The notes under the pieces: model-generated
Seen by the model: the letters and a program-made list of their open reading frames with translations, nothing else
What the model was told of the DNA's origin: nothing
Database searches by the model: none
Program-made: the position numbers and the translations under genes
Source: Pyrobaculum neutrophilum V24Sta
GTDB lineage: Archaea > Thermoproteota > Thermoprotei > Thermoproteales > Thermoproteaceae
Assembly (NCBI RefSeq): GCF_000019805.1
Contig: NC_010525.1
Location: 248,001-312,000, forward strand
Length of the DNA: 64,000 nucleotides
Reading direction: 5' to 3'
Shown: positions 1 to 64,000 of the stretch, piece after piece
How positions within the stretch are numbered: position 1 is the stretch's first letter
Layout: each line of letters starts with the position of its first letter

Positions 1-298
1 ACCTCCCGCCCACCCCCGCCCTCCTAAGCGCCCAGGCCACCTCCCCCGGCGAAACCGCGTGGAAGAGGAGGCCGAGCACCACGAGGTTTTTGAAGAGGAC
101 GAGGGAGGGGGTAAGGGCCTCCCCCGGCCCGACAAACAGGGCTAGGGATAGGTAGGAAGCCAGGGCGAAGCCGCCCGCCGCCGCCGCGACCCTCCGGTGG
201 AGCGCCAGCAGAGGCGCCAGGCCCAAGACGGCCTCCCAGCCGGCGGGGAGCAGGAGGAGCAGAAGTAGCTTAGCCAAGCCGTATCTCGGCGTCGGCAT
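1..298 (-). CDS. ECF transporter membrane (T) component, CbiQ-like, partial
   Basis: The reading frame starts at an ATG at 298 and runs off the left edge of the window without a stop, so only about 99 N-terminal residues are seen. The protein is very hydrophobic, with a Leu-rich first segment (about residues 9-20) followed by further membrane helices, as expected of the EcfT/CbiQ family that couples the ATPase to a substrate-binding S component. It overlaps the end of the upstream ATPase gene by 29 bases, which supports translational coupling. The assignment rests more on operon position than on motifs, because the diagnostic Ala-Arg-Gly motifs of EcfT lie in the missing C-terminal part. Confidence 0.6.
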   Translation of the reverse strand, partial: MPTPRYGLAKLLLLLLLPAGWEAVLGLAPLLALHRRVAAAAGGFALASYLSLALFVGPGEALTPSLVLFKNLVVLGLLFHAVSPGEVAWALRRAGVGGR

Positions 299-1379
299 AT
301 CTTGAGACAAACACAGGATCGTGGCTTGCGAAAACCACCGTCCCCCCGTACGCCCTCACGACCTCCCCCACCCACTCCGCGTACCTCCTGTCTACCCCCG
401 CCGTGGGCTCGTCCACGAGGAGCAGCCGGGGCCACCTGGAGATCTCCCAGAGAAGCGCGGCCAGCCTCGCCTCGCCGGCGGAGAGCGAGAAGGGGCTCCT
501 CCACCTTTCCACGCCGAGCGCCTCAAGCACCAGAGGCGGCGCCCTTCTCAGGTCCGGCGCCGTGAAGTACATGTAGGGGTTCTGAGGCACGTAGCCCACG
601 GGGGAGCACCCCCTAGTCCCCCTGAGCTTCACCACGCCGGCCAGCGCCAGCAACGTGTAGGTTTTGCCGGAGCCGACGGGCCCCGTCAGAGCCACCTTGG
701 CGCCCGGCCGCACGGGGACCCCCCGAACCTCCGCCGGGCACCCCTCGACGCGGGGAAGGGGGTAGAGGGGCGGCCTGCGGCCTCTGACGAAGTAGGGCCC
801 CCAGCCCCCCGCCGCGCTCCTGGCGATGAGGTCTTCCAGCTCCACCTCTGCGGCGCGGCCCCCCTCCACCAGGTAGAGCCTGTCGGCGTCGAGGAAGAGC
901 TCCAGACGGTGTTCCACCACCAGGACAGCCCTGCCCTCCTCCGCCAGCGCAAAAATCCTGTCCCTCACAGCCCTAGCCGAGGCTGGGTCGAGGAAGGCGG
1001 TGGGCTCGTCGAGCACCACCGCCCCGGCCCGGGAAAGCGCCGCGAGCTCCACAGACAACAGCTGCCTCTGTCCGGGGGAGAGCCTCTCCAGGGGCGTGTC
1101 CGGGAGGCCCTCCCCGCCGCAGGACACCGTCCTCACCTCCTCCCGGACCGTGGTGGCGATGAGGTTAACGTCCACGTCTTGGAAGACGAAGTACGGCCTC
1201 TCCAGCCTCACCTCGCCCTTCCTAGGGAGGAGCCCCGCCATGGCCTTAACCAGAGCCGACTTGCCGCCCCCCGTTGGGCCAAACAAAAGGGCCACCTCCC
1301 CCCCAGCCACCTCCAGATCCGCACATCTGACGACGGGTCTACCGCCGGCGTATGCGGTGAGGCATCTGGCGTATATCAC
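270..1379 (-). CDS. ECF transporter ATPase, two ABC modules in one chain
   Basis: 369 residues from a GTG start. Two ATP-binding cassettes follow each other. The first has Walker A GPTGGGKS near residue 35, signature LSPGQRQ near 102 and Walker B VVLDEP near 121. The second has Walker A GPVGSGKT near residue 232, signature LSAGEAR near 299, Walker B LLLVDEP and switch His in ASHDP. It therefore corresponds to EcfA1 and EcfA2 fused, but each module is compact (about 180 residues). It would energise uptake by the T component downstream and the ThiW-like S component upstream. Its start overlaps the preceding P-loop gene by four bases. Confidence 0.85.
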   Translation of the reverse strand: MIYARCLTAYAGGRPVVRCADLEVAGGEVALLFGPTGGGKSALVKAMAGLLPRKGEVRLERPYFVFQDVDVNLIATTVREEVRTVSCGGEGLPDTPLERLSPGQRQLLSVELAALSRAGAVVLDEPTAFLDPASARAVRDRIFALAEEGRAVLVVEHRLELFLDADRLYLVEGGRAAEVELEDLIARSAAGGWGPYFVRGRRPPLYPLPRVEGCPAEVRGVPVRPGAKVALTGPVGSGKTYTLLALAGVVKLRGTRGCSPVGYVPQNPYMYFTAPDLRRAPPLVLEALGVERWRSPFSLSAGEARLAALLWEISRWPRLLLVDEPTAGVDRRYAEWVGEVVRAYGGTVVFASHDPVFVSRYADAEIRLG

Positions 1380-1882
1380 AGAGCCACCACGTGCGACAGG
1401 GCCTTCACCTCCTCCAGAAGCCTCCTCTCCCGCTCCGTAATGCCGCTGCCCCTATCCCTAAGAGAGACCCCCTCGTAGGCGGACGCCATGAAGAGGCGGG
1501 CGGCGTGGAAGACCTCCCAAAACAAGGCGGGGTCCCCCCTGTGGAAGTATATGGTGAGGTCGTTAACCGCAAGGACGGGCGTGGGGTCCTCCAGATACCT
1601 CCTAAAGAGGGCGGCGGCCCTCCCGGCGTTTTCCTCAGCCAGAGCCGCCTCCTCCCCCGGCGACGCCGCCTCAAGCCGGGGGGCTCTAAAGTCGTCGGTG
1701 AGGTACCGCACCCCCTCCCGGAGGTAACGCCGAAGCTTCGCCCCCACGCCCATCCGCTCCGGCGCGAGGTCGACGACGGTGACCGCCACCCCCAGCGAAG
1801 CCACCGCGTCCACGAGAGCCGCCAGAAGCCTCGACTTGCCCCTCCCCACCTCCCCCGTAATCAAGATGCTATATTTTGCCAA
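1376..1882 (-). CDS. P-loop NTPase of unknown function in ECF transporter operon
   Basis: 168 residues. The N-terminus carries a clear Walker A, GEVGRGKS, directly after a short beta strand, and a hydrophobic strand LAVNDLTIYF near residue 105 could hold the Walker B acid. I do not recognise an ABC signature, so it is not a further cassette of the transporter. It lies between the S-component gene (14-base overlap) and the ATPase gene (4-base overlap), so it is co-translated with them. A role in assembling or regulating the transporter is only a guess; a NTPase sharing the operon by chance is possible. Confidence 0.6.
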   Translation of the reverse strand: MAKYSILITGEVGRGKSRLLAALVDAVASLGVAVTVVDLAPERMGVGAKLRRYLREGVRYLTDDFRAPRLEAASPGEEAALAEENAGRAAALFRRYLEDPTPVLAVNDLTIYFHRGDPALFWEVFHAARLFMASAYEGVSLRDRGSGITERERRLLEEVKALSHVVAL

Positions 1883-2342
1883 GGCGCCTCAAGGCGAGGG
1901 CGGCGGCGTAGGCCCCAGCGGTGCCGATGCCCGTGGAGAGAGCCCAGCCAAGCGCCACGGGGATCAAAGCGGCGGCGAACCTCCCGCCGAGCCCCAGCGC
2001 CGGCGCCACAACGTAAATAGACAGCGGTAGCCCAACGCCGAGCGTCCCCAGAGGCTCCAGCAAAACCACCCAAGGCCTGCGCCCGAAGACAACCGACGCC
2101 AGCCCCACCACCAACGCCCCCGGGATGCTCCCCGGGAAGGCGAAGACGGTGCCCAGCCCCAGCATAAGCCTAATGGCCGAGATCAACGCCGCAACCGCCA
2201 CGGCCCAAGGACCAAGCACAAGCCCAGCCAGCCCGTTCACGAAGTGCTGGCCCGGGAAGGCCTTGGTAGGCCCAATGGGGATGTTCAAAGGCGCCAGAGC
2301 CAGCCCAAGCCCCGTAAACACCACCACATACGCCAGCCTCAC
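1869..2342 (-). CDS. thiW: ThiW-like S component of an ECF vitamin transporter
   Basis: 157 residues if read from GTG 2342. The frame is open up to 2420, but a TTTTAA box at 2363-2368 lies the usual leaderless distance from 2342, and the shortened N-terminus starts directly at the first membrane helix, as in ThiW proteins. About five hydrophobic helices are visible. The stretch PTKAFPGQHFVNGLAG near residue 26 matches the ThiW hallmark region (proline, short gap, QH..N) just before a GPW motif. ThiW proteins are the substrate-binding subunits for a thiazole precursor of thiamine. The adjoining ATPase and T component supply energy. The exact substrate here is inferred from the family only. Confidence 0.72.
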   Translation of the reverse strand: MRLAYVVVFTGLGLALAPLNIPIGPTKAFPGQHFVNGLAGLVLGPWAVAVAALISAIRLMLGLGTVFAFPGSIPGALVVGLASVVFGRRPWVVLLEPLGTLGVGLPLSIYVVAPALGLGGRFAAALIPVALGWALSTGIGTAGAYAAALALRRLGKI

Positions 2343-2730
2343 GCCCAACCACCAACTTCCATTTTTAACTATAACCACAGGCCGTTTTGAAAACCCCCGC
2401 AGAGGCAGACAACGATCCACTGCTCAACTCCAAAACATCCAAGCAACACCTAGAGGTCAAACACAGCTGAAAAGGCAGGAGACGGCCACGGCGCCTTCAA
2501 CGTTGCGCCTAGTCTAAGAAGCAGCGATACGTGTCGCCATGGCGCTCTGGGCCGCCTCGGCCCCTTCCATCATCGCCTGATACCGGCCTTTAGGCTTAGG
2601 CGCGTCCCCACTTGGCAAGCTTCCTACTATTCGCGCACGCCGTCGCGGTGGCTGGGCATCGCTAGGCCACCGAAGCGGCGTGGCGGCGTCGACCGCCCCG
2701 CCCTAGCCGGCTGGAAACTCTAACAGAAAC
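2343..2730. other. Intergenic region between hemD and thiW
   Basis: Apart from the thiW TATA box near 2365 I see no convincing gene, tRNA or array here. Short open frames in this GC-rich sequence lack promoter signals or recognisable protein character. Confidence 0.5.
2363..2368 (-). promoter_or_regulatory. TATA box of thiW operon
   Basis: TTTTAA on the minus strand, centred about 24 bases upstream of GTG 2342, consistent with a leaderless archaeal transcript. This spacing decides between the 2342 start and the longer frame beginning at 2420. Confidence 0.5.
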
Positions 2731-3441
2731 CTAGCCCCGGCTCAGCAGAAGCGAGATGGCGTACTCGGCCAGCGGGCCTATCCTACCCTGGGGGGCGGTC
2801 TTGTGCGGCACCCCCAGCTCCGCTAGGGCTTTGGAGACGCCGGGGCCCGCCGCCACAACGATAAGCCCCTTGAGCCTCTCCACCGCCTCTGCCCCGCCAA
2901 CCTCGGCGAAGTACCTCACGGCTAGGGCGCTGGTGAACACCACCGCGTCTGCGGACAAGACACGCTCCACGGCCTCCCTCGGCGGGGGCTCGGCCACGTA
3001 GGGCTGAAACTCGGCCGCGGGGCAGGCCACCTTAGCCAGAAGCTCGGGGTCCCTCCAGCCGTAGTGGAAAACGGCGGCTCTCCTACACCCCGGGAGGGAG
3101 AGCCCCTCCACCGTGTCAGAAACGACCTGGGGCTCTACCCCAAAGGCGTTCTTCACCATCACAGCCCCCTTCCTCCCCTCTGCCGTCGCCACAACGGCCT
3201 TGGCCAACAGCCTAGACGCCGCATCCCTAAGGGGCCCCAGCGCCTCCGCCGCTCTATACGCCGCGTGCCCCGACGCAAAAACCACCAGGTCGGCCTCCTC
3301 CAGCGCCCGCACCACCGCCTCGGCGTCTAGAGGCGCCGGCTTCAACACAGCCATTGGGGCCTCCACCACCTCTACCCCCGCCCTAGCCGCCAAAGCCCTA
3401 AACGCCTCCAAAGCCCTCGGCGAAGTGACGGCAAGCCGCAT
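2731..3441 (-). CDS. hemD: Uroporphyrinogen-III synthase
   Basis: 236 residues, the normal length for HemD. The protein shows the two-lobed, weakly conserved pattern of the family: N-terminal lobe beginning VTSPRALEAF, central lobe with VVFTSALAVRYFAE near residue 165, and a C-terminal GPGVSKALAELG segment where family members carry the substrate-contacting G.sT.a motif. It cyclises hydroxymethylbilane to uroporphyrinogen III, the branch point to siroheme, heme and cobamides. That fits its place before the cobamide genes and with cobA at 42.6 kb. A TATA box lies at 3463-3468. Sequence identity in this family is always low, so the call rests on several weak signals that agree. Confidence 0.82.
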   Translation of the reverse strand: MRLAVTSPRALEAFRALAARAGVEVVEAPMAVLKPAPLDAEAVVRALEEADLVVFASGHAAYRAAEALGPLRDAASRLLAKAVVATAEGRKGAVMVKNAFGVEPQVVSDTVEGLSLPGCRRAAVFHYGWRDPELLAKVACPAAEFQPYVAEPPPREAVERVLSADAVVFTSALAVRYFAEVGGAEAVERLKGLIVVAAGPGVSKALAELGVPHKTAPQGRIGPLAEYAISLLLSRG

Positions 3442-3462
3442 GACACAGCGCCGGCTTTCCCA

Positions 3463-3468
3463 TTAAAA
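3463..3468 (-). promoter_or_regulatory. TATA box of hemD
   Basis: TTTTAA on the minus strand about 24 bases upstream of the hemD ATG at 3441, leaderless arrangement. Confidence 0.5.
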
Positions 3469-3633
3469 GCTTCCGGCCGCCTACTAGTAGATTTGCCCCC
3501 GCGTATGTTTATTACGTCCCAACCGCCGCGTAAGCAGTAGCATCTGGATCTGCGATGGAGACAGGAGCCTACGCCTTGAGTAAGACGTCGCCGGAAGACG
3601 AAATACGGCGTTTATAGGGGACGGGGGTACTTG

Positions 3634-4494
3634 CTATGTGGGGGTAGTGCCTAGGCGCAGAGATGTGTGGGGTTTTGGGCACTGGACCTCCACTGGGGTT
3701 TCTGTTTGCACGTCGGGAGCAAGGGGGACGTCTAGGGTTAGTCTTAGGGCGTATTTGGCGTAGGGGGCTAGCCCCGCGGCGGGTGTTTTGAAGTACTTCT
3801 CAAGCCCTCCGACGCCGCCGAAGACGAGGGCGATGGGGCGGTCTACTCCGCGGAAGTCCACGCGGCCTCTATACGTCGTGGCGGCCTCCCCCAGCGGCAC
3901 TGGGCGTCTCCCCCTCGGCGTCTCTATCACCAGCTCCAGCTTAGCTGAGCGGGCTTTCACCAGGTGGGCGGTTATGGACACCTCGGCAAGCCCAGGCCCC
4001 GCCGGCTTCACCGAGGCCGCGGCGTAGTCGCCGTCGGGGGTCTGTATCGAAATGGAGCCCGAGGGGGCGCAGGCCGCGGCTGGGTCCACCACCGCGACTG
4101 CCTGATTGCCCCGCCCGGCGTAACCTGAGAAGACGCCGTAGCACCAGCCCCCGCCGAACACGTATAGGTAGCCGCCCTCCCGGCCGCCCCCCCTGATCAC
4201 GTTGAGCCACCGGCGTGGGTGCTTCCTGTCCCACTCGTCGAAGTACTCGATGAGGGCCGGCTCCCCCTGGAAGCCGCCGGACATCACCCTCTCGGCCATC
4301 TGGGCCAGCTCCCCCTCCTTCACTGCGCTGTACGCCGCGTAGGCGAGGAAGAGGGCTAGCCCTACGGCGATGATGAAGGCGGCGGCGGGGGTAGCGCCGC
4401 CGGCTCTGACGACGGCCACCACGATTAAGATGAGGAGGCCCACCAACATGGCGGCGAGCTGGCGCTCCCTGGTGCCCACCACGCCCACCTCCAT
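3634..4494 (-). CDS. Membrane protein of unknown function at end of cobamide operon
   Basis: 286 residues from ATG 4494. The open frame continues upstream to 4818 but that part lies over cobS and is Arg/Pro/Gly-rich, so I reject it. Two adjacent transmembrane helices occupy about residues 13-58; the rest is predicted soluble, with a Trp/Tyr/Gly-rich stretch near residues 95-125 and beta-strand-like alternation after that. Three Cys residues are present but spaced irregularly. A possible TATA box overlaps the cobS stop at 4512-4519, so it may have its own leaderless transcript. I recognise no family. Operon membership would suggest a link to the membrane-bound steps of cobamide assembly (CobS), but this is inference only. 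Confidence 0.6.
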   Translation of the reverse strand: MEVGVVGTRERQLAAMLVGLLILIVVAVVRAGGATPAAAFIIAVGLALFLAYAAYSAVKEGELAQMAERVMSGGFQGEPALIEYFDEWDRKHPRRWLNVIRGGGREGGYLYVFGGGWCYGVFSGYAGRGNQAVAVVDPAAACAPSGSISIQTPDGDYAAASVKPAGPGLAEVSITAHLVKARSAKLELVIETPRGRRPVPLGEAATTYRGRVDFRGVDRPIALVFGGVGGLEKYFKTPAAGLAPYAKYALRLTLDVPLAPDVQTETPVEVQCPKPHTSLRLGTTPT

Positions 4495-4514
4495 AACCCC
4501 GGCGGAGCCCAGCT

Positions 4515-5165
4515 TTATAAGCTTACGAGGTAGAGGGCTCTGGAGACCTCCAGGAGGGCGCCCATGAGGTCGCCGTTTGCCCCGCCTAGGTGTCTGTAGG
4601 CTGCCGCGTAGAAGGCCAGGGAGAGGGCCGTGGCGGCTAGGAAAGCCGCCGGGTGTAGCCACGCCGCCGCGGCGAGCGCTAGCAACGCCCCCGGCCACTG
4701 GCGGCGGGCGGCCGCGATAAACAGCGAGCCGAGGCCCTCCTTGAACGGCCTCGATGGGGCGGCTACGGCGAGGGTCAAGGCCTTGGAGTAGACGTCGGCC
4801 GCCACGTAGTCCAGCCACCCCCCCGGCTTAGCGCTGGCCGCCAGGACGAAGAGGGCCGCCACCGCGAATATCCCGCCTACCCCCCTCCTGGGGTCCTCCA
4901 GCACCCGCCGCGCCCTTTCCCTATCTCTCACCATCAGGGCGTCGCCCACGTCGGCGAGGCCGTCTAGGTGGTGGAGGCCTGTGGCCAGGAGGAGGGCGGC
5001 GTAGGCGGCCGCGGGGCTGTGGGTTAGGAGGTAGACGGCCCCCCCGGCGCCCCCCACCGCCAGCCCCGCCAGATAGGGCGCCGCCCAGACGCAGGAGAAG
5101 TCCAGCTCAGCCCCGCCGACGGGGAAGGCGGTGAAGAAGGCCACTACCGCCTTGAGGCACCGCAT
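4515..5165 (-). CDS. cobS: Adenosylcobinamide-GDP ribazoletransferase (cobalamin-5'-phosphate synthase)
   Basis: 216 residues, a polytopic membrane protein slightly shorter than bacterial CobS. The family signature GLHHLDGLADVGDALM lies near residue 62; its acidic residues bind Mg2+ and the substrate head group. It joins alpha-ribazole (phosphate) to adenosylcobinamide-GDP in the membrane, the last step of nucleotide-loop assembly. The gene overlaps cobD by 22 bases upstream and is followed by an unknown membrane protein gene. Confidence 0.9.
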   Translation of the reverse strand: MRCLKAVVAFFTAFPVGGAELDFSCVWAAPYLAGLAVGGAGGAVYLLTHSPAAAYAALLLATGLHHLDGLADVGDALMVRDRERARRVLEDPRRGVGGIFAVAALFVLAASAKPGGWLDYVAADVYSKALTLAVAAPSRPFKEGLGSLFIAAARRQWPGALLALAAAAWLHPAAFLAATALSLAFYAAAYRHLGGANGDLMGALLEVSRALYLVSL

Positions 5166-6058
5166 ACCGCCTCTATCAACACGTCGTTTTCGGAGGGACC
5201 CCTCAGCGAGTATCTAAACCCCGCTATCCCCTTGTCCCAGAGGGGCCTCACCTTCACGCCGGGGGGAGGCGGCCCAAACACGACCTGGAAGTGGACAGAC
5301 GTGGGGAGGCTCTTCACGCACCTGGAGATGGCGGCCCGCACTCTAGCCCCCTCCTCCCCCACGTAGGCCGCGGTCCTCCCCCTGTGGGCGCGGAGGCGCT
5401 CAGCCCCAGTGTGGTATATCGCGTAGTCGGCTAGGCTGTTTATCCTCCATGGAGGGGGGTCCCTGTGTTTGTACAGAAGGGCGCCGATTCTCAAGCCCGG
5501 CGTTGCTAGGAACTTGCCGTAGGACTTCACCACTGGTAGCTCAGGAGCCACCGACTGGCCCCCCGCGAATTCCAGGAAGGACTCGTCCACGAGGAGGGAG
5601 GCCCCCCTCCTCCTCAGCCCCCTGGCGAGGTCGAGGACGGCGTCTCTCGGCATGTAGAAGCCGGTGGGGTTGTTGGGGTTGCAGAGGATGGCGACGTCGC
5701 CGGGCCGCGCCGCCTTCTCCAGGAGGGGCGGGGGCGCCCTCACCGAGGGGACGCCCAGGAGGCGGGCAACCCGCTCGTAGTCGCCGTAGCTGGGCCACGC
5801 CACCAACAGCCTACGGGGCTTTAGGTCGAGTAGGGCATAGAGCAGGGCCTCCGTCGCCCCATTGAAGAGAGTCACCTCAACCCCCTCGTACTCTCGGAGC
5901 ACCTCCTCGGCGAGGTGCGCGGGGAACCTCCCGTGGACCCCCCGCCCAGCCGCCTGGACAAGGGCCTCCTCGAGCCCGGGGGGCGGTCCTATGGGGTTGG
6001 AGTTGTCCGAAAAGTCATAGCGGACCTCCTCGGCCCAGGTAGAGCCGCCGTGAGTCAT
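5144..6058 (-). CDS. cobD: Threonine-phosphate decarboxylase-like PLP enzyme (CobD/HisC family)
   Basis: 304 residues, fold type I aminotransferase. The N-terminal DFSDNSNPIGPPPGLEEAL matches the CobD/CobC signature. CNPNNPTG near residue 120 is the PLP-phosphate region, LLVDESFLEF holds the cofactor Asp, and SYGKFLATPGLRIGAL near residue 180 contains the Schiff-base Lys. In cobamide synthesis this family makes aminopropanol phosphate from threonine phosphate for the lower-loop linker. Because the family also contains histidinol-phosphate aminotransferases, the assignment leans on context: it lies between cbiG and cobS with overlapping ends. Confidence 0.85.
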   Translation of the reverse strand: MTHGGSTWAEEVRYDFSDNSNPIGPPPGLEEALVQAAGRGVHGRFPAHLAEEVLREYEGVEVTLFNGATEALLYALLDLKPRRLLVAWPSYGDYERVARLLGVPSVRAPPPLLEKAARPGDVAILCNPNNPTGFYMPRDAVLDLARGLRRRGASLLVDESFLEFAGGQSVAPELPVVKSYGKFLATPGLRIGALLYKHRDPPPWRINSLADYAIYHTGAERLRAHRGRTAAYVGEEGARVRAAISRCVKSLPTSVHFQVVFGPPPPGVKVRPLWDKGIAGFRYSLRGPSENDVLIEAVCGASRR

Positions 6059-7014
6059 CTCGCGGCTATGGCCACCGTGACGCCGCCAGCGGCCCTCTTG
6101 CGGTAGATCAAACGCCCTCCCTCCCCCGCGGCCTTAAGCGCCGCCAGCTCGGCGACCCCTGGGAGACCCACGGCCTCAAGGGCCTTCTGGCTGGGCGGCG
6201 ATAGGCAGGGAGAGGCCGCGCCCTCCCTCAGCTCCTCTGGGCTGTACAACACCGCTTTGACGCCTAGCGCCTCCGCCGCCTTGAGCGCCACGGGCTTTAT
6301 CGACGCCACCGCGGCGACCCGATCCAAGCCCACGCCCACCGCCTCCAAGGCCTTTTTAACAGCTTCCGCCACCTCGGCCGGCGTCGCCTCGGACCTCGCC
6401 CCCACGCCCACATACAGCGCCGCCGGCCTGCAACACACCTCCCCCGGCCCGCACCCCTCCCCCAACTTGATCACCACGTCGCAGCCGCCGCCTTCTGCGT
6501 ACCCCCTTAGGTAGGGGGGGAGCCTACCCCCCTCGACGCACACCCGCCTGCCCTCCTTAAGCGCCTTGTTGACCAGGAGCCTGCCCTCGCGGCCCATGTC
6601 GCAGAGCATGTACCTCTCGAAGTCCTCGGCCGGGTGGGCGCCCGCGGCGTCTACCGCGGTGGTGACCACCGCCACGCCGCCTAGCATCTCCGCCAGCTCC
6701 CTCGCCAGCTCGTTGGCCCCCCTGTGTGAGCCCACCAGGGGTATGACGAATCTGCCCTCCCTCTCCACCACCAGGACCGGGGGATCCCGCTCCTTATCTC
6801 TCAGCAGTGGGCACAGCAACCTCACCACGCCGCCCAGGGCCTCCACGAAGATAAACGCGTCGTAGCACCCCCACGCCTCCGCCAACATGCCGTTGTTCAG
6901 GAGGTGGGCCGGGACCCCCCTGGCCTTAAGCTCCTCCACAAGCCTCTCGGCGGCGGGGGGCGGGCCGGCGCCCGCGTAGAACACGGCGGCGCCTCTCCAG
7001 AGCAGCTCTAGCAT
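6055..7014 (-). CDS. cbiG: Cobalt-precorrin-5A hydrolase
   Basis: 319 residues. The N-terminal half has the CbiG pattern VGSHRGANELARELAE near residue 113; the C-terminal domain has GVGARSEATPAEV near residue 205 and the SIKPVALKAAEALG / LYSPEEL / GVAELAALKAAG series typical of CbiG, ending in GVTVAIA. CbiG opens the delta-lactone of cobalt-precorrin-5A, releasing acetaldehyde. It overlaps cobD by four bases and cbtA by seven, within the minus-strand cobamide operon. Confidence 0.92.
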   Translation of the reverse strand: MLELLWRGAAVFYAGAGPPPAAERLVEELKARGVPAHLLNNGMLAEAWGCYDAFIFVEALGGVVRLLCPLLRDKERDPPVLVVEREGRFVIPLVGSHRGANELARELAEMLGGVAVVTTAVDAAGAHPAEDFERYMLCDMGREGRLLVNKALKEGRRVCVEGGRLPPYLRGYAEGGGCDVVIKLGEGCGPGEVCCRPAALYVGVGARSEATPAEVAEAVKKALEAVGVGLDRVAAVASIKPVALKAAEALGVKAVLYSPEELREGAASPCLSPPSQKALEAVGLPGVAELAALKAAGEGGRLIYRKRAAGGVTVAIAAR

Positions 7015-7616
7015 CTCCTAATCGGAGCCAGCACCCTCCCCCCGGCCCCCAGGATCAGCCAGAAGAGGCCCCAGGACGCCAGAGATAGGCCCTGCAACGC
7101 GCGGAGGTCCGGCAAGGCGGCGGCGTACTTCTCGGGGAGGGTGAAGGGAGGCGCTACGTAGAACCCGACCAACCAAGCCAAGGCGAGGAGGGCCGCCCTG
7201 GCGTAGGGCCTCTTGACCAGGCCCGCCACCGCGGCCGCAGACAGCACGTTGTAGGCGACGTAGAGTCCGTGGACCGCCTCCCTCCACTCAACGGGCTCAA
7301 CGTAGCTCACTCCGTGTGGGGTGGGCAACCACTTAAGGCCGGGCAGGAGAGACATGGCGAAGAACATGACGGCGGCGGCCTCCGCCGGCTCCTGCCCCCT
7401 GGAGAAGAAGTGGTAAACCACGCCCAGCATTCCGCCGTAGAAGACCGCGACGAGCGGGATAGCCCAATCCGCGTACTCCTCCTCCGCCTCCTCCACCGCC
7501 AGCTTCACGTGGAGGTGCTCCGCCAGCGGCGCCGCGAAGGCGTATAGAAACGCCGTCTGGGCCAAGGCGGCCAACGCGCCTATTATGAAATAGGCCTTGA
7601 GCCCCCTCAGTGGCAT
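7008..7616 (-). CDS. cbtA: CbtA-like cobalt transporter subunit
   Basis: 202 residues with about six hydrophobic helices. The central LPGLKWLPTPHGVSYVEP corresponds to the conserved proline-rich loop of CbtA proteins (usually LKYPxNPPAVG), and the gene next to it encodes a CbtB-type peptide with a terminal Cys-His. CbtAB are predicted cobalt uptake proteins often found with cobamide genes. The frame overlaps cbiG by seven bases and cbtB by ten. Sequence match to CbtA is only partial; the pairing with CbtB is the stronger evidence. Confidence 0.72.
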   Translation of the reverse strand: MPLRGLKAYFIIGALAALAQTAFLYAFAAPLAEHLHVKLAVEEAEEEYADWAIPLVAVFYGGMLGVVYHFFSRGQEPAEAAAVMFFAMSLLPGLKWLPTPHGVSYVEPVEWREAVHGLYVAYNVLSAAAVAGLVKRPYARAALLALAWLVGFYVAPPFTLPEKYAAALPDLRALQGLSLASWGLFWLILGAGGRVLAPIRRC

Positions 7617-7825
7617 GGGATACCCAGTAGGTGCCTCAGCTCGTGTATGGCGTTGTACACCGCCGGCGGTAGCAACTTCTCCAGTAGACCCCCAACCGCC
7701 GCGTTGAGCACCGCGGGGTAGAACACCACGGCGATACCGATCACCGACGCCGAGAGATAAACCGCTTGGGAAACCTTCGCGAGCCTCCGGACCTTTTCCA
7801 GGGTTTTCAGCTGTGCCCTTGACAT
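7607..7825 (-). CDS. cbtB: CbtB-like cobalt transporter subunit
   Basis: 72 residues with one transmembrane helix (about residues 18-40) and a C-terminal metal-binding tail HELRHLLGIPCH, matching the HDxRHxxGxPCH ending of CbtB. It would bind Co2+ outside the membrane and pass it to CbtA. It has its own TATA box (7849-7854) inside the end of cbiE, so cbtBA and the following genes can be transcribed separately from cobT-cbiE. Confidence 0.8.
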   Translation of the reverse strand: MSRAQLKTLEKVRRLAKVSQAVYLSASVIGIAVVFYPAVLNAAVGGLLEKLLPPAVYNAIHELRHLLGIPCH

Positions 7826-7844
7826 ATCTGATGGAGAAAAATCC

Positions 7845-8449
7845 CTAATTTAAACATTTCGCAACCACCACGGCCAGAGGGTCCGCGCTCACAAGCTCCT
7901 CAGCGCTCTCCACCCTCCTCGCCCTCTCCCCCGGCAGAGACAGCCTCTCTAGGAGATACACCTCGCACCCCCTCAGCTCCTCCCAAAGCCGAAGCCTCCC
8001 CTCGGCGTCAAGCGGCGGGAACACAGCCAGCGCTCTGCCGCCGCACCTCTCCAGCCTCTGCGGCCGGGAGGCGTGTTGAGAAAAGAAGACCACCTGGGCC
8101 ACGTCGAGGCCCATCTTCGCCAGGGCGAGGTTTAGGGACGAGACGCCGTTTACCACCTCGAAGGGCACCCCAGCGCCCGTATCCTGTCCATCAGCTCCCA
8201 GTCCGACACGGTGGGGTCGCCGTGGACCACGACGCAGACGTCCTCCGACTTGGACCTCTCGGCGAGGCGCCTCAGCTTCTCCTCCTGATCTCTGTAGGTC
8301 AGCTCCACGAGCTCCCCCCGCGTCCAGCCCCTCGCCCTATCCAGCACAGACCGCCAGCCCGCCACGGCGCTACACCTCTCCAGAGTCTTCAAGGCCTTGA
8401 GGGTGACGTAGTCCGGGTCGCCCGGCCCCACCCCCACTACGTGTAGCAT
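7845..8449 (-). CDS. cbiE: Cobalt-precorrin-7 C5-methyltransferase, frameshifted
   Basis: Two overlapping open frames (8449-8150 and 8168-7845) together give one complete CbiE of about 200 residues. The first has the SAM-binding start VVGVGPGDPDYVTLKAL and the VHGDPTVSDWELMDRI region; the second continues with PFEVVNGVSSLNLALAKMG, the family's P(G/N)(I/V)SS loop. The break falls in a run of four G (8168-8171 on the minus strand); one more G would restore a continuous frame reading ALGVPFEVV. CbiE methylates C5 of the corrin ring and works with CbiT, encoded apart at 12.2 kb. Both halves keep normal coding character, so the lesion is recent, a read error, or bypassed by frameshifting. Confidence 0.85.
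7849..7854 (-). promoter_or_regulatory. Internal TATA box of cbtB
   Basis: TTTAAA on the minus strand about 26 bases upstream of ATG 7825; it overlaps the last codons of cbiE (stop at 7845-7847). Confidence 0.5.
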
Positions 8450-9426
8450 TTCCCCAGCCTCTCCAGCTCGGCCTCCACCTGGGGCAGGGGGTCAACCCCC
8501 GACGACTCGGCGCGCCAGAGGGCGTAGCCCATGGCGACGCCCTCCTTGACGTAGCCCCTGTCGTATGCCCTAAGCCCTCTACATCTCGAGCCGCCGAAGG
8601 AGCTCCTCGACGCGTAGACCCTCCTCACCCCCACCTCCCTCATCAGCCCTAGGAAATCCGCCGACTTGTCCTCCAAAATCCAGCGGGTCGTCGCCACCGC
8701 GAGCCTCTCAACGTCGCCGCCGAGCGCCTTGTACAAAGCCGCGGCGGCGGCCATCTGCGTGCCGCCGGCGAGGACGACCTCCCCCCCGCCCTCCGCCACC
8801 CCCAGCGCGATGGAGGCCACGGCCAGGTGGACGGGGTCCCCCACCTCGGAGGCGGCGGTGACGGCGTCTAGCGGCGGCTTGACCCGAGCCAGCGCCTCCT
8901 TAACCACCCTGGCCTTCAGCTCCTTGGGGTTGTCGGGCGAGGCGCTGCTGGTCCTCCCCCACGCGTCGTAGCCGAGGGCCAGGAGGATGGCCATGGCCGT
9001 GGTGGTCCCGCCAGGTATAGACTCCCCTATAGCCACCCTGCCCCAGCGCGCCAGTTGCCTGCCCAGCAACCGCCCGTTCGCCGCCACCTCCTCGGCGGCT
9101 TCCCTAGGCATGGCGCCCCTTCTGATGTCGCCTCCGGGGACCCCGCCCAGGACCACGCGGGGGATCTTGGGCGGAATTCTGCTACCGGCGTCGACGACAA
9201 GCTTCGGCAGATCGCCCGTCAGCGCCCTAGTCACCACGGCCGGGGTCGGTATGCCGTCGGGGGTGACCGGCACCACGTCCAGCGTCTTCGGCCGGCCTGT
9301 GAGTAGGTACTCCACGTCGAGAGCCGGCGTGTAGTGGGTGGCCTCGGGGGATGGGCCGGCTATGGATATGCCCGGTATCAGCGAGACGTCCGTGGTCCCC
9401 ACAACCACGACCAGCAGCTCGGCCAT
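8437..9426 (-). CDS. cobT: CobT-like nicotinate-nucleotide-dependent phosphoribosyltransferase
   Basis: 329 residues from ATG 9426. The open frame extends to 9471, but a TTTAAA box at 9448-9453 sits 24-25 bases upstream of 9426. Conserved pieces include TDVSLIPGISIAG near the N-terminus, the glycine-rich GESIPGGTTTAMAILLALG near residue 155 and LAGGTQMAAAAAL near residue 240. This is the archaeal CobT branch, which activates the lower-ligand base with nicotinate mononucleotide to give an alpha-ribotide for CobS. It heads the minus-strand operon and is divergent from cbiX-cbiC across a shared control region. The base substrate in this organism is unknown. Confidence 0.88.
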   Translation of the reverse strand: MAELLVVVVGTTDVSLIPGISIAGPSPEATHYTPALDVEYLLTGRPKTLDVVPVTPDGIPTPAVVTRALTGDLPKLVVDAGSRIPPKIPRVVLGGVPGGDIRRGAMPREAAEEVAANGRLLGRQLARWGRVAIGESIPGGTTTAMAILLALGYDAWGRTSSASPDNPKELKARVVKEALARVKPPLDAVTAASEVGDPVHLAVASIALGVAEGGGEVVLAGGTQMAAAAALYKALGGDVERLAVATTRWILEDKSADFLGLMREVGVRRVYASRSSFGGSRCRGLRAYDRGYVKEGVAMGYALWRAESSGVDPLPQVEAELERLGKCYT

Positions 9427-9446
9427 GGAGGCGGCATTCTCCCCCC

Positions 9447-9486
9447 TTTTAAATTTTAAGTGGATGCACATCCAAAAATTTAAATA
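9447..9486. promoter_or_regulatory. Divergent promoters with central palindrome between cobT and cbiX-cbiC
   Basis: The minus-strand TATA box is TTTAAA at 9448-9453 (24-25 bases before cobT ATG 9426). The plus-strand TATA box is TTTAAATA at 9479-9486 (about 25 bases before ATG 9507). Exactly between them lies the inverted repeat TGGATG-CA-CATCCA at 9461-9474. A protein bound here could control both cobamide operons at once. Confidence 0.6.
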
Positions 9487-9506
9487 TGGGGGACGGCCGG
9501 GGGGCC

Positions 9507-10439
9507 ATGGTGGTTGTGTTGTTGGTGAACCACGGCTCGCGGAATCCCCAGTTCAACAGGGCAATGGAGGGCTTAGCCAAGGCCGTTGAGGAGGCGCTGG
9601 GGGTGAGGGCTTACCCGGCCTACAACGAATACGCCGAGCCCAACTGGAGGGACTTGGTTAGGGAGATAAACGACGACGTCGTCATCGCCTTGGCCTTCCT
9701 AGGCCCCGGCAACCACGTGCAGAGGGATATCCTGGGGGAGCTGGGGGTGGAGCCGGGCAGATGGGCAGAGAGGTTCGGAAAGAGGATCTACGTCACGCCC
9801 CCCCTGGGCGACTCCCCCTTGGTGGCCGCCGCCCTAATTACGAGGATAAAGGCCGCGCTGGGGGGCAAGGCTGAGGCGGTGTTGGACCCCGCGGAGATAG
9901 AGGAGGAGTCCATGGAGAAGGTCGCGGAGGCGCTGGGGCTGGACCTCGGCGACTGGAGAGACAGGGTGAGGGCGAGGGCCGCCTACGCCTCGGGGAACCT
10001 GGAGCTGGCTAGGCGCGTGGAGATCGCCGGCGATGTGAGGAGGGCCGTCCTGGAGTGGACATCCGCGGGGGGGCCTGTGGTGGCCGACGTCTCCATGACG
10101 GCTGCTGGGCTGAGGTACGGGAGGGTGGAGGTGGCCGTGAAGGCGCAGGCCGAGGCGAGGGGCGTCACGAGGGCCTACGCCGGGGTGAAGAAGCTCCTGT
10201 CCGCATTCGGCTCAGCCGGCGTGGTGGTGGGCAACGCCCCCACGGCCGCCGCGGCGGCGGTGGAGGAGTGCGCGGCGGGTAGGGGGATCCCCTTTATCGT
10301 CGCCGCTCCCCCGGCCTTCACAAACGTCCACGTCAAGGAGGAGGTTCTGAAGTGCGGCGTCCCAGCCGTGGTGGTCAAGGGCACCTACGGAGGGTCGGGC
10401 GTGGCGGCCGCCATCTTCAACGAGCTGGCGAGGCCATGA
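9507..10439 (+). CDS. cbiX-cbiC: Sirohydrochlorin cobaltochelatase - precorrin-8X methylmutase fusion
   Basis: 310 residues from ATG 9507, chosen over ATG 9486 because the latter lies inside the TATA box. Residues 1 to about 115 are a short archaeal CbiX: VNHGSRNP holds one metal-binding His and GPGNHVQRDI the other; it inserts cobalt into sirohydrochlorin. From about residue 125 to the end is CbiC: ADVSMTAAG, VVGNAPTAA and VVKGTYGGSGVAAA are family motifs; it moves the C11 methyl group to C12. The CbiC region that normally reads R-M-I-H-A-T-G reads R-A-A-Y-A-S-G here, so the catalytic His is replaced by Tyr (codon 9984-9986). First gene of the plus-strand operon; ATGA overlap with cbiH. Confidence 0.88.
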   Translation: MVVVLLVNHGSRNPQFNRAMEGLAKAVEEALGVRAYPAYNEYAEPNWRDLVREINDDVVIALAFLGPGNHVQRDILGELGVEPGRWAERFGKRIYVTPPLGDSPLVAAALITRIKAALGGKAEAVLDPAEIEEESMEKVAEALGLDLGDWRDRVRARAAYASGNLELARRVEIAGDVRRAVLEWTSAGGPVVADVSMTAAGLRYGRVEVAVKAQAEARGVTRAYAGVKKLLSAFGSAGVVVGNAPTAAAAAVEECAAGRGIPFIVAAPPAFTNVHVKEEVLKCGVPAVVVKGTYGGSGVAAAIFNELARP

Positions 10440-11173
10440 GCATCAGGGTGGTGGGGTTCGGCCCGGGAGGGGCGGCGCTCCGCACCCCAGCCGCCGTTGA
10501 GGCGATTAGGGAGAGCGACGTGGTGGTGGGCTACGAGACCTACGTCGCGATGGTGGAGGATCTGCTTGGGGGGAAGGAGGTGGTGTCCGCTAAGATGCGG
10601 CAGGAGGTGTACCGTGCCCGGGTGGCGGTGGAGATGGCGAGGGAGGGGAAGAGGGTGGCCGTGATCTCAGACGGCGACCCGGAGATCTTCGGCATGGCGC
10701 CGCTTGTGCTGGAGATGCTGAGCAGATACGGCTGGAGGCCCAGCGGCCTGGAGGTGGTGCCGGGCGTCACCGCGGCTCTAGCGGCTGGGGCGAGGCTGGG
10801 GGCGCCGCTGGGGTCAGACGTGGCCTTCATAAACCTAAGCCCCCTCCTGACCCCCAGGGAGGTCATCCTCAGGCGGGTTGAGGCCGCCGCGGCGGCGGAC
10901 TACGTCATCGCCTTCTACAACCCCATAGATAGGGGGCTCCTCCGGGAGGCCCTCGCCGCGGTGGCCAGGTGGAGAGGCGGCCAGACGCCGGTGGGCGTCG
11001 TGAAGGATGCATATAGGCGGGGGGAGAGGGTCTACGTCACAACGCTGGATTCGGTGGACGTAGACGCCGTAGACATGAGGACCACCGTGATCGTGGGAAA
11101 CTCCGAGAGCTACATCTGGGAGGGGTACATAATAACGCCCAGGGGCTACCACAGGAAGTATGCTTACCCTTAA
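10436..11173 (+). CDS. cbiH: Cobalt-precorrin-3B C17-methyltransferase
   Basis: 245 residues from ATG 10436, which overlaps the preceding stop as ATGA. It is a class III SAM methyltransferase: VVGFGPGGAALRTPAA at the start, VISDGDPEIFGMA near residue 78, EVVPGVTAALAAGARLG near residue 104, IAFYNPIDR near residue 160 and a closing TTVIVGNSES. The NPxxR element separates CbiH/CobJ from the other methyltransferases of the pathway. It methylates C17 and contracts the macrocycle. It overlaps cbiD by 14 bases. Confidence 0.92.
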   Translation: MSIRVVGFGPGGAALRTPAAVEAIRESDVVVGYETYVAMVEDLLGGKEVVSAKMRQEVYRARVAVEMAREGKRVAVISDGDPEIFGMAPLVLEMLSRYGWRPSGLEVVPGVTAALAAGARLGAPLGSDVAFINLSPLLTPREVILRRVEAAAAADYVIAFYNPIDRGLLREALAAVARWRGGQTPVGVVKDAYRRGERVYVTTLDSVDVDAVDMRTTVIVGNSESYIWEGYIITPRGYHRKYAYP

Positions 11174-12185
11174 ACGCTTCGGGATAACCACGGGCGCGGC
11201 GGCCGCCGCGGCCGCCAAGGCGGCGGCTCTGCACTGGAGGGGGGTGGAGGCGAAGGCCGTCACGGTGCCCACGCCCGTGGGGCTGAGGCTGGAGATCTAC
11301 GTGGAGAGGGTGTACAGGGAGGGGGAGTGGAGCTGCGCAGAGGTGAGGAAGTTCTCTGGGGATAACCCAGACGTGTTAGACGGCGCTGTGGTTAAGGCGT
11401 GTTTCAAGCCGGGGGGCTCCGGCGTTTCCATAAGAGGCGGGCGGGGGGTCGGCGTAGTGACGAGGCCGGGTCTTCCGGTGCCGCCGGGGGAGCCCGCGAT
11501 TAACCCAGTGCCGAGGGCCATGATAGCGGAGGCGGTTAGGGAGGCCGGGTTCACCGGCGGCGAGGTGGTGGTGGAGGTGCCCGAGGGCGAGAGGTTGGCC
11601 GAGCTAACAATGAACAGGGACGTTGGGGTGGTGGGCGGCGTGTCTATACTGGGCACCACCGGCATCGAGACGCCGGTCAGCGACGAGGACTACATAGAGC
11701 ACGTGAGAGCCGAGCTGAGGGCCGTCAGGGCTGTGTCAGACAGCGTCGTGATTGCGACGGGGAATAGGGCGGTGGAGTACGCCAAAGCCCTGTGGGGAAA
11801 CGCGGTGGTGAAGGTGGGCGACCTCCTGGGGGAGGCGGCGAAGGAGGCGGCGTCGCTGGGCTTCCGGGCCATCGTCGTGGCGGGCCTCCCGGCCAAGATC
11901 GTGAAGGTGGCTGCCGGCGCGATGAATACACACAGCAGATACTGCGACGGGAGGATAGAGGCTTTGACGCACGCGGCGGTGTCTGTGGGGGTGCCGCCGG
12001 AGGTTGTGAAGGAGGTGGCCGCGTCGGCGAGCGTGGGGGAGGCGCTGGTCAAACTCGGCGTATTCCGCGGCGCCGTGCTGGAGGCGGTGGCCAGGAGGGC
12101 CAAGGAGAGGCTCTCGAAATACGCCGGGGCGCCCGTGGAGGTGGTCATATTCTACGACGGCGGCGAGCTGGCGGCGAGGGCATGA
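11160..12185 (+). CDS. cbiD: Cobalt-precorrin-5B C1-methyltransferase
   Basis: 341 residues. The N-terminal GITTGAAAAAAAKAAA is the CbiD signature (usually GxTTGxCAAAAAKAA). Further family pieces are INPVPRAMIAEAV near residue 115, GVSILGTTGI near residue 160 and a GLPAKIVKVAAGAMNTHSRY segment near residue 243 with a conserved NTH. CbiD methylates C1 in the anaerobic pathway, which together with CbiG shows this is the cobalt-early route. ATGA overlap with cbiT. Confidence 0.93.
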   Translation: MLTLKRFGITTGAAAAAAAKAAALHWRGVEAKAVTVPTPVGLRLEIYVERVYREGEWSCAEVRKFSGDNPDVLDGAVVKACFKPGGSGVSIRGGRGVGVVTRPGLPVPPGEPAINPVPRAMIAEAVREAGFTGGEVVVEVPEGERLAELTMNRDVGVVGGVSILGTTGIETPVSDEDYIEHVRAELRAVRAVSDSVVIATGNRAVEYAKALWGNAVVKVGDLLGEAAKEAASLGFRAIVVAGLPAKIVKVAAGAMNTHSRYCDGRIEALTHAAVSVGVPPEVVKEVAASASVGEALVKLGVFRGAVLEAVARRAKERLSKYAGAPVEVVIFYDGGELAARA

Positions 12186-12751
12186 GGCCTGCGCCTGGGA
12201 TCCCAGACGAGGAGTTCATCAGGGAGGAGGGCATACCCATGACCAAGGCAGAGGTGAGGGCCGTGGTCGTCTCTAAGCTCAAGGTGGGCCCGGGCGATAG
12301 GATGTTAGACGTGGGGTGCGGCACCGGGTCGGTGGCAGTGGAGGCGGCCCTCATGGGCGCTTGGGTATACGCCATGGATAAGAACCCCCGGGCGGTGGAG
12401 CTGACGGCTAGAAACGCGGCGAAGTTCGGAGTAGCGGATAGAGTCAAGGCCGAGGTGGAGGAGGCCCCCCGCGATTTCGCCAAAGCCGGCGGCCCCTTCG
12501 ACGCCGTCTTCATAGGAGGAGGCGGTAGGGATATCGCCGACGTGGTTAAAGCCGCCCTGTCCCTCGTCAAGCCGGGAGGTAGGCTGGTGGTCGACGTCGC
12601 CACCTTGGAGACGCTTTCGAGGCTCGTCCCCCTCCTCGAGGAGGTGAGGCACGAGGTGGTGCTTGTGCAGATCGCCAGGGGGAGGAGGGTGGGCGGCTAC
12701 ACCCTGCTGAGCCCTCTAAACCCCGTCTACGTGGTGACCATATGGCCGTGA
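12182..12751 (+). CDS. cbiT: Cobalt-precorrin-6B C15-methyltransferase (decarboxylating)
   Basis: 189 residues from ATG 12182 (overlapping the cbiD stop); longer readings of the frame run over cbiD and are low-complexity. Class I SAM methyltransferase: IPMTKAEVRAVVVSKL then motif I MLDVGCGTGSVAVEAA near residue 40, acidic motif II YAMDKNPRAVELT, and VKPGGRLVVDVA. CbiT methylates C15 and decarboxylates the C12 acetate. In many organisms it is fused with or adjacent to CbiE; here cbiE is in the divergent operon. Confidence 0.92.
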   Translation: MRPAPGIPDEEFIREEGIPMTKAEVRAVVVSKLKVGPGDRMLDVGCGTGSVAVEAALMGAWVYAMDKNPRAVELTARNAAKFGVADRVKAEVEEAPRDFAKAGGPFDAVFIGGGGRDIADVVKAALSLVKPGGRLVVDVATLETLSRLVPLLEEVRHEVVLVQIARGRRVGGYTLLSPLNPVYVVTIWP

Positions 12752-13365
12752 AGGTCGTCGGCCTAGGGCCTGGCGACCCCAAGTTGCTCACCCTGGCGGC
12801 GGCCGAGGCGCTTAGGGAGGCCGAGGTGGTGTACGTCCCCGCGTCGGCGGCCACGGAGAGGAGCCTCGCCGAGGCGTTGGTCAGAAGGTTCACGGAGGCC
12901 GAGGTGAGGGTGGTCGAGATGGAGATGGGGAGGGCTGACCCGGTCCGCCTCGCCAGATCCGCCAGGGAGTTGGGGGATGGCGCCGTCTATGCCCTTCTGG
13001 GGGACCCCACGCTCTACGGCTCCTTCGCCAAGCTGAAGCCTTATCTGGAGGCGCCGTATGTCTACATCCCCGGCGTCACCTCGGTCACGGCGTGTGCGGC
13101 TAGAGCCGGCGTGGAGCTGGCGTCGGGGGATCAGGCGGTGGCGGTGGTGCCGGCCTCGAGGAGCGATCTGCTGGAGAAGGCGGCTGAGCTGTTCGACGTG
13201 GTGGTGGTGGTGAAGGCGAATAGAAACGTCGACCTGGTCAACGAGCTGGCGGCTGGGAGGAGGGCGCTCGCCGCCAGGAGGTGCTACATGGAGGGCGAGC
13301 AGATATCGGAGAGGGTTTCGTGGCTGGACTACTTCACCACCGTGTACATATGGCGGGGAAGGTAG
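12742..13365 (+). CDS. cbiL: Cobalt-precorrin-2 C20-methyltransferase
   Basis: 207 residues. Class III methyltransferase with VVGLGPGDPKLLTLAA at the start, ALLGDPTLYGSF near residue 88 and YIPGVTSVTACAARAG near residue 110; the GDPTxY and PGVTS patterns are those of CbiL/CobI. It adds the C20 methyl that is later expelled as acetaldehyde. At 207 residues it is at the short end of the family. Overlaps cbiT by 10 bases and cbiF by 16. Confidence 0.9.
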   Translation: MAVKVVGLGPGDPKLLTLAAAEALREAEVVYVPASAATERSLAEALVRRFTEAEVRVVEMEMGRADPVRLARSARELGDGAVYALLGDPTLYGSFAKLKPYLEAPYVYIPGVTSVTACAARAGVELASGDQAVAVVPASRSDLLEKAAELFDVVVVVKANRNVDLVNELAAGRRALAARRCYMEGEQISERVSWLDYFTTVYIWRGR

Positions 13366-14132
13366 TCTTCGTGGGGGCGGGGCCCGGGGACCCCGAGCTG
13401 ATCACTGTGAAGGGGATGAAGTATCTGCAACAGGCGGACGTGGTGGTGTACGCTGGGTCTCTAGTAAACCCGGAGCTTCTGAAATACGCTAGGCGAGACG
13501 CCGAGGTTTACAACAGCGCCTCCATGACAACGGAGGAGATCGTGGACATCCTGGTGAGGAAGGCGCTGGAGGGGAAGCTGGTGGTGAGGCTGAAGTCCGG
13601 AGACAGCGGGATATACGGCGCGCTGTGGGAGGAGGTGCTCCCCCTCCAAGCGGCCGGGGTCCCCTACGAGGTGGTCCCCGGCATCACGGCCGCGCTTGCG
13701 GCGGCCGCCGTCATGGGAATAGAGCTGACCATCCCCAAGAACGTGCAGACTGTCGTGCTGACGAGGGCATCGGCTAGGGTGGAGATGAGGGGGAGCCTTG
13801 AGCAGGTGGCGAGGTTCATGAGGGAGCAGGGCGCCGTGGCTGTGATATACACGGGGGTCCACGTGATCGACAAGGTGGTTAGGGAGCTCGCGGCGGGGGG
13901 TCTGCCGCTGGACACGCCGGCGGCGGTGGTCTACAGGGCCACGTGGGACGACCAGAAGATCGTGAGGGGGACCTTGGCCGACATCGCCGAGAAGGTCAAG
14001 AGGGAGCGAATCGCCAGAGACTCGGTCATCATCGTGGGGGAGCCCGTGGCGCCGAGGGAGATCCCCAGGAGCTCCGTCTACCACCCAGCCCACGGCCACA
14101 GCTACCGCCCGGCTAGACATGATAAGGGTTGA
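13350..14132 (+). CDS. cbiF: Cobalt-precorrin-4 C11-methyltransferase
   Basis: 260 residues from ATG 13350; the frame is open from 13281 but the methyltransferase fold starts with VVFVGAGPGDPELITVKG, right after this ATG. Family landmarks are VVYAGSLVNPELL near residue 32, VRLKSGDSGIYGA near residue 78, EVVPGITAALAAAAVMG near residue 104 and TRASAR near residue 132. CbiF methylates C11. Overlaps cbiL by 16 bases and cbiS by 14. Confidence 0.93.
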   Translation: MAGKVVFVGAGPGDPELITVKGMKYLQQADVVVYAGSLVNPELLKYARRDAEVYNSASMTTEEIVDILVRKALEGKLVVRLKSGDSGIYGALWEEVLPLQAAGVPYEVVPGITAALAAAAVMGIELTIPKNVQTVVLTRASARVEMRGSLEQVARFMREQGAVAVIYTGVHVIDKVVRELAAGGLPLDTPAAVVYRATWDDQKIVRGTLADIAEKVKRERIARDSVIIVGEPVAPREIPRSSVYHPAHGHSYRPARHDKG

Positions 14133-15099
14133 GGAGGGCGCCCTCTGGGTAGAGGCGCCCGGCGTAGCGCTGTCTAGCACAGTGGACGGGGGCGTGAGGG
14201 AGGTCAAGGGGGCGGTCTTCAGGCGGGTGGCGAAGCACATGACCTGTAGAGAGATGGAGGAGGCCGCCGTATCCGGCTACCTCAACTTCTACACCGCGGT
14301 GGACGTGGTGAAGCACCACTGGGCCGCCCTGGGGAGATACGCCGCGGCTGTGGCGACGGCGGGCTTCGGAAACACCATAAACGTCCTCGTGGTTGTGCAG
14401 GCGGAGCCCGACCTCAGAGCCCTCGCCGACGTCTACAGGCTGGCCGTCGAGGCGAAGGCCGTGGCGGCGGTGGACATGGGCCTCAGGAGGGGCCTGGCAA
14501 GGCTGGGCGGCGACGTGTCAGACGCCGTCGCCGTGATAGCGACGGGCGGCGTCAAGGCCAGATACATGGGCCTGGGGACCGAGGTGGGCGAGGAGGTCTA
14601 CGCCCTGGTTCAAGAGGCGGTGAAAAAGGCGGCGGGGCCCCCCGACCTGGACCAAGAGCTCAGGAGGTACCTCGGGGTGGGCGTCGGCGACCTCCTGAGG
14701 CTTGTGCTGGAGGCCTACCGCCAGGCGCCGGTCCCCGGCGCCCAAGGCGTGGAGGAGGCCGCGGCGGATATGCTGAGCCGCCTCCTGCAGGACCCAAACG
14801 TCTGGGCCTTCATCTACGCCGCTGGGGAGCTAGACGCAAAGGCCGCCTCGGGCACCCACCGCGGGCTTACCCCACAGGAGCACGCCCAAGACAGCAAGAA
14901 GATAGTGGCAGACGAGGCAATGGGCGTTGCGCTGGCCCAGTACATAAACGGCTTCAAAGCCCTACAGGCCATGTACTGGCTCGACAGGAGAAAGCCCCCG
15001 CCCCTAGACAGACTGCCCATGTACACCGACGACGTAGCCGCGGCCCTAGCCGGAGGCCTGCTCTCTAGACTCTACGACAGGCTACTACACGGCATCTAG
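14119..15099 (+). CDS. cbiS: CbiS: adenosylcobinamide amidohydrolase fused to alpha-ribazole phosphatase
   Basis: 326 residues, two domains. Residues 1 to about 170 are CbiZ-like: a FRRVAKHMTCREM segment, TAGFGNTINVLVVV near residue 76 and AVIATGGVKARYMG near residue 137. CbiZ cleaves the aminopropanol linker of salvaged pseudocobalamin or cobinamide to give adenosylcobyric acid. From about residue 175 to the end is a CobZ domain of the PgpA phosphatase type: DEAMGVALAQYINGF, YWLDRRKPPPLDRLP and MYTDDVAAALAGG. CobZ removes the 5'-phosphate of alpha-ribazole phosphate or adenosylcobalamin phosphate. This domain order is that of the bifunctional CbiS enzyme known from Methanopyrus. Last gene of the operon, followed by a hairpin. 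Confidence 0.88.
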   Translation: MIRVEEGALWVEAPGVALSSTVDGGVREVKGAVFRRVAKHMTCREMEEAAVSGYLNFYTAVDVVKHHWAALGRYAAAVATAGFGNTINVLVVVQAEPDLRALADVYRLAVEAKAVAAVDMGLRRGLARLGGDVSDAVAVIATGGVKARYMGLGTEVGEEVYALVQEAVKKAAGPPDLDQELRRYLGVGVGDLLRLVLEAYRQAPVPGAQGVEEAAADMLSRLLQDPNVWAFIYAAGELDAKAASGTHRGLTPQEHAQDSKKIVADEAMGVALAQYINGFKALQAMYWLDRRKPPPLDRLPMYTDDVAAALAGGLLSRLYDRLLHGI

Positions 15100-15104
15100 C
15101 CGAG

Positions 15105-15119
15105 ACCCCCGGCGGGGGT
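15105..15119 (+). terminator. Hairpin after the cobamide operon
   Basis: ACCCCC-GGC-GGGGGT, a six-base-pair stem with a three-base loop, starts six bases after the cbiS stop. No T run follows, so it is at best part of a transcript end. The remaining 270 bases up to the next gene end at 15388 show no gene I can support. Confidence 0.35.
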
Positions 15120-15387
15120 ACAGCCCCGGCGCCGCGTTGTCCATCAACCGGAGAAGCGCAACCGGCGAGACCCAGGTAGCCCCGTCTAGGCGGTCGTCTG
15201 CATTAGTGGAGAGTAGATCCGCCAGCGCGCCGGCGGACCGCCTCCTCCGGCGAGTCGGCCGGCCGTTCGCCGACCCCGCGGCGCCTAGCAGACAGCCGGC
15301 GCTACCTTCGGCAGACGCGCCGCGCAAAACGTCAACCGCGCAAAGCCACCAGAGACTGATAAGACAAAAACAGGGGGAAAAGGGGGG

Positions 15388-15966
15388 TTATTTCCGCGCG
15401 AGTAGTGAATGGATCTCTTGGGCTTTTTTGGCCACCTGCTCTTTATCGCTGCCGCAGATGAAGAACACAGTGGCATTTCTTGAGGTGACCGCCTTTACGT
15501 CTACCATCCAGCGTACCCTCCCACCGGCGGCGACGGGATAAGGCTCCGTCGGACTGCCTATGTAGCTTATGTTCATTTCGCGAATTTCCACACCTTGAAT
15601 CACCGGGCCTTCTCTTATGTCGAGGTAGAAGTCATAGACATAGGTATCCACCTCGGCTTTCCCGAACGGCTCCCACCCTTCAGACGGCTCCCATCTTTTA
15701 ATCTGCTCCCTCGCCCTGGCCGGGAGATCTGGGATGTCCTTGAGGGGCGTCTGTATCACCTCCCCCGCCTTGTAGAAGGCCCCTCTGCCGTATATCCTCA
15801 CGCCGCAGAGCTCCCACCTACCCACCGCAGACCCGTTCTCCGGCGATATAAAGAGGCGGAGCACACTCACTTCCTCATTAGCCGGAGGCTGAACAGCAGA
15901 AGACACCACAAGCACCACAGCCACAGCCAGCGCAATGGCCAAACCCAACACGACGCCCAGCCTCAT
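15388..15966 (-). CDS. Secreted or membrane-anchored protein of unknown function
   Basis: 192 residues from ATG 15966, which has GGTGG six bases upstream; a longer reading to 15996 adds ten charged residues before the hydrophobic segment and looks less natural. Residues 5-25 form a single hydrophobic helix (signal peptide or anchor). The outside part is mixed beta-like with many aromatic residues and two Cys (about residues 54 and 176) that could form a disulfide. No family recognised. It stands alone between two non-coding stretches. Confidence 0.6.
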   Translation of the reverse strand: MRLGVVLGLAIALAVAVVLVVSSAVQPPANEEVSVLRLFISPENGSAVGRWELCGVRIYGRGAFYKAGEVIQTPLKDIPDLPARAREQIKRWEPSEGWEPFGKAEVDTYVYDFYLDIREGPVIQGVEIREMNISYIGSPTEPYPVAAGGRVRWMVDVKAVTSRNATVFFICGSDKEQVAKKAQEIHSLLARK

Positions 15967-16330
15967 ACTACCACCTTCACGTGTTGGCTTGAGCACAGTT
16001 GGATGAAAAACCCACTATTTTTTTTACTTAGTGTTTTGGCTATGTTTTTTACGTTTTGTGCCCTAATCCCTCTGAGAGAGGTGCGGGCCCGCCTGGGTCT
16101 CTCCTCGACCCCCTCCCCGCCCTAAAGGGCGAGGCTTGCTGTTTGCGCTGTCAAAGCTCTGGACAGGTGGGACGTATCCGCGGCCGCGAACAGAGGCTGG
16201 CTCTGGGGAGAGGCCGCGTGGCGTCAGGCCCGACGGCCCCGCGCCGGAGGCGTCCTAGGCGCCGTGAAGGCGTGGACGGGGAGGAGGTGTGGTTCAGAAA
16301 CGTCAGCGGTGGCCGCCTGGGGGTAGGCGG
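15967..16330. other. Intergenic region with IS200/IS605-type end hairpin
   Basis: Contains the palindrome CGCCCTAAAGGGCG at 16118-16131 within CCCCGCCCTAAAGGGCGAGG. Imperfect stems of the form CCCCGCC-TAAA-GGCGGGG occur at ends of archaeal IS200/IS605 elements; a similar one lies at 62436-62454. No transposase gene is present, so this could be a relic. Nothing else recognisable. Confidence 0.35.
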
Positions 16331-17065
16331 CTATTTTAGGGTGTCTAGATATAGCATGGTGTAGAAGCCTAGGAGGAAGCCTAGGGTTGGCTTTAGTTTG
16401 TCGTCTCCGCGGTAGATCTCGGGGAAGAGCTCGGCGGTGGTTACGTATATCATCGCGCCGGCGGCGAGGGACATGGCGGCGGGGAGGGCCCACCTCGTGC
16501 CCTCCAGCGCCAGGGCCGTGGCGGCGGCGACGGCGCCCTCCAGCAGGCCGCTGAGGATGCCGATGGCTAGGGGCGCGGCCCTCCTCCTGTAGACGGCGGC
16601 GAGTGGGAGGGTGACGGCGGCTCCCTCGGGGAGGTCTTGGACGCCTATTGCCAGAGCTGTGAGGAGGCCGAGGGCGGGGTCGTAGGCCGTGGCCGCGCCG
16701 ACTGCCATGCCCTCGGGGATGTTGTGGATGATTATAGCCAGGGCTATAAGCCACGCCGTCTTCAGCCTCCCCCTCAGCTGCGGAGGGCCTTCGTACCCCA
16801 TCACGAGGTGCTCGTGGGGGAGAAGCCTATCCATTAGGAAGACCGCGCCTGCGCCAGCGGCGAAGCCCAAAGCCACCTCCGCGAAGCTCCCCAGCTCAGA
16901 GGCAGGTATGAGGAGGCTGGTGAAGCTGGCCACCAGCATAACCCCGCCCGTGTAGGCCAGCCCCACGTCTATCCACCAGCCCCTGGCCCAGTAGCCAAAG
17001 AGGCCCACAAGAGCCCCCACGGCCGTCATCAAGGCGATAAACAAGCTGTTAAACAGCACCTCCAC
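16331..17065 (-). CDS. ZIP-family divalent metal transporter (ZupT-like)
   Basis: 244 residues from GTG 17065, about eight helices. Helix 4 carries HNIPEGMAVG near residue 113 and helix 5 carries QDLPEGAAVTLPL near residue 142; these are the paired metal-site motifs of ZIP proteins, with Gln in place of the more usual His in the second. It would import Zn2+, Mn2+ or Fe2+. A TATA box lies at about 17086-17092 and directly upstream of it is the palindrome at 17094-17109 that is shared with the Nramp gene, so metal-dependent repression by an MntR/DtxR-type protein is likely. Confidence 0.85.
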   Translation of the reverse strand: MEVLFNSLFIALMTAVGALVGLFGYWARGWWIDVGLAYTGGVMLVASFTSLLIPASELGSFAEVALGFAAGAGAVFLMDRLLPHEHLVMGYEGPPQLRGRLKTAWLIALAIIIHNIPEGMAVGAATAYDPALGLLTALAIGVQDLPEGAAVTLPLAAVYRRRAAPLAIGILSGLLEGAVAAATALALEGTRWALPAAMSLAAGAMIYVTTAELFPEIYRGDDKLKPTLGFLLGFYTMLYLDTLK

Positions 17066-17093
17066 AGAGATTGGTCGAAACCCAGATTAAAGC

Positions 17094-17109
17094 TTTAGCC
17101 CAGGCTAAA
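17094..17109 (-). promoter_or_regulatory. Probable metalloregulator operator before the ZIP gene
   Basis: TTTAGCC-CA-GGCTAAA, a 16-base inverted repeat placed just upstream of the ZIP gene TATA box. The same half-sites, TTAGCC and GGCTAA, form the palindrome before the Nramp gene at 41044-41057. DtxR/MntR-type operators have this general form (TTAGGCTAGCCTAA-like). Confidence 0.65.
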
Positions 17110-17114
17110 AAAGG

Positions 17115-18545
17115 CTACCTCGAGTCTACGATTAGGAACGGCAGATTAACTCTGCAACTGCCCACGTACACCGGCGTCTTTGCCCCCTTCACCACCACGT
17201 ACTCCGCCACGTCGTAGCCGCGGTTGTTAAACCTCCCCAAGTTGGCATACTGGGCCTTTAGCTCAACGCCCTGGAACTGCTTAAAGTCGGCGCTTACAGA
17301 CACCGGTAGCAAGATGAGCGCTGGATGTACCCGCGCCCTTAGGAGCGCCTTGGCGATTACGCCGACCGGCAAGCCCACAGAAGCCTCGCCGGAGCAACTA
17401 CTGGAGTAGTAGCCAGCTAGCTGAACGCTCAGATCCAGCTGCTGACCTGGGTAGGCCGCGGCGGAGACAACATCAGTGAAGTTGTTATACACAGCGGTGA
17501 TCACCTCAGCCGGCACGTCCGTCGATATCCAAGACCCACCTCTTATGTACAAAACATCGCTTTGGAACTTAACTCTACCCGTCTTGCTCTCGCCTACCTT
17601 CACCCCCCGGTCGTAGCAGACTTGGTACTCGTCATACTTAGCAATTATCAGCCTGCCGTACGTCCCACCCAACGCCTTCTCCTCGGGGTATAGCATTAGA
17701 GGTCCTATACCTATACTGGTGCTGTTGTACTTGACGTCCCACTGGATAACCTCCCACTGAGGGCCGGTGATTCCGACGCCCCCCACTTCCCAGCCCAGGA
17801 CAACCCCAAAGGCTGTCCACACCCTGTCGATTAGCGTGATGGTGGAGGACAGGCCTGCTGCCCCCGAGTAGGGGTTGGAGTTTATGAAGAGGATTAGCGG
17901 GATTCTGCCGCCGTAGTCTCTCTCTGTGTCAAATATCGTTGTGTTGTAGCGCCACTCGTAGCGGCAGTCTACGTCGAGGGGTTGGGGTCGCTGAAACGAC
18001 TTCCCCGCTTCAGCCCGGCTGGGGGGCGGGGGCTCTGTCTTCGGCCACTCCACTATCCTCGGCTTGGTCTTTATCTGCCATTCGCCTCTGGTGAGCTTCG
18101 CCACGTGTCCCGGCGCCACGTGGGCAACGGCGAAGCCCCAGGCGTCGGCGTACCACAGGTCTATCTCGATGGGCACCTCCACGTCTGTGGCGTTTCTCCA
18201 GTCGTCTAGGACCCTCTTGAACTGGCCGCGTAGCGGGATTCTTACCACGTTGCCGCTGACTTCAACGTCGTAGAGCTGTATCTTCCCGACGTTAGGACCC
18301 TTCGCCCAGACCTGCACGCTGGTGGGCGTCGGGCCGTCTAGAATTACCACTATGTATGGGCCGCCCGGTTTGTCTACGTACCTCTGGTAGACCGGCGTGA
18401 TGCCGATGTTTATGCGGCCGTCTTCGCGGCTGACCGTAGGCCTGTACTCAAGAGGCGGGCTGTCCCACTGGATCACCGAGATCAGCCATGCGGCGAAGGG
18501 GACGGCCGCCAAGGCGGCGGCCAGTAGATAAGCCCAACGTTGCAT
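17115..18545 (-). CDS. Large secreted protein of unknown function
   Basis: 476 residues from ATG 18545, with a TTTTTAAAAC box at 18559-18568. Residues 4-24 form a signal peptide or membrane anchor. The remainder has no further clear helix and is rich in Tyr, Val, Thr and Pro with alternating polarity, typical of extracytoplasmic beta-sandwich proteins; a Pro-rich linker PPPPSRAEAGKSFQRPQP lies near residue 175. A few Cys residues could form disulfides. No family recognised. It ends five bases before the metal operator of the ZIP gene; its own upstream neighbours are the stomatin/NfeD pair. Confidence 0.65.
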   Translation of the reverse strand: MQRWAYLLAAALAAVPFAAWLISVIQWDSPPLEYRPTVSREDGRINIGITPVYQRYVDKPGGPYIVVILDGPTPTSVQVWAKGPNVGKIQLYDVEVSGNVVRIPLRGQFKRVLDDWRNATDVEVPIEIDLWYADAWGFAVAHVAPGHVAKLTRGEWQIKTKPRIVEWPKTEPPPPSRAEAGKSFQRPQPLDVDCRYEWRYNTTIFDTERDYGGRIPLILFINSNPYSGAAGLSSTITLIDRVWTAFGVVLGWEVGGVGITGPQWEVIQWDVKYNSTSIGIGPLMLYPEEKALGGTYGRLIIAKYDEYQVCYDRGVKVGESKTGRVKFQSDVLYIRGGSWISTDVPAEVITAVYNNFTDVVSAAAYPGQQLDLSVQLAGYYSSSCSGEASVGLPVGVIAKALLRARVHPALILLPVSVSADFKQFQGVELKAQYANLGRFNNRGYDVAEYVVVKGAKTPVYVGSCRVNLPFLIVDSR

Positions 18546-18567
18546 GTGCAAAAAAAGTTTTAAAAAG

Positions 18568-19425
18568 TTATTCCCCCTTTATGATCTTCTGAATGGCGGT
18601 GAGCAGCTCCAGGGGGACGACGATTTTTGTGGATGGGGAGGAGGCGATGGCCTTCAGCGCATCGATGTACTGGAGCAGGAGGGCGTTTTGGCCCAGCTTG
18701 GAGGCGGCCTCGTTTATGTAGTCCAGAGCCTTGGCCTGCCCCTCGGCCCTCAGTATTGCGGCCTGGCGCTCGCCCTCCGCCTGCAGTATCGCCGCCTGCT
18801 TCTGGCCCTCGGCCTTCAATATGGCGGCTTGCTTCTCGCCGTCTGCCTGGGCTATCATGGCCCTCCTCTCCCTCTCGGCGGCTATCTGCTTCACCATTGC
18901 GCTCTGGACGTCGATGGGCGGGGTGATCTCCCTTATCTCCACCGCCGTCACCTTCACGCCCCACCTCGCCGTCACCTCGTCCAGCTTCGATCTGAGGACC
19001 GAGTTTATGTACTCCCTCTTGGCCAAGACCTCGTCCAGCTCTATGTCCCCCACCACAGCTCTGAGGGTGGTGGTGGCTATGCCCGTGGCGGCCGCTATGA
19101 AGTTCTCCACGGTGGTGACCACCTTCTCGGGCTCCACCACCTTGAGGTAGATCAGGAGGTCTATGTCGACGGGGGCGTTGTCCTTGGTGATGCAGGTCTG
19201 CTTGCTGACCTCTATGACCCTCTCCCTGAGGTCGATCGGGATGCCTCGGTCTATCACCGGGATGAGGAAGACGAGGCCGGGCCCCCTGATCCCCACGAGC
19301 CTCCCCAGCCTAAGGACCACCAGCCTCTGGAACTCAGGCACGATCCTGATGGAAGAGGCCAGAAGCGCCACCACGACGGCGACGAGGAGCAACGCGGCGA
19401 CGAGCTCCACGATCTGGAGATACAT
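18568..19425 (-). CDS. Stomatin-like SPFH/band 7 membrane protein
   Basis: 285 residues. One N-terminal membrane helix (about 7-25), then the SPFH domain beginning IRIVPEFQRLVVLRLGR, with the family stretches GPGLVFLIPVIDR and VTKDNAPV-like ITKDNAPVDID. From about residue 185 to 240 lies an Ala/Glu/Gln coiled coil with repeats of the type AAILxAEGxxQ. Stomatins scaffold membrane microdomains and are typically paired with an NfeD-type protease, encoded directly upstream at 19444-20604, 18 bases away. Confidence 0.92.
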   Translation of the reverse strand: MYLQIVELVAALLLVAVVVALLASSIRIVPEFQRLVVLRLGRLVGIRGPGLVFLIPVIDRGIPIDLRERVIEVSKQTCITKDNAPVDIDLLIYLKVVEPEKVVTTVENFIAAATGIATTTLRAVVGDIELDEVLAKREYINSVLRSKLDEVTARWGVKVTAVEIREITPPIDVQSAMVKQIAAERERRAMIAQADGEKQAAILKAEGQKQAAILQAEGERQAAILRAEGQAKALDYINEAASKLGQNALLLQYIDALKAIASSPSTKIVVPLELLTAIQKIIKGE

Positions 19426-19443
19426 ACCCCGGCCCGCCCACCG

Positions 19444-20604
19444 CTATTTAACCTTTTTCACCTTCAACACGAGGCCCTCCACGTCCACCACCTCCACCTC
19501 CTCCCCCGGCTGGACCTCCCCCTCCACAGACTCGGCGGTCCAGTCCTCGCCGGCGGCGTAGACTACCCCCCTCCTGCCGGGGCCCAGGGCGGTCTTCGCC
19601 ACGCCCCTCGCCCCCACCACGTCTCTAAGCGACTGGGGCCTTCTGGAGAGGCTCCTCCTCACCCTCCATGCGACGTAGGCAAGCGCGATCCCCGCGGCTA
19701 TGGAGAGGCCGGCGGCGGTTGCCCCAAGCGCCGAGAGCCCAACGTAGGGCTGCCCCCAGTAGGCGGCGACCACCGCGGCGGCGCCCAGCGCCGCGCCGGC
19801 CAAGGCGGCGGCTCCGTGGCCTAGGTGGGCCTCTGCGATTATGAGGACGGCCGCGGCTAGGGCCAGGGCGGCGGCAAGCCAGGAGATGCCCAACTCGCCG
19901 AGGAGATATAGGGCGGAGACCACGGCGACTCCGCCGATCACCCCCAGGCCCTGGAAGCCGGAGGTGGCCACCTCGTAGAGGATCAGCGCGGCTCCGGCTA
20001 TCAGCATAGCCACGAGCAACGCCGGGTCTGACAGGGCGTTGAGGAGCCTCAGGAGCGGGTCCCGCTCAACCACGGCGGCGGGCTCGATGGGGGGCGGCGG
20101 CTCGGCGATGCCCGCGGCCACCGCCTCGGCGCCGGTAAGCGCCTTGTTTTCCGTTACGAAGGACTCGGCCAGCTGCACCCTGGTGTCGTTCCACCTCCTA
20201 GCCGCAAGAGCCCTCATCTTAGCCGCGGCGTAGTTCACCACCTTTGGGTCGGGGGGCCTGGGCTGCGCCGCGCCTATCACGGCGGTGGGGGCCATGTAGA
20301 GCCTCTCCGCCGCCAGCGCTATGAAGGCCCCCGCCGAGGCGGCCCTCGCGGCGTCTGGCACATAGGCGTAGACGGGCACCCTGGCGGACTCAACCAGCTT
20401 GACGATCTTCTCCATGGGTAGGAGGAAGCCGCCGGGGGTGTCTATCACCAAGACGAGGGGGAGGCCTCTTGCCTCCGCCGCCTCCAGCCCCCGCTCCACC
20501 AGCGTTACGGCTGTTCCGTCTATAGTGCCGTCTAGCTTAACCACCACCGCCTGCATGGCGTAGGCCGCGGCGGCTAGGAGGACGAGCGCGAGCAGCGCCC
20601 TCAC
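19444..20604 (-). CDS. NfeD-family membrane-bound serine protease (stomatin operon protein)
   Basis: 386 residues from GTG 20604. Signal peptide at 1-18, then a ClpP-like protease domain: VIDTPGGFLLPM near residue 53, then ASAGAFIALAA near residue 89 with the nucleophilic Ser, and a Lys further on (AAKMRALAARRW region) as the likely general base of the Ser-Lys dyad. About four membrane helices follow (190-320), then the C-terminal NfeD beta-barrel (VVGARGVAKTALGP to the end). The partner protease of stomatin cleaves its C-terminal region. The gene is divergent from 20643 with overlapping promoters. Confidence 0.9.
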   Translation of the reverse strand: MRALLALVLLAAAAYAMQAVVVKLDGTIDGTAVTLVERGLEAAEARGLPLVLVIDTPGGFLLPMEKIVKLVESARVPVYAYVPDAARAASAGAFIALAAERLYMAPTAVIGAAQPRPPDPKVVNYAAAKMRALAARRWNDTRVQLAESFVTENKALTGAEAVAAGIAEPPPPIEPAAVVERDPLLRLLNALSDPALLVAMLIAGAALILYEVATSGFQGLGVIGGVAVVSALYLLGELGISWLAAALALAAAVLIIAEAHLGHGAAALAGAALGAAAVVAAYWGQPYVGLSALGATAAGLSIAAGIALAYVAWRVRRSLSRRPQSLRDVVGARGVAKTALGPGRRGVVYAAGEDWTAESVEGEVQPGEEVEVVDVEGLVLKVKKVK

Positions 20605-20616
20605 GTGATATACACC

Positions 20617-20628
20617 TCATAAAAATAC
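20617..20628. promoter_or_regulatory. Shared TATA region for nfeD and the oxidoreductase at 20643
   Basis: ATAAAAATA at 20619-20627 can serve as a TATA element in both directions: it is about 21 bases from ATG 20643 on the plus strand and about 20 from GTG 20604 on the minus strand. The 38-base gap leaves no room for separate promoters. Confidence 0.45.
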
Positions 20629-20642
20629 ATTTCGGAAGAGAC

Positions 20643-21251
20643 ATGTGCAAGGAGATAAGGCTGGACCTCCCCTGGCCGCCCAACCAGACGCGCGCAAGGA
20701 GGTTCGTGGTGTACGACGTCTTCGACCCGCCGGACATCCCGCCGGAGAAGCACGTCATTAGGATATACGGCGCGGTGGAGAAGCCTCTGGAGGTCCCCCT
20801 CACAAAGCTCATGGAAAACTGCGTAGAGCTGGTGGCCCCCTTCCACTGCGTCACCGGCTGGTCCATCGAGTCGGTGAGGTGGCGCGGGGCGCCGCTGAAG
20901 CCTCTTCTAGAGGAGGCGAGGCCCTACGGCCAGTACGCCCTCGCCTGGGGGGCGGACGGCTACTCCGCCTCGCTCCCCCTCGACGCCTTGATGGAGGAGA
21001 CCACGATAGTCGCCTGGGCGCTCAACGGGGAGCCCCTCCCCAAGAAACACGGCGCCCCGGCGCGCCTCGTGGTGCCCACGCGCTACGCCTGGAAATCCGT
21101 GAAGTACTTCGCCGCGGTGGAGGTCCTGACCGAGCCCGTCCCGGGCTACTGGGAGATGCAGGGCTACTCCCTCAACGCAGACCCCTGGCGGGAGGAGAGG
21201 TTCGACTTCGGCAGGCCGGTAATGCGGGGGAGGAGGGTTTCGATCAGCTAG
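20643..21251 (+). CDS. Sulfite oxidase-like molybdopterin oxidoreductase (MsrP/YuiH type)
   Basis: 202 residues, the size of the molybdopterin-binding domain alone. FHCVTGWSIESVRWRG near residue 66 contains the Cys that ligates Mo in this fold, and LVVPTRYAWKSVKYFAAVEV near residue 140 is the second conserved part (GYWEMQGYS follows). There is no signal peptide, heme domain or Tat motif, so the enzyme is cytoplasmic unless carried by a partner. Its substrate cannot be told from sequence. Members of the superfamily act on sulfite or on S- or N-oxides. Confidence 0.82.
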   Translation: MCKEIRLDLPWPPNQTRARRFVVYDVFDPPDIPPEKHVIRIYGAVEKPLEVPLTKLMENCVELVAPFHCVTGWSIESVRWRGAPLKPLLEEARPYGQYALAWGADGYSASLPLDALMEETTIVAWALNGEPLPKKHGAPARLVVPTRYAWKSVKYFAAVEVLTEPVPGYWEMQGYSLNADPWREERFDFGRPVMRGRRVSIS

Positions 21252-21297
21252 GGCTAAGTCTCTTCAACCTCCGCTCCTGCCGAAGTCATCATAGGCG
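21240..21297 (-). ncRNA. Candidate C/D box guide RNA, antisense to the gene end at 21251
   Basis: On the minus strand, box C ATGATGA (21286-21292) and box D CTGA (21244-21247) are 49 bases apart, a normal span for archaeal C/D RNAs. Between them lie a plausible D' (CGGA), a two-base spacer and a C'-like TTGAAGA, with guides of about 12 and 13 bases. It overlaps the last codons of the oxidoreductase gene on the opposite strand. Confidence 0.5.
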
Positions 21298-21364
21298 AAG
21301 TTTTCCACGTGGTATATATCTCCTCATTGGCTAAGATTTATATAGCCGGGCGCTGTGGTTATGC

Positions 21365-21607
21365 GTGATGGAGATTGTGGTTTTGGGGCTTTTGCTCATC
21401 TTCCTTGGCTTTATACTGATCATACTGGCAACGCTGAGAGTTGCCAAAGAGGAGGCCAGGAGAGCCGAGGCCGGCGGAGTCATCATCGTGGGCCCTGTCC
21501 CCATCGTCTTTGGCACAAGCCAGCGCGCCGCCGCTATAACAATGGTTCTCGCCGTAGTTCTCACCCTCCTTGCCCTTCTCCTCTTCTTGCTACCTCTCTG
21601 GCGGTAA
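21365..21607 (+). CDS. Small membrane protein, DUF131 family
   Basis: 80 residues from GTG 21365 (ATG 21368 is equally possible). A TTTATATA box at 21337-21344 fits a leaderless start. Two hydrophobic helices flank a short loop GGVIIVGPVPIVFGTS, the DUF131 hallmark (GGxxxIGPIPIVFG). Function unknown across archaea. Its 3' end overlaps the convergent gene 21561-21836 by 47 bases; that gene appears to be a diverged relative. Confidence 0.75.
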   Translation: MMEIVVLGLLLIFLGFILIILATLRVAKEEARRAEAGGVIIVGPVPIVFGTSQRAAAITMVLAVVLTLLALLLFLLPLWR

Positions 21608-21836
21608 GCCACATAAACAAGGCGGCGCCCGCCGCCAGCGCCACAGACGCCACCACCGCCACCGCCAGCACCTCGGGTGGACCCGTGCCGAAGCAAAACG
21701 GCACAAAGAACAAAACCACGCAGGCGGCGCCCGCCGCCTCCACGCGGCTAGGCCACCCCATAGAGAGCAGAGGAGCCAACAACAGCAGTGTAAAACCTGC
21801 GAAGACCAAAGCCAGCCCAACGGCAAGCAACCTCAC
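21561..21836 (-). CDS. Small membrane protein, diverged DUF131-like
   Basis: 91 residues from GTG 21836; the open frame goes up to 21893 but a TTTTTATTT box near 21855-21863 favours 21836. Two or three helices, with the loop VVLFFVPFCFGTGPP in the place where DUF131 proteins have IVGPIPIVFGTS. This resemblance to its convergent, tail-overlapping neighbour suggests an inverted duplication. Function unknown. Confidence 0.55.
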   Translation of the reverse strand: MRLLAVGLALVFAGFTLLLLAPLLSMGWPSRVEAAGAACVVLFFVPFCFGTGPPEVLAVAVVASVALAAGAALFMWLTAREVARRGEGQGG

Positions 21837-22425
21837 ACCTTTCACACAGCGTAGAAATAAAAACTTAACTAGGCTACGGGTATACCTCTGCACACAAGCG
21901 GGGAAAACTTCTTAGGAAGGGGCCTCGGTGCGCTGGTGCCCCCTGGATCAGGCAACTTGGCAACTACGACGTCTCGGTTAGAGGAGATGAGGTGGAGTGC
22001 CCCCCGGCGAAGCGGCGTCTAGTCCAGAGCTGGAGATGAGAGGCGGAGCATCGTGCTAAAAGGGCGGCGGGCGGATAAAAGAAGCCTACGTCAGAGAGCC
22101 AGGGCAACAGGCGGGGGATTAGCCTCGACGTTTTAACGCCTTGGCTAGATATATGGTCAGAGCGCCCGGCGGAGGATCAGCTCTTCCCATCTTCGCCATA
22201 GCTCAGCCTGCAGCCGCTTCACATCACGTAGGGCTCTCAACCACCGTTTTTTAAGCTTAAGGGCCCGTCTCCCCTCCTAAGCTTCGCTGGTAGGGATGAG
22301 CACGCCGGTGAGGTACGGCATAAGCGCGGCGGAGGCCACCTTTGTTATCGATGAGCGTCTACAACAGCGTCGGTGCAGGTACAACTTTGTAAACGCAGGT
22401 TACCCCCGTGAGTGAGTCTACTACG
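21837..22425. other. Long intergenic region, one RNA candidate
   Basis: 589 bases with no protein gene I can support. A C/D box RNA candidate lies at 22172-22232. TTTTTTAAGCTTAAGGG near 22246 contains a short AAGCTT-centred palindrome of unknown meaning. Confidence 0.5.
22172..22232 (-). ncRNA. Candidate C/D box guide RNA
   Basis: Minus strand: box C GTGATGT (22221-22227, one mismatch to RTGATGA), guide of 14 bases, box D' CTGA (22203-22206), spacer GCT, C' ATGGCGA, guide of 12 bases, box D CTGA (22177-22180). All four boxes are in order with usual spacings. The imperfect C box keeps confidence moderate. Confidence 0.45.
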
Positions 22426-23193
22426 TTAGTTGGAATAGATGGCCCGCCACTTTAACTCGGTTACATGTACAGCGCCATATTTCTTCACAACGTCTGCCAC
22501 ATCGGTTATGTAGTCTCTCTCCGCCACAACTACGAGAACTCCTTTTTTTACATAGAAACCAAAAACCCCCGCTAGTCTCCTCAGCTCTTCCTCGAGCCGG
22601 GGTGTTAAGAAGCCGACTGCTTGGGAGAATCTCCTCGCCAGCTCTAGAAAGGTTTGGAAGTCCCCATCTGCCATCGCCTCCACAGCCCTCCGACCCTCTA
22701 TTTCTAACTGCCAACGAAGGTTTCTCAACATTGCGGCAGTTTCCACCCTACGTAGATCCACCGTCACTGCAAACAGGCGGGGGCAGTCGTATCCATATGC
22801 CTTGCCAACGCCGGGGGCTCCAGGCGAGGTTCTGACTACAAGACACCCGCCTGTGTATATTGCGAGAACGTCCCCCAAACCGGTCCCGGACTCCACCTCG
22901 GCAATATGCGCCCTTTGAAACGCCTCAAGGCTGAGACCAAGAGTAGCGATGTGTTTAGCGATGTTCACCACCGCCGACCCAGCGTAGCCGTAGCCGAGGG
23001 GGTAGGGCGATTTGATATCCACCCCCACGCCGGCCTCAAGCAACTTGTCGTTATATCTAATGCCAACGCCGGAGAGATAGACCTCGGCATAGTCCAAGAG
23101 GAGGCCAGCCCCCAGCGAGCCTGTTTCCAACGGGCTTCCGCCGTAGTGGGGGAGCCAGAAGCCCGTTACGTGGTGCGGGATCTTGAGCTGCAT
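22426..23193 (-). CDS. Pantoate kinase (archaeal GHMP kinase)
   Basis: 255 residues. The GHMP phosphate-binding loop appears as PLGYGYAGSAVVNIAKH near residue 81 and a second conserved element as EVESGTGLGDVLAIYTGG near residue 115 followed by RTSPGAPG. The ExxxGxGLGDV and R.sPG.PG features are those of the archaeal pantoate kinase rather than mevalonate or homoserine kinases. It phosphorylates pantoate to 4-phosphopantoate, the substrate of the synthetase at 24825. It overlaps panE by 28 bases. Confidence 0.85.
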   Translation of the reverse strand: MQLKIPHHVTGFWLPHYGGSPLETGSLGAGLLLDYAEVYLSGVGIRYNDKLLEAGVGVDIKSPYPLGYGYAGSAVVNIAKHIATLGLSLEAFQRAHIAEVESGTGLGDVLAIYTGGCLVVRTSPGAPGVGKAYGYDCPRLFAVTVDLRRVETAAMLRNLRWQLEIEGRRAVEAMADGDFQTFLELARRFSQAVGFLTPRLEEELRRLAGVFGFYVKKGVLVVVAERDYITDVADVVKKYGAVHVTELKWRAIYSN

Positions 23194-24014
23194 CTCTCCT
23201 CCAGCGCTTTGACTAGGGCATACACGGCGTGGTTGTAGGGGGTTGGAACCCCCCGCTCGCCCCCGTACTTCACTACGGCGCCGTTTATGAAGTCGACCTC
23301 GGTAGGTCTACACCTGGCCAGGTCCTGGGCCATGGAGGAGATGTTCTGAGCCGTGGCCCTGGCCACCTGGAGAACCGCGTCGAATGCACCCTCCACCGGG
23401 TACCCCACCGCCGCCGCCACAGACGCTGCCTCACCGGCGAGCTTCTCCGCCAGCGCCCTGGCCCAGGCGTTTTCCAGCAACACGCCGTTGGGAGCCTGGA
23501 GAACGGCTGTAACCGGGTTGATCGCGGCGTTCACCACGAGCTTAGCCCACCGGTACGGCTCCACGTCCTCAACTATCCGCACCGCGGCGCCGCCCCTCGC
23601 CAGCGCCTCTCCCACCTCCGCCGCATCCCTCGGGAGGATTATCTCCCCCCTGCCCCTCAGCTCAGCTCTACAGCCCTCCCGGTAGACGCCGTAGGTGACC
23701 ACCGCCGCCGCGGCGCTTGGGAAAATCCTCCGCGCCAGCTCCAGCCCCCCGATGCCGTTTTGAAACAGAACCGGCACCCCCGAGACGGCGCTGAGCGCGT
23801 CGGCTGTGTCAGGGCCCTTGACGGCGACGAGGCTGTACCTCACCTCAGGCGGCGCCCTCCCCACATGCCTAACCCTCAGCTCGCGGCAACCCCCGTCGCA
23901 GAACACGTATCTCTCGCACCTCGTTCTCGACACGGCGTATGGCTCCACCCCGGCCCCGTTTAGGAAATACGCCAGGAGGCTCCCCACAGCTCCCATCCCC
24001 ACAACGGCGAACAC
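23166..24014 (-). CDS. panE: Ketopantoate reductase
   Basis: 282 residues from GTG 24014; the frame stays open to 24074 but that part covers the promoter and panB start. VFAVVGMGAVGSLLAYFLNGAG at the start is the NADP-binding Rossmann loop. SLVAVKGPDTADAL, VLFQNGIGG and WAKLVVNAAINPVTAVLQAPNG near residue 165 hold the conserved Lys and Asn of the active site. It reduces 2-dehydropantoate to pantoate, between PanB and pantoate kinase. Minus-strand TATA-like CTTTATTTC lies at about 24032-24041. Confidence 0.9.
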   Translation of the reverse strand: MFAVVGMGAVGSLLAYFLNGAGVEPYAVSRTRCERYVFCDGGCRELRVRHVGRAPPEVRYSLVAVKGPDTADALSAVSGVPVLFQNGIGGLELARRIFPSAAAAVVTYGVYREGCRAELRGRGEIILPRDAAEVGEALARGGAAVRIVEDVEPYRWAKLVVNAAINPVTAVLQAPNGVLLENAWARALAEKLAGEAASVAAAVGYPVEGAFDAVLQVARATAQNISSMAQDLARCRPTEVDFINGAVVKYGGERGVPTPYNHAVYALVKALEERCSSRSRTT

Positions 24015-24015
24015 G

Positions 24016-24041
24016 TTATATATAGAGGGGGGAAATAAAGC
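24016..24041. promoter_or_regulatory. Interleaved divergent promoters of panE and panB
   Basis: Only 28 bases separate the two starts (24014 and 24043). TTATATATAG at 24016-24025 is spaced for the leaderless panB start, and CTTTATTTC (minus strand, about 24032-24041) for the panE start. Each TATA box therefore lies next to the other gene's start site, so the two transcripts probably compete or are co-regulated. Confidence 0.55.
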
Positions 24042-24042
24042 T

Positions 24043-24828
24043 ATGCCCAGGAAGTCCGTCCTAGACTTCGCCAAAGGCCGCGGGGCCTACGTCTGGATAA
24101 CCGCCTACGACTACCCCACGGCTAAGGCCGTGGACGAGGCGGGGGTAGACGGCATACTAGTCGGCGACAGCCTGGGGATGGTCCTCCTAGGCCTCCCCAA
24201 CACCCTCGGAGTAACGATGGAGGACATGGTTAGACACACCGAGGCGGTGGCCCGGGCGAGGCCGCGGGCCCTCGTCGTGGCGGACATGCCCTTCATGTCC
24301 TACGAGACGGGGCCGGAGGACGCACTGAGAAACGCCGCCCGCCTCGTCAAGGCAGGTGCAGACGCGGTGAAGCTGGAGGGAGGCACCGAATACGCCCCCA
24401 TAGTGGAAAGGCTGGTCAAGGCTGGCATACCCGTGATGGGCCACATCGGCCTAACTCCCCAGAGGTTTCTCACCATAGGGGGGTTCAAGATGGTAGGCAA
24501 GACCGAGGAGCAGAGGCGGAAGATACTAGAAGACGCGAAGGCCCTTAGAGACGCCGGCGTCTTCTCCATCGTCCTAGAGTTCGTGCCCGCGTCTCTCGCC
24601 AGGGAGGTGACTCAAGCCGTCGACGTGCCAACCATCTGCATAGGCTCCGGCCCCCACTGCGACGGCCAGATCCTTGTGCTCCACGACGTCGTCGGCCTAA
24701 CGGAGAGGCCCCCCAGCTTCGCCAAGAAATACGCCGACGTTGCCGCGGCGATAAGAGAGGCCGTGTCTAAATACGCGGAGGAGGTGAGGAAAGGCCTCTT
24801 CCCAGCGAGGGAGCACTACAGGGAATGA
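24043..24828 (+). CDS. panB: 3-methyl-2-oxobutanoate hydroxymethyltransferase
   Basis: 261 residues from ATG 24043. TIM-barrel PanB with the usual series: WITAYDYPTAKAVDEAGVD, LVGDSLGMVLLG near residue 39, VVADMPFMSY near 78, VKLEGG near 109, VMGHIGLTPQ near 131, and GSGPHCDGQILVLHDVVG near 203. It transfers a hydroxymethyl group from tetrahydropterin to ketoisovalerate, the first step to pantothenate. ATGA overlap with the phosphopantothenate synthetase gene. Confidence 0.96.
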   Translation: MPRKSVLDFAKGRGAYVWITAYDYPTAKAVDEAGVDGILVGDSLGMVLLGLPNTLGVTMEDMVRHTEAVARARPRALVVADMPFMSYETGPEDALRNAARLVKAGADAVKLEGGTEYAPIVERLVKAGIPVMGHIGLTPQRFLTIGGFKMVGKTEEQRRKILEDAKALRDAGVFSIVLEFVPASLAREVTQAVDVPTICIGSGPHCDGQILVLHDVVGLTERPPSFAKKYADVAAAIREAVSKYAEEVRKGLFPAREHYRE

Positions 24829-25583
24829 TCCCCCCAACACATCCCCGGTACAGATCCCTACTGGAGAGGGAGAAAATCGTGGAGGGGGCCAGGGAGGGCT
24901 ACGTCGCCCTCCAGGGCCTGATCGCGCAGGGGAGGGGGGAGTGCTTCGATTACCTAATCGGCGAGGAGACCCAGCCCTTCGCCCAGAGGGCCATAGAGGC
25001 GGCCGCCGCCGCCCTCCTAGCCGCGAGGCGCCCGGTAATCAGCGTAAACGGAAACGTAGCCGCCCTAGCCCCCGGCGACGTGGTGCGGCTGGCCAAGGCC
25101 GTCCCAGCGCTAATAGAGGTCAACCTCTTCTACCGGACGCGGGAGCGGGAGAAGAAGATAGCCGAGATACTGAGGAGACACGGCGCCGAGGAGGTCCTCG
25201 GCGTGGGAGAAGACGCCGCCTGCACAATACCGGAGCTCTTCAGCGAGCGGAGGAGGGTAAGCTGCCGAGGCATATACACCGCCGACGTGGTCCTCGTCCC
25301 CCTAGAAGACGGCGATAGGACGGAGGCCCTCAGGAAGATGGGCAAGACCGTAATCGCCATAGACCTCAACCCCCTGAGCAGAACAGCCCGCGCCGCCAGC
25401 ATCACTATAGTGGACAACGTCACCAGAGCCCTCCCCCGCCTCGTAGAAGCGGTAGAAAACCTCAAAAAAGACCGTAGCCAGATACAGGACATCCTCGCCA
25501 GATACAACAACAGCGCCGTGCTGGCGGAGGCCCTACTCCACATAAAAACAAGACTAGAAAAAATAGCCTCAGAGATGCTATAG
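24825..25583 (+). CDS. 4-phosphopantoate--beta-alanine ligase (phosphopantothenate synthetase)
   Basis: 252 residues. HPRYRSLLEREKIVEGAREG, GLIAQGRGECFDYLIGEET and VISVNGNVAALAPGDVV are the conserved N-terminal series of the archaeal enzyme, which replaces bacterial PanC. It condenses 4-phosphopantoate with beta-alanine. The beta-alanine could come from PanD, encoded at the right edge of this window. Overlaps panB by four bases. Confidence 0.92.
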   Translation: MIPPTHPRYRSLLEREKIVEGAREGYVALQGLIAQGRGECFDYLIGEETQPFAQRAIEAAAAALLAARRPVISVNGNVAALAPGDVVRLAKAVPALIEVNLFYRTREREKKIAEILRRHGAEEVLGVGEDAACTIPELFSERRRVSCRGIYTADVVLVPLEDGDRTEALRKMGKTVIAIDLNPLSRTARAASITIVDNVTRALPRLVEAVENLKKDRSQIQDILARYNNSAVLAEALLHIKTRLEKIASEML

Positions 25584-25949
25584 GCCACCCTCAGCAGTCT
25601 GCCCCAAGCCATCGCCCCAGCGGTCGCCGATCCGCACGTGGCCCCGCCCGCGCCTTCGCCGGTTGCGATAGGGCGGGAGGCGCCGTCCCCCGGGGGCGTC
25701 GAGATACGAAAAGAACCCGGATCCGCCTCTCGCTACGCGTGAGAGCCTCTGGGGAGACATACAAACGGCGGCCGGCAGATCGCCGCCTAGGGCTGGTGGA
25801 TGCGCCGTGGGTCCCGGTTTACCACACAGCCCTACCCCAACAAATTCCAGACGTCGGCTGGTTTATGAGAAAAGGCGTCTATGAATTTAAGGGCGGCCGC
25901 CGGGATAGAGGCCACTTCGCCTTTCTCCCTCTGCCCTCTTCCGCGCCGG
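25584..25949. other. Intergenic region, nothing recognised
   Basis: 366 bases between two convergent transcripts. I found no gene, tRNA, paired C/D boxes or repeat that I can support. AATTTAAGG near 25884 could be a TATA element but no clear product follows. Confidence 0.4.
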
Positions 25950-26798
25950 CTAACGTTTATTTCTGACGGCGTTTGCCAGATAGACGCCGGCTACCGCCAA
26001 GGCCATCCCCGCCATCTGGAGGCTCGTCAGCGGCTCCTTCAGCACTATCCAGGACAGAGCGCTGGTTATCGCGGGCAGGAGCGGTAGCATGTAGGCAGCG
26101 GAGGGCCCCATCGACTTAACCGCCGAGTTCCACGACGCGTAAGCCAGAGCCCCCGGCACTAGTGCTATGTAGACCACCAGCGGGGCGAATTGGAGGGGTA
26201 TTGCTAGGTTGCTTATCGGCAACGCCAAGGCCATCGCCGCTGTGCCGAGGAGGGAGGACCAGGCCATGGCCTCCACGGGGCTGTACCTCCTGTACAGCCT
26301 CCCAACTCTTAGCGTGTAGAGAGACCACGAGATGGCGGAGCCGAGGGCCATGAGCGCACCCAGCGCCTCGCCAGACCCCCTCGGCGCCAGGATCAGATAG
26401 GCTCCTAGAACAGACAGCGCGACTCCCAGAGACCTCACGGGCGAGGCCCTCTCGGCTCTTAGGGCGACCCCCACCATATATGTGATGGGGCTCGAAAAGA
26501 CCACAAAGAGTGAGGCGGTTGCCGCGTCTATGAAGTGGAGCGAGGAGTACAGGAGGGCGTTGAAGAGCGCCACTCCCAACAAGCCTGAGACGGCTAGATC
26601 TTTCAACTGCCCCTTGTACCTGGGGAGGCCGGCCATCAAGAAGAGGACCGGCGTCGCTATGGCGAAGCGGACAAGCGTAAGCCCGAGGGGATCCACGCCG
26701 GCCGTCCCCAGGGCTCTGCCGACAAGGTAGTTAGTGCTCCACGCCGCCACCGAGAAAAGGCCGTAGCCGACTCCCTTGAGGTCGATGTTGCCCACCAC
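25950..26798 (-). CDS. EamA/DMT-family drug-metabolite transporter
   Basis: 282 residues, ten hydrophobic helices in two repeats of five. Each repeat ends with the EamA pattern: SLGVALSVLGAYLILAPRG near residue 125 and LQMAGMALAVAGVYLANAV at the C-terminus, each preceded by a conserved Pro-Glu/acidic turn (LKEPLTSLQ). Start taken at GTG 26798; GTG 26795 is equally possible. Substrate unknown (amino acids, nucleosides and drugs are known for the family). Stands alone between two non-coding stretches. Confidence 0.85.
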   Translation of the reverse strand: MVGNIDLKGVGYGLFSVAAWSTNYLVGRALGTAGVDPLGLTLVRFAIATPVLFLMAGLPRYKGQLKDLAVSGLLGVALFNALLYSSLHFIDAATASLFVVFSSPITYMVGVALRAERASPVRSLGVALSVLGAYLILAPRGSGEALGALMALGSAISWSLYTLRVGRLYRRYSPVEAMAWSSLLGTAAMALALPISNLAIPLQFAPLVVYIALVPGALAYASWNSAVKSMGPSAAYMLPLLPAITSALSWIVLKEPLTSLQMAGMALAVAGVYLANAVRNKR

Positions 26799-27103
26799 CG
26801 CCCCCTATGTTACACCGGCCTTCCCTGGGCCGCCGGGGCGTCCCCAAAGCCGCAACCTTGGGCGAAAAGGCATCCGGAGAACGGGCTCGGCGACCGGCCA
26901 AGTCCCCAAGGCCTGTTGGCACATGGGCGGAGGGACTTACGAGTTTAAAAGCGTGGTGGAGCAGAAAAACGCTGAGAAACTGACCGGCCTTGGAGATCAG
27001 CCGGCCGCCGAGCCTGTCCGCACGGCCGGTTGTAAACCGCACCCCGCGGCCCCAGTCGCGATTGCGCTGGAGCCCCCAGGTAGACCGAAAGCCGAAAAGG
27101 GGG
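26799..27103. other. Intergenic region, nothing recognised
   Basis: 305 bases. A TTTAAAA box at 26943-26949 on the plus strand suggests a possible promoter, but I see no convincing coding frame or RNA motif after it. Confidence 0.4.
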
Positions 27104-27307
27104 CTACTGGACAAGCGGAACTTTTGCCCTCCTCATGAGCTCTCTAAAGTCGTCGAGGTCAAGCCCGCTTATCTGCTGCGCCCTCCTCAAGTCGCCTGTC
27201 TCGATGTAGTACACAAGGGCCGCTCTAAGTCTCGGGGGCAGGCTCTCTATGAACTGCCAGTCCGCGTGCCTCCGCCTGAGGTCCCTAGCCTCTTCTTCAG
27301 ACTCCAT
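27104..27307 (-). CDS. Second antitoxin-like protein (UPF0175-type), duplicate
   Basis: 67 residues from ATG 27307 (a TTG at 27319 is possible). It resembles the antitoxin at 27801-28016 along its whole length: the block EEARDLRRRHADWQFIES is identical, and the end (ALVYYIETGDLRRAQQISGL) is a diverged copy of the same helix-turn-helix. The start overlaps the PIN gene end by 61 bases. It could be a second antitoxin, or a duplicate diverged to bind another toxin. The toxin gene is thus enclosed by two antitoxin genes. Confidence 0.6.
   Translation of the reverse strand: MESEEEARDLRRRHADWQFIESLPPRLRAALVYYIETGDLRRAQQISGLDLDDFRELMRRAKVPLVQ
27241..27292. repeat. 52-bp perfect direct repeat, copy 1
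   Basis: Identical over 52 bases to 27938-27989. It lies in the second antitoxin gene and in the last codons of the PIN gene. Flanking bases differ. The two copies are about 700 bases apart and enclose the toxin gene. Confidence 0.95.
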
Positions 27308-27801
27308 ACATATTCCCAATCTCTCCTCCTAAATAAGTGTAGCGTCTCCCGCTCGTATCGCCTGAGCTCTTCCTCTATGTCTCGCACTAGACCTCTTCTC
27401 CAGCCCTCGACTAAGACCTCGAAGGCCCGCCATACTGTGACGTTGAGGTTTAATACCTGCGGCGCAAAGTAGGCGCCGCCGTTCTCTGTAAGCACAACAT
27501 AGCCGTACATAAGCCCGGCGGCTAAACACACCGCCTCTGGGTAATCCACCGCCTTAAGCGGCCTCCTTCTGCTGGCGGCCATGACCTCCCTTGCCCTAGC
27601 CTCCACCTCCGACGTCTCGGTGAAGAGGGCGAGGGCCCCCTCGGCGAGCTTCTCCGCCACCCAATCCACGGCCGGCGGGTGTTTTATCTCCCTAAGGACC
27701 GACTCCGGTATGTGTACAACGTCGAAGATGCGAAACAGCAGATCTCTGCCTCCGTACCTACTCCAGTCTATTAGGAAGGAGGCGTCCGCTATGGCCTCCA
27801 T
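27247..27801 (-). CDS. PIN-domain protein, probable VapC-like toxin (DUF3368-type)
   Basis: 184 residues. ADASFLIDWSRYG at the start contains the first catalytic Asp; IPESVLREI near residue 35 holds a conserved Glu; KAVDYPEAVCLAAGLMYGYV near residue 83 holds further acids and VLTENGG near 104 the last acidic position. These would bind Mg2+ in an RNase active site. The C-terminal 50 residues are basic and have no clear counterpart in short PIN toxins. The start overlaps the antitoxin stop (TAATG), which is typical of toxin-antitoxin pairs. Confidence 0.75.
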   Translation of the reverse strand: MEAIADASFLIDWSRYGGRDLLFRIFDVVHIPESVLREIKHPPAVDWVAEKLAEGALALFTETSEVEARAREVMAASRRRPLKAVDYPEAVCLAAGLMYGYVVLTENGGAYFAPQVLNLNVTVWRAFEVLVEGWRRGLVRDIEEELRRYERETLHLFRRRDWEYVWSLKKRLGTSGGGTRTGSS

Positions 27802-28016
27802 TAGGTGACGCTTGGAATCCTCGCTCTGATCCTCAGCTCGTTGAACTCGTCCACCGTCATGCCTGCTATTCGGGAGGCGACGTATATATCGCCGGTTTCC
27901 ACGTAGTATTTAAGAGCCGCCCTCAGCTTAGGCGGCTGGCTCTCTATGAACTGCCAGTCCGCGTGCCTCCGCCTGAGGTCCCTAGCCTCCTCGAGGGCCT
28001 TTAGGGCCTCCTCCAC
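27801..28016 (-). CDS. Antitoxin-like DNA-binding protein (UPF0175-type)
   Basis: 71 residues from GTG 28016; the frame is open to 28133 but that part lies inside cimA and is low-complexity. The second half, ALKYYVETGDIYVASRIAGM followed by TVDEFNELRIRARIP, has the pattern of UPF0175 antitoxins (helix-turn-helix beginning with an A..AG.s..EF motif). ATTAAAGA near 28034-28041 may be its promoter, inside the end of cimA. It is translationally coupled to the PIN toxin. Confidence 0.65.
   Translation of the reverse strand: MEEALKALEEARDLRRRHADWQFIESQPPKLRAALKYYVETGDIYVASRIAGMTVDEFNELRIRARIPSVT
27938..27989. repeat. 52-bp perfect direct repeat, copy 2
   Basis: Identical over 52 bases to 27241-27292, in the first antitoxin gene. 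Encodes the residues AREARDLRRRHADWQFIES-type block shared by both antitoxins. Confidence 0.95.
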
Positions 28017-29613
28017 GTGTTCTCCACCGCGCGTGTCTTTAATTCTTTTGTCTGGAGGGCGAAGTCGTAGCCGTCTACGAGGGCCTTTATGGACGCCATG
28101 ACTATGTTGCTGGAGACCCCCACCGTCCGCCATATCCTGTCGCCGTTGCCGAACTCCACGGTGACTCTGACGATGCTCTCTGTGCTCTTCACCGAGCTGG
28201 GGAGGACCACCCTGTAGTCCCTTAGGGCCACCGGCCTTAGCTCTGGGAAGGACACGGTGAGGGCCCTCCTCAGGGCTACGTCAATGGCGTGGACCGGCCC
28301 CACGCCCTCCCCCGCCTCCAGCCTCTCCTCGCCGTCGACCCACACCTTAACTATGGCGTAGGCCGCCTCGCCCGGCCCAGTCACCACCCTCCACTCCACA
28401 ACCCTGAACCTCTCCCTGTAGAGGCCTAGGTGCCTCATGAGTATGAGAAGGGCGGAGGCGGGGGCTAGGTCGAAGGAGTAGCCCTCCCTCTCCAGCCTCT
28501 TTATCTCTTCCAGCGCCTTCCTCACAGCGTCGTGCCGCTTGTCCAGGGGGATCCCCAGCTCCTCGGCAGCCTTCACCACCACGCTCGCGCCCCCGGCCAC
28601 CTCGGACACCACGAATACCCTCCTGTTGCCCACCAGCGCCGGGTCTATGTGTTCATACGCCCTCGGCACCTTCATGACGGCGTCTGCGTGGACGCCCCCC
28701 TTGTGGGCAAAGGCGAACTCGCCTATGTACGGCTGGTAGGGGTTGGGCTGCGCCCCCAGCGCCTCGTAGACAAGCCTAGACACCTCCCTGAGGCGGCTGT
28801 ACTTCACGGGAGGCGGCTCGTCCCGCAGAACCCTAAACCCCATCTTGAGCTCCAGCGTTGGGAGGACGGCTGTGAGGTCGGCGTTGCCCGTCCGCTCGCC
28901 GACTCCGTTGACGGTCCCCTGGACGTGTCTAGCGCCGGCGGCCACGGCCATGAGGGTGTTGGCCACGGCGCAACCGATGTCGTTGTGCATGTGGGCGCCC
29001 AGCGCCATGGCGGGGAACCTCCTCCTCACCTCGGCAGTGATTCTGTACACCTCATGCGGCGGGGTGCCGCCGTTTGTGTCGGCGAGGACCACCACCCTGG
29101 CGCCGGCTCTCCACGCCGCCTCTATGGAGGCGAGGGCGGCCTCGGGGTCCTCCTGGTACCCCTGGTAGAAGTGCTCGGCGTCGTACACCACCTCCATGCC
29201 GTGCTCCCTCAGGTACTCCACGCTCTCCGCGATCATGGACAGGTTCTCCTCCCAGGTGGTCTCCAGCACCTTCTCCACGTGGAGGGTCCAGCTCTTGCCG
29301 AATATGACAGCAACAGGCACGTCGGCCTTAACGATGGAGTTGAGGCTCTCGTCGTCTTTCGGCCGCACGTTTTTACGCCTGGTGCTCCCGAAGGCCGCCA
29401 GCTTCGCCCGCGTGAGGGAGTACTCCCTCATAGCCTTGAAGAAGTCGTAGTCCTTGGGGTTGGAGTAGGGCCACCCGCCCTCTATATAGTCCACCCCCAG
29501 CTCGTCCAGCTTAAGGGCGACCCTTATCTTGTCCTGGAGGGTGAAGGAGACGCTTGCGCCTTGTGAGCCATCTCGGAGGGTCGTGTCTAGAACTTCTACA
29601 TAATCCCCGGCAT
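28001..29613 (-). CDS. cimA: Citramalate/2-isopropylmalate synthase family enzyme, frameshifted near start
   Basis: The long frame 28001-29494 begins, at its first available start codon, inside the catalytic barrel. Upstream, in the same frame, the sequence encodes VEVLDTTLRDGSQGASVSF, the essential metal- and substrate-binding start of the family, but no start codon precedes it. A TATA box at 29632-29643 points to ATG 29613, which is one base out of frame: ATG CCG GGG ATT ATG TAG. One additional G in the GGGG at 29605-29608 would give M-P-G-D-Y-V-E-V-L-D. The rest is intact: GAHMHNDIGCAVANTLMAV holds the metal His pair, and the C-terminal allosteric domain is present. About 535 residues fits citramalate synthase of the long GSU-type; the product would lead to isoleucine (or leucine). 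Confidence 0.85.
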
Positions 29614-29631
29614 AGCTATAGAGAAAAAGTG

Positions 29632-29643
29632 GGATATATAAAC
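29632..29643 (-). promoter_or_regulatory. TATA box of cimA
   Basis: TTTATATATCCC on the minus strand. Its centre is about 26 bases before ATG 29613, which is the evidence for that start codon and hence for the frameshift just after it. Confidence 0.6.
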
Positions 29644-29661
29644 CTTTGGAAAAAGGGGGGG

Positions 29662-30765
29662 TTACTCCACTGTGGGCACCTCGGCGAGGAACCTCCTATA
29701 TAGGGCGTAGAAGGCGGCAGTGGTGAACACCACTATCGCCAGAACTAGAAAAGCCAGTATTACGTTGACGGCGGGCATCGGGATGTCCATGTAGAAGTTG
29801 GCGAAGAGGTCGGCGGGGAGACCCTTGTCGCCCACGATCACGAGGTTGGGGTAGCGGGCGCCGTCGTTGAGTATCTCACCGAGCGCCACCACGAAGAGGG
29901 CCAGGGGGCCGAGGAACTTCACATGCGGCGCGACTGCGCCGGCCTTAGCCGCCCTAAGCGCCGTGTATCCCAGCGCCAGTAGGGCAACCACGGCGGCTAG
30001 CTTCACGGCGAAAATGGGCAGGAAGGTGGAGTTGACCGCCTGGTAGAGAAGCGGCGAGTAGACGCCGAGGGAATACCAATACAGTGGCCCGAATAGGAGC
30101 TGGGCTGTGAGCAGGCCGAAGCCGAATGTGAGGCCGACCTTCACGCCGCGGGGGTCCTTCTCAAGCGCCATGAGGCTGGCCACCACGAAGCCTCCGGTTG
30201 ATATGACGGCGGCCACCGTATGTAGGTAGAGCGTCCAGAAGAGCGGATTGCCGTAGGCCATCCAGCCGGGGTTTGCCCCAGTCTGGAGGTAGTAGCCGAT
30301 GGCCTGTGGATGGTTGATCTCGGCGAATATGGCGCGGAAGCCGAAGGGAATGCCGAAGCCGGATAGAGCCATTATCCACATGACGATGGAGTGGGACCTG
30401 GGGGATATCTTGCCCCATGTGTACCAGCTGATGGCGATGGCGGGTATCCTCACCATTATGGAGGCTATCGCTATGGAGATGGGTATAAACAGCGTGTTTG
30501 TAGCCAGAGTGGTGACGGCGGTGAAGAAGCCGGCGAGGAAGACCGTAATTATGGTGCCCCACACGCCGCTGAACAGCTCAGACACTATGAGCACCTTGAA
30601 GGCCTTCCTGGCGAACAGCTCGGCCCACGCGTCGTTGTTCTTGTACGCGATCCACCTGTACAGAGCCGCGATTATGCCGGTGCCGAGCGTCATCGCGGTG
30701 AAGATTATATGTAGCGTGACGGACAGCCCCAGCCCTACGAACCCGACAAATACCGCCTCGTTCAT
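29662..30765 (-). CDS. CydA' : CydA paralogue as second subunit of a bd-type oxidase
   Basis: 367 residues, about nine helices. It resembles CydA rather than CydB: SVTLHIIFTAMTLGTGIIAA near residue 15 matches the heme-ligand helix of CydA, LYLHTVAAVISTGGFVVASL near residue 178 matches the second His helix (KxxHTxxAGYVTGxxFV), and EILNDGARYPNLVIVG near residue 305 sits where CydA has EIGRQPWxVYG. The last motif is decayed. It is co-translated with the full CydA (4-base overlap). Archaeal oxidases of the CydA plus CydA' type have been described in Thermoproteales relatives; I place this pair there by motif and context. Confidence 0.75.
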   Translation of the reverse strand: MNEAVFVGFVGLGLSVTLHIIFTAMTLGTGIIAALYRWIAYKNNDAWAELFARKAFKVLIVSELFSGVWGTIITVFLAGFFTAVTTLATNTLFIPISIAIASIMVRIPAIAISWYTWGKISPRSHSIVMWIMALSGFGIPFGFRAIFAEINHPQAIGYYLQTGANPGWMAYGNPLFWTLYLHTVAAVISTGGFVVASLMALEKDPRGVKVGLTFGFGLLTAQLLFGPLYWYSLGVYSPLLYQAVNSTFLPIFAVKLAAVVALLALGYTALRAAKAGAVAPHVKFLGPLALFVVALGEILNDGARYPNLVIVGDKGLPADLFANFYMDIPMPAVNVILAFLVLAIVVFTTAAFYALYRRFLAEVPTVE

Positions 30766-32354
30766 GGGCTCTGCCCGGCGCCCTTCTTCAGAAGTTCTAG
30801 GAACTTGTACTCCCTAGTGGCCACCAGATACATGGCGTACAAGCCGCCAAGGTTCACCGCCAGGACCACCAGGTATAGAATAGCCAAGAAGCCGGGGCTT
30901 GTGGCGTAGGGCACCGGCGTCACCAGCTCAGAGGGGTAGAGCAGGCCGTATACCGTCCATGGCTTGCGGCCGATCTCTCTCACCGCCCACCCAGCCACAG
31001 CCGGGATGACTGTGCCGAGGACCAGCAGGAGGGCCAGTATAAACACCCTCCTCCTCTCGTCTCCAAACAACTTGGCGATGGCTGTGGCTATGGCGGAGAG
31101 GCCCGGCACTCTGTAGAAGTAGAAGAAGAGGACGGCGGCCGCCAAACCGCCTATGATGGCGAATGCTACCTTTGTGTAGTACGTGGTGTGGATTAGCGGC
31201 ATGTAGGCCTCGGCCCTCTGGACGTCGGCGAGGCACAGGTCGGCCAGCTTGACGGAGGCGACTCCGGATAGGTCGATGGACTTGCCCGCCAACTGTAGCG
31301 TCGAGGGTAGGCCGAGCGCCTTGGCTAGATCGCCCACAGTCTTGTTGCCGTGGCTGAGGCACGCTTGTTTAAACTGGTCGAAGCCCACGATGGGCTTGTT
31401 GGGGTCGCCGTAGGCGATGAGGCCGAGGATGGGGTCGGTGAAGGTCTTCTCGGCGCCCTCCATAAGCGCGAACTTGGTGGGGTTGTACTCCACCACCATC
31501 TCGCCCATGAAGTGGGCCACGATCGGAGCCTGGATAACGAACAACACGGCGAAGGCCCCGGCGAGCGGCTTCACAATCTTCAGGTACTTGGCGTCCCCAG
31601 TCTTGAAGTACCTATAGGCCCAGCCGGCCGTCGCCACTGCCATGCCTATCAAAATAGCCGCCAGGATGTTGTGGAAAACCGATGCAAGGGCGTATGGGCT
31701 GTACATAGCCACCATCGGGTCCTTGAGCACTATGCCCACCTCCTTAGCCACGCCGGGCTTCTCAACTATGAGCGAGATGGGCTGGCCCGTGGCCACGGCT
31801 GCGAGCTTCACGGCCACGAGCTTGGGCACGTCCACGGCGGTGGGGCCGTACTCCGGCATGAAGGGATACAGCGCCTTCGCCACGGGGCCTGTGCCCCAGG
31901 GCGCCTGCATCCAGCTGTTCACAGCTGTGATCAAGACGCCGGAGAAGTAGGCGAAGGCCGCATACAGGGCGAGGATGGCCATGCTGACCGGCGGCCTCAC
32001 CCTGCCCAGCGTAACTATAAACAGGACCAGGAAGGCGATCTCGTTGGCGAAGGCTATAAGCTCAAGAGCTAGGGGGGCGAAGGCGAAGGTGGCTATCGCC
32101 AAGTTTACGCCGGGCCAGATCTGGACAAGCCCGAACTCCACAAGGGTGCCCGTGATGGCGCCGAGGGCGAAGTTTACGCCGAGGACTGCGGTCATCAAGC
32201 GGGCCGCCTTGTAGTAGTCCTTGTCGCCGGTCCTCCACCACTTCCAGAGCATTATGCCGATCGCCACCGGCAGGCCAAAAGTCAGCGATATAAACACGCC
32301 GTGGAAATATATCCCCAACGCGCTTACATGTAGAAGCGGGTTTGGATCCGGCAT
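30762..32354 (-). CDS. cydA: Cytochrome bd-type oxidase subunit I
   Basis: 530 residues, about ten helices. Heme-ligand helix GIYFHGVFISLTFGLPVAI near residue 15, the NSWMQAPWGT motif near 150, second His helix SVFHNILAAILIGMAVATAG near 218, Met-containing MGEMVVEYNPTKFALMEG near 285, a Q-loop with Cys-rich insert (about 320-375), and WAVREIGRKPWTVYGLL near 470, the family's GRQPW motif with Lys for Gln. It oxidises quinol and reduces O2 at the membrane. An oxygen reductase near a sulfite reductase cluster suggests either micro-aerobic respiration or O2 protection. Confidence 0.88.
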   Translation of the reverse strand: MPDPNPLLHVSALGIYFHGVFISLTFGLPVAIGIMLWKWWRTGDKDYYKAARLMTAVLGVNFALGAITGTLVEFGLVQIWPGVNLAIATFAFAPLALELIAFANEIAFLVLFIVTLGRVRPPVSMAILALYAAFAYFSGVLITAVNSWMQAPWGTGPVAKALYPFMPEYGPTAVDVPKLVAVKLAAVATGQPISLIVEKPGVAKEVGIVLKDPMVAMYSPYALASVFHNILAAILIGMAVATAGWAYRYFKTGDAKYLKIVKPLAGAFAVLFVIQAPIVAHFMGEMVVEYNPTKFALMEGAEKTFTDPILGLIAYGDPNKPIVGFDQFKQACLSHGNKTVGDLAKALGLPSTLQLAGKSIDLSGVASVKLADLCLADVQRAEAYMPLIHTTYYTKVAFAIIGGLAAAVLFFYFYRVPGLSAIATAIAKLFGDERRRVFILALLLVLGTVIPAVAGWAVREIGRKPWTVYGLLYPSELVTPVPYATSPGFLAILYLVVLAVNLGGLYAMYLVATREYKFLELLKKGAGQSP

Positions 32355-32802
32355 GTATAAAGAAATGAACGGTTTTTTTAAGTTTTTCCAGGAAAATGTT
32401 CAGCGAACTCGGCAGTCTTCACCACTCTGGACAACCTACTCATCACAACAGAAGTGAGCATATGTGCCTTATGAACAGTTGTAGAACATCCTGGCATCAA
32501 GAAACGGCATCTCCCTTTTCCGTGGACGCTGGCAAAGGGCTTGAACAATGCCGTATGCCTACGGCGGTGGGGGGCACCCCGGGAGGCTGGCTTTGCTCCC
32601 CACGCCTGAGACATCTTGCGCGCAGATAGGGACGTGGGCGATGGGCCTCAATACGCGTGGCGACAAATACGGCCTGGATAGACGGTAAGACTTAGCGAGA
32701 TCTATGCCCTGTCGCCTAAGGCTTTTCTGTTTTCCATAGCCGCGTGTCGCACGGCCACGCGTCGCGGCGGGCATCTATATAAATCCGGCGTCTCATGGTG
32801 GC
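32355..32802. other. Intergenic region: cydA promoter, guide RNA, CoxG promoter
   Basis: CTTAAAAAAACC (minus, about 32377-32388) is the likely cydA TATA box, and CTATATAAATCC (plus, about 32774-32785) that of the CoxG-like gene. A C/D box RNA candidate lies at 32396-32452. Around 32585-32602 the sequence GGCTGGCTTTGCTCCCCA recurs with two changes at 36445-36462. Confidence 0.5.
32396..32452 (-). ncRNA. Candidate C/D box guide RNA between cydA and the CoxG-like gene
   Basis: Minus strand: perfect box C GTGATGA (32440-32446) and box D CTGA (32400-32403), span 47 bases. Inside are a D'-like CAGA and a C'-like GTGGTGA, leaving guides of about 10 and 15 bases. Lies in a gene-free stretch. Confidence 0.55.
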
Positions 32803-33240
32803 GTGCAGGTGGTTGAGTCGGGCGAGTTCGCGGTTGGCAAGCCCCCGGAGGAGGTGGTTAAGGTCCTTAGCGACCCGGCGGCAGTGGCCCGCCTTATCCC
32901 GGGCGTTGGCGAGGTGAGGGAGGCAGGGGGGGAGTATGTGGGGGAGGCGGCCGTGAGGTTGGGCCACCTTTCTGGCAAGATGAAGGCGAGGTTTAGATAT
33001 GCCGAGGTGAGGAGAGATGGTGTTGTCGTCGTGGGGAGGGCGGAGGGGATGCAGACCACGGCGGATTTCAAAATCGCAGTGGACGTCCAGCCAGGCGGGG
33101 GCGGGGGGTCGCTGGTGAGGTGGCGCTTCGAGGGCAGTGCGAGGGGGCTCGCCGCCTCCCTCGCGCCCTCCCTCGTCAGAGATGCGCTGAGGAGGATCGC
33201 CGCCGAGACGGCTAAGAACCTGGCGGCGGTCCTCTCGTAG
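32803..33240 (+). CDS. CoxG-like SRPBCC-fold protein
   Basis: 145 residues from GTG 32803, leaderless behind CTATATAAATCC. The order of secondary elements and the stretch PPEEVVKVLSDPAAVARLIPGV near residue 13, followed by GEYVGEAAVRLGHLSGKMKARF, match CoxG, the carbon monoxide dehydrogenase subunit G family of the START/SRPBCC fold. In other organisms CoxG takes part in membrane attachment of aerobic CO dehydrogenases or related molybdenum hydroxylases. No such enzyme is encoded next to it, so a partner elsewhere or a generic lipid/quinone-binding role is possible. Confidence 0.8.
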   Translation: MQVVESGEFAVGKPPEEVVKVLSDPAAVARLIPGVGEVREAGGEYVGEAAVRLGHLSGKMKARFRYAEVRRDGVVVVGRAEGMQTTADFKIAVDVQPGGGGGSLVRWRFEGSARGLAASLAPSLVRDALRRIAAETAKNLAAVLS

Positions 33241-33270
33241 CCATTTATAAACCTCCTCTTCTTGCGGAAC

Positions 33271-34191
33271 GTGAGCGTCGATTGGATCTCCAAGCTCCGA
33301 GAGATCGTGGTGGAGTCTCTCGAGAGGAGCTGGCTCCCCTTTCCCGTCGAGGGGGACATCTGCGAGGGCTGGAAGAGGGGGCTGGAGGTGGGGGGTGGAC
33401 GCTCCACAGTCCTCTACACCTCCTGTATGTACCACCTAGCTCCCGTGGTGGAGAAGGCCGTGGAGGCCCTGGAGAAGTACGGCGCGGCGAGGGGCGGCGT
33501 TAGGAGCTCCCTCGCGGCTTTTGCGGCTAGGGCCTTTGGGGGCCTCCTCCTGAAGCCGGAGAGGGAGGAGGTGGAGAGGGCTGACGCGGTGGTGAGGAAG
33601 ATATATGGGCTCTTGAGGAGGAGCGGGGTGGAGTTCGGCCTCCTTGACAGGGAGGTCTACTCGGGGGCCCTCCTCTACGAGCTGGGGCTGGTGGACGACT
33701 TCGCCGCCTATGCGAAAAAGGTGGCGCAGTACTTCAGGGAGCGGGGGGTGAGGAGGGTCATCACCGTGGACCCCCACACCCACCACCTCCTGGAGAAGGT
33801 CTACCCCCAGTATGTGGACTTCGACGTGGAGGTGGTGAGCTACATCGACCTCGTGAAGCCGGTCGGGGTCACGCAGAGGGGGTTCGCCATACACGACTCG
33901 TGCCTCTACGCGAGGTTTCTCGGGAGGTACGACGCCGTTAGGAAGCTGCTGGCCGCCGGCGAGCCCGTGGAGGACCCCTATGTGACTGGGAGGGAGACGG
34001 CCCAGTGCTGCGGGGGGCCTATCGAGTCGCTTTTTCCGGAGGTGGCGCGGAAGATAGCGGAGGCGAGGGTTAGGGACCTCTCCCGCCTGTCCAACAAGGT
34101 GGTGGTCCAGTGCCCCATCTGCTACATAAACCTGAGGAGGGCCTCCGGCGGGCGGATAGAGCTGTACCACCTAGCTGAGGTGCTGGAGTGA
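33271..34191 (+). CDS. HdrB/GlcF-like CCG-domain iron-sulfur protein
   Basis: 306 residues from GTG 33271; the frame is open from a TTG at 33262, but ATTTATAA at 33243-33250 is spaced for 33271. Two CCG-type halves: TSCMYHLAP near residue 48, then IHDSCLYARFLGRYD near residue 205, QCCGGPIESLFP near residue 245 and QCPICYINLR near residue 280. These Cys patterns ligate a noncubane or [4Fe-4S] cluster in heterodisulfide-reductase HdrB and glycolate oxidase GlcF. Overlaps the HdrC-like ferredoxin gene by four bases. The substrate is unknown; a flavin-dependent dehydrogenase partner may lie elsewhere. Confidence 0.82.
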   Translation: MSVDWISKLREIVVESLERSWLPFPVEGDICEGWKRGLEVGGGRSTVLYTSCMYHLAPVVEKAVEALEKYGAARGGVRSSLAAFAARAFGGLLLKPEREEVERADAVVRKIYGLLRRSGVEFGLLDREVYSGALLYELGLVDDFAAYAKKVAQYFRERGVRRVITVDPHTHHLLEKVYPQYVDFDVEVVSYIDLVKPVGVTQRGFAIHDSCLYARFLGRYDAVRKLLAAGEPVEDPYVTGRETAQCCGGPIESLFPEVARKIAEARVRDLSRLSNKVVVQCPICYINLRRASGGRIELYHLAEVLE

Positions 34192-34466
34192 TGGAGCCCA
34201 GGGCGGAGGCTACGAGGTGTGTACACTGCGGCTTCTGCGAGATGGTGTGCCCCACCTACCGGCTGTACCGGATGAGGCACTACGGCCCCCGGGGCCGCCT
34301 GCACATAATCGCCAACTCCGACGGGCTCCTCTCGGGGGAGGCCTACAGGTCTGTCATGACCTGTCTAGCCTGCGGCGCGTGCGACACGCAGTGCCCCGCC
34401 GGGATAAAGATAGCGGAGGTGATCCGCGGCTTCAAGGCCGAGCTGGTGAAGAGGGCGTTGAGGTAG
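34188..34466 (+). CDS. HdrC-like ferredoxin with two [4Fe-4S] clusters
   Basis: 92 residues. Two Cys sets, CVHCGFCEMVCP near residue 11 and CLACGACDTQCP near residue 59, each CxxCxxCxxxCP, are separated by the 40-residue helix spacer normal for HdrC/GlpC/SdhB-like proteins. It would pass electrons to or from the CCG protein encoded immediately upstream, forming an HdrBC-like module. Confidence 0.88.
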   Translation: MMEPRAEATRCVHCGFCEMVCPTYRLYRMRHYGPRGRLHIIANSDGLLSGEAYRSVMTCLACGACDTQCPAGIKIAEVIRGFKAELVKRALR

Positions 34467-34470
34467 CGCC

Positions 34471-35535
34471 GTGGAGGCTTGGCGGAGGAAAGCCGCCGTC
34501 TTGGAGAAGCTCGCCGCTCTACTGGAAGACGTGGGGAAAGCAAGGCGCGACCACCACGCGAGGAGGCCGCCGAGGCCCTGCGGAATCACCGTCCACACCG
34601 GGGTTGGGTGCCCCCTGGCCTGCGCCTACTGCTACATCTACGACATGGGCTTCCCCGGCTCCGTCAAGCCGTACCCCCTCACGCCTCTGGAGATGGCCTA
34701 CGCCATAGCGGCGAACCCCCACGTCGCCGTGGGGGAGCTGGGCACTCTAGTAGCCGTGGGCTCAGTCACAGAGCCCTTCCTCCCAGAGACAAGGGAGCTG
34801 GCGCTCGGCTACATCGCGGCCTTCGTGGAGCACCTAGGCAACCCCGTCCAGGTGGCGACGAAGTACCCCCCTCCCCCCGAGCTGGCCAAGTACAGGGCGG
34901 ACGTCTTAATCAGCGTGACCGACGTGGAGGGGAGGCTGGAGCCGAAGGCGCCTAAGCCCGTTGAGAGGATCAGAGGAGCCGGGGAGCTCGTCAAGAGGGG
35001 CGGCTCGGCCACCCTCTTCGTGAGGCCTGTGGTGCCGGGGGTCACCGACCGCGGCCTAGAGCGGCTTCTGGCCTTGGCGTGGGACGCAGGAATTAGGCGC
35101 GTGGTTTTCGGCACGCTACGGGCCACGCCGGCTATAGCCGCCAGGCTCAGATCCTTCGGCGTAGACATCACGCCGTATGTACGCAGGCTGGAGGAGGGGA
35201 GGCAGATCCCAATCAGGTACCCCAAGGGGAGGCTGGCTGAGGCCGCGAGGAGGTGGGGCTTCGAGGTGCTCCCCGCCTCCTGCGCCTCCAACGTCCTCGC
35301 CCACGGCCAGAAATGCGCCCTGTGTAGCTGGGGCCCATGCGGCGGCGTCCTGGAGGTAGACGTGGAAGACGTGCGAGACTTCCTAGAGCACAGGGGCTAC
35401 AGGGGGGCCGACCCCCACTTCGACGGCCGGCGGGTCGCGGTTAAGGTCAAGCTTAGGCGGGAAGACAAGATCTTCCTAGAGCAAGCCCTCAGAGTGCCGG
35501 TGGTCAGCCAGGGGAAAGCACGTCACCAGTCATAA
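34471..35535 (+). CDS. Radical SAM protein, spore photoproduct lyase-like
   Basis: 354 residues from GTG 34471. TVHTGVGCPLACAYCYIYD near residue 40 contains the CxxxCxxC of the SAM [4Fe-4S] cluster. Downstream are VGSVTEPFLPETRELALG near residue 93 and VATKYPP near residue 125, a layout shared with the SplB-like DNA repair/radical SAM group. A second Cys group, CALCSWGPC near residue 285, may bind an additional cluster. Reaction unknown. It starts four bases after the HdrC-like gene, so an electron supply from that pair is conceivable. Confidence 0.75.
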   Translation: MEAWRRKAAVLEKLAALLEDVGKARRDHHARRPPRPCGITVHTGVGCPLACAYCYIYDMGFPGSVKPYPLTPLEMAYAIAANPHVAVGELGTLVAVGSVTEPFLPETRELALGYIAAFVEHLGNPVQVATKYPPPPELAKYRADVLISVTDVEGRLEPKAPKPVERIRGAGELVKRGGSATLFVRPVVPGVTDRGLERLLALAWDAGIRRVVFGTLRATPAIAARLRSFGVDITPYVRRLEEGRQIPIRYPKGRLAEAARRWGFEVLPASCASNVLAHGQKCALCSWGPCGGVLEVDVEDVRDFLEHRGYRGADPHFDGRRVAVKVKLRREDKIFLEQALRVPVVSQGKARHQS

Positions 35536-35557
35536 ACGGGTCGCCTCATCACAACTA
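35499..35557 (-). ncRNA. Candidate C/D box guide RNA, antisense to the radical SAM gene end
   Basis: Minus strand: perfect box C GTGATGA (35546-35552), box D CTGA (35504-35507), span 49 bases, with a C'-like TGGTGAC in the middle and guides of about 12 and 14 bases. The D half covers the last codons of the radical SAM gene; the C half lies beyond its stop. Confidence 0.5.
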
Positions 35558-35562
35558 GCTGG

Positions 35563-36345
35563 TTAGAGCTTTTCGTACTCCCTCCCTAGGAGGAGCAGTA
35601 TGTCCATCTCCTGGGCCTTTCTGCGTAGGTACTCGGCGACGTCTTGGCTTGCGAACTCGACGGCGAGGACCCTCATGTAGGTCTTTCGGCCGGTGAACCT
35701 CTCCGCCGCCCTCTCCGCCTCAAGCAGTTTTCCAACCTCCCTCTCCGCCTCCTCTATGCTCCTCACGGCAACCGTCACCTCGCCTACGACCAACGGGTCG
35801 TAGCATATCAGATCCACCTCCTTAAAGCCGTCGATAGGCAACGTCACGTTAACTCTGACGTCGCACTCCACCCCCCTCTCCCTAAGCAGTAGGCCAACGA
35901 CCCTCGCCGTGTAGTACTCAAAGCCGCCCCCCAAAGCCCTCCGGATGTCGTCGAGGGCGCTCATGAGCCACCTAAACTTGTTCTCCGCCTCCTCCCACCT
36001 CCTCTCCTCCATTTCAACGAACTTGTTGAAGTCTTCCCTCAGCCTCTTCAGCTCCAGCTCGATGGCCTCAAACCTCCTATACGCCTCCTCCCACCGCTTG
36101 TTGTTTTCTTCCCATCTCCTGTTGTTCTCCTCCCATCTCCTCTCGTTTTCCGCCCACCTCTCCGCCTGCTCTTTGGTAAACCTGTTGAAGTCCTCTCTCA
36201 GCTTCCTAAGCTCCTCCAAGACCGCGCCTAGCCCGATCAAGCCGGCGACTGCCAGCCTAAACTCCTCATCGCTCCTCAGCAGATCCAGCACCACCCTCTT
36301 CAAGACGTCGCGGTCAACAGACATCACACTTTGGCGTTGGCTCAC
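35563..36345 (-). CDS. DUF3782-like protein: coiled coil with restriction-endonuclease-like domain
   Basis: 260 residues. Residues about 45-130 form a long charged helix with near-repeats of RRWEENN(K/R)RWEE, a coiled coil. The C-terminal domain has an endonuclease-like core: DGFKEVDLICYDP near residue 170 supplies the Asp, and VVGEVTVAVRS the beta strand where PD-(D/E)xK proteins carry E-x-K; here the Lys position reads Val, so catalysis is doubtful. Such proteins are common in Pyrobaculum and Sulfolobales, function unknown. Confidence 0.75.
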   Translation of the reverse strand: MSQRQSVMSVDRDVLKRVVLDLLRSDEEFRLAVAGLIGLGAVLEELRKLREDFNRFTKEQAERWAENERRWEENNRRWEENNKRWEEAYRRFEAIELELKRLREDFNKFVEMEERRWEEAENKFRWLMSALDDIRRALGGGFEYYTARVVGLLLRERGVECDVRVNVTLPIDGFKEVDLICYDPLVVGEVTVAVRSIEEAEREVGKLLEAERAAERFTGRKTYMRVLAVEFASQDVAEYLRRKAQEMDILLLLGREYEKL

Positions 36346-36823
36346 GAATATAAATCGTTTTCCCCACCCTCAACAGCACCGCGCCTGAGGGCGCCCTGGG
36401 GGCAGCTTGCCCGAGGCGCCCAGGCCAAGCACCCGGCCCCAGACGGCTGGCTTCGCCCCCCAACTCCTAGAAGAGTAGTGTAGGCAACGAGTGAAGTGCG
36501 GTGAAGGGGTTGCCGTCGCGTAGGATTGCGCTGGCACGCGGCGGGAGATCTCAACGGGCCCTCTCCGCCCTCGGCTGGGACATCTCCAGCGTGTAGAGGG
36601 CCGCCGGGGGCGGTCGGTGGGGCGTACTCGGCGAGTAAAGCACTGCGCTTTCGACGCAGGCGGTTTGTAGATGTGTGCATTTACCGACGTGGTGGGGGCG
36701 TCTCACGAGGCGCCTCGGCATGGTTAGAGGCGGGCCGTGCGCCGCCGGCCAAAACCCCAACTGGGGTATCTTGCTGTGGGGACGTGGGCGAGGGGCTTGG
36801 GCGTGGTGGCGAGGTACATACTG
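36346..36823. other. Intergenic region with strong hairpins, possible RNA
   Basis: 478 bases with no supported protein gene. GGGCGCC...GGCGCCC at 36389-36421 encloses an inner stem GGGCA/TGCCC, giving a stable 33-base hairpin. GGCTGGCTTCGCCCCCCA at 36445-36462 recurs near 32585. ACCCCAACTGGGGT lies near 36752. A structured RNA or relics of an insertion element are both possible. Confidence 0.4.
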
Positions 36824-37147
36824 CTATGGGGGCTCCCCCTGCTTCTGGTATATGCGCCTTAGTAGGTCTAGGTAGCGCCTTACGATGCCCCTCCCCTTGT
36901 CGGTGATCTTCGCTACGGCTCTGACTCCCCTCTCGGTGATAGCCCTCCTGTACTCTATGTAGCCCTCCTCGGCTAGGATCTGGAGATGTTCGTGGAGGGT
37001 GCTCTTGGGGAGGTCGAGGGCCCTCTGGAGGTCGGAGAAGGTTATGTAGCCGTCTACCACGTACAGAGCGATCAGTATTCCCAGCCTCACGCCGCTGGAG
37101 AGCGCCCTTGTCCCCAGGAGCCTCATCAGCTCGTCGAACTCGGTCAT
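36824..37147 (-). CDS. Winged-helix regulator, ArsR/MarR-like
   Basis: 107 residues. TFSDLQRALDLPKSTLHEHL near residue 38 is the recognition helix-turn-helix, followed by a beta wing (GYIEYRRAITERGVRAVAKI) and a C-terminal dimerisation helix. The pattern (DNA-binding domain only, no effector domain) is that of small archaeal DUF-type MarR/ArsR proteins. It overlaps the membrane protein gene by ATGA and is divergent from an ABC exporter, whose expression it probably controls. Confidence 0.85.
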   Translation of the reverse strand: MTEFDELMRLLGTRALSSGVRLGILIALYVVDGYITFSDLQRALDLPKSTLHEHLQILAEEGYIEYRRAITERGVRAVAKITDKGRGIVRRYLDLLRRIYQKQGEPP

Positions 37148-37713
37148 TCCATCGCGTCGAGGAGGGACTTAACGCCGGCGTAGACCCAAATAATTCCGAT
37201 GACGTAGTAGAGCGCCACGACGTATACGCCGAGTGGGAGAAGCGCCGAGAAGGATATGAGGGCTAGGTGGTCGTACCACCTGGGCTCCGTGGCGTTGCTC
37301 CGGAAGAGGAGATACGTGAGGAGGGCTACGCTGGCGGCGTATGCGGCTGCGGTTGCGAAGGCCAGCGTTTTTATGAACGCCATGGCGAAGAGCAGGACGG
37401 CGAAGTAGGCTAGCATCATGATCGACCACGCGATCCCCCCCTTGCGGCGCCTCGATGGGAGTCTCATGGCCTTGAAGAAGGTCGCGAAGATCCTCCCCGT
37501 GAGGACAATGTAGGGGACGGCGGCGGAGAGCGCAACTGCGGATTCGGGAGCTCCAGCGACTAGTTTCTCCACGACATAGTAGAGAACCACCACGGCCATT
37601 GGGTAGGTGCCCCACGCCGCATAGTAAAGCCCCAACGCCTTCCTCAGCTCCCTTCTGAGGATCTTCCTCGACACCGCCAGGCTCTCCTCCAGAATTGCTC
37701 TTGTGGCATCCAC
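37144..37713 (-). CDS. Membrane protein of unknown function, co-transcribed with regulator
   Basis: 189 residues, about six hydrophobic helices after a basic amphipathic N-terminus (residues 1-28). CTTATAAATAGA near 37730-37740 is a likely TATA box and GGAGAGGTGG directly precedes the ATG. Overlaps the regulator gene by four bases. It may be a sensor or immunity partner of the ABC system across the promoter region, by position only. Confidence 0.6.
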   Translation of the reverse strand: MDATRAILEESLAVSRKILRRELRKALGLYYAAWGTYPMAVVVLYYVVEKLVAGAPESAVALSAAVPYIVLTGRIFATFFKAMRLPSRRRKGGIAWSIMMLAYFAVLLFAMAFIKTLAFATAAAYAASVALLTYLLFRSNATEPRWYDHLALISFSALLPLGVYVVALYYVIGIIWVYAGVKSLLDAME

Positions 37714-37804
37714 CTCTCCAGGTGGAGCTCTATTTATAAGCGCCTTGCCTGTTCATAATTCTGAACTTCCGAGAGCTGTTTATATCGCCTTGTTCTCACT
37801 ACAC

Positions 37805-38572
37805 ATGATCGAGATTAGGGGCGTGAAGGTGAGGGCGGGGACCTTCGAGGTCCTCGCGGAGGGGGCCGAGGTGGTGGGAAAGGCGGTGCTACTGGGGCCC
37901 AACGGCTCTGGGAAAACCACCTTGTTGAGGGCTGTAAGCGGGGTGATCCCCTACGAGGGTAGCATCAAGATCGACGGCGTTGAGGTGGACTCCGCCAGGG
38001 GGCTCCACACAGTTTCGTCGAATCTCCCCGAGATATACCGCATTGCCTACGACGTGGCGGGGCTCCTGGAGGTGTTTGAGGACTTGAAGGGCGTTGACCG
38101 GGGCGAGTTCGAGGCCCTCATGGGGCGGCTGGGGCTGGGGCGCGAGGTCATGAGGAGGCCGGTGCACGCCCTCTCGGCCGGCCAGTGGTCTCTTGTGAGG
38201 CTCGCCCTCGCCCTGTCCTCTAGGCCGAAGACCATCTTGGTGGACGAGCCCTTCGAGAACGTGGATCCCGCGAGGAGGAGCGTCGTGTTGAAGCTTCTGG
38301 TGGAGCGCGGGGAGTCTGGAATCGTCGCCACCCACGACCTCGACGCCCTCAAGGCCATGAGGGGCTGGGACGCCTACTTCATGCTGGAGGGCAGACTCTA
38401 CGGCCCCGTCTCAGTCGACGATCTGCTGGCCTCGGGGCTGGTCAGAGGGAGGGCCGGCGGCGCTCTCCTAACGCTTAAGGTGGGCGGCGTGGAGTACTCG
38501 GTAGTCAAGGGCGCCGGGGTTAAGTTCGGCGAGATGGGCACGGTGAACAGGATCTACGGCCTGGCGGAGTAG
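37805..38572 (+). CDS. ABC transporter ATP-binding protein
   Basis: 255 residues from ATG 37805; the frame extends to 37703 but TTTATATC at 37778-37785 fits leaderless start at 37805. Walker A GPNGSGKTTLLRAVSG near residue 32; signature LSAGQWSLVRLALAL near 120; Walker B TILVDEPFENVDP near 141; switch His in IVATHD near 172. The Q-loop appears degenerate. A C-terminal tail of 55 residues is beta-rich. It pairs with the permease two bases downstream. Confidence 0.92.
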   Translation: MIEIRGVKVRAGTFEVLAEGAEVVGKAVLLGPNGSGKTTLLRAVSGVIPYEGSIKIDGVEVDSARGLHTVSSNLPEIYRIAYDVAGLLEVFEDLKGVDRGEFEALMGRLGLGREVMRRPVHALSAGQWSLVRLALALSSRPKTILVDEPFENVDPARRSVVLKLLVERGESGIVATHDLDALKAMRGWDAYFMLEGRLYGPVSVDDLLASGLVRGRAGGALLTLKVGGVEYSVVKGAGVKFGEMGTVNRIYGLAE

Positions 38573-38574
38573 CC

Positions 38575-39423
38575 ATGGGCCTCGCCAGATATCTAGTGGT
38601 CAGGACGTTGAAGAACAGGTGGGTGTTGCTGTGGGGAGGTCTCTGGTCTCTCTTCTGGGTGGCGATGGGCGCGTTTATCTTCACCAAGGGCATCGCCAAG
38701 TCGCCCTACGCCGCTCAGTACGCCAGGTCCTATGTCGCAGGCTGGCTCGACAGCGTTGTGATCACGGTGGTCGCCGCTGTGTCCGTAGCCCTGTTGTACT
38801 CCATGATCTACAGCACTGCGGCTGTGCCCTATCTGCTCCGCTTCGGGAGACTGAGGCCGTTGAAATACGTGGCCTCATACTACGGCGCGATGTTTACCAC
38901 AAGCCTCATCTTGGTGGCGGCGGTTGGGACGGCCAACTGGTTGCTCATGTGGCGCGGCTTAAAAGACAGCGGGATCTCGGTCTCTTTAGCCGACGTAGCT
39001 CCAAAGGACGCGCTGGCTCTGCTCCATACGGCCGGGGCGGTGGCGGTGTTTACCGCGTTTGCGGCGGCTCTTCTCTTCCTCCTATCTCTCCTCGCGTTGA
39101 AGGCTGTTAAGGCGGCCAGTTGGCTCCCCTTCACCCCGCTGATCTTCAACATGCTCTTCTACTATAGCTATCTCTATGTGGAGCACAGCCCTCTATCTCT
39201 TGCGGCCAACCCATTCACGGCGGCCCAGGCCCTTATTATCACGGCATACGCCGGGCTAGAAAGGCCGTACGCCGCCATCACGAGCTCAAACGCCTTAGAT
39301 GTGCCCGCCTGGGCGCTGGCTGTGAGCATCTCGGGGTGGGCCGCCGCGTTGAGCCTAGCCGCGGCGCTTTTGGTCTCGAAGGTGAGATACGCCCCTCCCG
39401 ATCTGTTGAGAGAAGGGATCTGA
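38575..39423 (+). CDS. ABC transporter permease
   Basis: 282 residues, about six helices, arranged as an ABC-2-type membrane subunit (N-terminal amphipathic LARYLVVRTLKNRW, first helix near residues 18-37). It starts two bases after the ATPase gene. No substrate-binding protein is present, so export is likely; substrate unknown. Confidence 0.78.
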   Translation: MGLARYLVVRTLKNRWVLLWGGLWSLFWVAMGAFIFTKGIAKSPYAAQYARSYVAGWLDSVVITVVAAVSVALLYSMIYSTAAVPYLLRFGRLRPLKYVASYYGAMFTTSLILVAAVGTANWLLMWRGLKDSGISVSLADVAPKDALALLHTAGAVAVFTAFAAALLFLLSLLALKAVKAASWLPFTPLIFNMLFYYSYLYVEHSPLSLAANPFTAAQALIITAYAGLERPYAAITSSNALDVPAWALAVSISGWAAALSLAAALLVSKVRYAPPDLLREGI

Positions 39424-39508
39424 CCCTCCGCCGCCTGGCTGCCTAGTCGCTAGGTAGAGGCCGATATTCCCACCCTCTTTTTCATGCCCCTCTCTATCTC
39501 AGGGTCGG

Positions 39509-40750
39509 CTATAGCGTTGACGAGCGCCATGAGGAGCCGCCTAACAGCCACCGCCAGAGCGGCACCGCGTCGACTCTAAGGCCGCCCCGCGCGATATGGC
39601 CCTCTAGGTCCCAGGTGATCAACAGCGGTCTTCCCCCAACGGCGGCCGCGGCCTCGGAGAGGGCATCAAGCTCTCTTCTGTCGACCTCATCGGGCGCCGA
39701 GGCGTAGGTCACCTGAATCAAGAGGGGCGGCTCGCCCTCCACCACGAAGTCCACCTCCCTCCTCCCCCTGTAGTAGTAGAACTTCGCGCCCCTCCGGAGG
39801 AGCTCCACGGCCACCGCCGCCTCCATCTTTCTGCCGATCTGCCCCTCGGGTATGTAGCCGGGGTCCACTGGGTAGATCTTGTGGGGCTGCGTCAGCGGCG
39901 TCTTGCCGGGCCCCCACTTGGGGACGGCCACCACGTAGAAGGCCTCCTCGAGGTACTTTAGGTAGTTGGCCAGCGTCTTCTTGCTCTTCTCCAGCCCCAG
40001 GGAGGCCAGCCTCCTGTGGGCTGAGGATATCGAGAAGACGTTGCAGAAGCTGGACTCCACCATGGAGAGAAAGACCTCGAACCCCCTGGCGTCTCTGACC
40101 CTGTGTCTCTCCACGACGTCGCGGTAGACCACCGTGTCGCGGTACGTCCTCAAGAGCTCCCGCGCCAGCTGAGGCCTTAAGACGGCCTCGGGGTAGCCGC
40201 CCCGCTCCAGGTAGTCCCTCAGCGCGCCCAGTAGCCTGCCTCGGGAGGCCGGGGCGTGCCCCGCCGACGCCGGTATCCCCACGGCCCTCAGATACTCCCT
40301 AAAGGAGAAGGGCAGTAGGAGGCGGGATAGATACCTCCCCCTCAGCTCCGTCGGCACCTCCCTGGCGCCTAGTTTCGACGTCGAGCCGGCCACCGCCACC
40401 AGATAGCCCCTATCCAGCAGAGATCTGACCCACCTCCCCCAGTGGGGGACGTTCTGCACCTCGTCTAGGAGCAGGAGCTGGAAGCCCCCTCGCTCCGCCA
40501 AGATCTTCAGAAACGCGCTGAAGTCCCCCGGCCTCAAGCCCACGAATCTCACGTCTTCGAAGTTGATGTAGAGCGCCCCCCCGCGTCTCGCCGCCAGCTG
40601 GTACAGGAGATATGTCTTACCCGCCCGCCTCGGCCCCACCACCGCCGTGGCCAAGCCCGCCTCTAGAGGAAGCTCCAGCTCCCTCTCCACCATGGGGGGA
40701 GGCCTCCAGCTGAGCCACTCCTCCACCACCTCTCTAAAGACGCGCTCCAC
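39509..40750 (-). CDS. AAA ATPase with DUF4143-type C-terminal domain
   Basis: 413 residues from GTG 40750. Walker A VVGPRRAGKTYLLYQL near residue 38, Walker B LLLLDEVQNVPHWGRW near 95, sensor VAVAGSTSKL near 119, and RGRYLSRLLLPFSFREYLRA near 138. After a winged-helix region the C-terminus has KFYYYRGRREVDFVVEGEPP near residue 320, a PD-(D/E)xK-like core with Asp-Val-Phe and a downstream QVTYAS. This is the crenarchaeal AAA/DUF4143 group, often linked to mobile or defence loci. Two palindromes lie just upstream (40774-40825). Confidence 0.85.
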   Translation of the reverse strand: MERVFREVVEEWLSWRPPPMVERELELPLEAGLATAVVGPRRAGKTYLLYQLAARRGGALYINFEDVRFVGLRPGDFSAFLKILAERGGFQLLLLDEVQNVPHWGRWVRSLLDRGYLVAVAGSTSKLGAREVPTELRGRYLSRLLLPFSFREYLRAVGIPASAGHAPASRGRLLGALRDYLERGGYPEAVLRPQLARELLRTYRDTVVYRDVVERHRVRDARGFEVFLSMVESSFCNVFSISSAHRRLASLGLEKSKKTLANYLKYLEEAFYVVAVPKWGPGKTPLTQPHKIYPVDPGYIPEGQIGRKMEAAVAVELLRRGAKFYYYRGRREVDFVVEGEPPLLIQVTYASAPDEVDRRELDALSEAAAAVGGRPLLITWDLEGHIARGGLRVDAVPLWRWLLGGSSWRSSTL

Positions 40751-40773
40751 GTAGTAATATACACCCTAAAATT

Positions 40774-40791
40774 TGTTTCTCGTGAGAAACA
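40774..40791. promoter_or_regulatory. Palindromic operator 1 before the ATPase gene
   Basis: TGTTTCTC-GT-GAGAAACA. It abuts the probable TATA box (AAATTTTAG on the minus strand, about 40768-40776). Shares the frame TGTTTC(6)GAAACA with operator 2. Confidence 0.6.
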
Positions 40792-40805
40792 GATATAGCG
40801 GAGAA

Positions 40806-40825
40806 CTGTTTCCTATAGGAAACAG
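40806..40825. promoter_or_regulatory. Palindromic operator 2 before the ATPase gene
   Basis: CTGTTTCCTATAGGAAACAG, a perfect 20-base palindrome. Its centre is 33 bases from that of operator 1, about three helical turns, so proteins on both sites would face the same side. Confidence 0.6.
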
Positions 40826-41043
40826 AACACGCCGATGTGTATAAGCAGAGGCGCCCAAACCCGCCGCACCTTAAAAGCTCACCTTAGGCGTTCGCCAGGA
40901 CGAGGCTGAGAGCCGTCCGGCGTTTTCTGTATCACCCCCGCCGATCTGCCTCACGAGCGTCTTCCACAGCCGCCGTCTCGCGTGAGGCGCGGCTTTAAGG
41001 GGGGCGCCGGGGCTGGCTCCGATGCTCCTTTGCGGCCCCCTTT
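40826..41043. other. Remainder of the ATPase-Nramp intergenic region
   Basis: Between operator 2 and the Nramp operator I see only CTTAAAAGC (40871-40879), which could be a TATA element without a clear product. No RNA gene recognised. Confidence 0.4.
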
Positions 41044-41057
41044 TTAGCCTAGGCTAA
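41044..41057 (+). promoter_or_regulatory. Probable metalloregulator operator before the Nramp gene
   Basis: TTAGCCTAGGCTAA, a perfect 14-base palindrome just upstream of the TATA box TTTTTATA (41059-41066). GTG 41087 is about 24 bases beyond the TATA box. The same half-sites occur before the ZIP gene at 17094-17109 in the same position relative to TATA. A DtxR/MntR-type repressor gene follows the Nramp gene. Confidence 0.7.
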
Positions 41058-41086
41058 GTTTTTATAGGGAGGACGGCTCTTAACCT

Positions 41087-42208
41087 GTGAGAGGTCTTCT
41101 CAGGCTGATAGGGCCGGCCACCATCGTGAGCGTGGCCTACATAGACCCAGGCAACTGGGGGGCCAACATAGCGGCCGGTAGCCGCTTCGGCCTTGACCTC
41201 CTCTGGGTCGTGTGGCTAAGCGGAGCCATGGCGATATACTTCCAGTACCTCGCCGGCCTCCTGGGGATAAAGGAGGGGGGCCTCCTCGAGCTTTTTGAGA
41301 CAAGGCTAAAGAGGTTCAAGCCGGCGCTGGCCCCGCCCCTCGTCGCCGTTGTCCTAGCCACAGACATGGCCGAGTACATGGGCCTCATCATTGCGCTTCA
41401 CATACTCCTGGGCCTCGGCTTCGCCGAGGCGGCCCTCCTCGGCTTCGTAGACGTGGCTCTTCTGGCCCTCATCGCCGACCGCCGCGGCCTCTATTCGGCC
41501 GTAATCGGCGGCATGGTGGCGGCGGTCGGGCTGAGCTTCCTGGCGGAGCTGGCCATCGTCGGCGTGAACTGGGGCGAGGTTCTGAAACACAGCGTCACGC
41601 CCCAGCTGGACAACGGGGCGGGGGTCGTGGCGGCGGCCATACTGGGCGCCACGGTGATGCCCCACGCCCTCATCCTCCACTCCCACCTCGCCAAGGGCCT
41701 CCCCAGGAGGTGGCACAGAGACCAGACCGTGGCCAACCTGGCGGGCGCCTCGCTGATAAACGCGGCGATACAGATAACGGCGGCGGCCGCCCTAGGGGGA
41801 AGAGAGGTGGACCTAGCCGCCGTCCCCAACGTGCTGGCCCCCCTCTACGGCCCGGCGTCTGCGGTCCTCTTCTCCACAGCCCTACTCCTGTCCTCCCTCT
41901 CCGCCTCCGCCGTCTCCGCGGAAGCCGGCGCCCTAGCCGCCAGATACATAACGGGCAGGAGGCTCGAGAAGTGGCAGACGAGGCTAGCCGCGAGGGCCGT
42001 CAACGCCCTGCCCGCCGCCGCGGCGCTCGCCGCAGGAGCCAGCCCCCTAGACCTCCTAGTGTACAGCCAGTACGCCCTCTCCCTAACCCTACCCCTCTAC
42101 CTCGCCCTAATAACCGCCTGGACCTGGAAACACCTAGCCCCCGCCGGGAGAGCCGCCGCGCTGGCCGCCACAGCCGCGGCGATCGCTCTCGACCTCTACT
42201 CCCTTTAA
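41087..42208 (+). CDS. mntH: Nramp-family Mn2+/Fe2+ transporter
   Basis: 373 residues from GTG 41087, eleven or so helices. Helix 1 carries YIDPGNWGANI (the DPGN metal-binding motif) near residue 18, and helix 6 carries GATVMPHALILHSHLAKG near residue 185 (the MPHxxxLH motif with the metal-binding Met). It is a proton-coupled importer of Mn2+ or Fe2+. The N-terminus is shorter than in bacterial MntH, in line with a leaderless start. Its 3' end overlaps the convergent mntR gene by 75 bases. Confidence 0.92.
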   Translation: MRGLLRLIGPATIVSVAYIDPGNWGANIAAGSRFGLDLLWVVWLSGAMAIYFQYLAGLLGIKEGGLLELFETRLKRFKPALAPPLVAVVLATDMAEYMGLIIALHILLGLGFAEAALLGFVDVALLALIADRRGLYSAVIGGMVAAVGLSFLAELAIVGVNWGEVLKHSVTPQLDNGAGVVAAAILGATVMPHALILHSHLAKGLPRRWHRDQTVANLAGASLINAAIQITAAAALGGREVDLAAVPNVLAPLYGPASAVLFSTALLLSSLSASAVSAEAGALAARYITGRRLEKWQTRLAARAVNALPAAAALAAGASPLDLLVYSQYALSLTLPLYLALITAWTWKHLAPAGRAAALAATAAAIALDLYSL

Positions 42209-42591
42209 CACCTCCCCAAGCCTCCTAAGCGCCTCAGACAGAGCCTCGATCCTCCTCACCACCACGGGGCTCACCACGTGCTCAAGCTTCTCCGCCTCCT
42301 CCTCAGCCACCTCAGGCGGCACGCCGATCAGCTTGAAAAACTCGGCGAGAGCCGCGTGGACCCTATTCATCTCCTCAACCCTCCTCCGCCCCTCCTCAGT
42401 CAACCGCACGCCCCCCGCCCCCTATACACCACCAGACCCTCCGCCTCAAGCTCCCTCACCACCTTAAGCGCGCTACTCGGCTTAACCCCCAACATCCCCG
42501 CCACCCTAGAGAGGCTCGCCCCCTCGCCCAAGATGTATATCGCCTCCAGGTAGTGCTCCCGCCTAACACGGAGAGGGCCGTGGCCCCTCAC
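42134..42591 (-). CDS. mntR: DtxR/MntR-family metalloregulator, frameshifted
   Basis: Two overlapping frames (42603-42400 and 42409-42134) make one regulator of about 152 residues. The first encodes RREHYLEAIYILGEGASL and LGVKPSSALKVVRELEAEGL, the winged helix of the family; the second starts RLTEEGRRRVEEMNRVHAAL and contains the metal-site helix EEEAEKLEHVVSP. The break lies in G runs (six G at 42411-42416, five at 42418-42422, minus strand); one more G restores YRGRGGVRLTEEG. Start GTG 42591 is chosen because TTTTTAAC at 42613-42620 is a TATA box for it. It most likely represses the Nramp and ZIP genes when Mn2+ or Fe2+ is plentiful. Confidence 0.82.
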
Positions 42592-42604
42592 GCCCAAAAA
42601 CAAA

Positions 42605-42620
42605 CCACCTAGGTTAAAAA
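42605..42620 (-). promoter_or_regulatory. mntR promoter with degenerate operator
   Basis: TTTTTAACCTAGGTGG on the minus strand overlaps the TATA box. Its core ACCTAGGT (42607-42614) is a palindrome and shares CCTAGG with the Nramp operator, so weak autoregulation is plausible. The promoter is inside the end of cobA. Confidence 0.4.
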
Positions 42621-43265
42621 TCTACACCGCTGGGCTATGACAAGCGCCGGTCTCGGGCTCCTCTTCTTCCCCAAGACTTCGAGGGCAACCTCTTCGCAAC
42701 GGCCTCCAGTGGATACCCCCACGCAGAGGTATACCCTCTCGGGGTTGCAAACCTGGGCCAGCACCTGGCCCACCTCCCCCAGCCTATCCCCCATCATGAA
42801 TATGACCACGGTGTCGGCCTTAACCTCCCTCAAGACGTCCGCCGAGAAGTGGGGATAGGAGAGGAGGGCTACGTGTCTAAGACTTTCGCCGTCTGTAAGC
42901 TCAATCTGGAAGAGGGCGGCCGCGGCCGTAAAAGAGCTGACGCCGGGTACAACCTCGCAGGGCACCCCCCTCTCCTTCGCCGTTTTACATATCTTGACCC
43001 CCCTCCCAAATATCGTCGGATCGCCGTTTTTCAAAATCACCACGGTGCTCCGCCGCGCCTCCTCAATCAGGGCGTCCACAGCGGCGTCGTGCTCCACCCT
43101 CCTATGGCCTATCTTTACAACACGCGCCCTCCCCGCGATCTTCACCACCTCCTCCGGCACGAGATCGCCGTATGCCACCACGTCAGCCTGCTCAAGTAGC
43201 TCCCTAGCCCTCACCGTCAAGAGCTTGGGGTCGCCTGGGCCAGCCCCCACTACGTAGAGCGGCAT
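42609..43265 (-). CDS. cobA: Uroporphyrin-III C-methyltransferase (SUMT)
   Basis: 218 residues. LYVVGAGPGDPKLLTVRARE at the start and VVAYGDLVPEEVV are SUMT features, KNGDPTIFGRGVKI near residue 79 matches the GGDPFIFGRGGEE motif, and EVVPGVSSFTAAAALFQIELT the substrate loop. It methylates C2 and C7 of uroporphyrinogen III to precorrin-2, which feeds both siroheme (for DsrAB at 51-54 kb) and cobamides. It is shorter than bacterial SUMT. Overlaps cbiA by 16 bases. Confidence 0.88.
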   Translation of the reverse strand: MPLYVVGAGPGDPKLLTVRARELLEQADVVAYGDLVPEEVVKIAGRARVVKIGHRRVEHDAAVDALIEEARRSTVVILKNGDPTIFGRGVKICKTAKERGVPCEVVPGVSSFTAAAALFQIELTDGESLRHVALLSYPHFSADVLREVKADTVVIFMMGDRLGEVGQVLAQVCNPERVYLCVGVSTGGRCEEVALEVLGKKRSPRPALVIAQRCRFLT

Positions 43266-44593
43266 AGCGCCCTCAACACGCTGTAGGTGTAGGGATGTAT
43301 GTGGAGATACTGCGCATGCATGTTGCCCTTCACAACGCCGTCTATACCGCCGCCAATTCCAACCCCCCTCTCCAGCCTAATGGCCGTCTCCACTCTCTCC
43401 CTCAACACGATCTTGGAGTAGTGGAACTCGTGCCCCACGAGCTTGGTCCCCACCGGCGCGACGGGGGTCCTCCCCTCCACAACCCCCCAGGCGTACCCCT
43501 TCCCCACCGGCCTCTTCAACATGACCGTGACGGCGTCTACGGCGCCCACCATCTCGTACTCAGACCCCCCAACCACGATGGAGGAGGTGAGGTACATAAG
43601 GCCGCCGCATTCGGCGTACAGCTTGCCGCCCCGCTCGACGTATCTCAAGAGGGCGGATCTAAAGGCTCTGTTTCTCTCCAGCTCCTCGGCGGAGGTCTCG
43701 GGGAACCCCCCGCCTACGAAGACCACGTCCACCGGGGGCAGCTCCTGCATATTTAGCGAGTCTAGAAACACCACCTCCCCCAGCGACTTAGCCTCCTCGA
43801 AGACCTCGGGGTAGTAGAAGGTGAAGGCCCTATCGAAGACGATGCCGACTCTACACGTCCCCCGCGGCGTCTCGCCCCCCTCGTCGGCGTCATAGGGCAG
43901 ATCGCCCGCCGATTTCGCCAAGGCCACGACGGCGTCTAGGTCTATGTTGGGGAGGACGTATTTCACGAGAGCTTCCACTATGTTGGGGACATCGCCTCTC
44001 TCGCCCACCGGCGTGAGGCCGAGGTGTCTGTAGGAGAAGACCTCCGCCAGCTTCTCGCTCTTTGGCACAGCCCCCAGCACCTCCACCCCCTCCTCGGGAA
44101 GGGACTTCTTCAGCTTCTCCGCCTGGCTCCTCGTCACGTTTGTCAAAATAACGCCGGGTATCTTGACCTCTGGGTCAAACTGCCTCAGCCCCCTCACCAC
44201 GGCTCTAAGAGTTCTGTTTACCCTCTCCCCATTTAGCACAAGCACCACGGGGGCCTTAAGAAGCTTAGCGACCTGCGCCGTGGAGCCCAGCTCAGAAACG
44301 CCGTCGAAGGAGTCGTAGAGACCCAACACGCCCTCCACAACGGCTACGTCCGCCCCCCTTGAAAATTTCACAAAACGCTCCACCACCCCCCTCTCTCCCA
44401 TCAAAACCACGTCGAGGTTTCTGCTGGGCCTCCCAGCAACCGCCGCGTGGTAGCTAGGATCGATGTAGTCGGGCCCCACCTTGAAGGGGGCAACTCTAAG
44501 CCCCTGCCTAAAGAGGCCATATATCAATGCAAGAGAGATAATAGTCTTCCCAGACATACCTCTGAAAGATGAGATGACTACGCGCGGGATCAC
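43250..44593 (-). CDS. cbiA: Cobyrinate a,c-diamide synthase (CbiA family)
   Basis: 447 residues from GTG 44593. N-terminal dethiobiotin-synthase-like ATPase domain: SSFRGMSGKTIISLALIYG near residue 8 and VGPDYIDPSYHAAVAGRPS near residue 40. C-terminal class I amidotransferase domain: FVGGGFPETSAEELERN near residue 292, AECGGLMYL near 328 with the nucleophilic Cys, and HEFHYSK near 394 with the His. It amidates the a and c acetates of cobyrinate. CbiA homologues called DsrN in dsr operons amidate siroheme, and this gene lies beside such a cluster, so either or both roles are possible. Divergent from the DsrM-like gene. Confidence 0.9.
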   Translation of the reverse strand: MIPRVVISSFRGMSGKTIISLALIYGLFRQGLRVAPFKVGPDYIDPSYHAAVAGRPSRNLDVVLMGERGVVERFVKFSRGADVAVVEGVLGLYDSFDGVSELGSTAQVAKLLKAPVVLVLNGERVNRTLRAVVRGLRQFDPEVKIPGVILTNVTRSQAEKLKKSLPEEGVEVLGAVPKSEKLAEVFSYRHLGLTPVGERGDVPNIVEALVKYVLPNIDLDAVVALAKSAGDLPYDADEGGETPRGTCRVGIVFDRAFTFYYPEVFEEAKSLGEVVFLDSLNMQELPPVDVVFVGGGFPETSAEELERNRAFRSALLRYVERGGKLYAECGGLMYLTSSIVVGGSEYEMVGAVDAVTVMLKRPVGKGYAWGVVEGRTPVAPVGTKLVGHEFHYSKIVLRERVETAIRLERGVGIGGGIDGVVKGNMHAQYLHIHPYTYSVLRALCRST

Positions 44594-44701
44594 ATAAACT
44601 CCGAGGACTTCTATTATAAGAATTTGTTACACTGACTGCAGTAACAACAGTTTCATAAATTTGTGTAATAATATTTTTATTTAAAATAAAGAGAGTTTGT
44701 C
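44594..44701. promoter_or_regulatory. Divergent control region of cbiA and the first DsrM-like gene
   Basis: A minus-strand CTTATAATAG (about 44610-44619) serves cbiA (GTG 44593); a plus-strand TTTTTATTTAAAATA (about 44670-44685) serves ATG 44702. Between them is the inverted repeat TTGTTAC-N10-GTAACAA (44624-44630 and 44641-44647), a candidate operator. Confidence 0.55.
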
Positions 44702-45610
44702 ATGTCATATAACATAGAATCAATAATGCTTTATATATCATATGTAACATTCACAATATTTATAATAGGCATCATACATAAATGGAGTCGTTGGGCCTCT
44801 ATGCCTATTCATCTCAGATGGGAGCTATATCCAGTTTCACATGAAAAAAAAGCTGAATACGGCGGTAGCTACCTAGAAGAAGTCGACTGGGCTAAAAAAA
44901 CACGCGAAGTTACAAAAATAGGAGAGCTAAAAGAAATGTTAGAAGAAATGCTCTTTATAAAAAGAATATACCTAATGAATAAGAGACTATGGTTTTTATC
45001 ATGGTTTTTCCATTTCGGAATATACTTAATATTAGTGTGGTTCCTTGCGCTTTTCCTCAGTGCGATAACTATGTCGCTAGGTGTGCAAATACCTTCAAGC
45101 AACCCCTGGGCGTACTTCTTATACTATGCCACGTTGATAACCGGCGGTCTAGGCGCCATAATGACAATAATAGGTGGCATAGGGCTTCTCATTAGAAGAC
45201 TGTCAGATCCCGTGCTGAGAGACTATACAACTTGGCCCGATTATTTAAACACAGTCCTAGTGTTAATAACTGTAGCCACAGGCCTAGCCGCTTGGATTTA
45301 CGACCCCGCCTTTGACTTAGCTAGAAAGTTTATGCTAAGCCTAGTTACATTTTCACAACCCCCGCCCCTACCCACTATAACAACGGTGAATATAGCACTA
45401 ATACAACTACTTCTCATATATATACCGTTTTCTAAAATAACACACTTCATAGGAAAATACTTCACATATCACAAAATTCTTTGGGACGATGAGCCTAACA
45501 CAGGCCAGTTAGACGGCAGAATAAGTGAACTTTTAAGACTCCCATTGAGGTGGTCGGCGCCTCACATAAGGTCAGGAGAAACATGGGAGAAAAACGCAGC
45601 AGGGCTATGA
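44702..45610 (+). CDS. DsrM/HmeC-like membrane cytochrome b subunit (first copy)
   Basis: 302 residues, first gene of the AT-rich island. About five helices (7-25, 95-125, 138-160, 185-200, 228-250) with His residues at helix ends (HFGIYL near 104, HFIGKYFTYHKIL near 252) that fit heme b ligands of the NarI/DsrM family. DsrM passes electrons between membrane quinone and the DsrK Fe-S protein. An extended charged stretch before helix 2 (residues 45-90) is larger than in short NarI. ATGA overlap with the DsrK-like gene. Confidence 0.8.
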   Translation: MSYNIESIMLYISYVTFTIFIIGIIHKWSRWASMPIHLRWELYPVSHEKKAEYGGSYLEEVDWAKKTREVTKIGELKEMLEEMLFIKRIYLMNKRLWFLSWFFHFGIYLILVWFLALFLSAITMSLGVQIPSSNPWAYFLYYATLITGGLGAIMTIIGGIGLLIRRLSDPVLRDYTTWPDYLNTVLVLITVATGLAAWIYDPAFDLARKFMLSLVTFSQPPPLPTITTVNIALIQLLLIYIPFSKITHFIGKYFTYHKILWDDEPNTGQLDGRISELLRLPLRWSAPHIRSGETWEKNAAGL

Positions 45611-47211
45611 GCCGTAAGGAAGTAGTTAAGATTAACGATATAAGCAAACCGGTCAAAAGGCTAGTTCAACTAAAGCTAGGAGATCTAATGCCCCTCCCGC
45701 CGCCCTACGACAAGCCAAGCTCAGAGCCCCCCTTAACAACGCCAAAGCCAGAGTGGGAAGAAACCTATGTAACAGAGCTCGACGGCTATATCGCTATAGA
45801 TCTGCCGTGGAAGCCGAAGACTAAAGAAGAAGAGGAGAGACTTATACAGAAGTTTCTCGAAGGGCTGAAAAAGCTGACTTCTAGAGAGAGCAACTGGACG
45901 TTTCTCCAACCGCTACTCTTATCACTAGAATACTGTGCAAAATGTCAAAACTGTGCAGAGGCATGCCCCATATATATAGCCAGCGGCAGGAAAGACATCT
46001 ATAGGCCGACATATAGAGCAGAGGTTCTGCGGAGGATATACAATAAGTACATAGCTAAAAAACCCGGAGGAGATATAGAACTAAATATATTCACCTTGAT
46101 GAGACTTGCTGAACTGGCATATAGATGTACCTTATGTAGACGTTGTGTCCAAGTGTGTCCGCTTGGCATAGACAACGGCTTGATCGCAAGAGAGATAAGA
46201 AAATTATTCTCCCAAGAACTTGGCATAGCTCCGAAAAATCTCCACGAAAAAGGCACAGTACAACACCTAAAAGTAGGCTCATCAACAGGAATGACTCCCA
46301 AGGCGTTGTTAAAAATGGTAAAATACTTAGAAGACTTCATATACGAAAAAACCGGCAAGAGGATAAAAATACCCGTTGACCAGAAAGGTGCAGACATATT
46401 ATTAATCCACAACGCCGGCGAATTTCTATCCTGGCCTGAGAACGTCGCTGCCTTCGCCATAATATTCGAAGAGGCGGGCTTAAGCTGGACGTTAAGTAGC
46501 GAGCCTCTGGGATACGACGTAGTTAACTACGGCGCATGGTATGACGACGTACAGTTAGCTAGAATAGCTCTAAAACACATAGAAATCGCCCGCAAGCTTG
46601 AAGTTAAGAAGATAGTAATAGGAGAGTGTGGACACGCCGCTAAAGTTCTCGTTGTGGTTGCAGACAGAATACTCACAGACGAGAACAGAATACCGCGGGA
46701 AAGCGCTCTGCCGCTGTTGAGAGATATCGTCATGAGCAACAAGCTGAACTTAGACCCCTCGAAAAACAACTTTCCTGTGACTCTACACGACCCATGTAAC
46801 ATGGTGAGGCTTTCAGGTATTGTAGAGCCGCAGAGAGAGATCTTAAGGAAAATAGCACCTATGTTTAGAGAGATGGAGCCACATGGCGTGTATAACTATT
46901 GTTGTGGCGGTGGGAGTGGGTTTGCGATAATGCAGTCGTTAAACTTCCCCGAATGGAGAAATAAAGTTGCCAGCAGGATGAAGTTTAAACAGATACTAGA
47001 AGCGTTCAAAGATGTATTAGATCCAAAAATACCGAAGTATGTATGTGCGCCTTGTTCCAATTGTAAAGGCGCTATCAGAGACGTATTAGCTCACTACAGA
47101 GCCACCGAGCTCTATAATATCCATTACGGAGGCTTAGTAGAACTAATAGTAAACGCCATGGTTGACTTAAAAGAGCCCTATCTAGACTTTCTTAAAGAAA
47201 AGAAATCTTAG
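45607..47211 (+). CDS. DsrK/HdrD-like iron-sulfur protein (first copy)
   Basis: 534 residues from ATG 45607 (ATG 45583 is possible). Ferredoxin domain with CAKCQNCAEACP near residue 110 and CTLCRRCVQVCPLG near residue 177. Two CCG-like regions: ECGHAAKV near 340, HDPCNMVRLSG near 397 and NYCCGGGSGFA near 430, then CAPCSNCKG near 480. DsrK is the catalytic partner of DsrM and is thought to reduce the DsrC trisulfide; HdrD is its methanogen relative. Nearly contiguous with DsrM-like gene, forming a DsrMK module. Confidence 0.85.
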   Translation: MSRKEVVKINDISKPVKRLVQLKLGDLMPLPPPYDKPSSEPPLTTPKPEWEETYVTELDGYIAIDLPWKPKTKEEEERLIQKFLEGLKKLTSRESNWTFLQPLLLSLEYCAKCQNCAEACPIYIASGRKDIYRPTYRAEVLRRIYNKYIAKKPGGDIELNIFTLMRLAELAYRCTLCRRCVQVCPLGIDNGLIAREIRKLFSQELGIAPKNLHEKGTVQHLKVGSSTGMTPKALLKMVKYLEDFIYEKTGKRIKIPVDQKGADILLIHNAGEFLSWPENVAAFAIIFEEAGLSWTLSSEPLGYDVVNYGAWYDDVQLARIALKHIEIARKLEVKKIVIGECGHAAKVLVVVADRILTDENRIPRESALPLLRDIVMSNKLNLDPSKNNFPVTLHDPCNMVRLSGIVEPQREILRKIAPMFREMEPHGVYNYCCGGGSGFAIMQSLNFPEWRNKVASRMKFKQILEAFKDVLDPKIPKYVCAPCSNCKGAIRDVLAHYRATELYNIHYGGLVELIVNAMVDLKEPYLDFLKEKKS

Positions 47212-47810
47212 CTTTTTTGAATCTCCAAAAATTCTCTCACCGCCAATTTCAACTTACACATTTCAAGTCCACAGTTACTATACCTACATGTACAAATCTC
47301 CGTGCCATTCCTTTTTACATACACCATATGCGGCGTCATTACTAACGTAATACCCAAAATGCCCGAGAGCGCCTTTAAAAATTTAGCTACAACACTATTT
47401 TCACAATGTAGAAGACTCCATACAAACAAATCGTAAATATCTTTTGGAGTTGTACCACCGTCTATAATAAGTGAGAGAAGTGTTTTTGCATCTCTCAAAT
47501 CCATAGGAGGAGAGCCAAAACCCAGCTTTCTAAAGAATAGATACACATACTTGTCGTAGTCTTTTACAACTTTTAGAAAAGCTAACAACCCGCCAACTGT
47601 TGTCGAACATTTTTTACCTCTCCCCGCCTCTTTACAGACTAGATAGTTACGTCTTTCTAAGACTTTGATATTTTTATAGAGGAAGGAGGGGTACAGTCCA
47701 AGTTTCCGCATTATTTGATATGGCGTTACACCCGGCTCCCCCCTAAGCTCCTCGCTAAGTACAGTGTCTAAAATTTTAATTGTAAAATGGTCGGGAGCTT
47801 CATATGCCAT
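47208..47810 (-). CDS. Winged-helix regulator with C-terminal Cys cluster
   Basis: 200 residues. N-terminal winged helix (GVTPYQIMRKLGLYPSFLYK near residue 27, recognition helix FLYKNIKVLERR). The C-terminal end carries CTCRYSNCGLEMCKLK near residue 180, and further Cys lie at about 59, 68 and 136. A metal or Fe-S cluster could let it sense redox or sulfur state. It converges with the DsrK-like gene (4-base overlap) and a TACAAAATGTA element lies at 47889-47899 upstream of its start. No named family recognised. Confidence 0.7.
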   Translation of the reverse strand: MAYEAPDHFTIKILDTVLSEELRGEPGVTPYQIMRKLGLYPSFLYKNIKVLERRNYLVCKEAGRGKKCSTTVGGLLAFLKVVKDYDKYVYLFFRKLGFGSPPMDLRDAKTLLSLIIDGGTTPKDIYDLFVWSLLHCENSVVAKFLKALSGILGITLVMTPHMVYVKRNGTEICTCRYSNCGLEMCKLKLAVREFLEIQKS

Positions 47811-47888
47811 AATGCCGCTAAATAATAGAGCTACAAATATCTTATTCTTATGTTGCTTGTTGAGAAAGATAAAAAAGTATTCGTTGTG

Positions 47889-47899
47889 TACAAAATGTA
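47889..47899. promoter_or_regulatory. TACAAAATGTA element, copy 1
   Basis: Located about 80 bases upstream of the Cys-cluster regulator and just past the stop of the second DsrK-like gene. The same 11 bases occur twice between dsrC and the YeiH gene and, with one change, at 58490-58500. Confidence 0.45.
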
Positions 47900-47901
47900 T
47901 A

Positions 47902-49317
47902 CTAAATTACAAGTGCTCTATATACTAGATCCATCAGCCCGCCATATGTTATATTACGTCCATACATTTTGTTAAGATCGCCAATTATACCATTTAAAGT
48001 ACCTTTACACATCGAACACGGTCTTACGACGTGTTGTGCGCCTGCGTTAATGACGCACTCGTACCACAGCCTTCCGTACTGGAGCCTCAGAGGCTTCATC
48101 TCGTCCGCAAGCATGCCTGCCTGGCCGCCGCAACACCAGTTGAGCTGGCGGTTCTGCGGACACTCGACCCACCTCTTTACTACGCGGCTTATAATAAACC
48201 GCGGCTCCTCGTAGAGGTCGCCGCCTCTGCTATACTGACATGGGTCCTGGTACATATACACTTTATCTCCGTTGGCCTCAGGATCCAGCTTTATTTTGCC
48301 CTCCTTAATAGCCTTGACAACGAGATGGTGTATATGGTAGACCTTGATGCCATCCTTCTCAAGCCTCGGAGCCACTACGTTTTTAAACGCCCTCCAGCCG
48401 TGTCCGCACTCGCCGAATATCGCATATTTTGCTCCGAGCTCTTTCGCGGCGTTGTAGTATATGTTGCCGATGTACTCCATGTGTTTCTCGTGAGTCCATA
48501 GCCCGAAGTTCGCCACCTCAGTACATCCGGTGTGGACGGCAAATCTTATTTTTACAGCGTTTAGAAATGTGAGATAGCCTTTGAGAGTCTCTGTGTTGAG
48601 GAAGAGATCTGCAGAGGAGGGGAAAAGGATCGCTTCGGGCCACTCGGGGCTGTCTCTAGGTATTTCGCCCACTGCGTTTTTGCCGACAAACTTTATCATC
48701 TTCTTCTGGTCGTGGCGGTATACATAGTAAGTAACCTCGACGCCTTTCTCGGCCTTTATCTCTTCTGCGAAGTAGTTCAATATATTAACTGCAGCCGCCG
48801 GCGTTATCCTCATAGCATTGCCGCTAGTCTCGTGGGCGTCTATCGTCATAGCCGCAAATCTGTTTACCATCCCAATTTCATACAACACGCCACGGACAAA
48901 CCTAGTGATATCCGCTTGATCGATGCCGAAGGGACAGACATAGCCGCACCTCCTACAAGTGAGACACTGCCAGTAGTAGGTGTAGATCTCCTCAAGGTCG
49001 GCGTCTGTAACAGAGCCTTTCTTCAATACACGTCTAATGAGCTCAGCACGTCCCACAGGCGAGTTCTTCACATCTTTGGTGGTTAAATAGGTGGGACAAG
49101 CGTCTATACATGCGCCGCAGTGTACACATGTATCTACGGCGATTTTGATATTTCTATTCTTCCTATACTCCTCCCTAAGTCTACTCAGGAAGTATGTGTG
49201 CTTATCCTCAGGGATTTTAAGCCCGATGCGTTCGTGGAGCTTCTTAACTAAAGACTCCGGGGCTTTAAGAGGCTTGATAGCTGAGGTATCTCCCAGCTTG
49301 AACTCTGCCGCATGCAT
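47902..49317 (-). CDS. DsrK/HdrD-like iron-sulfur protein (second copy)
   Basis: 471 residues from ATG 49317, preceded by GGTGG at 8 bases. CVHCGACIDACPTY near residue 64 and CLTCRRCGYVCPFG near 122 bind two [4Fe-4S] clusters; ECGHGWRAF near 310, DPCQYSRGG near 364, NWCCGGQAG near 404 and PCSMCKG near 442 form the CCG domains. It lacks the long N-terminus of the first copy. Opposite in strand to the second DsrM-like gene, with the radical SAM gene between them. Probably the cytoplasmic partner of that DsrM, though both copies could share. Confidence 0.82.
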   Translation of the reverse strand: MHAAEFKLGDTSAIKPLKAPESLVKKLHERIGLKIPEDKHTYFLSRLREEYRKNRNIKIAVDTCVHCGACIDACPTYLTTKDVKNSPVGRAELIRRVLKKGSVTDADLEEIYTYYWQCLTCRRCGYVCPFGIDQADITRFVRGVLYEIGMVNRFAAMTIDAHETSGNAMRITPAAAVNILNYFAEEIKAEKGVEVTYYVYRHDQKKMIKFVGKNAVGEIPRDSPEWPEAILFPSSADLFLNTETLKGYLTFLNAVKIRFAVHTGCTEVANFGLWTHEKHMEYIGNIYYNAAKELGAKYAIFGECGHGWRAFKNVVAPRLEKDGIKVYHIHHLVVKAIKEGKIKLDPEANGDKVYMYQDPCQYSRGGDLYEEPRFIISRVVKRWVECPQNRQLNWCCGGQAGMLADEMKPLRLQYGRLWYECVINAGAQHVVRPCSMCKGTLNGIIGDLNKMYGRNITYGGLMDLVYRALVI

Positions 49318-49368
49318 AATTGAGACCACCTATTCATTATTTCTTTATTCTTATTCAACTACGAGAAA

Positions 49369-50376
49369 CTATATCCCAAATAGCCTATAGCAAGTTTTAC
49401 AGACATCTGGAGGCTCACCTATGGTGCCAACATCCATGTTGTACCTCCTATATTCAAACATTGACCTAAACTCCTTTGCTTTCTTTGAATTTATTATTTT
49501 TTTCAAGCTTATCATTTTTAAGTTTCCCCAACACGTCTTGGGGATCATATAAAAACGCATATTAAACAACCGGGGAATCTCAGGCAAGGGAAGCCCAAGG
49601 TAGACGCATGGGCATATATCGCCGTCGGCGGTTATAAAAACGGCCTTAGTCGGCGTTTCGGGGCACTCCGCCAGTTCAAATGGCGCTATGTTATCTGTCA
49701 CAAAGCCGACCCCCACCTCCCTCGCGATCTGTTGTGCCTGTGCGAGAGCTCTCTCGATCTCTCTAGGCTTCTCCCACCTGTCTGAAAAAGCTTTTAACGA
49801 TGCCACGTCGACGTTGAATAGATAGTTTAGGTTGCTTACTTTTACCCGGTCTACCCCGAGTCTAGCTGCCATTTTTACAAACTCGGGAAGCTCCCTGTAG
49901 TTATCGCCAAGTAGCATATATACAGCCACCGCCTCCGGCTTCTCATGCCTGATTCTTAACAAATATTCTACATTCTTAAAGACCACGTTGAAGTCGTTTC
50001 CAACTCTATATCTGTTATGAGTTTCGGCTCTAGCCCCGGCGAAAGTGACAGCGACGAGATCTATGGGGATCTCTACAAGTGTGCGAGCCACCTCCTCTCT
50101 CAGAAGCGTTCCATTTGTCGTAATTCCGACATTGGCTATCTTTTTTGCAGAAGCCGCCATTTCTATAAGACGCGGATGTAAAAGCGGCTCGCCCCACCCC
50201 TGCAGATGGATATATTCAGCCTCTTCTACCTCGGCAAGAAACCTCTTGTAGAGGTCAAAATCCATGAGCTTCACAGGCCAGAGGCCCCTCTGCCTAAAGT
50301 AGGAGACTGGGCAATATACACAGTTGGCGTTACATGCCGTAGAGACCTCAACCTGGTATATACGAGGTTTATACAC
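49369..50376 (-). CDS. Radical SAM protein with SPASM-like Cys-rich C-terminus
   Basis: 335 residues from GTG 50376. VEVSTACNANCVYCPVSYF near residue 9 carries the CxxxCxxC; GWGEPLLHPRLIE near residue 60 is the SAM-binding GGE-type motif, and TTNGTLL near 87 the next strand. The C-terminus has CPETP, DICPCVYLG and CKTCY near residues 228, 248 and 326, resembling a SPASM domain with auxiliary clusters. Enzymes of this group modify peptides or porphyrin side chains. In a sulfite-reductase island a siroheme- or DsrC-related maturation is conceivable, but this is inference. Confidence 0.8.
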   Translation of the reverse strand: MYKPRIYQVEVSTACNANCVYCPVSYFRQRGLWPVKLMDFDLYKRFLAEVEEAEYIHLQGWGEPLLHPRLIEMAASAKKIANVGITTNGTLLREEVARTLVEIPIDLVAVTFAGARAETHNRYRVGNDFNVVFKNVEYLLRIRHEKPEAVAVYMLLGDNYRELPEFVKMAARLGVDRVKVSNLNYLFNVDVASLKAFSDRWEKPREIERALAQAQQIAREVGVGFVTDNIAPFELAECPETPTKAVFITADGDICPCVYLGLPLPEIPRLFNMRFYMIPKTCWGNLKMISLKKIINSKKAKEFRSMFEYRRYNMDVGTIGEPPDVCKTCYRLFGI

Positions 50377-50459
50377 GAGATATTACATCGGCTACGATAT
50401 CTATTTTGTTACTCAAAAGTGAAAAACAAGATAATAAAAGAGATGTGTAAAAATGTAGT

Positions 50460-51230
50460 ATGCTAGACGCCGTGTTGTTCATAGGCGTCCCATATCTCGC
50501 ACTAGTAGTACTTATTATAGGAGTTCTAGCCAAGATAGGCGCCTGGATTTCGCCACGTGGGCTAACCTCTCTAGCCTCCGTAGCTGTAGTTTCCTACAAC
50601 TGGAGCGCAGGAGCTAGAGCTGGAGAGGTGTTAAAACGGATATTGACATTCTACACACTGAAATACACCAACGACAAGTTGCTCTACTGGGGTGCGCTCC
50701 TCTTCCACTGGGGTATATTTCTAACTCTCTTACTAGGCCACACAGCTCTCTTCTTCTCCCCTGAGCAGCTTGCGGCAATGGGCATAGACCCATCCACTAG
50801 AAAAATAATAGCTATAGGCCTAGGGACGCTATTTGGCATTGTGGTAGTTATAGGATTAATCTTGCTCTGGGCTAGGCGGCTGACAAAGCCTGAGGTAAAA
50901 AGCTTTACCTTCGCCGACGATTGGTTTGCACTAGTCTTAATAACGGCGATAGTACTCGTAGGCCTAGTTAACACCGCAGTCATACATCCACATTATGACA
51001 AAACAGTTACGCCGTGGCTACAAAATCTACTGACAGGCAATGTAGCCGCGGCGTTAGAGGCCATAACTAAGGCGGAGCCGCTGGTTAAATTACACATATT
51101 CCTCGCAGAGGTGCTAATGATATACGTCCCATTTGGAAAAATGATACACCCATTTACAATATTCTTTGAACCTACAATTACATCTGCACCATATAAAGTA
51201 TCTGGAAGCGAAGTTATTTTTTCAAAGTAA
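50460..51230 (+). CDS. DsrM/NarI-like membrane cytochrome b subunit (second copy)
   Basis: 256 residues, five helices. LLFHWGIFLTLLLGHTALFF near residue 80 places two His on one helix, and the final helix has KLHIFLAEVLMIYVPFGKMIHP near residue 217 with two more, a fit to two b hemes as in NarI/DsrM. Compared with the first copy it lacks the charged insert. It lies 38 bases before dsrA and is likely the membrane anchor dedicated to DsrAB, with the DsrK copy at 47902. Confidence 0.8.
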   Translation: MLDAVLFIGVPYLALVVLIIGVLAKIGAWISPRGLTSLASVAVVSYNWSAGARAGEVLKRILTFYTLKYTNDKLLYWGALLFHWGIFLTLLLGHTALFFSPEQLAAMGIDPSTRKIIAIGLGTLFGIVVVIGLILLWARRLTKPEVKSFTFADDWFALVLITAIVLVGLVNTAVIHPHYDKTVTPWLQNLLTGNVAAALEAITKAEPLVKLHIFLAEVLMIYVPFGKMIHPFTIFFEPTITSAPYKVSGSEVIFSK

Positions 51231-51267
51231 GTAATAAGGCTTATTTAAGACTAGACGTTTTTTCCAC

Positions 51268-52506
51268 ATGGCTGCACCCCCAAATCTACCGCCGCCAGAT
51301 AAACTGCTCGAGATGGCTGAGCAATACCTCAAAGAGCTAGAGAAGGGGCCGTGGCCAAGCCACGTGGCGGAGATAAGGAAAACAGGCTACCCACTCCACG
51401 TATATGGCGTTGGTCTAGTCGCTAGAAAAAGCCCGTGGGGGCCTAGCGCGGTAAAGGCAAAGCGTCTAACGGGAGTATTGGCGAGAATTGCTAGAGATTG
51501 GGTGCCGAAGGGCGGAGAGGAGGTACACTTCAGAGTCTTCCACACCCCCGGTAGGTTTCTACCAACGAGCTACCTAAGGGGAATTATAAAAGTGGCCAGG
51601 GAGTACGGAATCGGCCTTGTGGAAGTGGTAGGTCAGACGGGCGCCATGGTGATTAATGTGAGGAGCAAAGAGGTGGGAGACGCCATGATTGAGGCGTTGA
51701 GGCAGGTTGGTACAGACGTAGGCGGTAGCGGCGACGCCATTAGAGAGCTGAATACATGCGTAGGCCCCGCCCTCTGCGAATTTGCGCTCTACGACACTCT
51801 GAAGTGGTTTACGGAGTTTAGAAAAGACAAGAAGATCCACGACGCAATTGCAGTGCCGGGGTTCCCCTACAAGTTCAAGATTAAATTCTCGGGGTGCCCC
51901 ATGGACTGCGGTAGAGCAAACAGAGCAGACCTCGGCTTCATTGGAACATGGAAGGGCGCCCCCGAGGTAGACCAGGAGCTACTGAGGAAGAAGATAGAGG
52001 CGGGCGAGGTGGACCCCAACGACCTCGTTTCTAAATGCGCCGGGGGGGCGATAAGTTGGGACGCCGAAAAGAAAGAGCTGAAAATAGACGGCTCTAGGTG
52101 TAAGAAGTGTATGTACTGTATTAGGAAGGCGTACCCGGCCATCAAGCCAGGGAAAGAGAGACGTGTGGCTGTGGTGGTAGGTGGTGGATCAAAGGGGAGG
52201 TACGGTCCTAAGCTCGGCTGGTTTGTGGGGTACCTGAAGCCAGACGAGGTGCAGAAAGGCATAGAGTTGGTGTTTAAAGTTATTGAGCCGTGGGATAAGG
52301 AGGCGCAGGCCAAGGTACGCGTAGGAGACTACATCCTAATGACTGGGCTTTACCAATTCATAGAGAAGACAGGCATACAGCTAGAGGACACTCCGAAGCT
52401 TGTCGAAAAGTTGCCAGACAATGTGCCGTACCGCGTCTTGCCGGAGGAGGAGCGTAAGAAATATGCCCAGTTTGCAGAAGAACTAAGACGGGCGGTGGGG
52501 ATATGA
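51268..52506 (+). CDS. dsrA: Dissimilatory sulfite reductase alpha subunit
   Basis: 412 residues, leaderless behind TTATTTAA (51241-51248). Siroheme-[4Fe-4S] site: CVGPALCEFALYDT near residue 168 (Cx5C) and FSGCPMDCGRANRADLGF near 209 (Cx3C). A ferredoxin insert follows with SKCAGGAISWD and CKKCMYCIRKAYPAIKPG near 254 and 278. Together with DsrB it forms an alpha2beta2 enzyme reducing sulfite by six electrons, delivering sulfur to DsrC. ATGA overlap with dsrB. Presence of the full Cys set says the enzyme is intact. Confidence 0.96.
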   Translation: MAAPPNLPPPDKLLEMAEQYLKELEKGPWPSHVAEIRKTGYPLHVYGVGLVARKSPWGPSAVKAKRLTGVLARIARDWVPKGGEEVHFRVFHTPGRFLPTSYLRGIIKVAREYGIGLVEVVGQTGAMVINVRSKEVGDAMIEALRQVGTDVGGSGDAIRELNTCVGPALCEFALYDTLKWFTEFRKDKKIHDAIAVPGFPYKFKIKFSGCPMDCGRANRADLGFIGTWKGAPEVDQELLRKKIEAGEVDPNDLVSKCAGGAISWDAEKKELKIDGSRCKKCMYCIRKAYPAIKPGKERRVAVVVGGGSKGRYGPKLGWFVGYLKPDEVQKGIELVFKVIEPWDKEAQAKVRVGDYILMTGLYQFIEKTGIQLEDTPKLVEKLPDNVPYRVLPEEERKKYAQFAEELRRAVGI

Positions 52507-53639
52507 GCGCGATACAGTTAAACATACCCAACGAGCTCGACAGATTCTTGCCGGATATAGTCAAGAGGAACTACGGCAAGTGGAAAGAGAGGAAGTTCCA
52601 CGGCCCCGGCATTATAGAGCACGTCTCCGAGACAGGCGAAAGGGTGTTCACCGTGAAAGCGGCTCTGCCGCCTAACGCCAGAGTTAGCGTAGACACGTTG
52701 GAGAAGTTTGCGGATATCGCCGATAAACTGGGCGTAGGCGCCCTGCGTATAACTATTGCGGGCAACGTCGAGTTTATCACAGACTCGCTTGAGAAAGCGC
52801 TGAAGATCAGAGAGGAGCTGGAGAAGCTGGGCTTCCCAGTGGGAGGCTGGGGAGGAGCGCTGTGGGGCATTAACACATGTACCGCGTTTCTCACATGTCA
52901 AATCGCGGTGATAGACGCGCCGAGCATCGGCAAAGCGCTTGGAGACGCCCTCAAGCCCTACTTCACGGGCGAGGAGAAGCTTCCCGCAAAGCTGAGGGTC
53001 TTCATATCTGGCTGTCCCTCGGGTTGTGCAGGAGGCACTGCTATTGACATAGCAATTGTCGGCATGTGGGGCGCCCCGCCCAAGATAAGAGAGGAGGTAC
53101 TGCCGCTGTGTATGCCTCCTCCCAAAGCCCTTGCTAAAATACCAGAGAGCCAGGTATTCCTAGTGCAGGTGTGTCCAACCGGCGCGTTGACGCTAAGGAG
53201 AGAGGGAGAGAAGATAAAGCTTGTATTAGTGGGCGAGAAGTGTATCAACTGCGGCCGTTGTAAGGACAACTGCGACGCGTTTGACTACGACCCGAAGGAC
53301 GTAGGCGCGGCCATATTGATAGGCGGCAAGATGGCGAATACAGGAGTTGGGCCTAGACTCGCCAGAGTACTTATACCGTGGATTCCTGCAAATCCGCCGA
53401 GATATGATGAAATAATCGCGGTTGTGAAAAAGGTTGTTGATGTGTGGAAGAAGCATGGCAGACCTGGAGAGAGACTTGCAGACTTCGTCGAGAGAATAGG
53501 CTGGGCAAAGTTCGTCGAGTTGGTGGGTGCGCCGAAAATGGCGGCGCAGTATCTATGGTGGCCAGACGCCGCAAGAACCTACCTGACATACAGGGCCAGG
53601 GGCGAGGTTATATTCAAAGGATTCAGAGATGCGCCATAG
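52503..53639 (+). CDS. dsrB: Dissimilatory sulfite reductase beta subunit
   Basis: 378 residues. GINTCTAFLTCQIAVIDAPS near residue 121 and FISGCPSGCAGGTAIDI near 164 hold the siroheme-cluster Cys; VCPTGALTL and CINCGRCKDNCDAFD near 222 and 243 bind the ferredoxin cluster. In known enzymes the catalytic siroheme sits in the DsrB half. It overlaps an unknown gene by 11 bases. Confidence 0.96.
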   Translation: MSAIQLNIPNELDRFLPDIVKRNYGKWKERKFHGPGIIEHVSETGERVFTVKAALPPNARVSVDTLEKFADIADKLGVGALRITIAGNVEFITDSLEKALKIREELEKLGFPVGGWGGALWGINTCTAFLTCQIAVIDAPSIGKALGDALKPYFTGEEKLPAKLRVFISGCPSGCAGGTAIDIAIVGMWGAPPKIREEVLPLCMPPPKALAKIPESQVFLVQVCPTGALTLRREGEKIKLVLVGEKCINCGRCKDNCDAFDYDPKDVGAAILIGGKMANTGVGPRLARVLIPWIPANPPRYDEIIAVVKKVVDVWKKHGRPGERLADFVERIGWAKFVELVGAPKMAAQYLWWPDAARTYLTYRARGEVIFKGFRDAP

Positions 53640-54024
53640 GGAGATACCCCCTGGAACACTACCCTTTTTCCTTGCCTACCAGACAGAAAATAGAGAGTTT
53701 TTCCACATCCCCCACTTCAAGATGTATGTAATTTCAGACCTCTCCCCCTCCTCGTACACGCTCAGTTTTATATGGTACGGAGTGAAGATACAGGGAGAGA
53801 AAGAGACCGCTATAGAGTTCACTGCGGATAATATACCGTGGGTTGGTAGAAAGACAAAGTTTGTACTTGTGCTCTTCCCCACAGAGGGGGGTTACCAACC
53901 GCTTCTCCGCGTTGAAATACCGCTAGGAGATGCCATGTTTCACTGGGACCGCATAGCTTATGCAATACTACAGGAGAGGCTACACAACCTCCTAGGCGAT
54001 GGATATATAGTTTCTCAGATTTAA
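53629..54024 (+). CDS. Protein of unknown function between dsrB and dsrC
   Basis: 131 residues, no Cys except none in the core, beta-rich (FVLVLFPTEGGYQPLLRVEI) and without membrane helices. It overlaps the dsrB end by 11 bases, and dsrC begins 38 bases later behind its own promoter. I cannot assign it to DsrD, DsrE/F or other dsr accessory proteins. Its tight coupling to dsrB and absence of alternative partners argue for a role with the reductase. Confidence 0.6.
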   Translation: MRHREIPPGTLPFFLAYQTENREFFHIPHFKMYVISDLSPSSYTLSFIWYGVKIQGEKETAIEFTADNIPWVGRKTKFVLVLFPTEGGYQPLLRVEIPLGDAMFHWDRIAYAILQERLHNLLGDGYIVSQI

Positions 54025-54061
54025 GTAACTAAATTTTTTATTTCATATAGTGATTAACGAC

Positions 54062-54397
54062 ATGCCGGTAAAATGTCCAGGGGAGTATAAAGTAGACGAT
54101 GTAACAATAATATTAGACGAAGAATGTTTTTTATCAAATCCCGAGGTGTGGAATGAAAAAGTTGCCGAGTGGATGGCACGGGAGCTTGAGGGCATACAGA
54201 AGATGACCGAGGACCACTGGAAGGTAGTTAAGTACCTTAGAGAGTATTGGGAGACCTACGGCGTGTGTCCACCTATAAAGATGTTGCTAAAGGAGACTGG
54301 ATTTACTCTTGAGCAGATCTACCAGCTATTTCCCTCGGGGCCTGCCAACGGCGCTTGTAAAGTAGCAGGAGCGCCAAAGCCAACAGGCTGCGTCTAG
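54062..54397 (+). CDS. dsrC: DsrC sulfur-carrier protein
   Basis: 111 residues from ATG 54062; TTTTTTATTT at 54033-54042 excludes the frame extension at 54050. The TusE/DsrC fold with a WMARELEG-type helix and a flexible C-terminus NGACKVAGAPKPTGCV: two Cys ten residues apart with the last one penultimate, the pattern of true DsrC. Those Cys carry the trisulfide from sulfite reduction, later reduced by DsrMK. An intact DsrC with both Cys means the whole DsrAB-C-MK electron path is encoded here. Confidence 0.94.
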   Translation: MPVKCPGEYKVDDVTIILDEECFLSNPEVWNEKVAEWMARELEGIQKMTEDHWKVVKYLREYWETYGVCPPIKMLLKETGFTLEQIYQLFPSGPANGACKVAGAPKPTGCV

Positions 54398-54450
54398 TCA
54401 AAACTTCTCTCACAATCGTCCACCAGAACCGTTTTTGGCGGCCTACCGGT

Positions 54451-54512
54451 ATACAAAATGTACACTGCGTATTCTATCTGAACAACATGTATTTCATATG
54501 TACATTTTGTAT
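54451..54512. promoter_or_regulatory. 14-base inverted repeat before the YeiH gene (two TACAAAATGTA elements)
   Basis: ATACAAAATGTACA (54451-54464) is repeated in inverted orientation at 54499-54512. Each arm contains TACAAAATGTA. It lies between dsrC and the YeiH TATA box (TTAAATC about 54556-54565), suggesting a two-site operator. Confidence 0.55.
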
Positions 54513-54584
54513 TTGTAAAATTTATCTATATGTTACAGAGAGCTAGGTAATAAATTACTTAAATCTATCAATGAGAGACAGTTC

Positions 54585-55988
54585 ATGTCTCAGCCAAAAA
54601 AGATAGACTGGTCCTCTCTATATAAGAAGGAGGATTGGTGGGCGTTGTGGCTAGGGCTGGCGCTCTTTTTCTATGCGTTTATAGGCTTCTACGCGTATAG
54701 AGACGCCCTGGGTTGGGTGCCGATGTGGAAGGTGTGGACAGATATCTCGTCGCCTGTGGCTGTGCCCAACCCCAAGTTGGTATTTGGCTCGCCTTGGGTA
54801 AACCTCATAGTGGCTTGGATAGTGATGATGTTGCTATTGATGGGCCCCGCCAAGCTAATTGGCATAAAGCCACTGGACTGGGTAAAGGGTTTCACTGTGA
54901 TTTACTGGCTGTGGTGGATATGTGCAATAATTACAGGCTACAAACCTATCGCCAGTGTAGTGACTACTGAATTCGCTTTTACACTGGCATTGTTCATAGG
55001 CATCTTAATTGGCAATCTGCCCAAATTGCCACAGTGGCTGTTAGGGTCGGCGAGGGGCGAGTGGTTTATAAAAACTGCAATTGTCCTCCTGGGTGCTAAG
55101 ATCCTTTTCACAGACTGGATTAGATACGGCGGCTCCGTCCTCACAATGGTCCTAATGGGGTTCCCCGTGTTTATGTTATTGGCCTTCCCCATATTTAGAC
55201 TCTTCACAAAGAACACAGACTTAAGCGTTGTTTCAGCTGTCGGCGTTGGCGTCTGTGGAGTCTCTGCTGCTATAGCGGCGGCGGGCGCCATAGGGGCGCC
55301 TGCCATATACCCCACGATGGTTTCCGCTGCCATACTTATCTACGCTGCTGTCGAGTTGATAATACTGCCTATGGTTGCGATAAGTCTTGTTAAATCTGGT
55401 GTAATATCGGAAGCTGCCGCAGGCGCTTGGATGGGCCTTTCTGTGAAGACTGACGGTGCGGCGGCCGCTTCGGCAGAAATTGTCGCAAGAGGTATAGGCT
55501 CAGACACGCCGCTTAAAATAGGCGTAATGAGCAAAGTGCTCATCGACATCTGGATCGGCACAATCGCCTTCGTGCTTGCGCTAATTTGGGTATTCCTAGT
55601 CGAGCCTAGACGCGCCGCAGTAGCAACACAGAGGAAGCCGTCGCCGCTGGAGCTGTGGTTTAGATTCCCCAAGTTCGTCCTGGGGTACTTCTTCACTAGT
55701 CTCGTGGTCTCAGCGCTTATCTTAAGCCTTGCGGGCTCTGTATATGCAAAAGCGGCGAATCCCGTCGATGAGGCCACAAAAGCTGTTGTCCCCATAGTGG
55801 TAGGCCGCGGCACCGACCCGTTTAGAGTTCTGCTCTTCGGCCTCACATTTGTAGCTATTGGAATAAACACACGCTTCTCGCTGATGAAGCAGTATAAGGT
55901 GTGGAACCTCTTCATAGCCTACGGCATAGCGTTACTTGTAATAATAGGCGTTGCCTACCTCCTAGCCACTTCCTTCTTCCCCAAATAA
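54585..55988 (+). CDS. YeiH-family membrane transporter (putative sulfate/sulfite exporter)
   Basis: 467 residues, about eleven helices. LALFIGILIGNLPKLPQWLL near residue 132, KTAIVLLGAKILFTDWI near 159, VGVGVCGVSAAIAAAGAIGA near 221 and a final GINTRFSLMKQYK near 428 follow the YeiH/UPF0324 pattern. Members are predicted to move sulfate, sulfite or related anions. The long N-terminal part (about 1-125) adds two or three helices over the bacterial form. Its place after dsrC and behind the TACAAAATGTA pair suits transport of an oxidised sulfur anion. Confidence 0.82.
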   Translation: MSQPKKIDWSSLYKKEDWWALWLGLALFFYAFIGFYAYRDALGWVPMWKVWTDISSPVAVPNPKLVFGSPWVNLIVAWIVMMLLLMGPAKLIGIKPLDWVKGFTVIYWLWWICAIITGYKPIASVVTTEFAFTLALFIGILIGNLPKLPQWLLGSARGEWFIKTAIVLLGAKILFTDWIRYGGSVLTMVLMGFPVFMLLAFPIFRLFTKNTDLSVVSAVGVGVCGVSAAIAAAGAIGAPAIYPTMVSAAILIYAAVELIILPMVAISLVKSGVISEAAAGAWMGLSVKTDGAAAASAEIVARGIGSDTPLKIGVMSKVLIDIWIGTIAFVLALIWVFLVEPRRAAVATQRKPSPLELWFRFPKFVLGYFFTSLVVSALILSLAGSVYAKAANPVDEATKAVVPIVVGRGTDPFRVLLFGLTFVAIGINTRFSLMKQYKVWNLFIAYGIALLVIIGVAYLLATSFFPK

Positions 55989-56066
55989 TCCCACTTTTTT
56001 CAATACCTTTTTCCAATTACACATAAACAAGTAAGTTATGTTAAAATACGTTAAAAGAAACTAGCT

Positions 56067-56720
56067 ATGCCAGAAGTAAAAGGCCCGTATCTGGGGATGA
56101 AAATTCCGGAGGATTTATGTTTTGATACAGACGCCGGGAGGAGGTGCTTCCGCGACTACAAGGGCAGGTGGCTGTTGTTGTTTAGCCATCCCGGCGACTT
56201 CAGACCGGTCTGCACGACAGAGTTTATCGCGTTTGCGAAGAAATACGACGAGTTTAAGAAGAGGGGCGTCGAGCTACTCGGCCTTAGTGTAGACACCGTC
56301 TATAGCAATGTAGAGTGGAAGAGGCAGATAAAGCAGCTGTGGGGCGTCGAGATTCCATTTCCAATAATCTCTGACGTGCCAGATTTCCAAGTAGCAAGTT
56401 TGTTTAACGCAATTCCACCAGGCACGACAGTGACGGTGAGAGCCTTGGCGTTGATCGACCCAGAGCTAAAGCTAGTTTGGTTCGCCCTATATCCACTTGC
56501 AGTTGGTAGAGGCGTCGATGAAATATTACGTGTAATTGACGCAATACAATTTAACTATAAACATGGCTATCTGGCGCCTGTCGATTGGAGGCCAGGCGAC
56601 CCAGTAATAGTCCCACCGCCTCAAAGATACGAGGGCGCTGAGAAGAGACTAAAGGAGACCGGAATCGAGTGCAAGACCTGGTGGTTCTGTACAAAGAAGT
56701 ATGAAGAAGTAGTGGGATAG
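56067..56720 (+). CDS. Peroxiredoxin (Prx6/AhpC-like)
   Basis: 217 residues. FSHPGDFRPVCTTEFIAFAK near residue 34 carries the peroxidatic Cys in PxxxT/SxxC form, with SVDTVYSNVEW following and FPIISD near 98. The C-terminus has CKTWWFC near residue 206, which offers resolving Cys, as in archaeal Prx6-type enzymes. It destroys peroxides, and in an island of oxygen-sensitive sulfur enzymes would be protective. Confidence 0.92.
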   Translation: MPEVKGPYLGMKIPEDLCFDTDAGRRCFRDYKGRWLLLFSHPGDFRPVCTTEFIAFAKKYDEFKKRGVELLGLSVDTVYSNVEWKRQIKQLWGVEIPFPIISDVPDFQVASLFNAIPPGTTVTVRALALIDPELKLVWFALYPLAVGRGVDEILRVIDAIQFNYKHGYLAPVDWRPGDPVIVPPPQRYEGAEKRLKETGIECKTWWFCTKKYEEVVG

Positions 56721-56826
56721 TTTTCTACTTCACGACTATAGGAAGAGTTTTTTCTTTTTAAGTCTCTGTTGTTTTTACCGACTCCCCAAAGGGTTCTTTG
56801 GATTGTCTTAAATTCTTTAGCGCCAT

Positions 56827-57279
56827 TTACTTGGTATATTCGGGAACGTTGTCTAAGAAAACCATATCTCCCTCTACTCTAACTTTGTATCCAATGCCCT
56901 CTAGTATACCCCTTAATGTTTCTCTAATTGTTGCATTGTTAACACGGAAGGCGTTCGGCCCTACTCTATTTGCGTGAAATACCTTAGGCCCGACTCTTGT
57001 TAGTATTTCAAGAAACTCCTCTGGGCTGTAGTAGGCTCTTAGGAGGACTCCAGCCTCTTTGCCAACTTCATAGCCGCCTCGGCCAAGGCCTAGACTTCTC
57101 GCTAGGCGACATATGTGAACCATATCTATGGGGTCTACGCCGTGGTTTATTGAATCTACTGCGGCTTGTATTATAAACTCCAATACTTCGCTAGGTTTTC
57201 TCCCCAAGTTTTTCACTGCGCGGTAGAATTCTTCGGCTAGGTCTTTCCTGAGTGCAAGACGTGAATATTCTCTAACCAT
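56827..57279 (-). CDS. Unknown protein, ribbon-helix-helix-like N-terminus (paralogue A)
   Basis: 150 residues. The first 45 residues (LALRKDLAEEFYRAVKNLG then KPSEVLEFIIQAAVDSI) resemble a ribbon-helix-helix. The remaining part is a compact alpha/beta region of unknown type. The motif HGVDPIDMV near 51 corresponds to RGLTPVNAL in the next gene, and overall helix order agrees, so the two seem to be ancient duplicates. Probably regulators, by location beside the molybdopterin oxidoreductase operon. Confidence 0.55.
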   Translation of the reverse strand: MVREYSRLALRKDLAEEFYRAVKNLGRKPSEVLEFIIQAAVDSINHGVDPIDMVHICRLARSLGLGRGGYEVGKEAGVLLRAYYSPEEFLEILTRVGPKVFHANRVGPNAFRVNNATIRETLRGILEGIGYKVRVEGDMVFLDNVPEYTK

Positions 57280-57298
57280 GTCAGAAATTGTACAGAAG

Positions 57299-57865
57299 TT
57301 ATAATGTTTTTCCCTGACATTCTACTTCTACAGCAATTACTGGATTATATTGCGTCTTTGTTACACATCCAAACTGCTTGATTACCTCTTCGGCGAAGCG
57401 GGCGAGACACCTAGCTGAAAGGGGGCCGGCTGGTGCAAAATATATTCTCCAAACATTGCCTGTTTTATTAATTGTAAAACGGGCGGTGGGAAATTGTGCA
57501 AAGAGAAGAGACGCTACTCTTATAAATTCGTTAAAGTTTTTAAACTCTGAGAGGAGAGTTTTGCCAAATTTCTCCCCAGTTTCTTTCAGATAGTGTTCTA
57601 TCTCAGGGTCGTTACAGATATCCCACTTTTTAGCTAGAAGTTCGAGGAAGGAAAGGGAGACTGGCACTACGTCAAATGCTATTATTTTTTCAAGTAGTTT
57701 ATACATCTCAAGAGCGTTTACCGGTGTTAGACCTCGTTTCATCAACTCCATAGCTAATTTAAGAGAGTCTGTAGCTAGTCTAACAACCGAAAATCCGTGG
57801 CTTTTTGCTAGAGACGCCACTTCTCTAGCTACATCTCCCTCTACTGGTACTGTAGATCTAGACAC
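57299..57865 (-). CDS. Unknown protein, ribbon-helix-helix-like N-terminus (paralogue B)
   Basis: 188 residues. A start VPVEGDVAREVASLAKSHGF, then VVRLATDSLKLAMELMKRGL, resembles the first 50 residues of the neighbouring gene. The C-terminal half has CLARFAEEVIKQFGCV near 150, giving a beta-alpha-beta pattern. Twenty bases separate it from paralogue A, so they are probably co-transcribed. No family recognised. Confidence 0.55.
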   Translation of the reverse strand: MSRSTVPVEGDVAREVASLAKSHGFSVVRLATDSLKLAMELMKRGLTPVNALEMYKLLEKIIAFDVVPVSLSFLELLAKKWDICNDPEIEHYLKETGEKFGKTLLSEFKNFNEFIRVASLLFAQFPTARFTINKTGNVWRIYFAPAGPLSARCLARFAEEVIKQFGCVTKTQYNPVIAVEVECQGKTL

Positions 57866-57883
57866 GATCAGGAATGAAAGTTA

Positions 57884-58411
57884 TTATTTATATCTACTAC
57901 AGCTGTGGTGTGTCCCTTCTGGAAACTTTAGTAGCGGTCTAATCGTTTCTTCTACCGCGGGAGGTAGCCTCAGCCGGTCGAGCTGAGTTATTATATAGGC
58001 TTGGCTGGCAACCCAGTCGCATATATATGCTTCTCTTATAGTAAAGCTCAGCTTCTGTATTGCGGCTCCAAGCGCGGCTAGGTAAAACGTTGCGGCTGTG
58101 TCGCCTAGTCCTACCCCCCAGATCTTTCTAACTGCGTCAAGCCAGCGGGGGTCTTCCTCTTCTACAAGGAGGGCTATGGCCCCCTTCACTGTGGCTTGGT
58201 AGCCTCTGCCTGCCGGGAGGATCAAGCGATTTTTGGCGAGGGCATAGACGGCGCGGTAGACGGCAGAAGTGCTTAACTCCACCTCTTTTGCCACGGCGTA
58301 TGGGGTAAGCGGCTTGGGCCAACGCTCTACGTATCTCTTCAGTACGGGGCGCCACCCCTCCGGCAGAGGCGGTGTGAGGTCTTGCCAAAAATATCTAATG
58401 AGTCCAAGCAT
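57884..58411 (-). CDS. Winged-helix transcription regulator
   Basis: 175 residues. LTPYAVAKEVELSTSAVYRAVY near residue 35 is a helix-turn-helix with wing ALAKNRLILPAGRG. The C-terminal domain is helical with Cys at about 129 and 171 (CSRYK at the end). Divergent from the molybdopterin oxidoreductase operon, which it probably controls through the TACAAAATGTA-like element and GTAC sites in the gap. Confidence 0.72.
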   Translation of the reverse strand: MLGLIRYFWQDLTPPLPEGWRPVLKRYVERWPKPLTPYAVAKEVELSTSAVYRAVYALAKNRLILPAGRGYQATVKGAIALLVEEEDPRWLDAVRKIWGVGLGDTAATFYLAALGAAIQKLSFTIREAYICDWVASQAYIITQLDRLRLPPAVEETIRPLLKFPEGTHHSCSRYK

Positions 58412-58581
58412 AGGTTAATTTAGCTCTTTATATAAATCCTTTTCGTTTATACGTATTGTACAGTTTTTATATCTCTTGTACTCTTTATTTATATTTTGTA
58501 ATTGATATATAACTTATGTACACTATTCTTTCGGATATAAAAATAATAAATTTTTTAAAACTATGACAACCATCTTTTCCA
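58412..58581. promoter_or_regulatory. Divergent control region of the Mo-oxidoreductase operon
   Basis: AT-rich. TATATTTTGTA at 58490-58500 matches the TACAAAATGTA element (in reverse) with one change; TTGTAC occurs at 58456 and 58476 and TGTACA near 58516. ATTTTTTAAAAC (about 58549-58560) is the plus-strand TATA box for ATG 58582. Confidence 0.5.
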
Positions 58582-60999
58582 ATGGCGACCAATAGGCGCG
58601 ACTTTATAAAACTCTCTGCGACAACTTTAATTACAACTTCTACACTTGGCGTATTTACATATGGAAGTACACATGAGACAACTAGCTCGTTGACTTTTGA
58701 AAAAGTAGTTCCCGTTATGTGTGGGGCATGTGGCGCAGGTTGTGGTCTCTTATATATAGAGCGGGGGGGCCGCCGTTATTTATTACCCAACTCTGGACAC
58801 CCATCGCCTGGCCTATGCGCAAGAGCGGCTTCGGCACTTCAGATGTGGAACCACCCCCTCCGTCTCAAGAGGCCTCTGAAACGTGTCGAGAGCGGCTTCG
58901 TGGAGGTCGACTGGGACACGGCCTTGAACGAAATCGCAGCAAAGCTTAAGGACATCGTTTCGAAGTACGGCCCCGAGAGCGTAGTGATCACAAGACACGA
59001 CGTCCACTCCTGGTTCCTCCCACTCTTCGCCGCGTTGATCGGAACGCCGAATCTCATAGGCCACGAGGGGACGTGTCACTCCGCCTCGACGGCGGCGAGA
59101 AGGGCTGTGTTAGGTGCGAGCGGGCCTCCGACGGTAGATCCCGATTATAGAAATGTAAAATATCTAGTGTTGCTAGGCCGTGTTTTAGATGCAGCTATGG
59201 GACATGTGAGGAGTTTAGCCAAGGCTAGAGAGAGGGGGGCAAAGATCGTTGTTATAGATCCTAGAGCTCCTAACATTGCCTTTGGCGCTGTGGAATGGGT
59301 GCCGATTATTCCTGGGACCGATGCTGTTTTTCTAGCCTCTATGGCCTATGTGATAATTTCAAAGAAGTTGTATGATGTAGAATTTCTTAAGTTTTATACG
59401 AACGCGCCTATGTTAATAAAGCCAGATGGCAAACCTCTGAGAGGCAAGGAGATAGGTGTTGAGGCAGACTACGTCGTGTGGGATAACGCGACACAAGCAC
59501 TGGCGCCGCTTGGAAAAGCAAAGGACCCCGCTCTTGAGCTTACAGACGAGGTAAGACAGAAGCTAGGCGGGGCTAAGACCGTCTTCGAGCTGTTTAGAGA
59601 ACGTGTTTCTAAATACCCGCCCGAGAAGGCTTCTGAAATTACAGGAGTGTCGGCTGAGGTAATTACTAAAATTGCAGAAGAGTTTGCAAAAAACAAGGGC
59701 GTTATTGAAGATGGATGGTTTACCTCAAGAAATGGCAATGAATTTGATACATACCGCCTAGTCCTCATCTTAAACGCCTTAGTTGGCAACATAGATAAAC
59801 AAGGCGGCCTTTGTTTCCAAGAGTCAGCTAAGTACCCAAATGTGTGTGACCCCGTGGGACCTGACATTATGACAGTTACCGGCATGAAAATACCTACGCC
59901 GACTGCCAAGAGAATAGATACATCAAAATACCCGCTAGCTGTTTCGACGTTTAACGCAGTGTATGACGCAATTTTAGCTGGAGAGAATATAAAGGCGCTG
60001 TTTATAGTTGGGACTGCCCCTCTACAGAGAGATACCAACTACCAGAGGGCGGTGGAGGCGTTAAAGAAATTGGAGCTGGTAGTTGCGATCGACATCTTTC
60101 CGCATGACCATGTGGACTACGCCCACTACATCCTCCCCGATCTTATGTTTCTAGAAAGGGAGGAGGTGGCGGTCGTTAAGTGGACTCTCCACGCTGCTAT
60201 CCAGATGTCGCATAAGGCTCTCGACCCGCCGCCGGGCGTAGACGCCAGACATGCTCCATGGATCTTGATGGAGATCATGAGAAGGGCCTTTCCGGAGAGG
60301 GCTAAGCTTGTTGGCTACGACGAGAGATATGCCGACCCCCACGCCTTTGAGGAGTGGGAGAGGCAGCTGGTGGAAGCCGCACTGAAGAAGGTGGCCGACG
60401 CGTTTAAGATGCCGCTGGACGAGATCAAACGGCAACTAGAGGAGAAGGGGTTCGTGGTGCTGAAGCGCAAGGAGTACGGCGTTAGGCCCTACAAGACGAA
60501 GCTCGGCACGCCCACTGGCTTGGTGGAGATATACTCTTTCACTGCGCTTAAATACGGCCTCGACCCCCTCCCCGACTATAGACCTCCGCTGTATACCCCG
60601 CCGAAAGCTCCCAACGAGTTCTACCTAGTCAACGGGAAGGATCAGGTGGTTTCTGCACACTTCGCCTTTACGCCAAACGCCAGGTTCCTCGCCGATAGAT
60701 CTGTCTGGATGAATCCAAAAGATGCGGAACGTCTGGGTATAAGAGACGGCGATGTGGTAGAGCTCGAGGGTATCGACACAGGTTTTAAAGCTGTGGCTAG
60801 AGTCAAAGTGACAAATAGAGTTAGGGAGGGGGTTCTCTTCACGTATTCCTTCATAGGAGGCAGGAGATCTGGCTTTATTAACGGCGACCTCGCTTGGCTG
60901 AGGGAGGGCGTTAACCCGCAGTGGTTCGCCACTGGGAAGATAGAGCCGGTGGTTGGGTCCGCCCCCACCAACGCCACGGTTAGGGTGAGGAGGCTATGA
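58582..60999 (+). CDS. Tat-exported molybdopterin oxidoreductase, thiosulfate/polysulfide/tetrathionate reductase type
   Basis: 805 residues. Twin-arginine signal NRRDFIKLSATTLITTSTLG at residues 4-23, so the enzyme acts outside. The [4Fe-4S] cluster uses CGACGAGC near residue 47 and GLCARAASALQMWNHPLR near 76. GHEGTCHSASTAAR near residue 152 is where the Mo-ligand Cys is expected. Later parts RGNGNEFD-like SRNGNEFDTYRL, DIFPHDHVDYAHYILPDLMFLE, and ARFLADRSVWMNP match the PhsA/PsrA/TtrA branch of the DMSO reductase family. With the Fe-S and cytochrome b subunits it could reduce a sulfur oxyanion or polysulfide. Substrate cannot be told from sequence; arsenate is less likely. Confidence 0.88.
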   Translation: MATNRRDFIKLSATTLITTSTLGVFTYGSTHETTSSLTFEKVVPVMCGACGAGCGLLYIERGGRRYLLPNSGHPSPGLCARAASALQMWNHPLRLKRPLKRVESGFVEVDWDTALNEIAAKLKDIVSKYGPESVVITRHDVHSWFLPLFAALIGTPNLIGHEGTCHSASTAARRAVLGASGPPTVDPDYRNVKYLVLLGRVLDAAMGHVRSLAKARERGAKIVVIDPRAPNIAFGAVEWVPIIPGTDAVFLASMAYVIISKKLYDVEFLKFYTNAPMLIKPDGKPLRGKEIGVEADYVVWDNATQALAPLGKAKDPALELTDEVRQKLGGAKTVFELFRERVSKYPPEKASEITGVSAEVITKIAEEFAKNKGVIEDGWFTSRNGNEFDTYRLVLILNALVGNIDKQGGLCFQESAKYPNVCDPVGPDIMTVTGMKIPTPTAKRIDTSKYPLAVSTFNAVYDAILAGENIKALFIVGTAPLQRDTNYQRAVEALKKLELVVAIDIFPHDHVDYAHYILPDLMFLEREEVAVVKWTLHAAIQMSHKALDPPPGVDARHAPWILMEIMRRAFPERAKLVGYDERYADPHAFEEWERQLVEAALKKVADAFKMPLDEIKRQLEEKGFVVLKRKEYGVRPYKTKLGTPTGLVEIYSFTALKYGLDPLPDYRPPLYTPPKAPNEFYLVNGKDQVVSAHFAFTPNARFLADRSVWMNPKDAERLGIRDGDVVELEGIDTGFKAVARVKVTNRVREGVLFTYSFIGGRRSGFINGDLAWLREGVNPQWFATGKIEPVVGSAPTNATVRVRRL

Positions 61000-61661
61000 C
61001 GCGGCTAGTCCTCCTCTGGGATCGCTCAAGATGTGTAGCTTGTGGCGCTTGTGTTGTAGCATGTAACGCCGCTAATTATAATAGTAGTGGCGAAATGAAT
61101 AAAATGTGGGGGTGGCTTAAAAGCAATATTAAAATGGTCGAAGTTAAATCAGGGCCTAAACCAACGTTATATCTTGTCTATTGTCAACACTGCGATAAGC
61201 CGTATTGCGTTGCAACATGTCCTACAAATGCTCTGTATAAAGATAGAGATGGCTTAGTAAAACTACGGGAGAGCTCTTGTATAGGCTGTAAATACTGTTT
61301 AGCCGCTTGTCCATATGGAGCGGTGTGGTGGGATGAGAAAAATAACAAACCTGCGAAGTGTGTGGGGTCTGAATGTTTAAGAAGAGTATCAGAGGGGTTA
61401 AGACCTGTATGTGCAGAGGTCTGTCCCTCCGGCGCGTTGGTATTTGGAGATATAGAGAGTCCCTCTAGTGAGGTATCACAGAGATTTACTAAGGGAGAAT
61501 ACATTAAGCCGCCAGAAGACGAGGGGACAAAAGCCGTTATAGAGACGAGAAGTACGTTAAAATCATTAACTACAGCAGGAGGCGCGGCGCTCGCTGGCGC
61601 CCTCGCCGTGTTGGGCTTAGCCGCCTGGCGGCGGGAGAGAGTACAGGAGAAAAAACAATAG
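60996..61661 (+). CDS. Electron-transfer Fe-S subunit with membrane anchor (PsrB/DmsB-like)
   Basis: 221 residues. Four Cys sets: CVACGACVVACNAAN near residue 9, CQHCDKPYCVATCPTNAL near 55, CIGCKYCLAACPYGA near 86 and KCVGSECL with CAEVCPSGALVFGD near 112-140. That pattern carries four [4Fe-4S] clusters. A C-terminal helix (GAALAGALAVLGLAAW, about residues 195-211) fixes it to the membrane, unusual for PsrB but seen in FdhB/HybA-like subunits. Overlaps the catalytic gene by four bases. Confidence 0.9.
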   Translation: MTRLVLLWDRSRCVACGACVVACNAANYNSSGEMNKMWGWLKSNIKMVEVKSGPKPTLYLVYCQHCDKPYCVATCPTNALYKDRDGLVKLRESSCIGCKYCLAACPYGAVWWDEKNNKPAKCVGSECLRRVSEGLRPVCAEVCPSGALVFGDIESPSSEVSQRFTKGEYIKPPEDEGTKAVIETRSTLKSLTTAGGAALAGALAVLGLAAWRRERVQEKKQ

Positions 61662-61694
61662 AAAAGTTTTTAAACTTCTACCTAGCTATTATAC

Positions 61695-62402
61695 ATGGAT
61701 AAAGTAGAAGTTGTAAGTATCGGGTATAGGATAGCCCACCACTGGAATTTGCTTTTGTTTACTGTGTTGGCGATAACTGGGGGCGCCCTATTCGCCATCG
61801 AGGTGCTGGCCCCGCTGGTGTACGCCGTGGGCGCCCCCCTGGCGGCGGCTGTGGGCACCGACGCCGTCACGGCGGGGGCGCAGCTACTGAGGACATCCCA
61901 CAGATTTCTGGGGCACATATGGGGGGCGTTGCTCCTGGTGTACGCCGTCAATCTGCTATTCTTTAGAAAGGTGAGGATTTTCGACGCCCTCCGCAAGCCG
62001 CTTGGCCGGCAGATTAGGGAGGCTAAGGCGCTGGCGGGGCACTACCTCCTCGGCAGGCCGCTTCCCGAGGACGTCAAGGCGTCTATGGAGAGGCACAACG
62101 TGTTCGTTGCCTACATGGCGCTTCTGCTTATCGCGTCCGTGGTCCTCCTCTCCATAAGCGGCGTGGCGCTTGTCTATAGAGATGCCCTTGGCCTATCTGT
62201 GGAAGAGGCGAGGCTTATGCTGTTGCTACACGACGTCGGCTTCGCCCTTGGGCTACTCTTCGTGGCGCTCCACGTGTTCGCCGTGTTGCACCCCGCCAAC
62301 AGGCCGTTGCTCAACGCCATGTTCGGCGACGGGACCATCCCACTAGACTGGGCAAAAACACACATGCCAAACTACCTGAGGAGACGTGGAGCCGCTGTGT
62401 AA
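61695..62402 (+). CDS. Cytochrome b561/FdhI-like membrane subunit
   Basis: 235 residues, four helices. HHWNLLLFTVLAITGGALF near residue 14, LRTSHRFLGHIWGALLLVYA near 66, ERHNVFVAYMALLLI near 132 and LHDVGFALGLLFVALHVFAVLHP near 176 place His on each helix, as in formate dehydrogenase gamma-type diheme subunits. It links the periplasmic-side Mo enzyme to quinones. ATG 61695 lies 33 bases after the Fe-S subunit stop, and TTTTTAAACT (61666-61675) suggests an extra promoter. Confidence 0.85.
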   Translation: MDKVEVVSIGYRIAHHWNLLLFTVLAITGGALFAIEVLAPLVYAVGAPLAAAVGTDAVTAGAQLLRTSHRFLGHIWGALLLVYAVNLLFFRKVRIFDALRKPLGRQIREAKALAGHYLLGRPLPEDVKASMERHNVFVAYMALLLIASVVLLSISGVALVYRDALGLSVEEARLMLLLHDVGFALGLLFVALHVFAVLHPANRPLLNAMFGDGTIPLDWAKTHMPNYLRRRGAAV

Positions 62403-62593
62403 ATAATCACTTTTTCCTATAGTTTTAATAACGTGCCCCGCCTTTTAGGCGGGGTTTCTCCTCACGCCTCTCTTCATTGAGGGCCAAGTCTCTTCCACGA
62501 CTTCACGTCCGAGCTCCGGCCGGCCCTCTCTAAGACATCGCTCATTTAATCAACACGCGGGATTAGCAGAGTGAAGCAAGTTCTATTGTAGAG
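62403..62593. other. Border region of the sulfur island with IS605-type hairpin
   Basis: CCCCGCC-TTTTA-GGCGGGG at 62436-62454 is a strong hairpin, followed by TTTCTC; it may terminate the operon or be an IS200/IS605-type end (compare 16118-16131). The sequence becomes GC-rich after it. No gene seen up to 62593. Confidence 0.45.
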
Positions 62594-62752
62594 GTGTGTC
62601 CCGCCGGCGACATCAACGATCAGTCTCGCGGAGACTGGTATGTGGCGAAGGCTACTGGAGGTCAAGGGCCTAAGTACTTTGTGGACGGTGACATATTGGA
62701 AAGAACAAAGAAGGAGGTGGAGAGTGGAAAAGCCTTATCGTCGGTGAAATGA
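62594..62752 (+). CDS. Possible small or truncated gene of unknown function
   Basis: 52 residues from GTG 62594 to TGA 62750-62752, and the frame is open for eight codons before that. The translated sequence is well mixed (VCPAGDINDQSRGDWYVAKA, a GPKYFVDGDILERTKKEVE stretch) and does not look like a shadow frame. There is no convincing promoter. It could be the remaining C-terminus of a gene cut when the adjoining element or island inserted. Confidence 0.35.
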   Translation: MCPAGDINDQSRGDWYVAKATGGQGPKYFVDGDILERTKKEVESGKALSSVK

Positions 62753-62780
62753 TTGTTTTAAATATGGGCGGAGAGGGTCC

Positions 62781-63521
62781 GTGGTCGTGGCGGTCTCTGT
62801 CAAAGCCAGGGTGGCATCCCCGTGTCTCCTCACGGGCTGGTCCGGGTCGCTGGTGTACAACTTCTTTCTAACTGCCATTAGGAGGTCTGCTGAGCCCAAG
62901 GGGAGGGTCTACGCCCACCCCCTCTACTACGGCGGCGCGCCCGTCCTCTCGGGGCTGAACGGGTCCCAGAGGGCCTTCGAGCCGGGGGCCGCCTTCGAGC
63001 TCCGGGCCCTCCTCTCCGACCACGACGCGCGGCTTCTTCTGGACTCCCTCGCCGCAGAGCCCAGGGTGGAGGCCGGCTGCGTGTTCGAGGCGGTGGGGGT
63101 CGACATCGCGCCGGCCGACGGGAAGCTGGAGGAGGGCCACGGCATGGCCGCCGTCGACGTGGCGTTTTACCCCACCGCCTTCATGTTCCACGGGAGAGAC
63201 GTCCTCTACCCCTCACCCCAGAGGCTCGCCTACAGCCTAGCCAAGACTTACCGCCAGCTCTACGGCGTTGATCTAAAGGAGTTGGCTGACCGGGCCCCCA
63301 CGGCGCTGGAGCTCGTCGGCATGCGCGTCAGAACTGGGTGGCTTAACATAGGCGAAGCTAGGAAGGTGCCAGTATTCCACGGAAGAGCACGCCTAGCCAT
63401 ATATGGAGACGTCGGCAAGTGGCTATCCCTTCTAAAGCTGGGCGAGCTAACCGGCGTAGGAATTTCAAGAGCAATAGGGCTCGGCAAATACAGAATTGAA
63501 AAGGTGGAGATCCTCATATAA
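62781..63521 (+). CDS. cas6: CRISPR-associated endoribonuclease Cas6
   Basis: 246 residues from GTG 62781 (TTTTAAATA at 62755-62763 fits). Two RAMP-like ferredoxin folds; the C-terminal Gly-rich loop GVGISRAIGLGKYRIEKVEI matches the Cas6 G-loop (GxGxxRxxGxGxxxI). HxG-type active-site residues near residue 25-45 are not obvious; a His at residue 47 (AHPLYYG) is a candidate. No repeats or other cas gene are visible within the window on either side, so it may serve an array elsewhere. Confidence 0.82.
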   Translation: MVVAVSVKARVASPCLLTGWSGSLVYNFFLTAIRRSAEPKGRVYAHPLYYGGAPVLSGLNGSQRAFEPGAAFELRALLSDHDARLLLDSLAAEPRVEAGCVFEAVGVDIAPADGKLEEGHGMAAVDVAFYPTAFMFHGRDVLYPSPQRLAYSLAKTYRQLYGVDLKELADRAPTALELVGMRVRTGWLNIGEARKVPVFHGRARLAIYGDVGKWLSLLKLGELTGVGISRAIGLGKYRIEKVEILI

Positions 63522-63685
63522 TTTTTAACCCCCCAGATGTCCCCATGCTGATGGTCACATGGCGGAGTATAGCGTAGATGCCGCCGGACGCGGGACGCCG
63601 TAGCTAGCCCGGCGCAGGGCTTGCTCTAGAGACACCGCGGCGTGTGTGGCGGAGAAGAGTTATATAGGGACGGCGTTTTTCGGCC

Positions 63686-64000
63686 GTGCCGGTTCTGCTC
63701 AGGGCTAAGGCCCACGGGCTTGTTGTCACTGGGAAGAACCTTTGGTACGAGGGGTCGCTGACGTTGGGAAGAGACATAATGGAGGCCGCCGGGTTCTACC
63801 CCCTGGAGAGGGTGGAGGTCTACAACGTGACAAACGGCGCTAGGTTCTCCACATATGTTATACCGGGCGCCGCGGGGGAGGTGGTGCTCAACGGCGCCGC
63901 GGCGAGGCTCGGCGAGGTGGGCGATGTGCTCATCGTCGCCGCGTACGACTGCGTAGAGGACCCAACTGCCCACGTTGCGACAGTAGCCATATTCCAAGGC
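63686..64000 (+). CDS. panD: Aspartate 1-decarboxylase (pyruvoyl type), partial
   Basis: 105 residues from GTG 63686 to the window edge with no stop, so the end is missing. TTATATAGGG at 63659-63668 fits a leaderless start. YEGS near residue 21-24 is the self-cleavage site that makes the pyruvoyl group; an N-terminal Lys (K8) and NVTNGARFSTYVI near residue 50 with the conserved Arg follow, then VVLNGAAA and VGDVLIVAA, all as in bacterial PanD. It makes beta-alanine for the archaeal phosphopantothenate synthetase at 24825. Antisense to a spurious open frame. The gene is expected to end just outside the window. Confidence 0.9.
   Translation, partial: MPVLLRAKAHGLVVTGKNLWYEGSLTLGRDIMEAAGFYPLERVEVYNVTNGARFSTYVIPGAAGEVVLNGAAARLGEVGDVLIVAAYDCVEDPTAHVATVAIFQG

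Follow-up and report, generated by a model that had tools for sequence, protein, structure and literature searches.

In bacterial sulfate reducers, the sulfite reductase DsrAB is served by DsrD, a small allosteric activator that folds as a winged helix (about 78 aa) and is encoded by a gene linked to dsrAB. In archaea, DsrAB was reportedly purified from Pyrobaculum islandicum as an alpha2beta2 complex, and Molitor et al. are said to have named a further gene, dsrG, in the same organism in 1998, describing its product as homologous to eukaryotic glutathione S-transferases (GSTs). A review describes early-diverging DsrAB lineages as lacking dsrD (PMC10591310). These lineages serve arguments on the origin of sulfite respiration. 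For T. tenax, the genome paper names dsrABCGK under TTX_1185-1188 and 1191, from which the gene after dsrB is dsrG (PMC3189178). The name is already in print, so the gene is not new by name. A literature search for dsrG together with Pyrobaculum or sulfite found nothing; the compound form dsrABCGK escapes such a search.

We analyzed a window of 64,000 nucleotides from P. neutrophilum V24Sta, in which dsrA, dsrB, dsrG and dsrC follow one another in that order (Table 1). DsrA, DsrB and DsrC of the window all exceed the cut-offs of their curated family models. Beginning with its ATG, dsrG shares its first 11 nt with the end of dsrB, stop codon included, which confirms a preliminary description in which an ORF between dsrB and dsrC overlapped the dsrB end. 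That description had also called the protein unknown and without recognizable similarity to Dsr accessory proteins. The first holds for function and not for the name. The second agrees with our searches, in which P. neutrophilum DsrG matched no Pfam and no NCBIfam family at E <= 10, and we therefore reject its assignment to any known Dsr accessory family. We recognize the ORF as dsrG by its place directly after dsrB in a member of the Thermoproteaceae and by its close sequence identity: the two nearest dsrG loci encode proteins 95% and 87% identical to it, the former from a genome (G026) that we take to be possibly P. islandicum. In place and identity (87-95%), this is the same gene as dsrG of T. 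tenax and P. islandicum and differs from it in nothing essential.

Table 1. Features of the dsr locus, with positions counted from the first letter of the window
Feature	Position	Strand	Remarks
dsrM-like membrane protein (nitrate reductase gamma family)	50460..51230	+	37 nt upstream of dsrA; PF02665, E 1.5e-36
dsrA	51268..52506	+	412 aa; TIGR02064, 565 bits
dsrB	52503..53639	+	378 aa; TIGR02066, 538.8 bits; clade 'type 1' (dsrG-carrying) in the DsrB tree
dsrG start / dsrB end overlap, 11 nt	53629..53639	+	same 11-nt overlap at 7/14 loci
dsrG (ORF under study)	53629..54024	+	ATG start; 131 aa; no cysteine; homologues, dN/dS, confident model
Candidate separate dsrC promoter: AT-rich, TATA-like stretch	54031..54043	+	some 25 nt upstream of the dsrC ATG; by eye
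dsrC	54062..54397	+	ATG at 54062, frame open from GTG at 54050; PF04358, TIGR03342

dsrG is a genuine gene, and purifying selection acts on it. Between P. neutrophilum, a relative resembling P. islandicum and a single T. tenax copy, its dN/dS is 0.08-0.10; dsrA and dsrB give 0.04-0.06 in the same comparison. Searching with a profile built from relatives, as the preliminary description had proposed, we found homologues in 12 genomes of an even sample of 398 from the phylum Thermoproteota (14-row profile, E < 1e-40), all of them Thermoproteaceae; the next match was short, at E 8e-4. Weak matches outside the family, in 35 genomes with a single protein as query (E 0.003 to 0.78) and in 15 with the profile (E 8e-4 to 0.07), were taken as chance, being short and in many cases holding stops or lying inside much longer frames. 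Of the true members, the single-protein search also overlooked G300 and scored G218 at no better than E 0.03. A scan of named genomes, run with patterns from five close sequences and liable to omit records near the window, returned one locus, in P. oguniense. Together, the homologues, the dN/dS and the confident predicted model rule out a random or spurious ORF.

The presence of dsrG follows one clade of DsrB. Within the Thermoproteaceae (19 genomes), dsrG occurs in 12/12 genomes with dsrA and in 0/7 without it, three of these seven being only 73-76% complete. Across the 45 genomes of the order, 28 encode dsrA at E <= 1e-60, and the 16 of these without dsrG all belong to the sister family. In a DsrB tree of 29 loci, dsrG sits directly 3' of dsrB at 14/14 'type 1' loci (two copies interrupted) and at 0/15 of the others. 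Type 1 was first defined by the presence of dsrG and was afterwards found to be a single DsrB clade, with support 98; the seven second dsrAB copies of the Thermoproteaceae form another (support 97). Six fetched loci were left out of the DsrA and DsrB trees (L061, L063, L067-L070). Among them, L070 of P. oguniense (G123:C1:813000-832900) has a third type-1 dsrB, which is broken, together with a shortened dsrC and neither dsrA nor dsrG. At up to 85-86% identity to intact copies, this dsrB is the fifteenth of the clade and the sole type-1 dsrB found without dsrG.

The junction between the two genes is tight. Besides the seven loci that share the 11-nt overlap, one has an overlap of 4 nt, three of 1 nt and one a gap of 3 nt, so that 11 of 12 uninterrupted loci have a dsrG start overlapping or abutting dsrB. 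The position of dsrC is looser: it follows dsrG directly (29-47 nt) at five of the 14 loci and 419-485 nt downstream at another five, with single cases 3.5 kb downstream and 4.9 kb upstream and two in which it is not in the fetched stretch. Since dsrC is directly next at only 5/14 loci, dsrG is locked to dsrB and not, as first described, between dsrB and dsrC. At the two interrupted loci, dsrG carries an in-frame TAA (G050) or a frameshift (the MAG G189); it is dispensable there, or these are sequence errors. The former, L053:7348-7725 in what is presumably P. aerophilum, lies beside open dsrA and dsrB.

Protein distances of DsrG and DsrB are correlated over 12 of the 14 loci (r = 0.93; Mantel, 0 of 2000), a correlation due in part to linkage and shared ancestry. 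Without G135, r is 0.94 for DsrG-DsrB, 0.87 for DsrG-DsrA and 0.95 for DsrA-DsrB. At L055 of that genome (G135:C7:259000-278900), the two dsrA copies group with the clades opposite to those of their dsrB neighbors, as if swapped between the two dsrAB pairs or through a MAG error. The mean protein distance of DsrG is 4 times that of DsrB.

We count the linkage, the co-occurrence, the overlapping starts, the selection and the distance correlation with DsrB in favor of DsrG being a partner of DsrAB, together with the lack of dsrG beside the broken, dsrA-less dsrB of P. oguniense. The interrupted copies in G050 and G189 and the 16 sister-family genomes with dsrA and no dsrG count against such a role. 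On balance, we lean toward a reading in which this small cysteine-free protein is most likely a non-catalytic binding partner of DsrAB in the Thermoproteaceae. Given its overlapping start codon, DsrG would probably be translated in step with DsrB; it would then bind the sulfite reductase and either help its assembly or tune its activity, in a place taken by DsrD in bacterial sulfate reducers. The reported alpha2beta2 composition of DsrAB suggests that DsrG is not a tight subunit. DsrG is possibly the archaeal counterpart of DsrD: both are small proteins with genes linked to dsrAB, and they may share a role. They differ in size and predicted fold, and P. neutrophilum DsrG does not match the DsrD model PF08679 at E <= 10. 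DsrD itself gave one weak, sub-cutoff match in the 45 genomes of the order. The suggestion in the preliminary description that the protein works with the reductase is partly supported, by genomic patterns.

We assessed the predicted structures of DsrG (mean pLDDT 93.6, pTM 0.88) and of a distant paralogue described below (mean pLDDT 93.2, pTM 0.87). DsrG is predicted to have eight strands, mostly antiparallel, and helices at residues 11-16, 99-103 and 106-122, so that a long C-terminal helix accompanies an antiparallel sheet. With either model, Foldseek against the PDB gave no match at E <= 0.001; the top rows were mixed for both, with many PR-10/START-like proteins, the best E being 0.064 for DsrG and BirA appearing at E 0.009 for the paralogue. 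In a second comparison, the best match of DsrG was ExsC (3kxy_A; Z 6.7, rmsd 4.1, 101 aligned), with further matches to STM2138 (Z 6.5, rmsd 4.3, 104 aligned), CesT (Z 5.9, rmsd 4.1, 99 aligned) and YbjN (Z 5.5, rmsd 4.3, 102 aligned). The best 28 rows included 20 type III secretion chaperones, three YbjN proteins and four of an Arp2/3 subunit. ExsC was also the best match of the paralogue (Z 5.4). The list for the paralogue was more heterogeneous: Arp2/3 and VecA came next, and PprA, influenza polymerase and a START domain were present as well. As both Z values to ExsC are below 8, under the safe level of the tool, a fold common to DsrG, its paralogue and the secretion chaperones is likely on these models and not proven.

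Secretion chaperones and these Arp2/3 subunits have SCOP fold d.198 in common, with an alpha-beta3-alpha-beta2-alpha topology. Both models have modest Z values to ExsC; that of the paralogue follows this order behind an additional helix, and in that of DsrG strands replace the middle helix. The likeness of DsrG to type III secretion chaperones and YbjN-like proteins is one of fold only, without detectable sequence similarity: P. neutrophilum DsrG and six other members gave no match to the chaperone family at E <= 10, and a sequence search of solved structures with the 14-row profile found 0 PDB chains at E <= 10. The same search with the paralogue gave five matches, all at E 0.17 or worse. Since secretion chaperones bind segments of other proteins, we offer the predicted fold as support for a binding role.

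The preferred reading, a DsrAB-binding partner, has two forms, one being a DsrD-like activator. The other, narrower than the reading as a whole, is an assembly chaperone that would hold DsrB or apo-DsrAB until the cofactors are inserted and leave no trace in the mature enzyme. The chaperone-like predicted fold, the start codon coupled to dsrB and the reported purification of alpha2beta2 DsrAB without DsrG all fit this form. A common fold, however, proves no function, and the data do not separate assembly from regulation; we regard the assembly chaperone as a tentative proposal.

The second dsrAB copy of the Thermoproteaceae also has a small gene attached. In 6/7 genomes, a protein of about 160 aa ('N', with a GRPRPYL motif) is encoded directly after its dsrB, and sequence comparison indicates that it is probably a distant paralogue of DsrG, with real but distant homology. 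A profile of members from the family and its sister family plus one distant member was run on the 3,269 ORFs of the fetched loci. Six dsrG proteins ranked 14-19, right behind the profile's own members (best E 4e-5), and a seventh ranked 21; the other seven ranked 97 or lower, that of P. neutrophilum being 97th at E 87, so that the support comes from the seven longer dsrG members and not from the shortened P. neutrophilum protein. In reverse, the DsrG profile placed three paralogues at ranks 15-17 (E 0.23-0.48), none significant individually over the 3,269 ORFs. Profile-profile alignments with hhalign were collinear over 84-104 columns at probabilities of only 11-49%, varying with the input alignment (E 1.8e-4, 49%; E 4.1e-4, 35%; E 1.6e-3, 16%; E 2.9e-3, 11%). 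For the alignment at E 1.6e-3, 0 of 200 column shuffles reached the score; with the alignment reversed as a control, E was 0.018 across 21 columns. From the ranking and the collinear alignment, we read the two proteins as homologous. They share their best structural match and a place after a dsrB; they are only about 10% identical, and the paralogue has a longer N-terminus.

The paralogue was found in 16/398 genomes. In the sister family, it adjoins a Pyr_redox_2 flavoprotein, upstream of dsrA. Two of the 16 genomes show no dsrA: G292, which is 84% complete, and G093, a single contig 99% complete with no dsrA at E <= 1e-20. In G093, the paralogue sits among sulfide dehydrogenase-type flavoproteins and DUF1641 (L120:8025-11709), flanked on one side by a Pyr_redox_2/FCSD flavoprotein and a DUF1641 gene and on the other by a second such flavoprotein and, by eye, a DUF1641-like stretch. 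A more distant member adjoins a CCG/ferredoxin-domain protein. Both settings suggest that the superfamily has ties beyond DsrAB. The preliminary description had held that homologues without dsrAB would speak against a role with the reductase; for dsrG there were none in the 398 genomes, and the distant paralogue in G093 is one. We count the place of the paralogue after the second dsrB, and ExsC as the best match of both models, in favor of the DsrAB-partner role. More speculatively, DsrG and its paralogue could make up an archaeal family of DsrAB partners with a fold like that of secretion chaperones. Each would go with its own DsrB clade, would have been duplicated together with DsrB, and would play the part that the unrelated DsrD plays in bacteria.

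The distribution of cysteines bears on what DsrG might do chemically. P. neutrophilum DsrG and its two closest relatives have none, and the P. neutrophilum protein thus cannot perform thiol chemistry by itself. The remaining 11 carry a cysteine at each of two matching places (in G050, within the upstream open part), and that of G189 has a third. Because both were lost together, the pair looks like a structural disulfide and not a catalytic thiol, a pattern that argues against DsrG as a thiol transferase or sulfur carrier. It is unlikely, in our view, that DsrG works in a sulfur relay with DsrC or a DsrE-like protein as its partner instead of DsrAB, the cysteine-free proteins being unable to bear sulfur on a cysteine. 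Such a relay would suit the ten of 14 loci with a downstream dsrC on the same strand at a distance of no more than 485 nt, and the opposite-strand DsrE-family gene between dsrG and dsrC at L045, L048, L053 and L055 (membership confirmed for the L045 copy), but at the remaining four loci dsrC is far, upstream or not in the fetched stretch, and dsrB is always adjacent.

It is also quite unlikely that dsrG has no Dsr role and is a passenger in a tight dsrB operon. The two interrupted copies and the fast evolution of DsrG point that way, and linked genes have a common history in any case; yet dsrG has stayed next to dsrB across three genus-level groups and also where copies are duplicated, and the seven family genomes without dsrA lack it. 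That DsrG is a GST-like enzyme, a view whose sole support is the reported 1998 claim on the P. islandicum protein (95% identical if G026 is that species), is highly improbable and is rejected here on the family profiles (no GST match for P. neutrophilum DsrG or six other members, two of these six having chance-level matches elsewhere), on the empty sequence search of solved structures, and on a predicted model of mostly antiparallel strands that lacks the thioredoxin-like plus all-helical architecture, including any helical C-terminal domain, and has no GST chain among the matches listed in the Z-scored comparison.

If DsrG is indeed a clade-specific, co-inherited partner of DsrB, the archaeal enzyme would also have a dedicated helper, and the GST label, said to date from 1998, would be corrected. 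DsrG is a concrete protein for work on archaeal DsrAB. In the sister family, five loci of one genus, g5 (L058, L060, L064, L065 and L069), encode a protein of 304-314 aa between dsrB and dsrC; for the copy at L058, Pfam gave no family at E <= 0.01.
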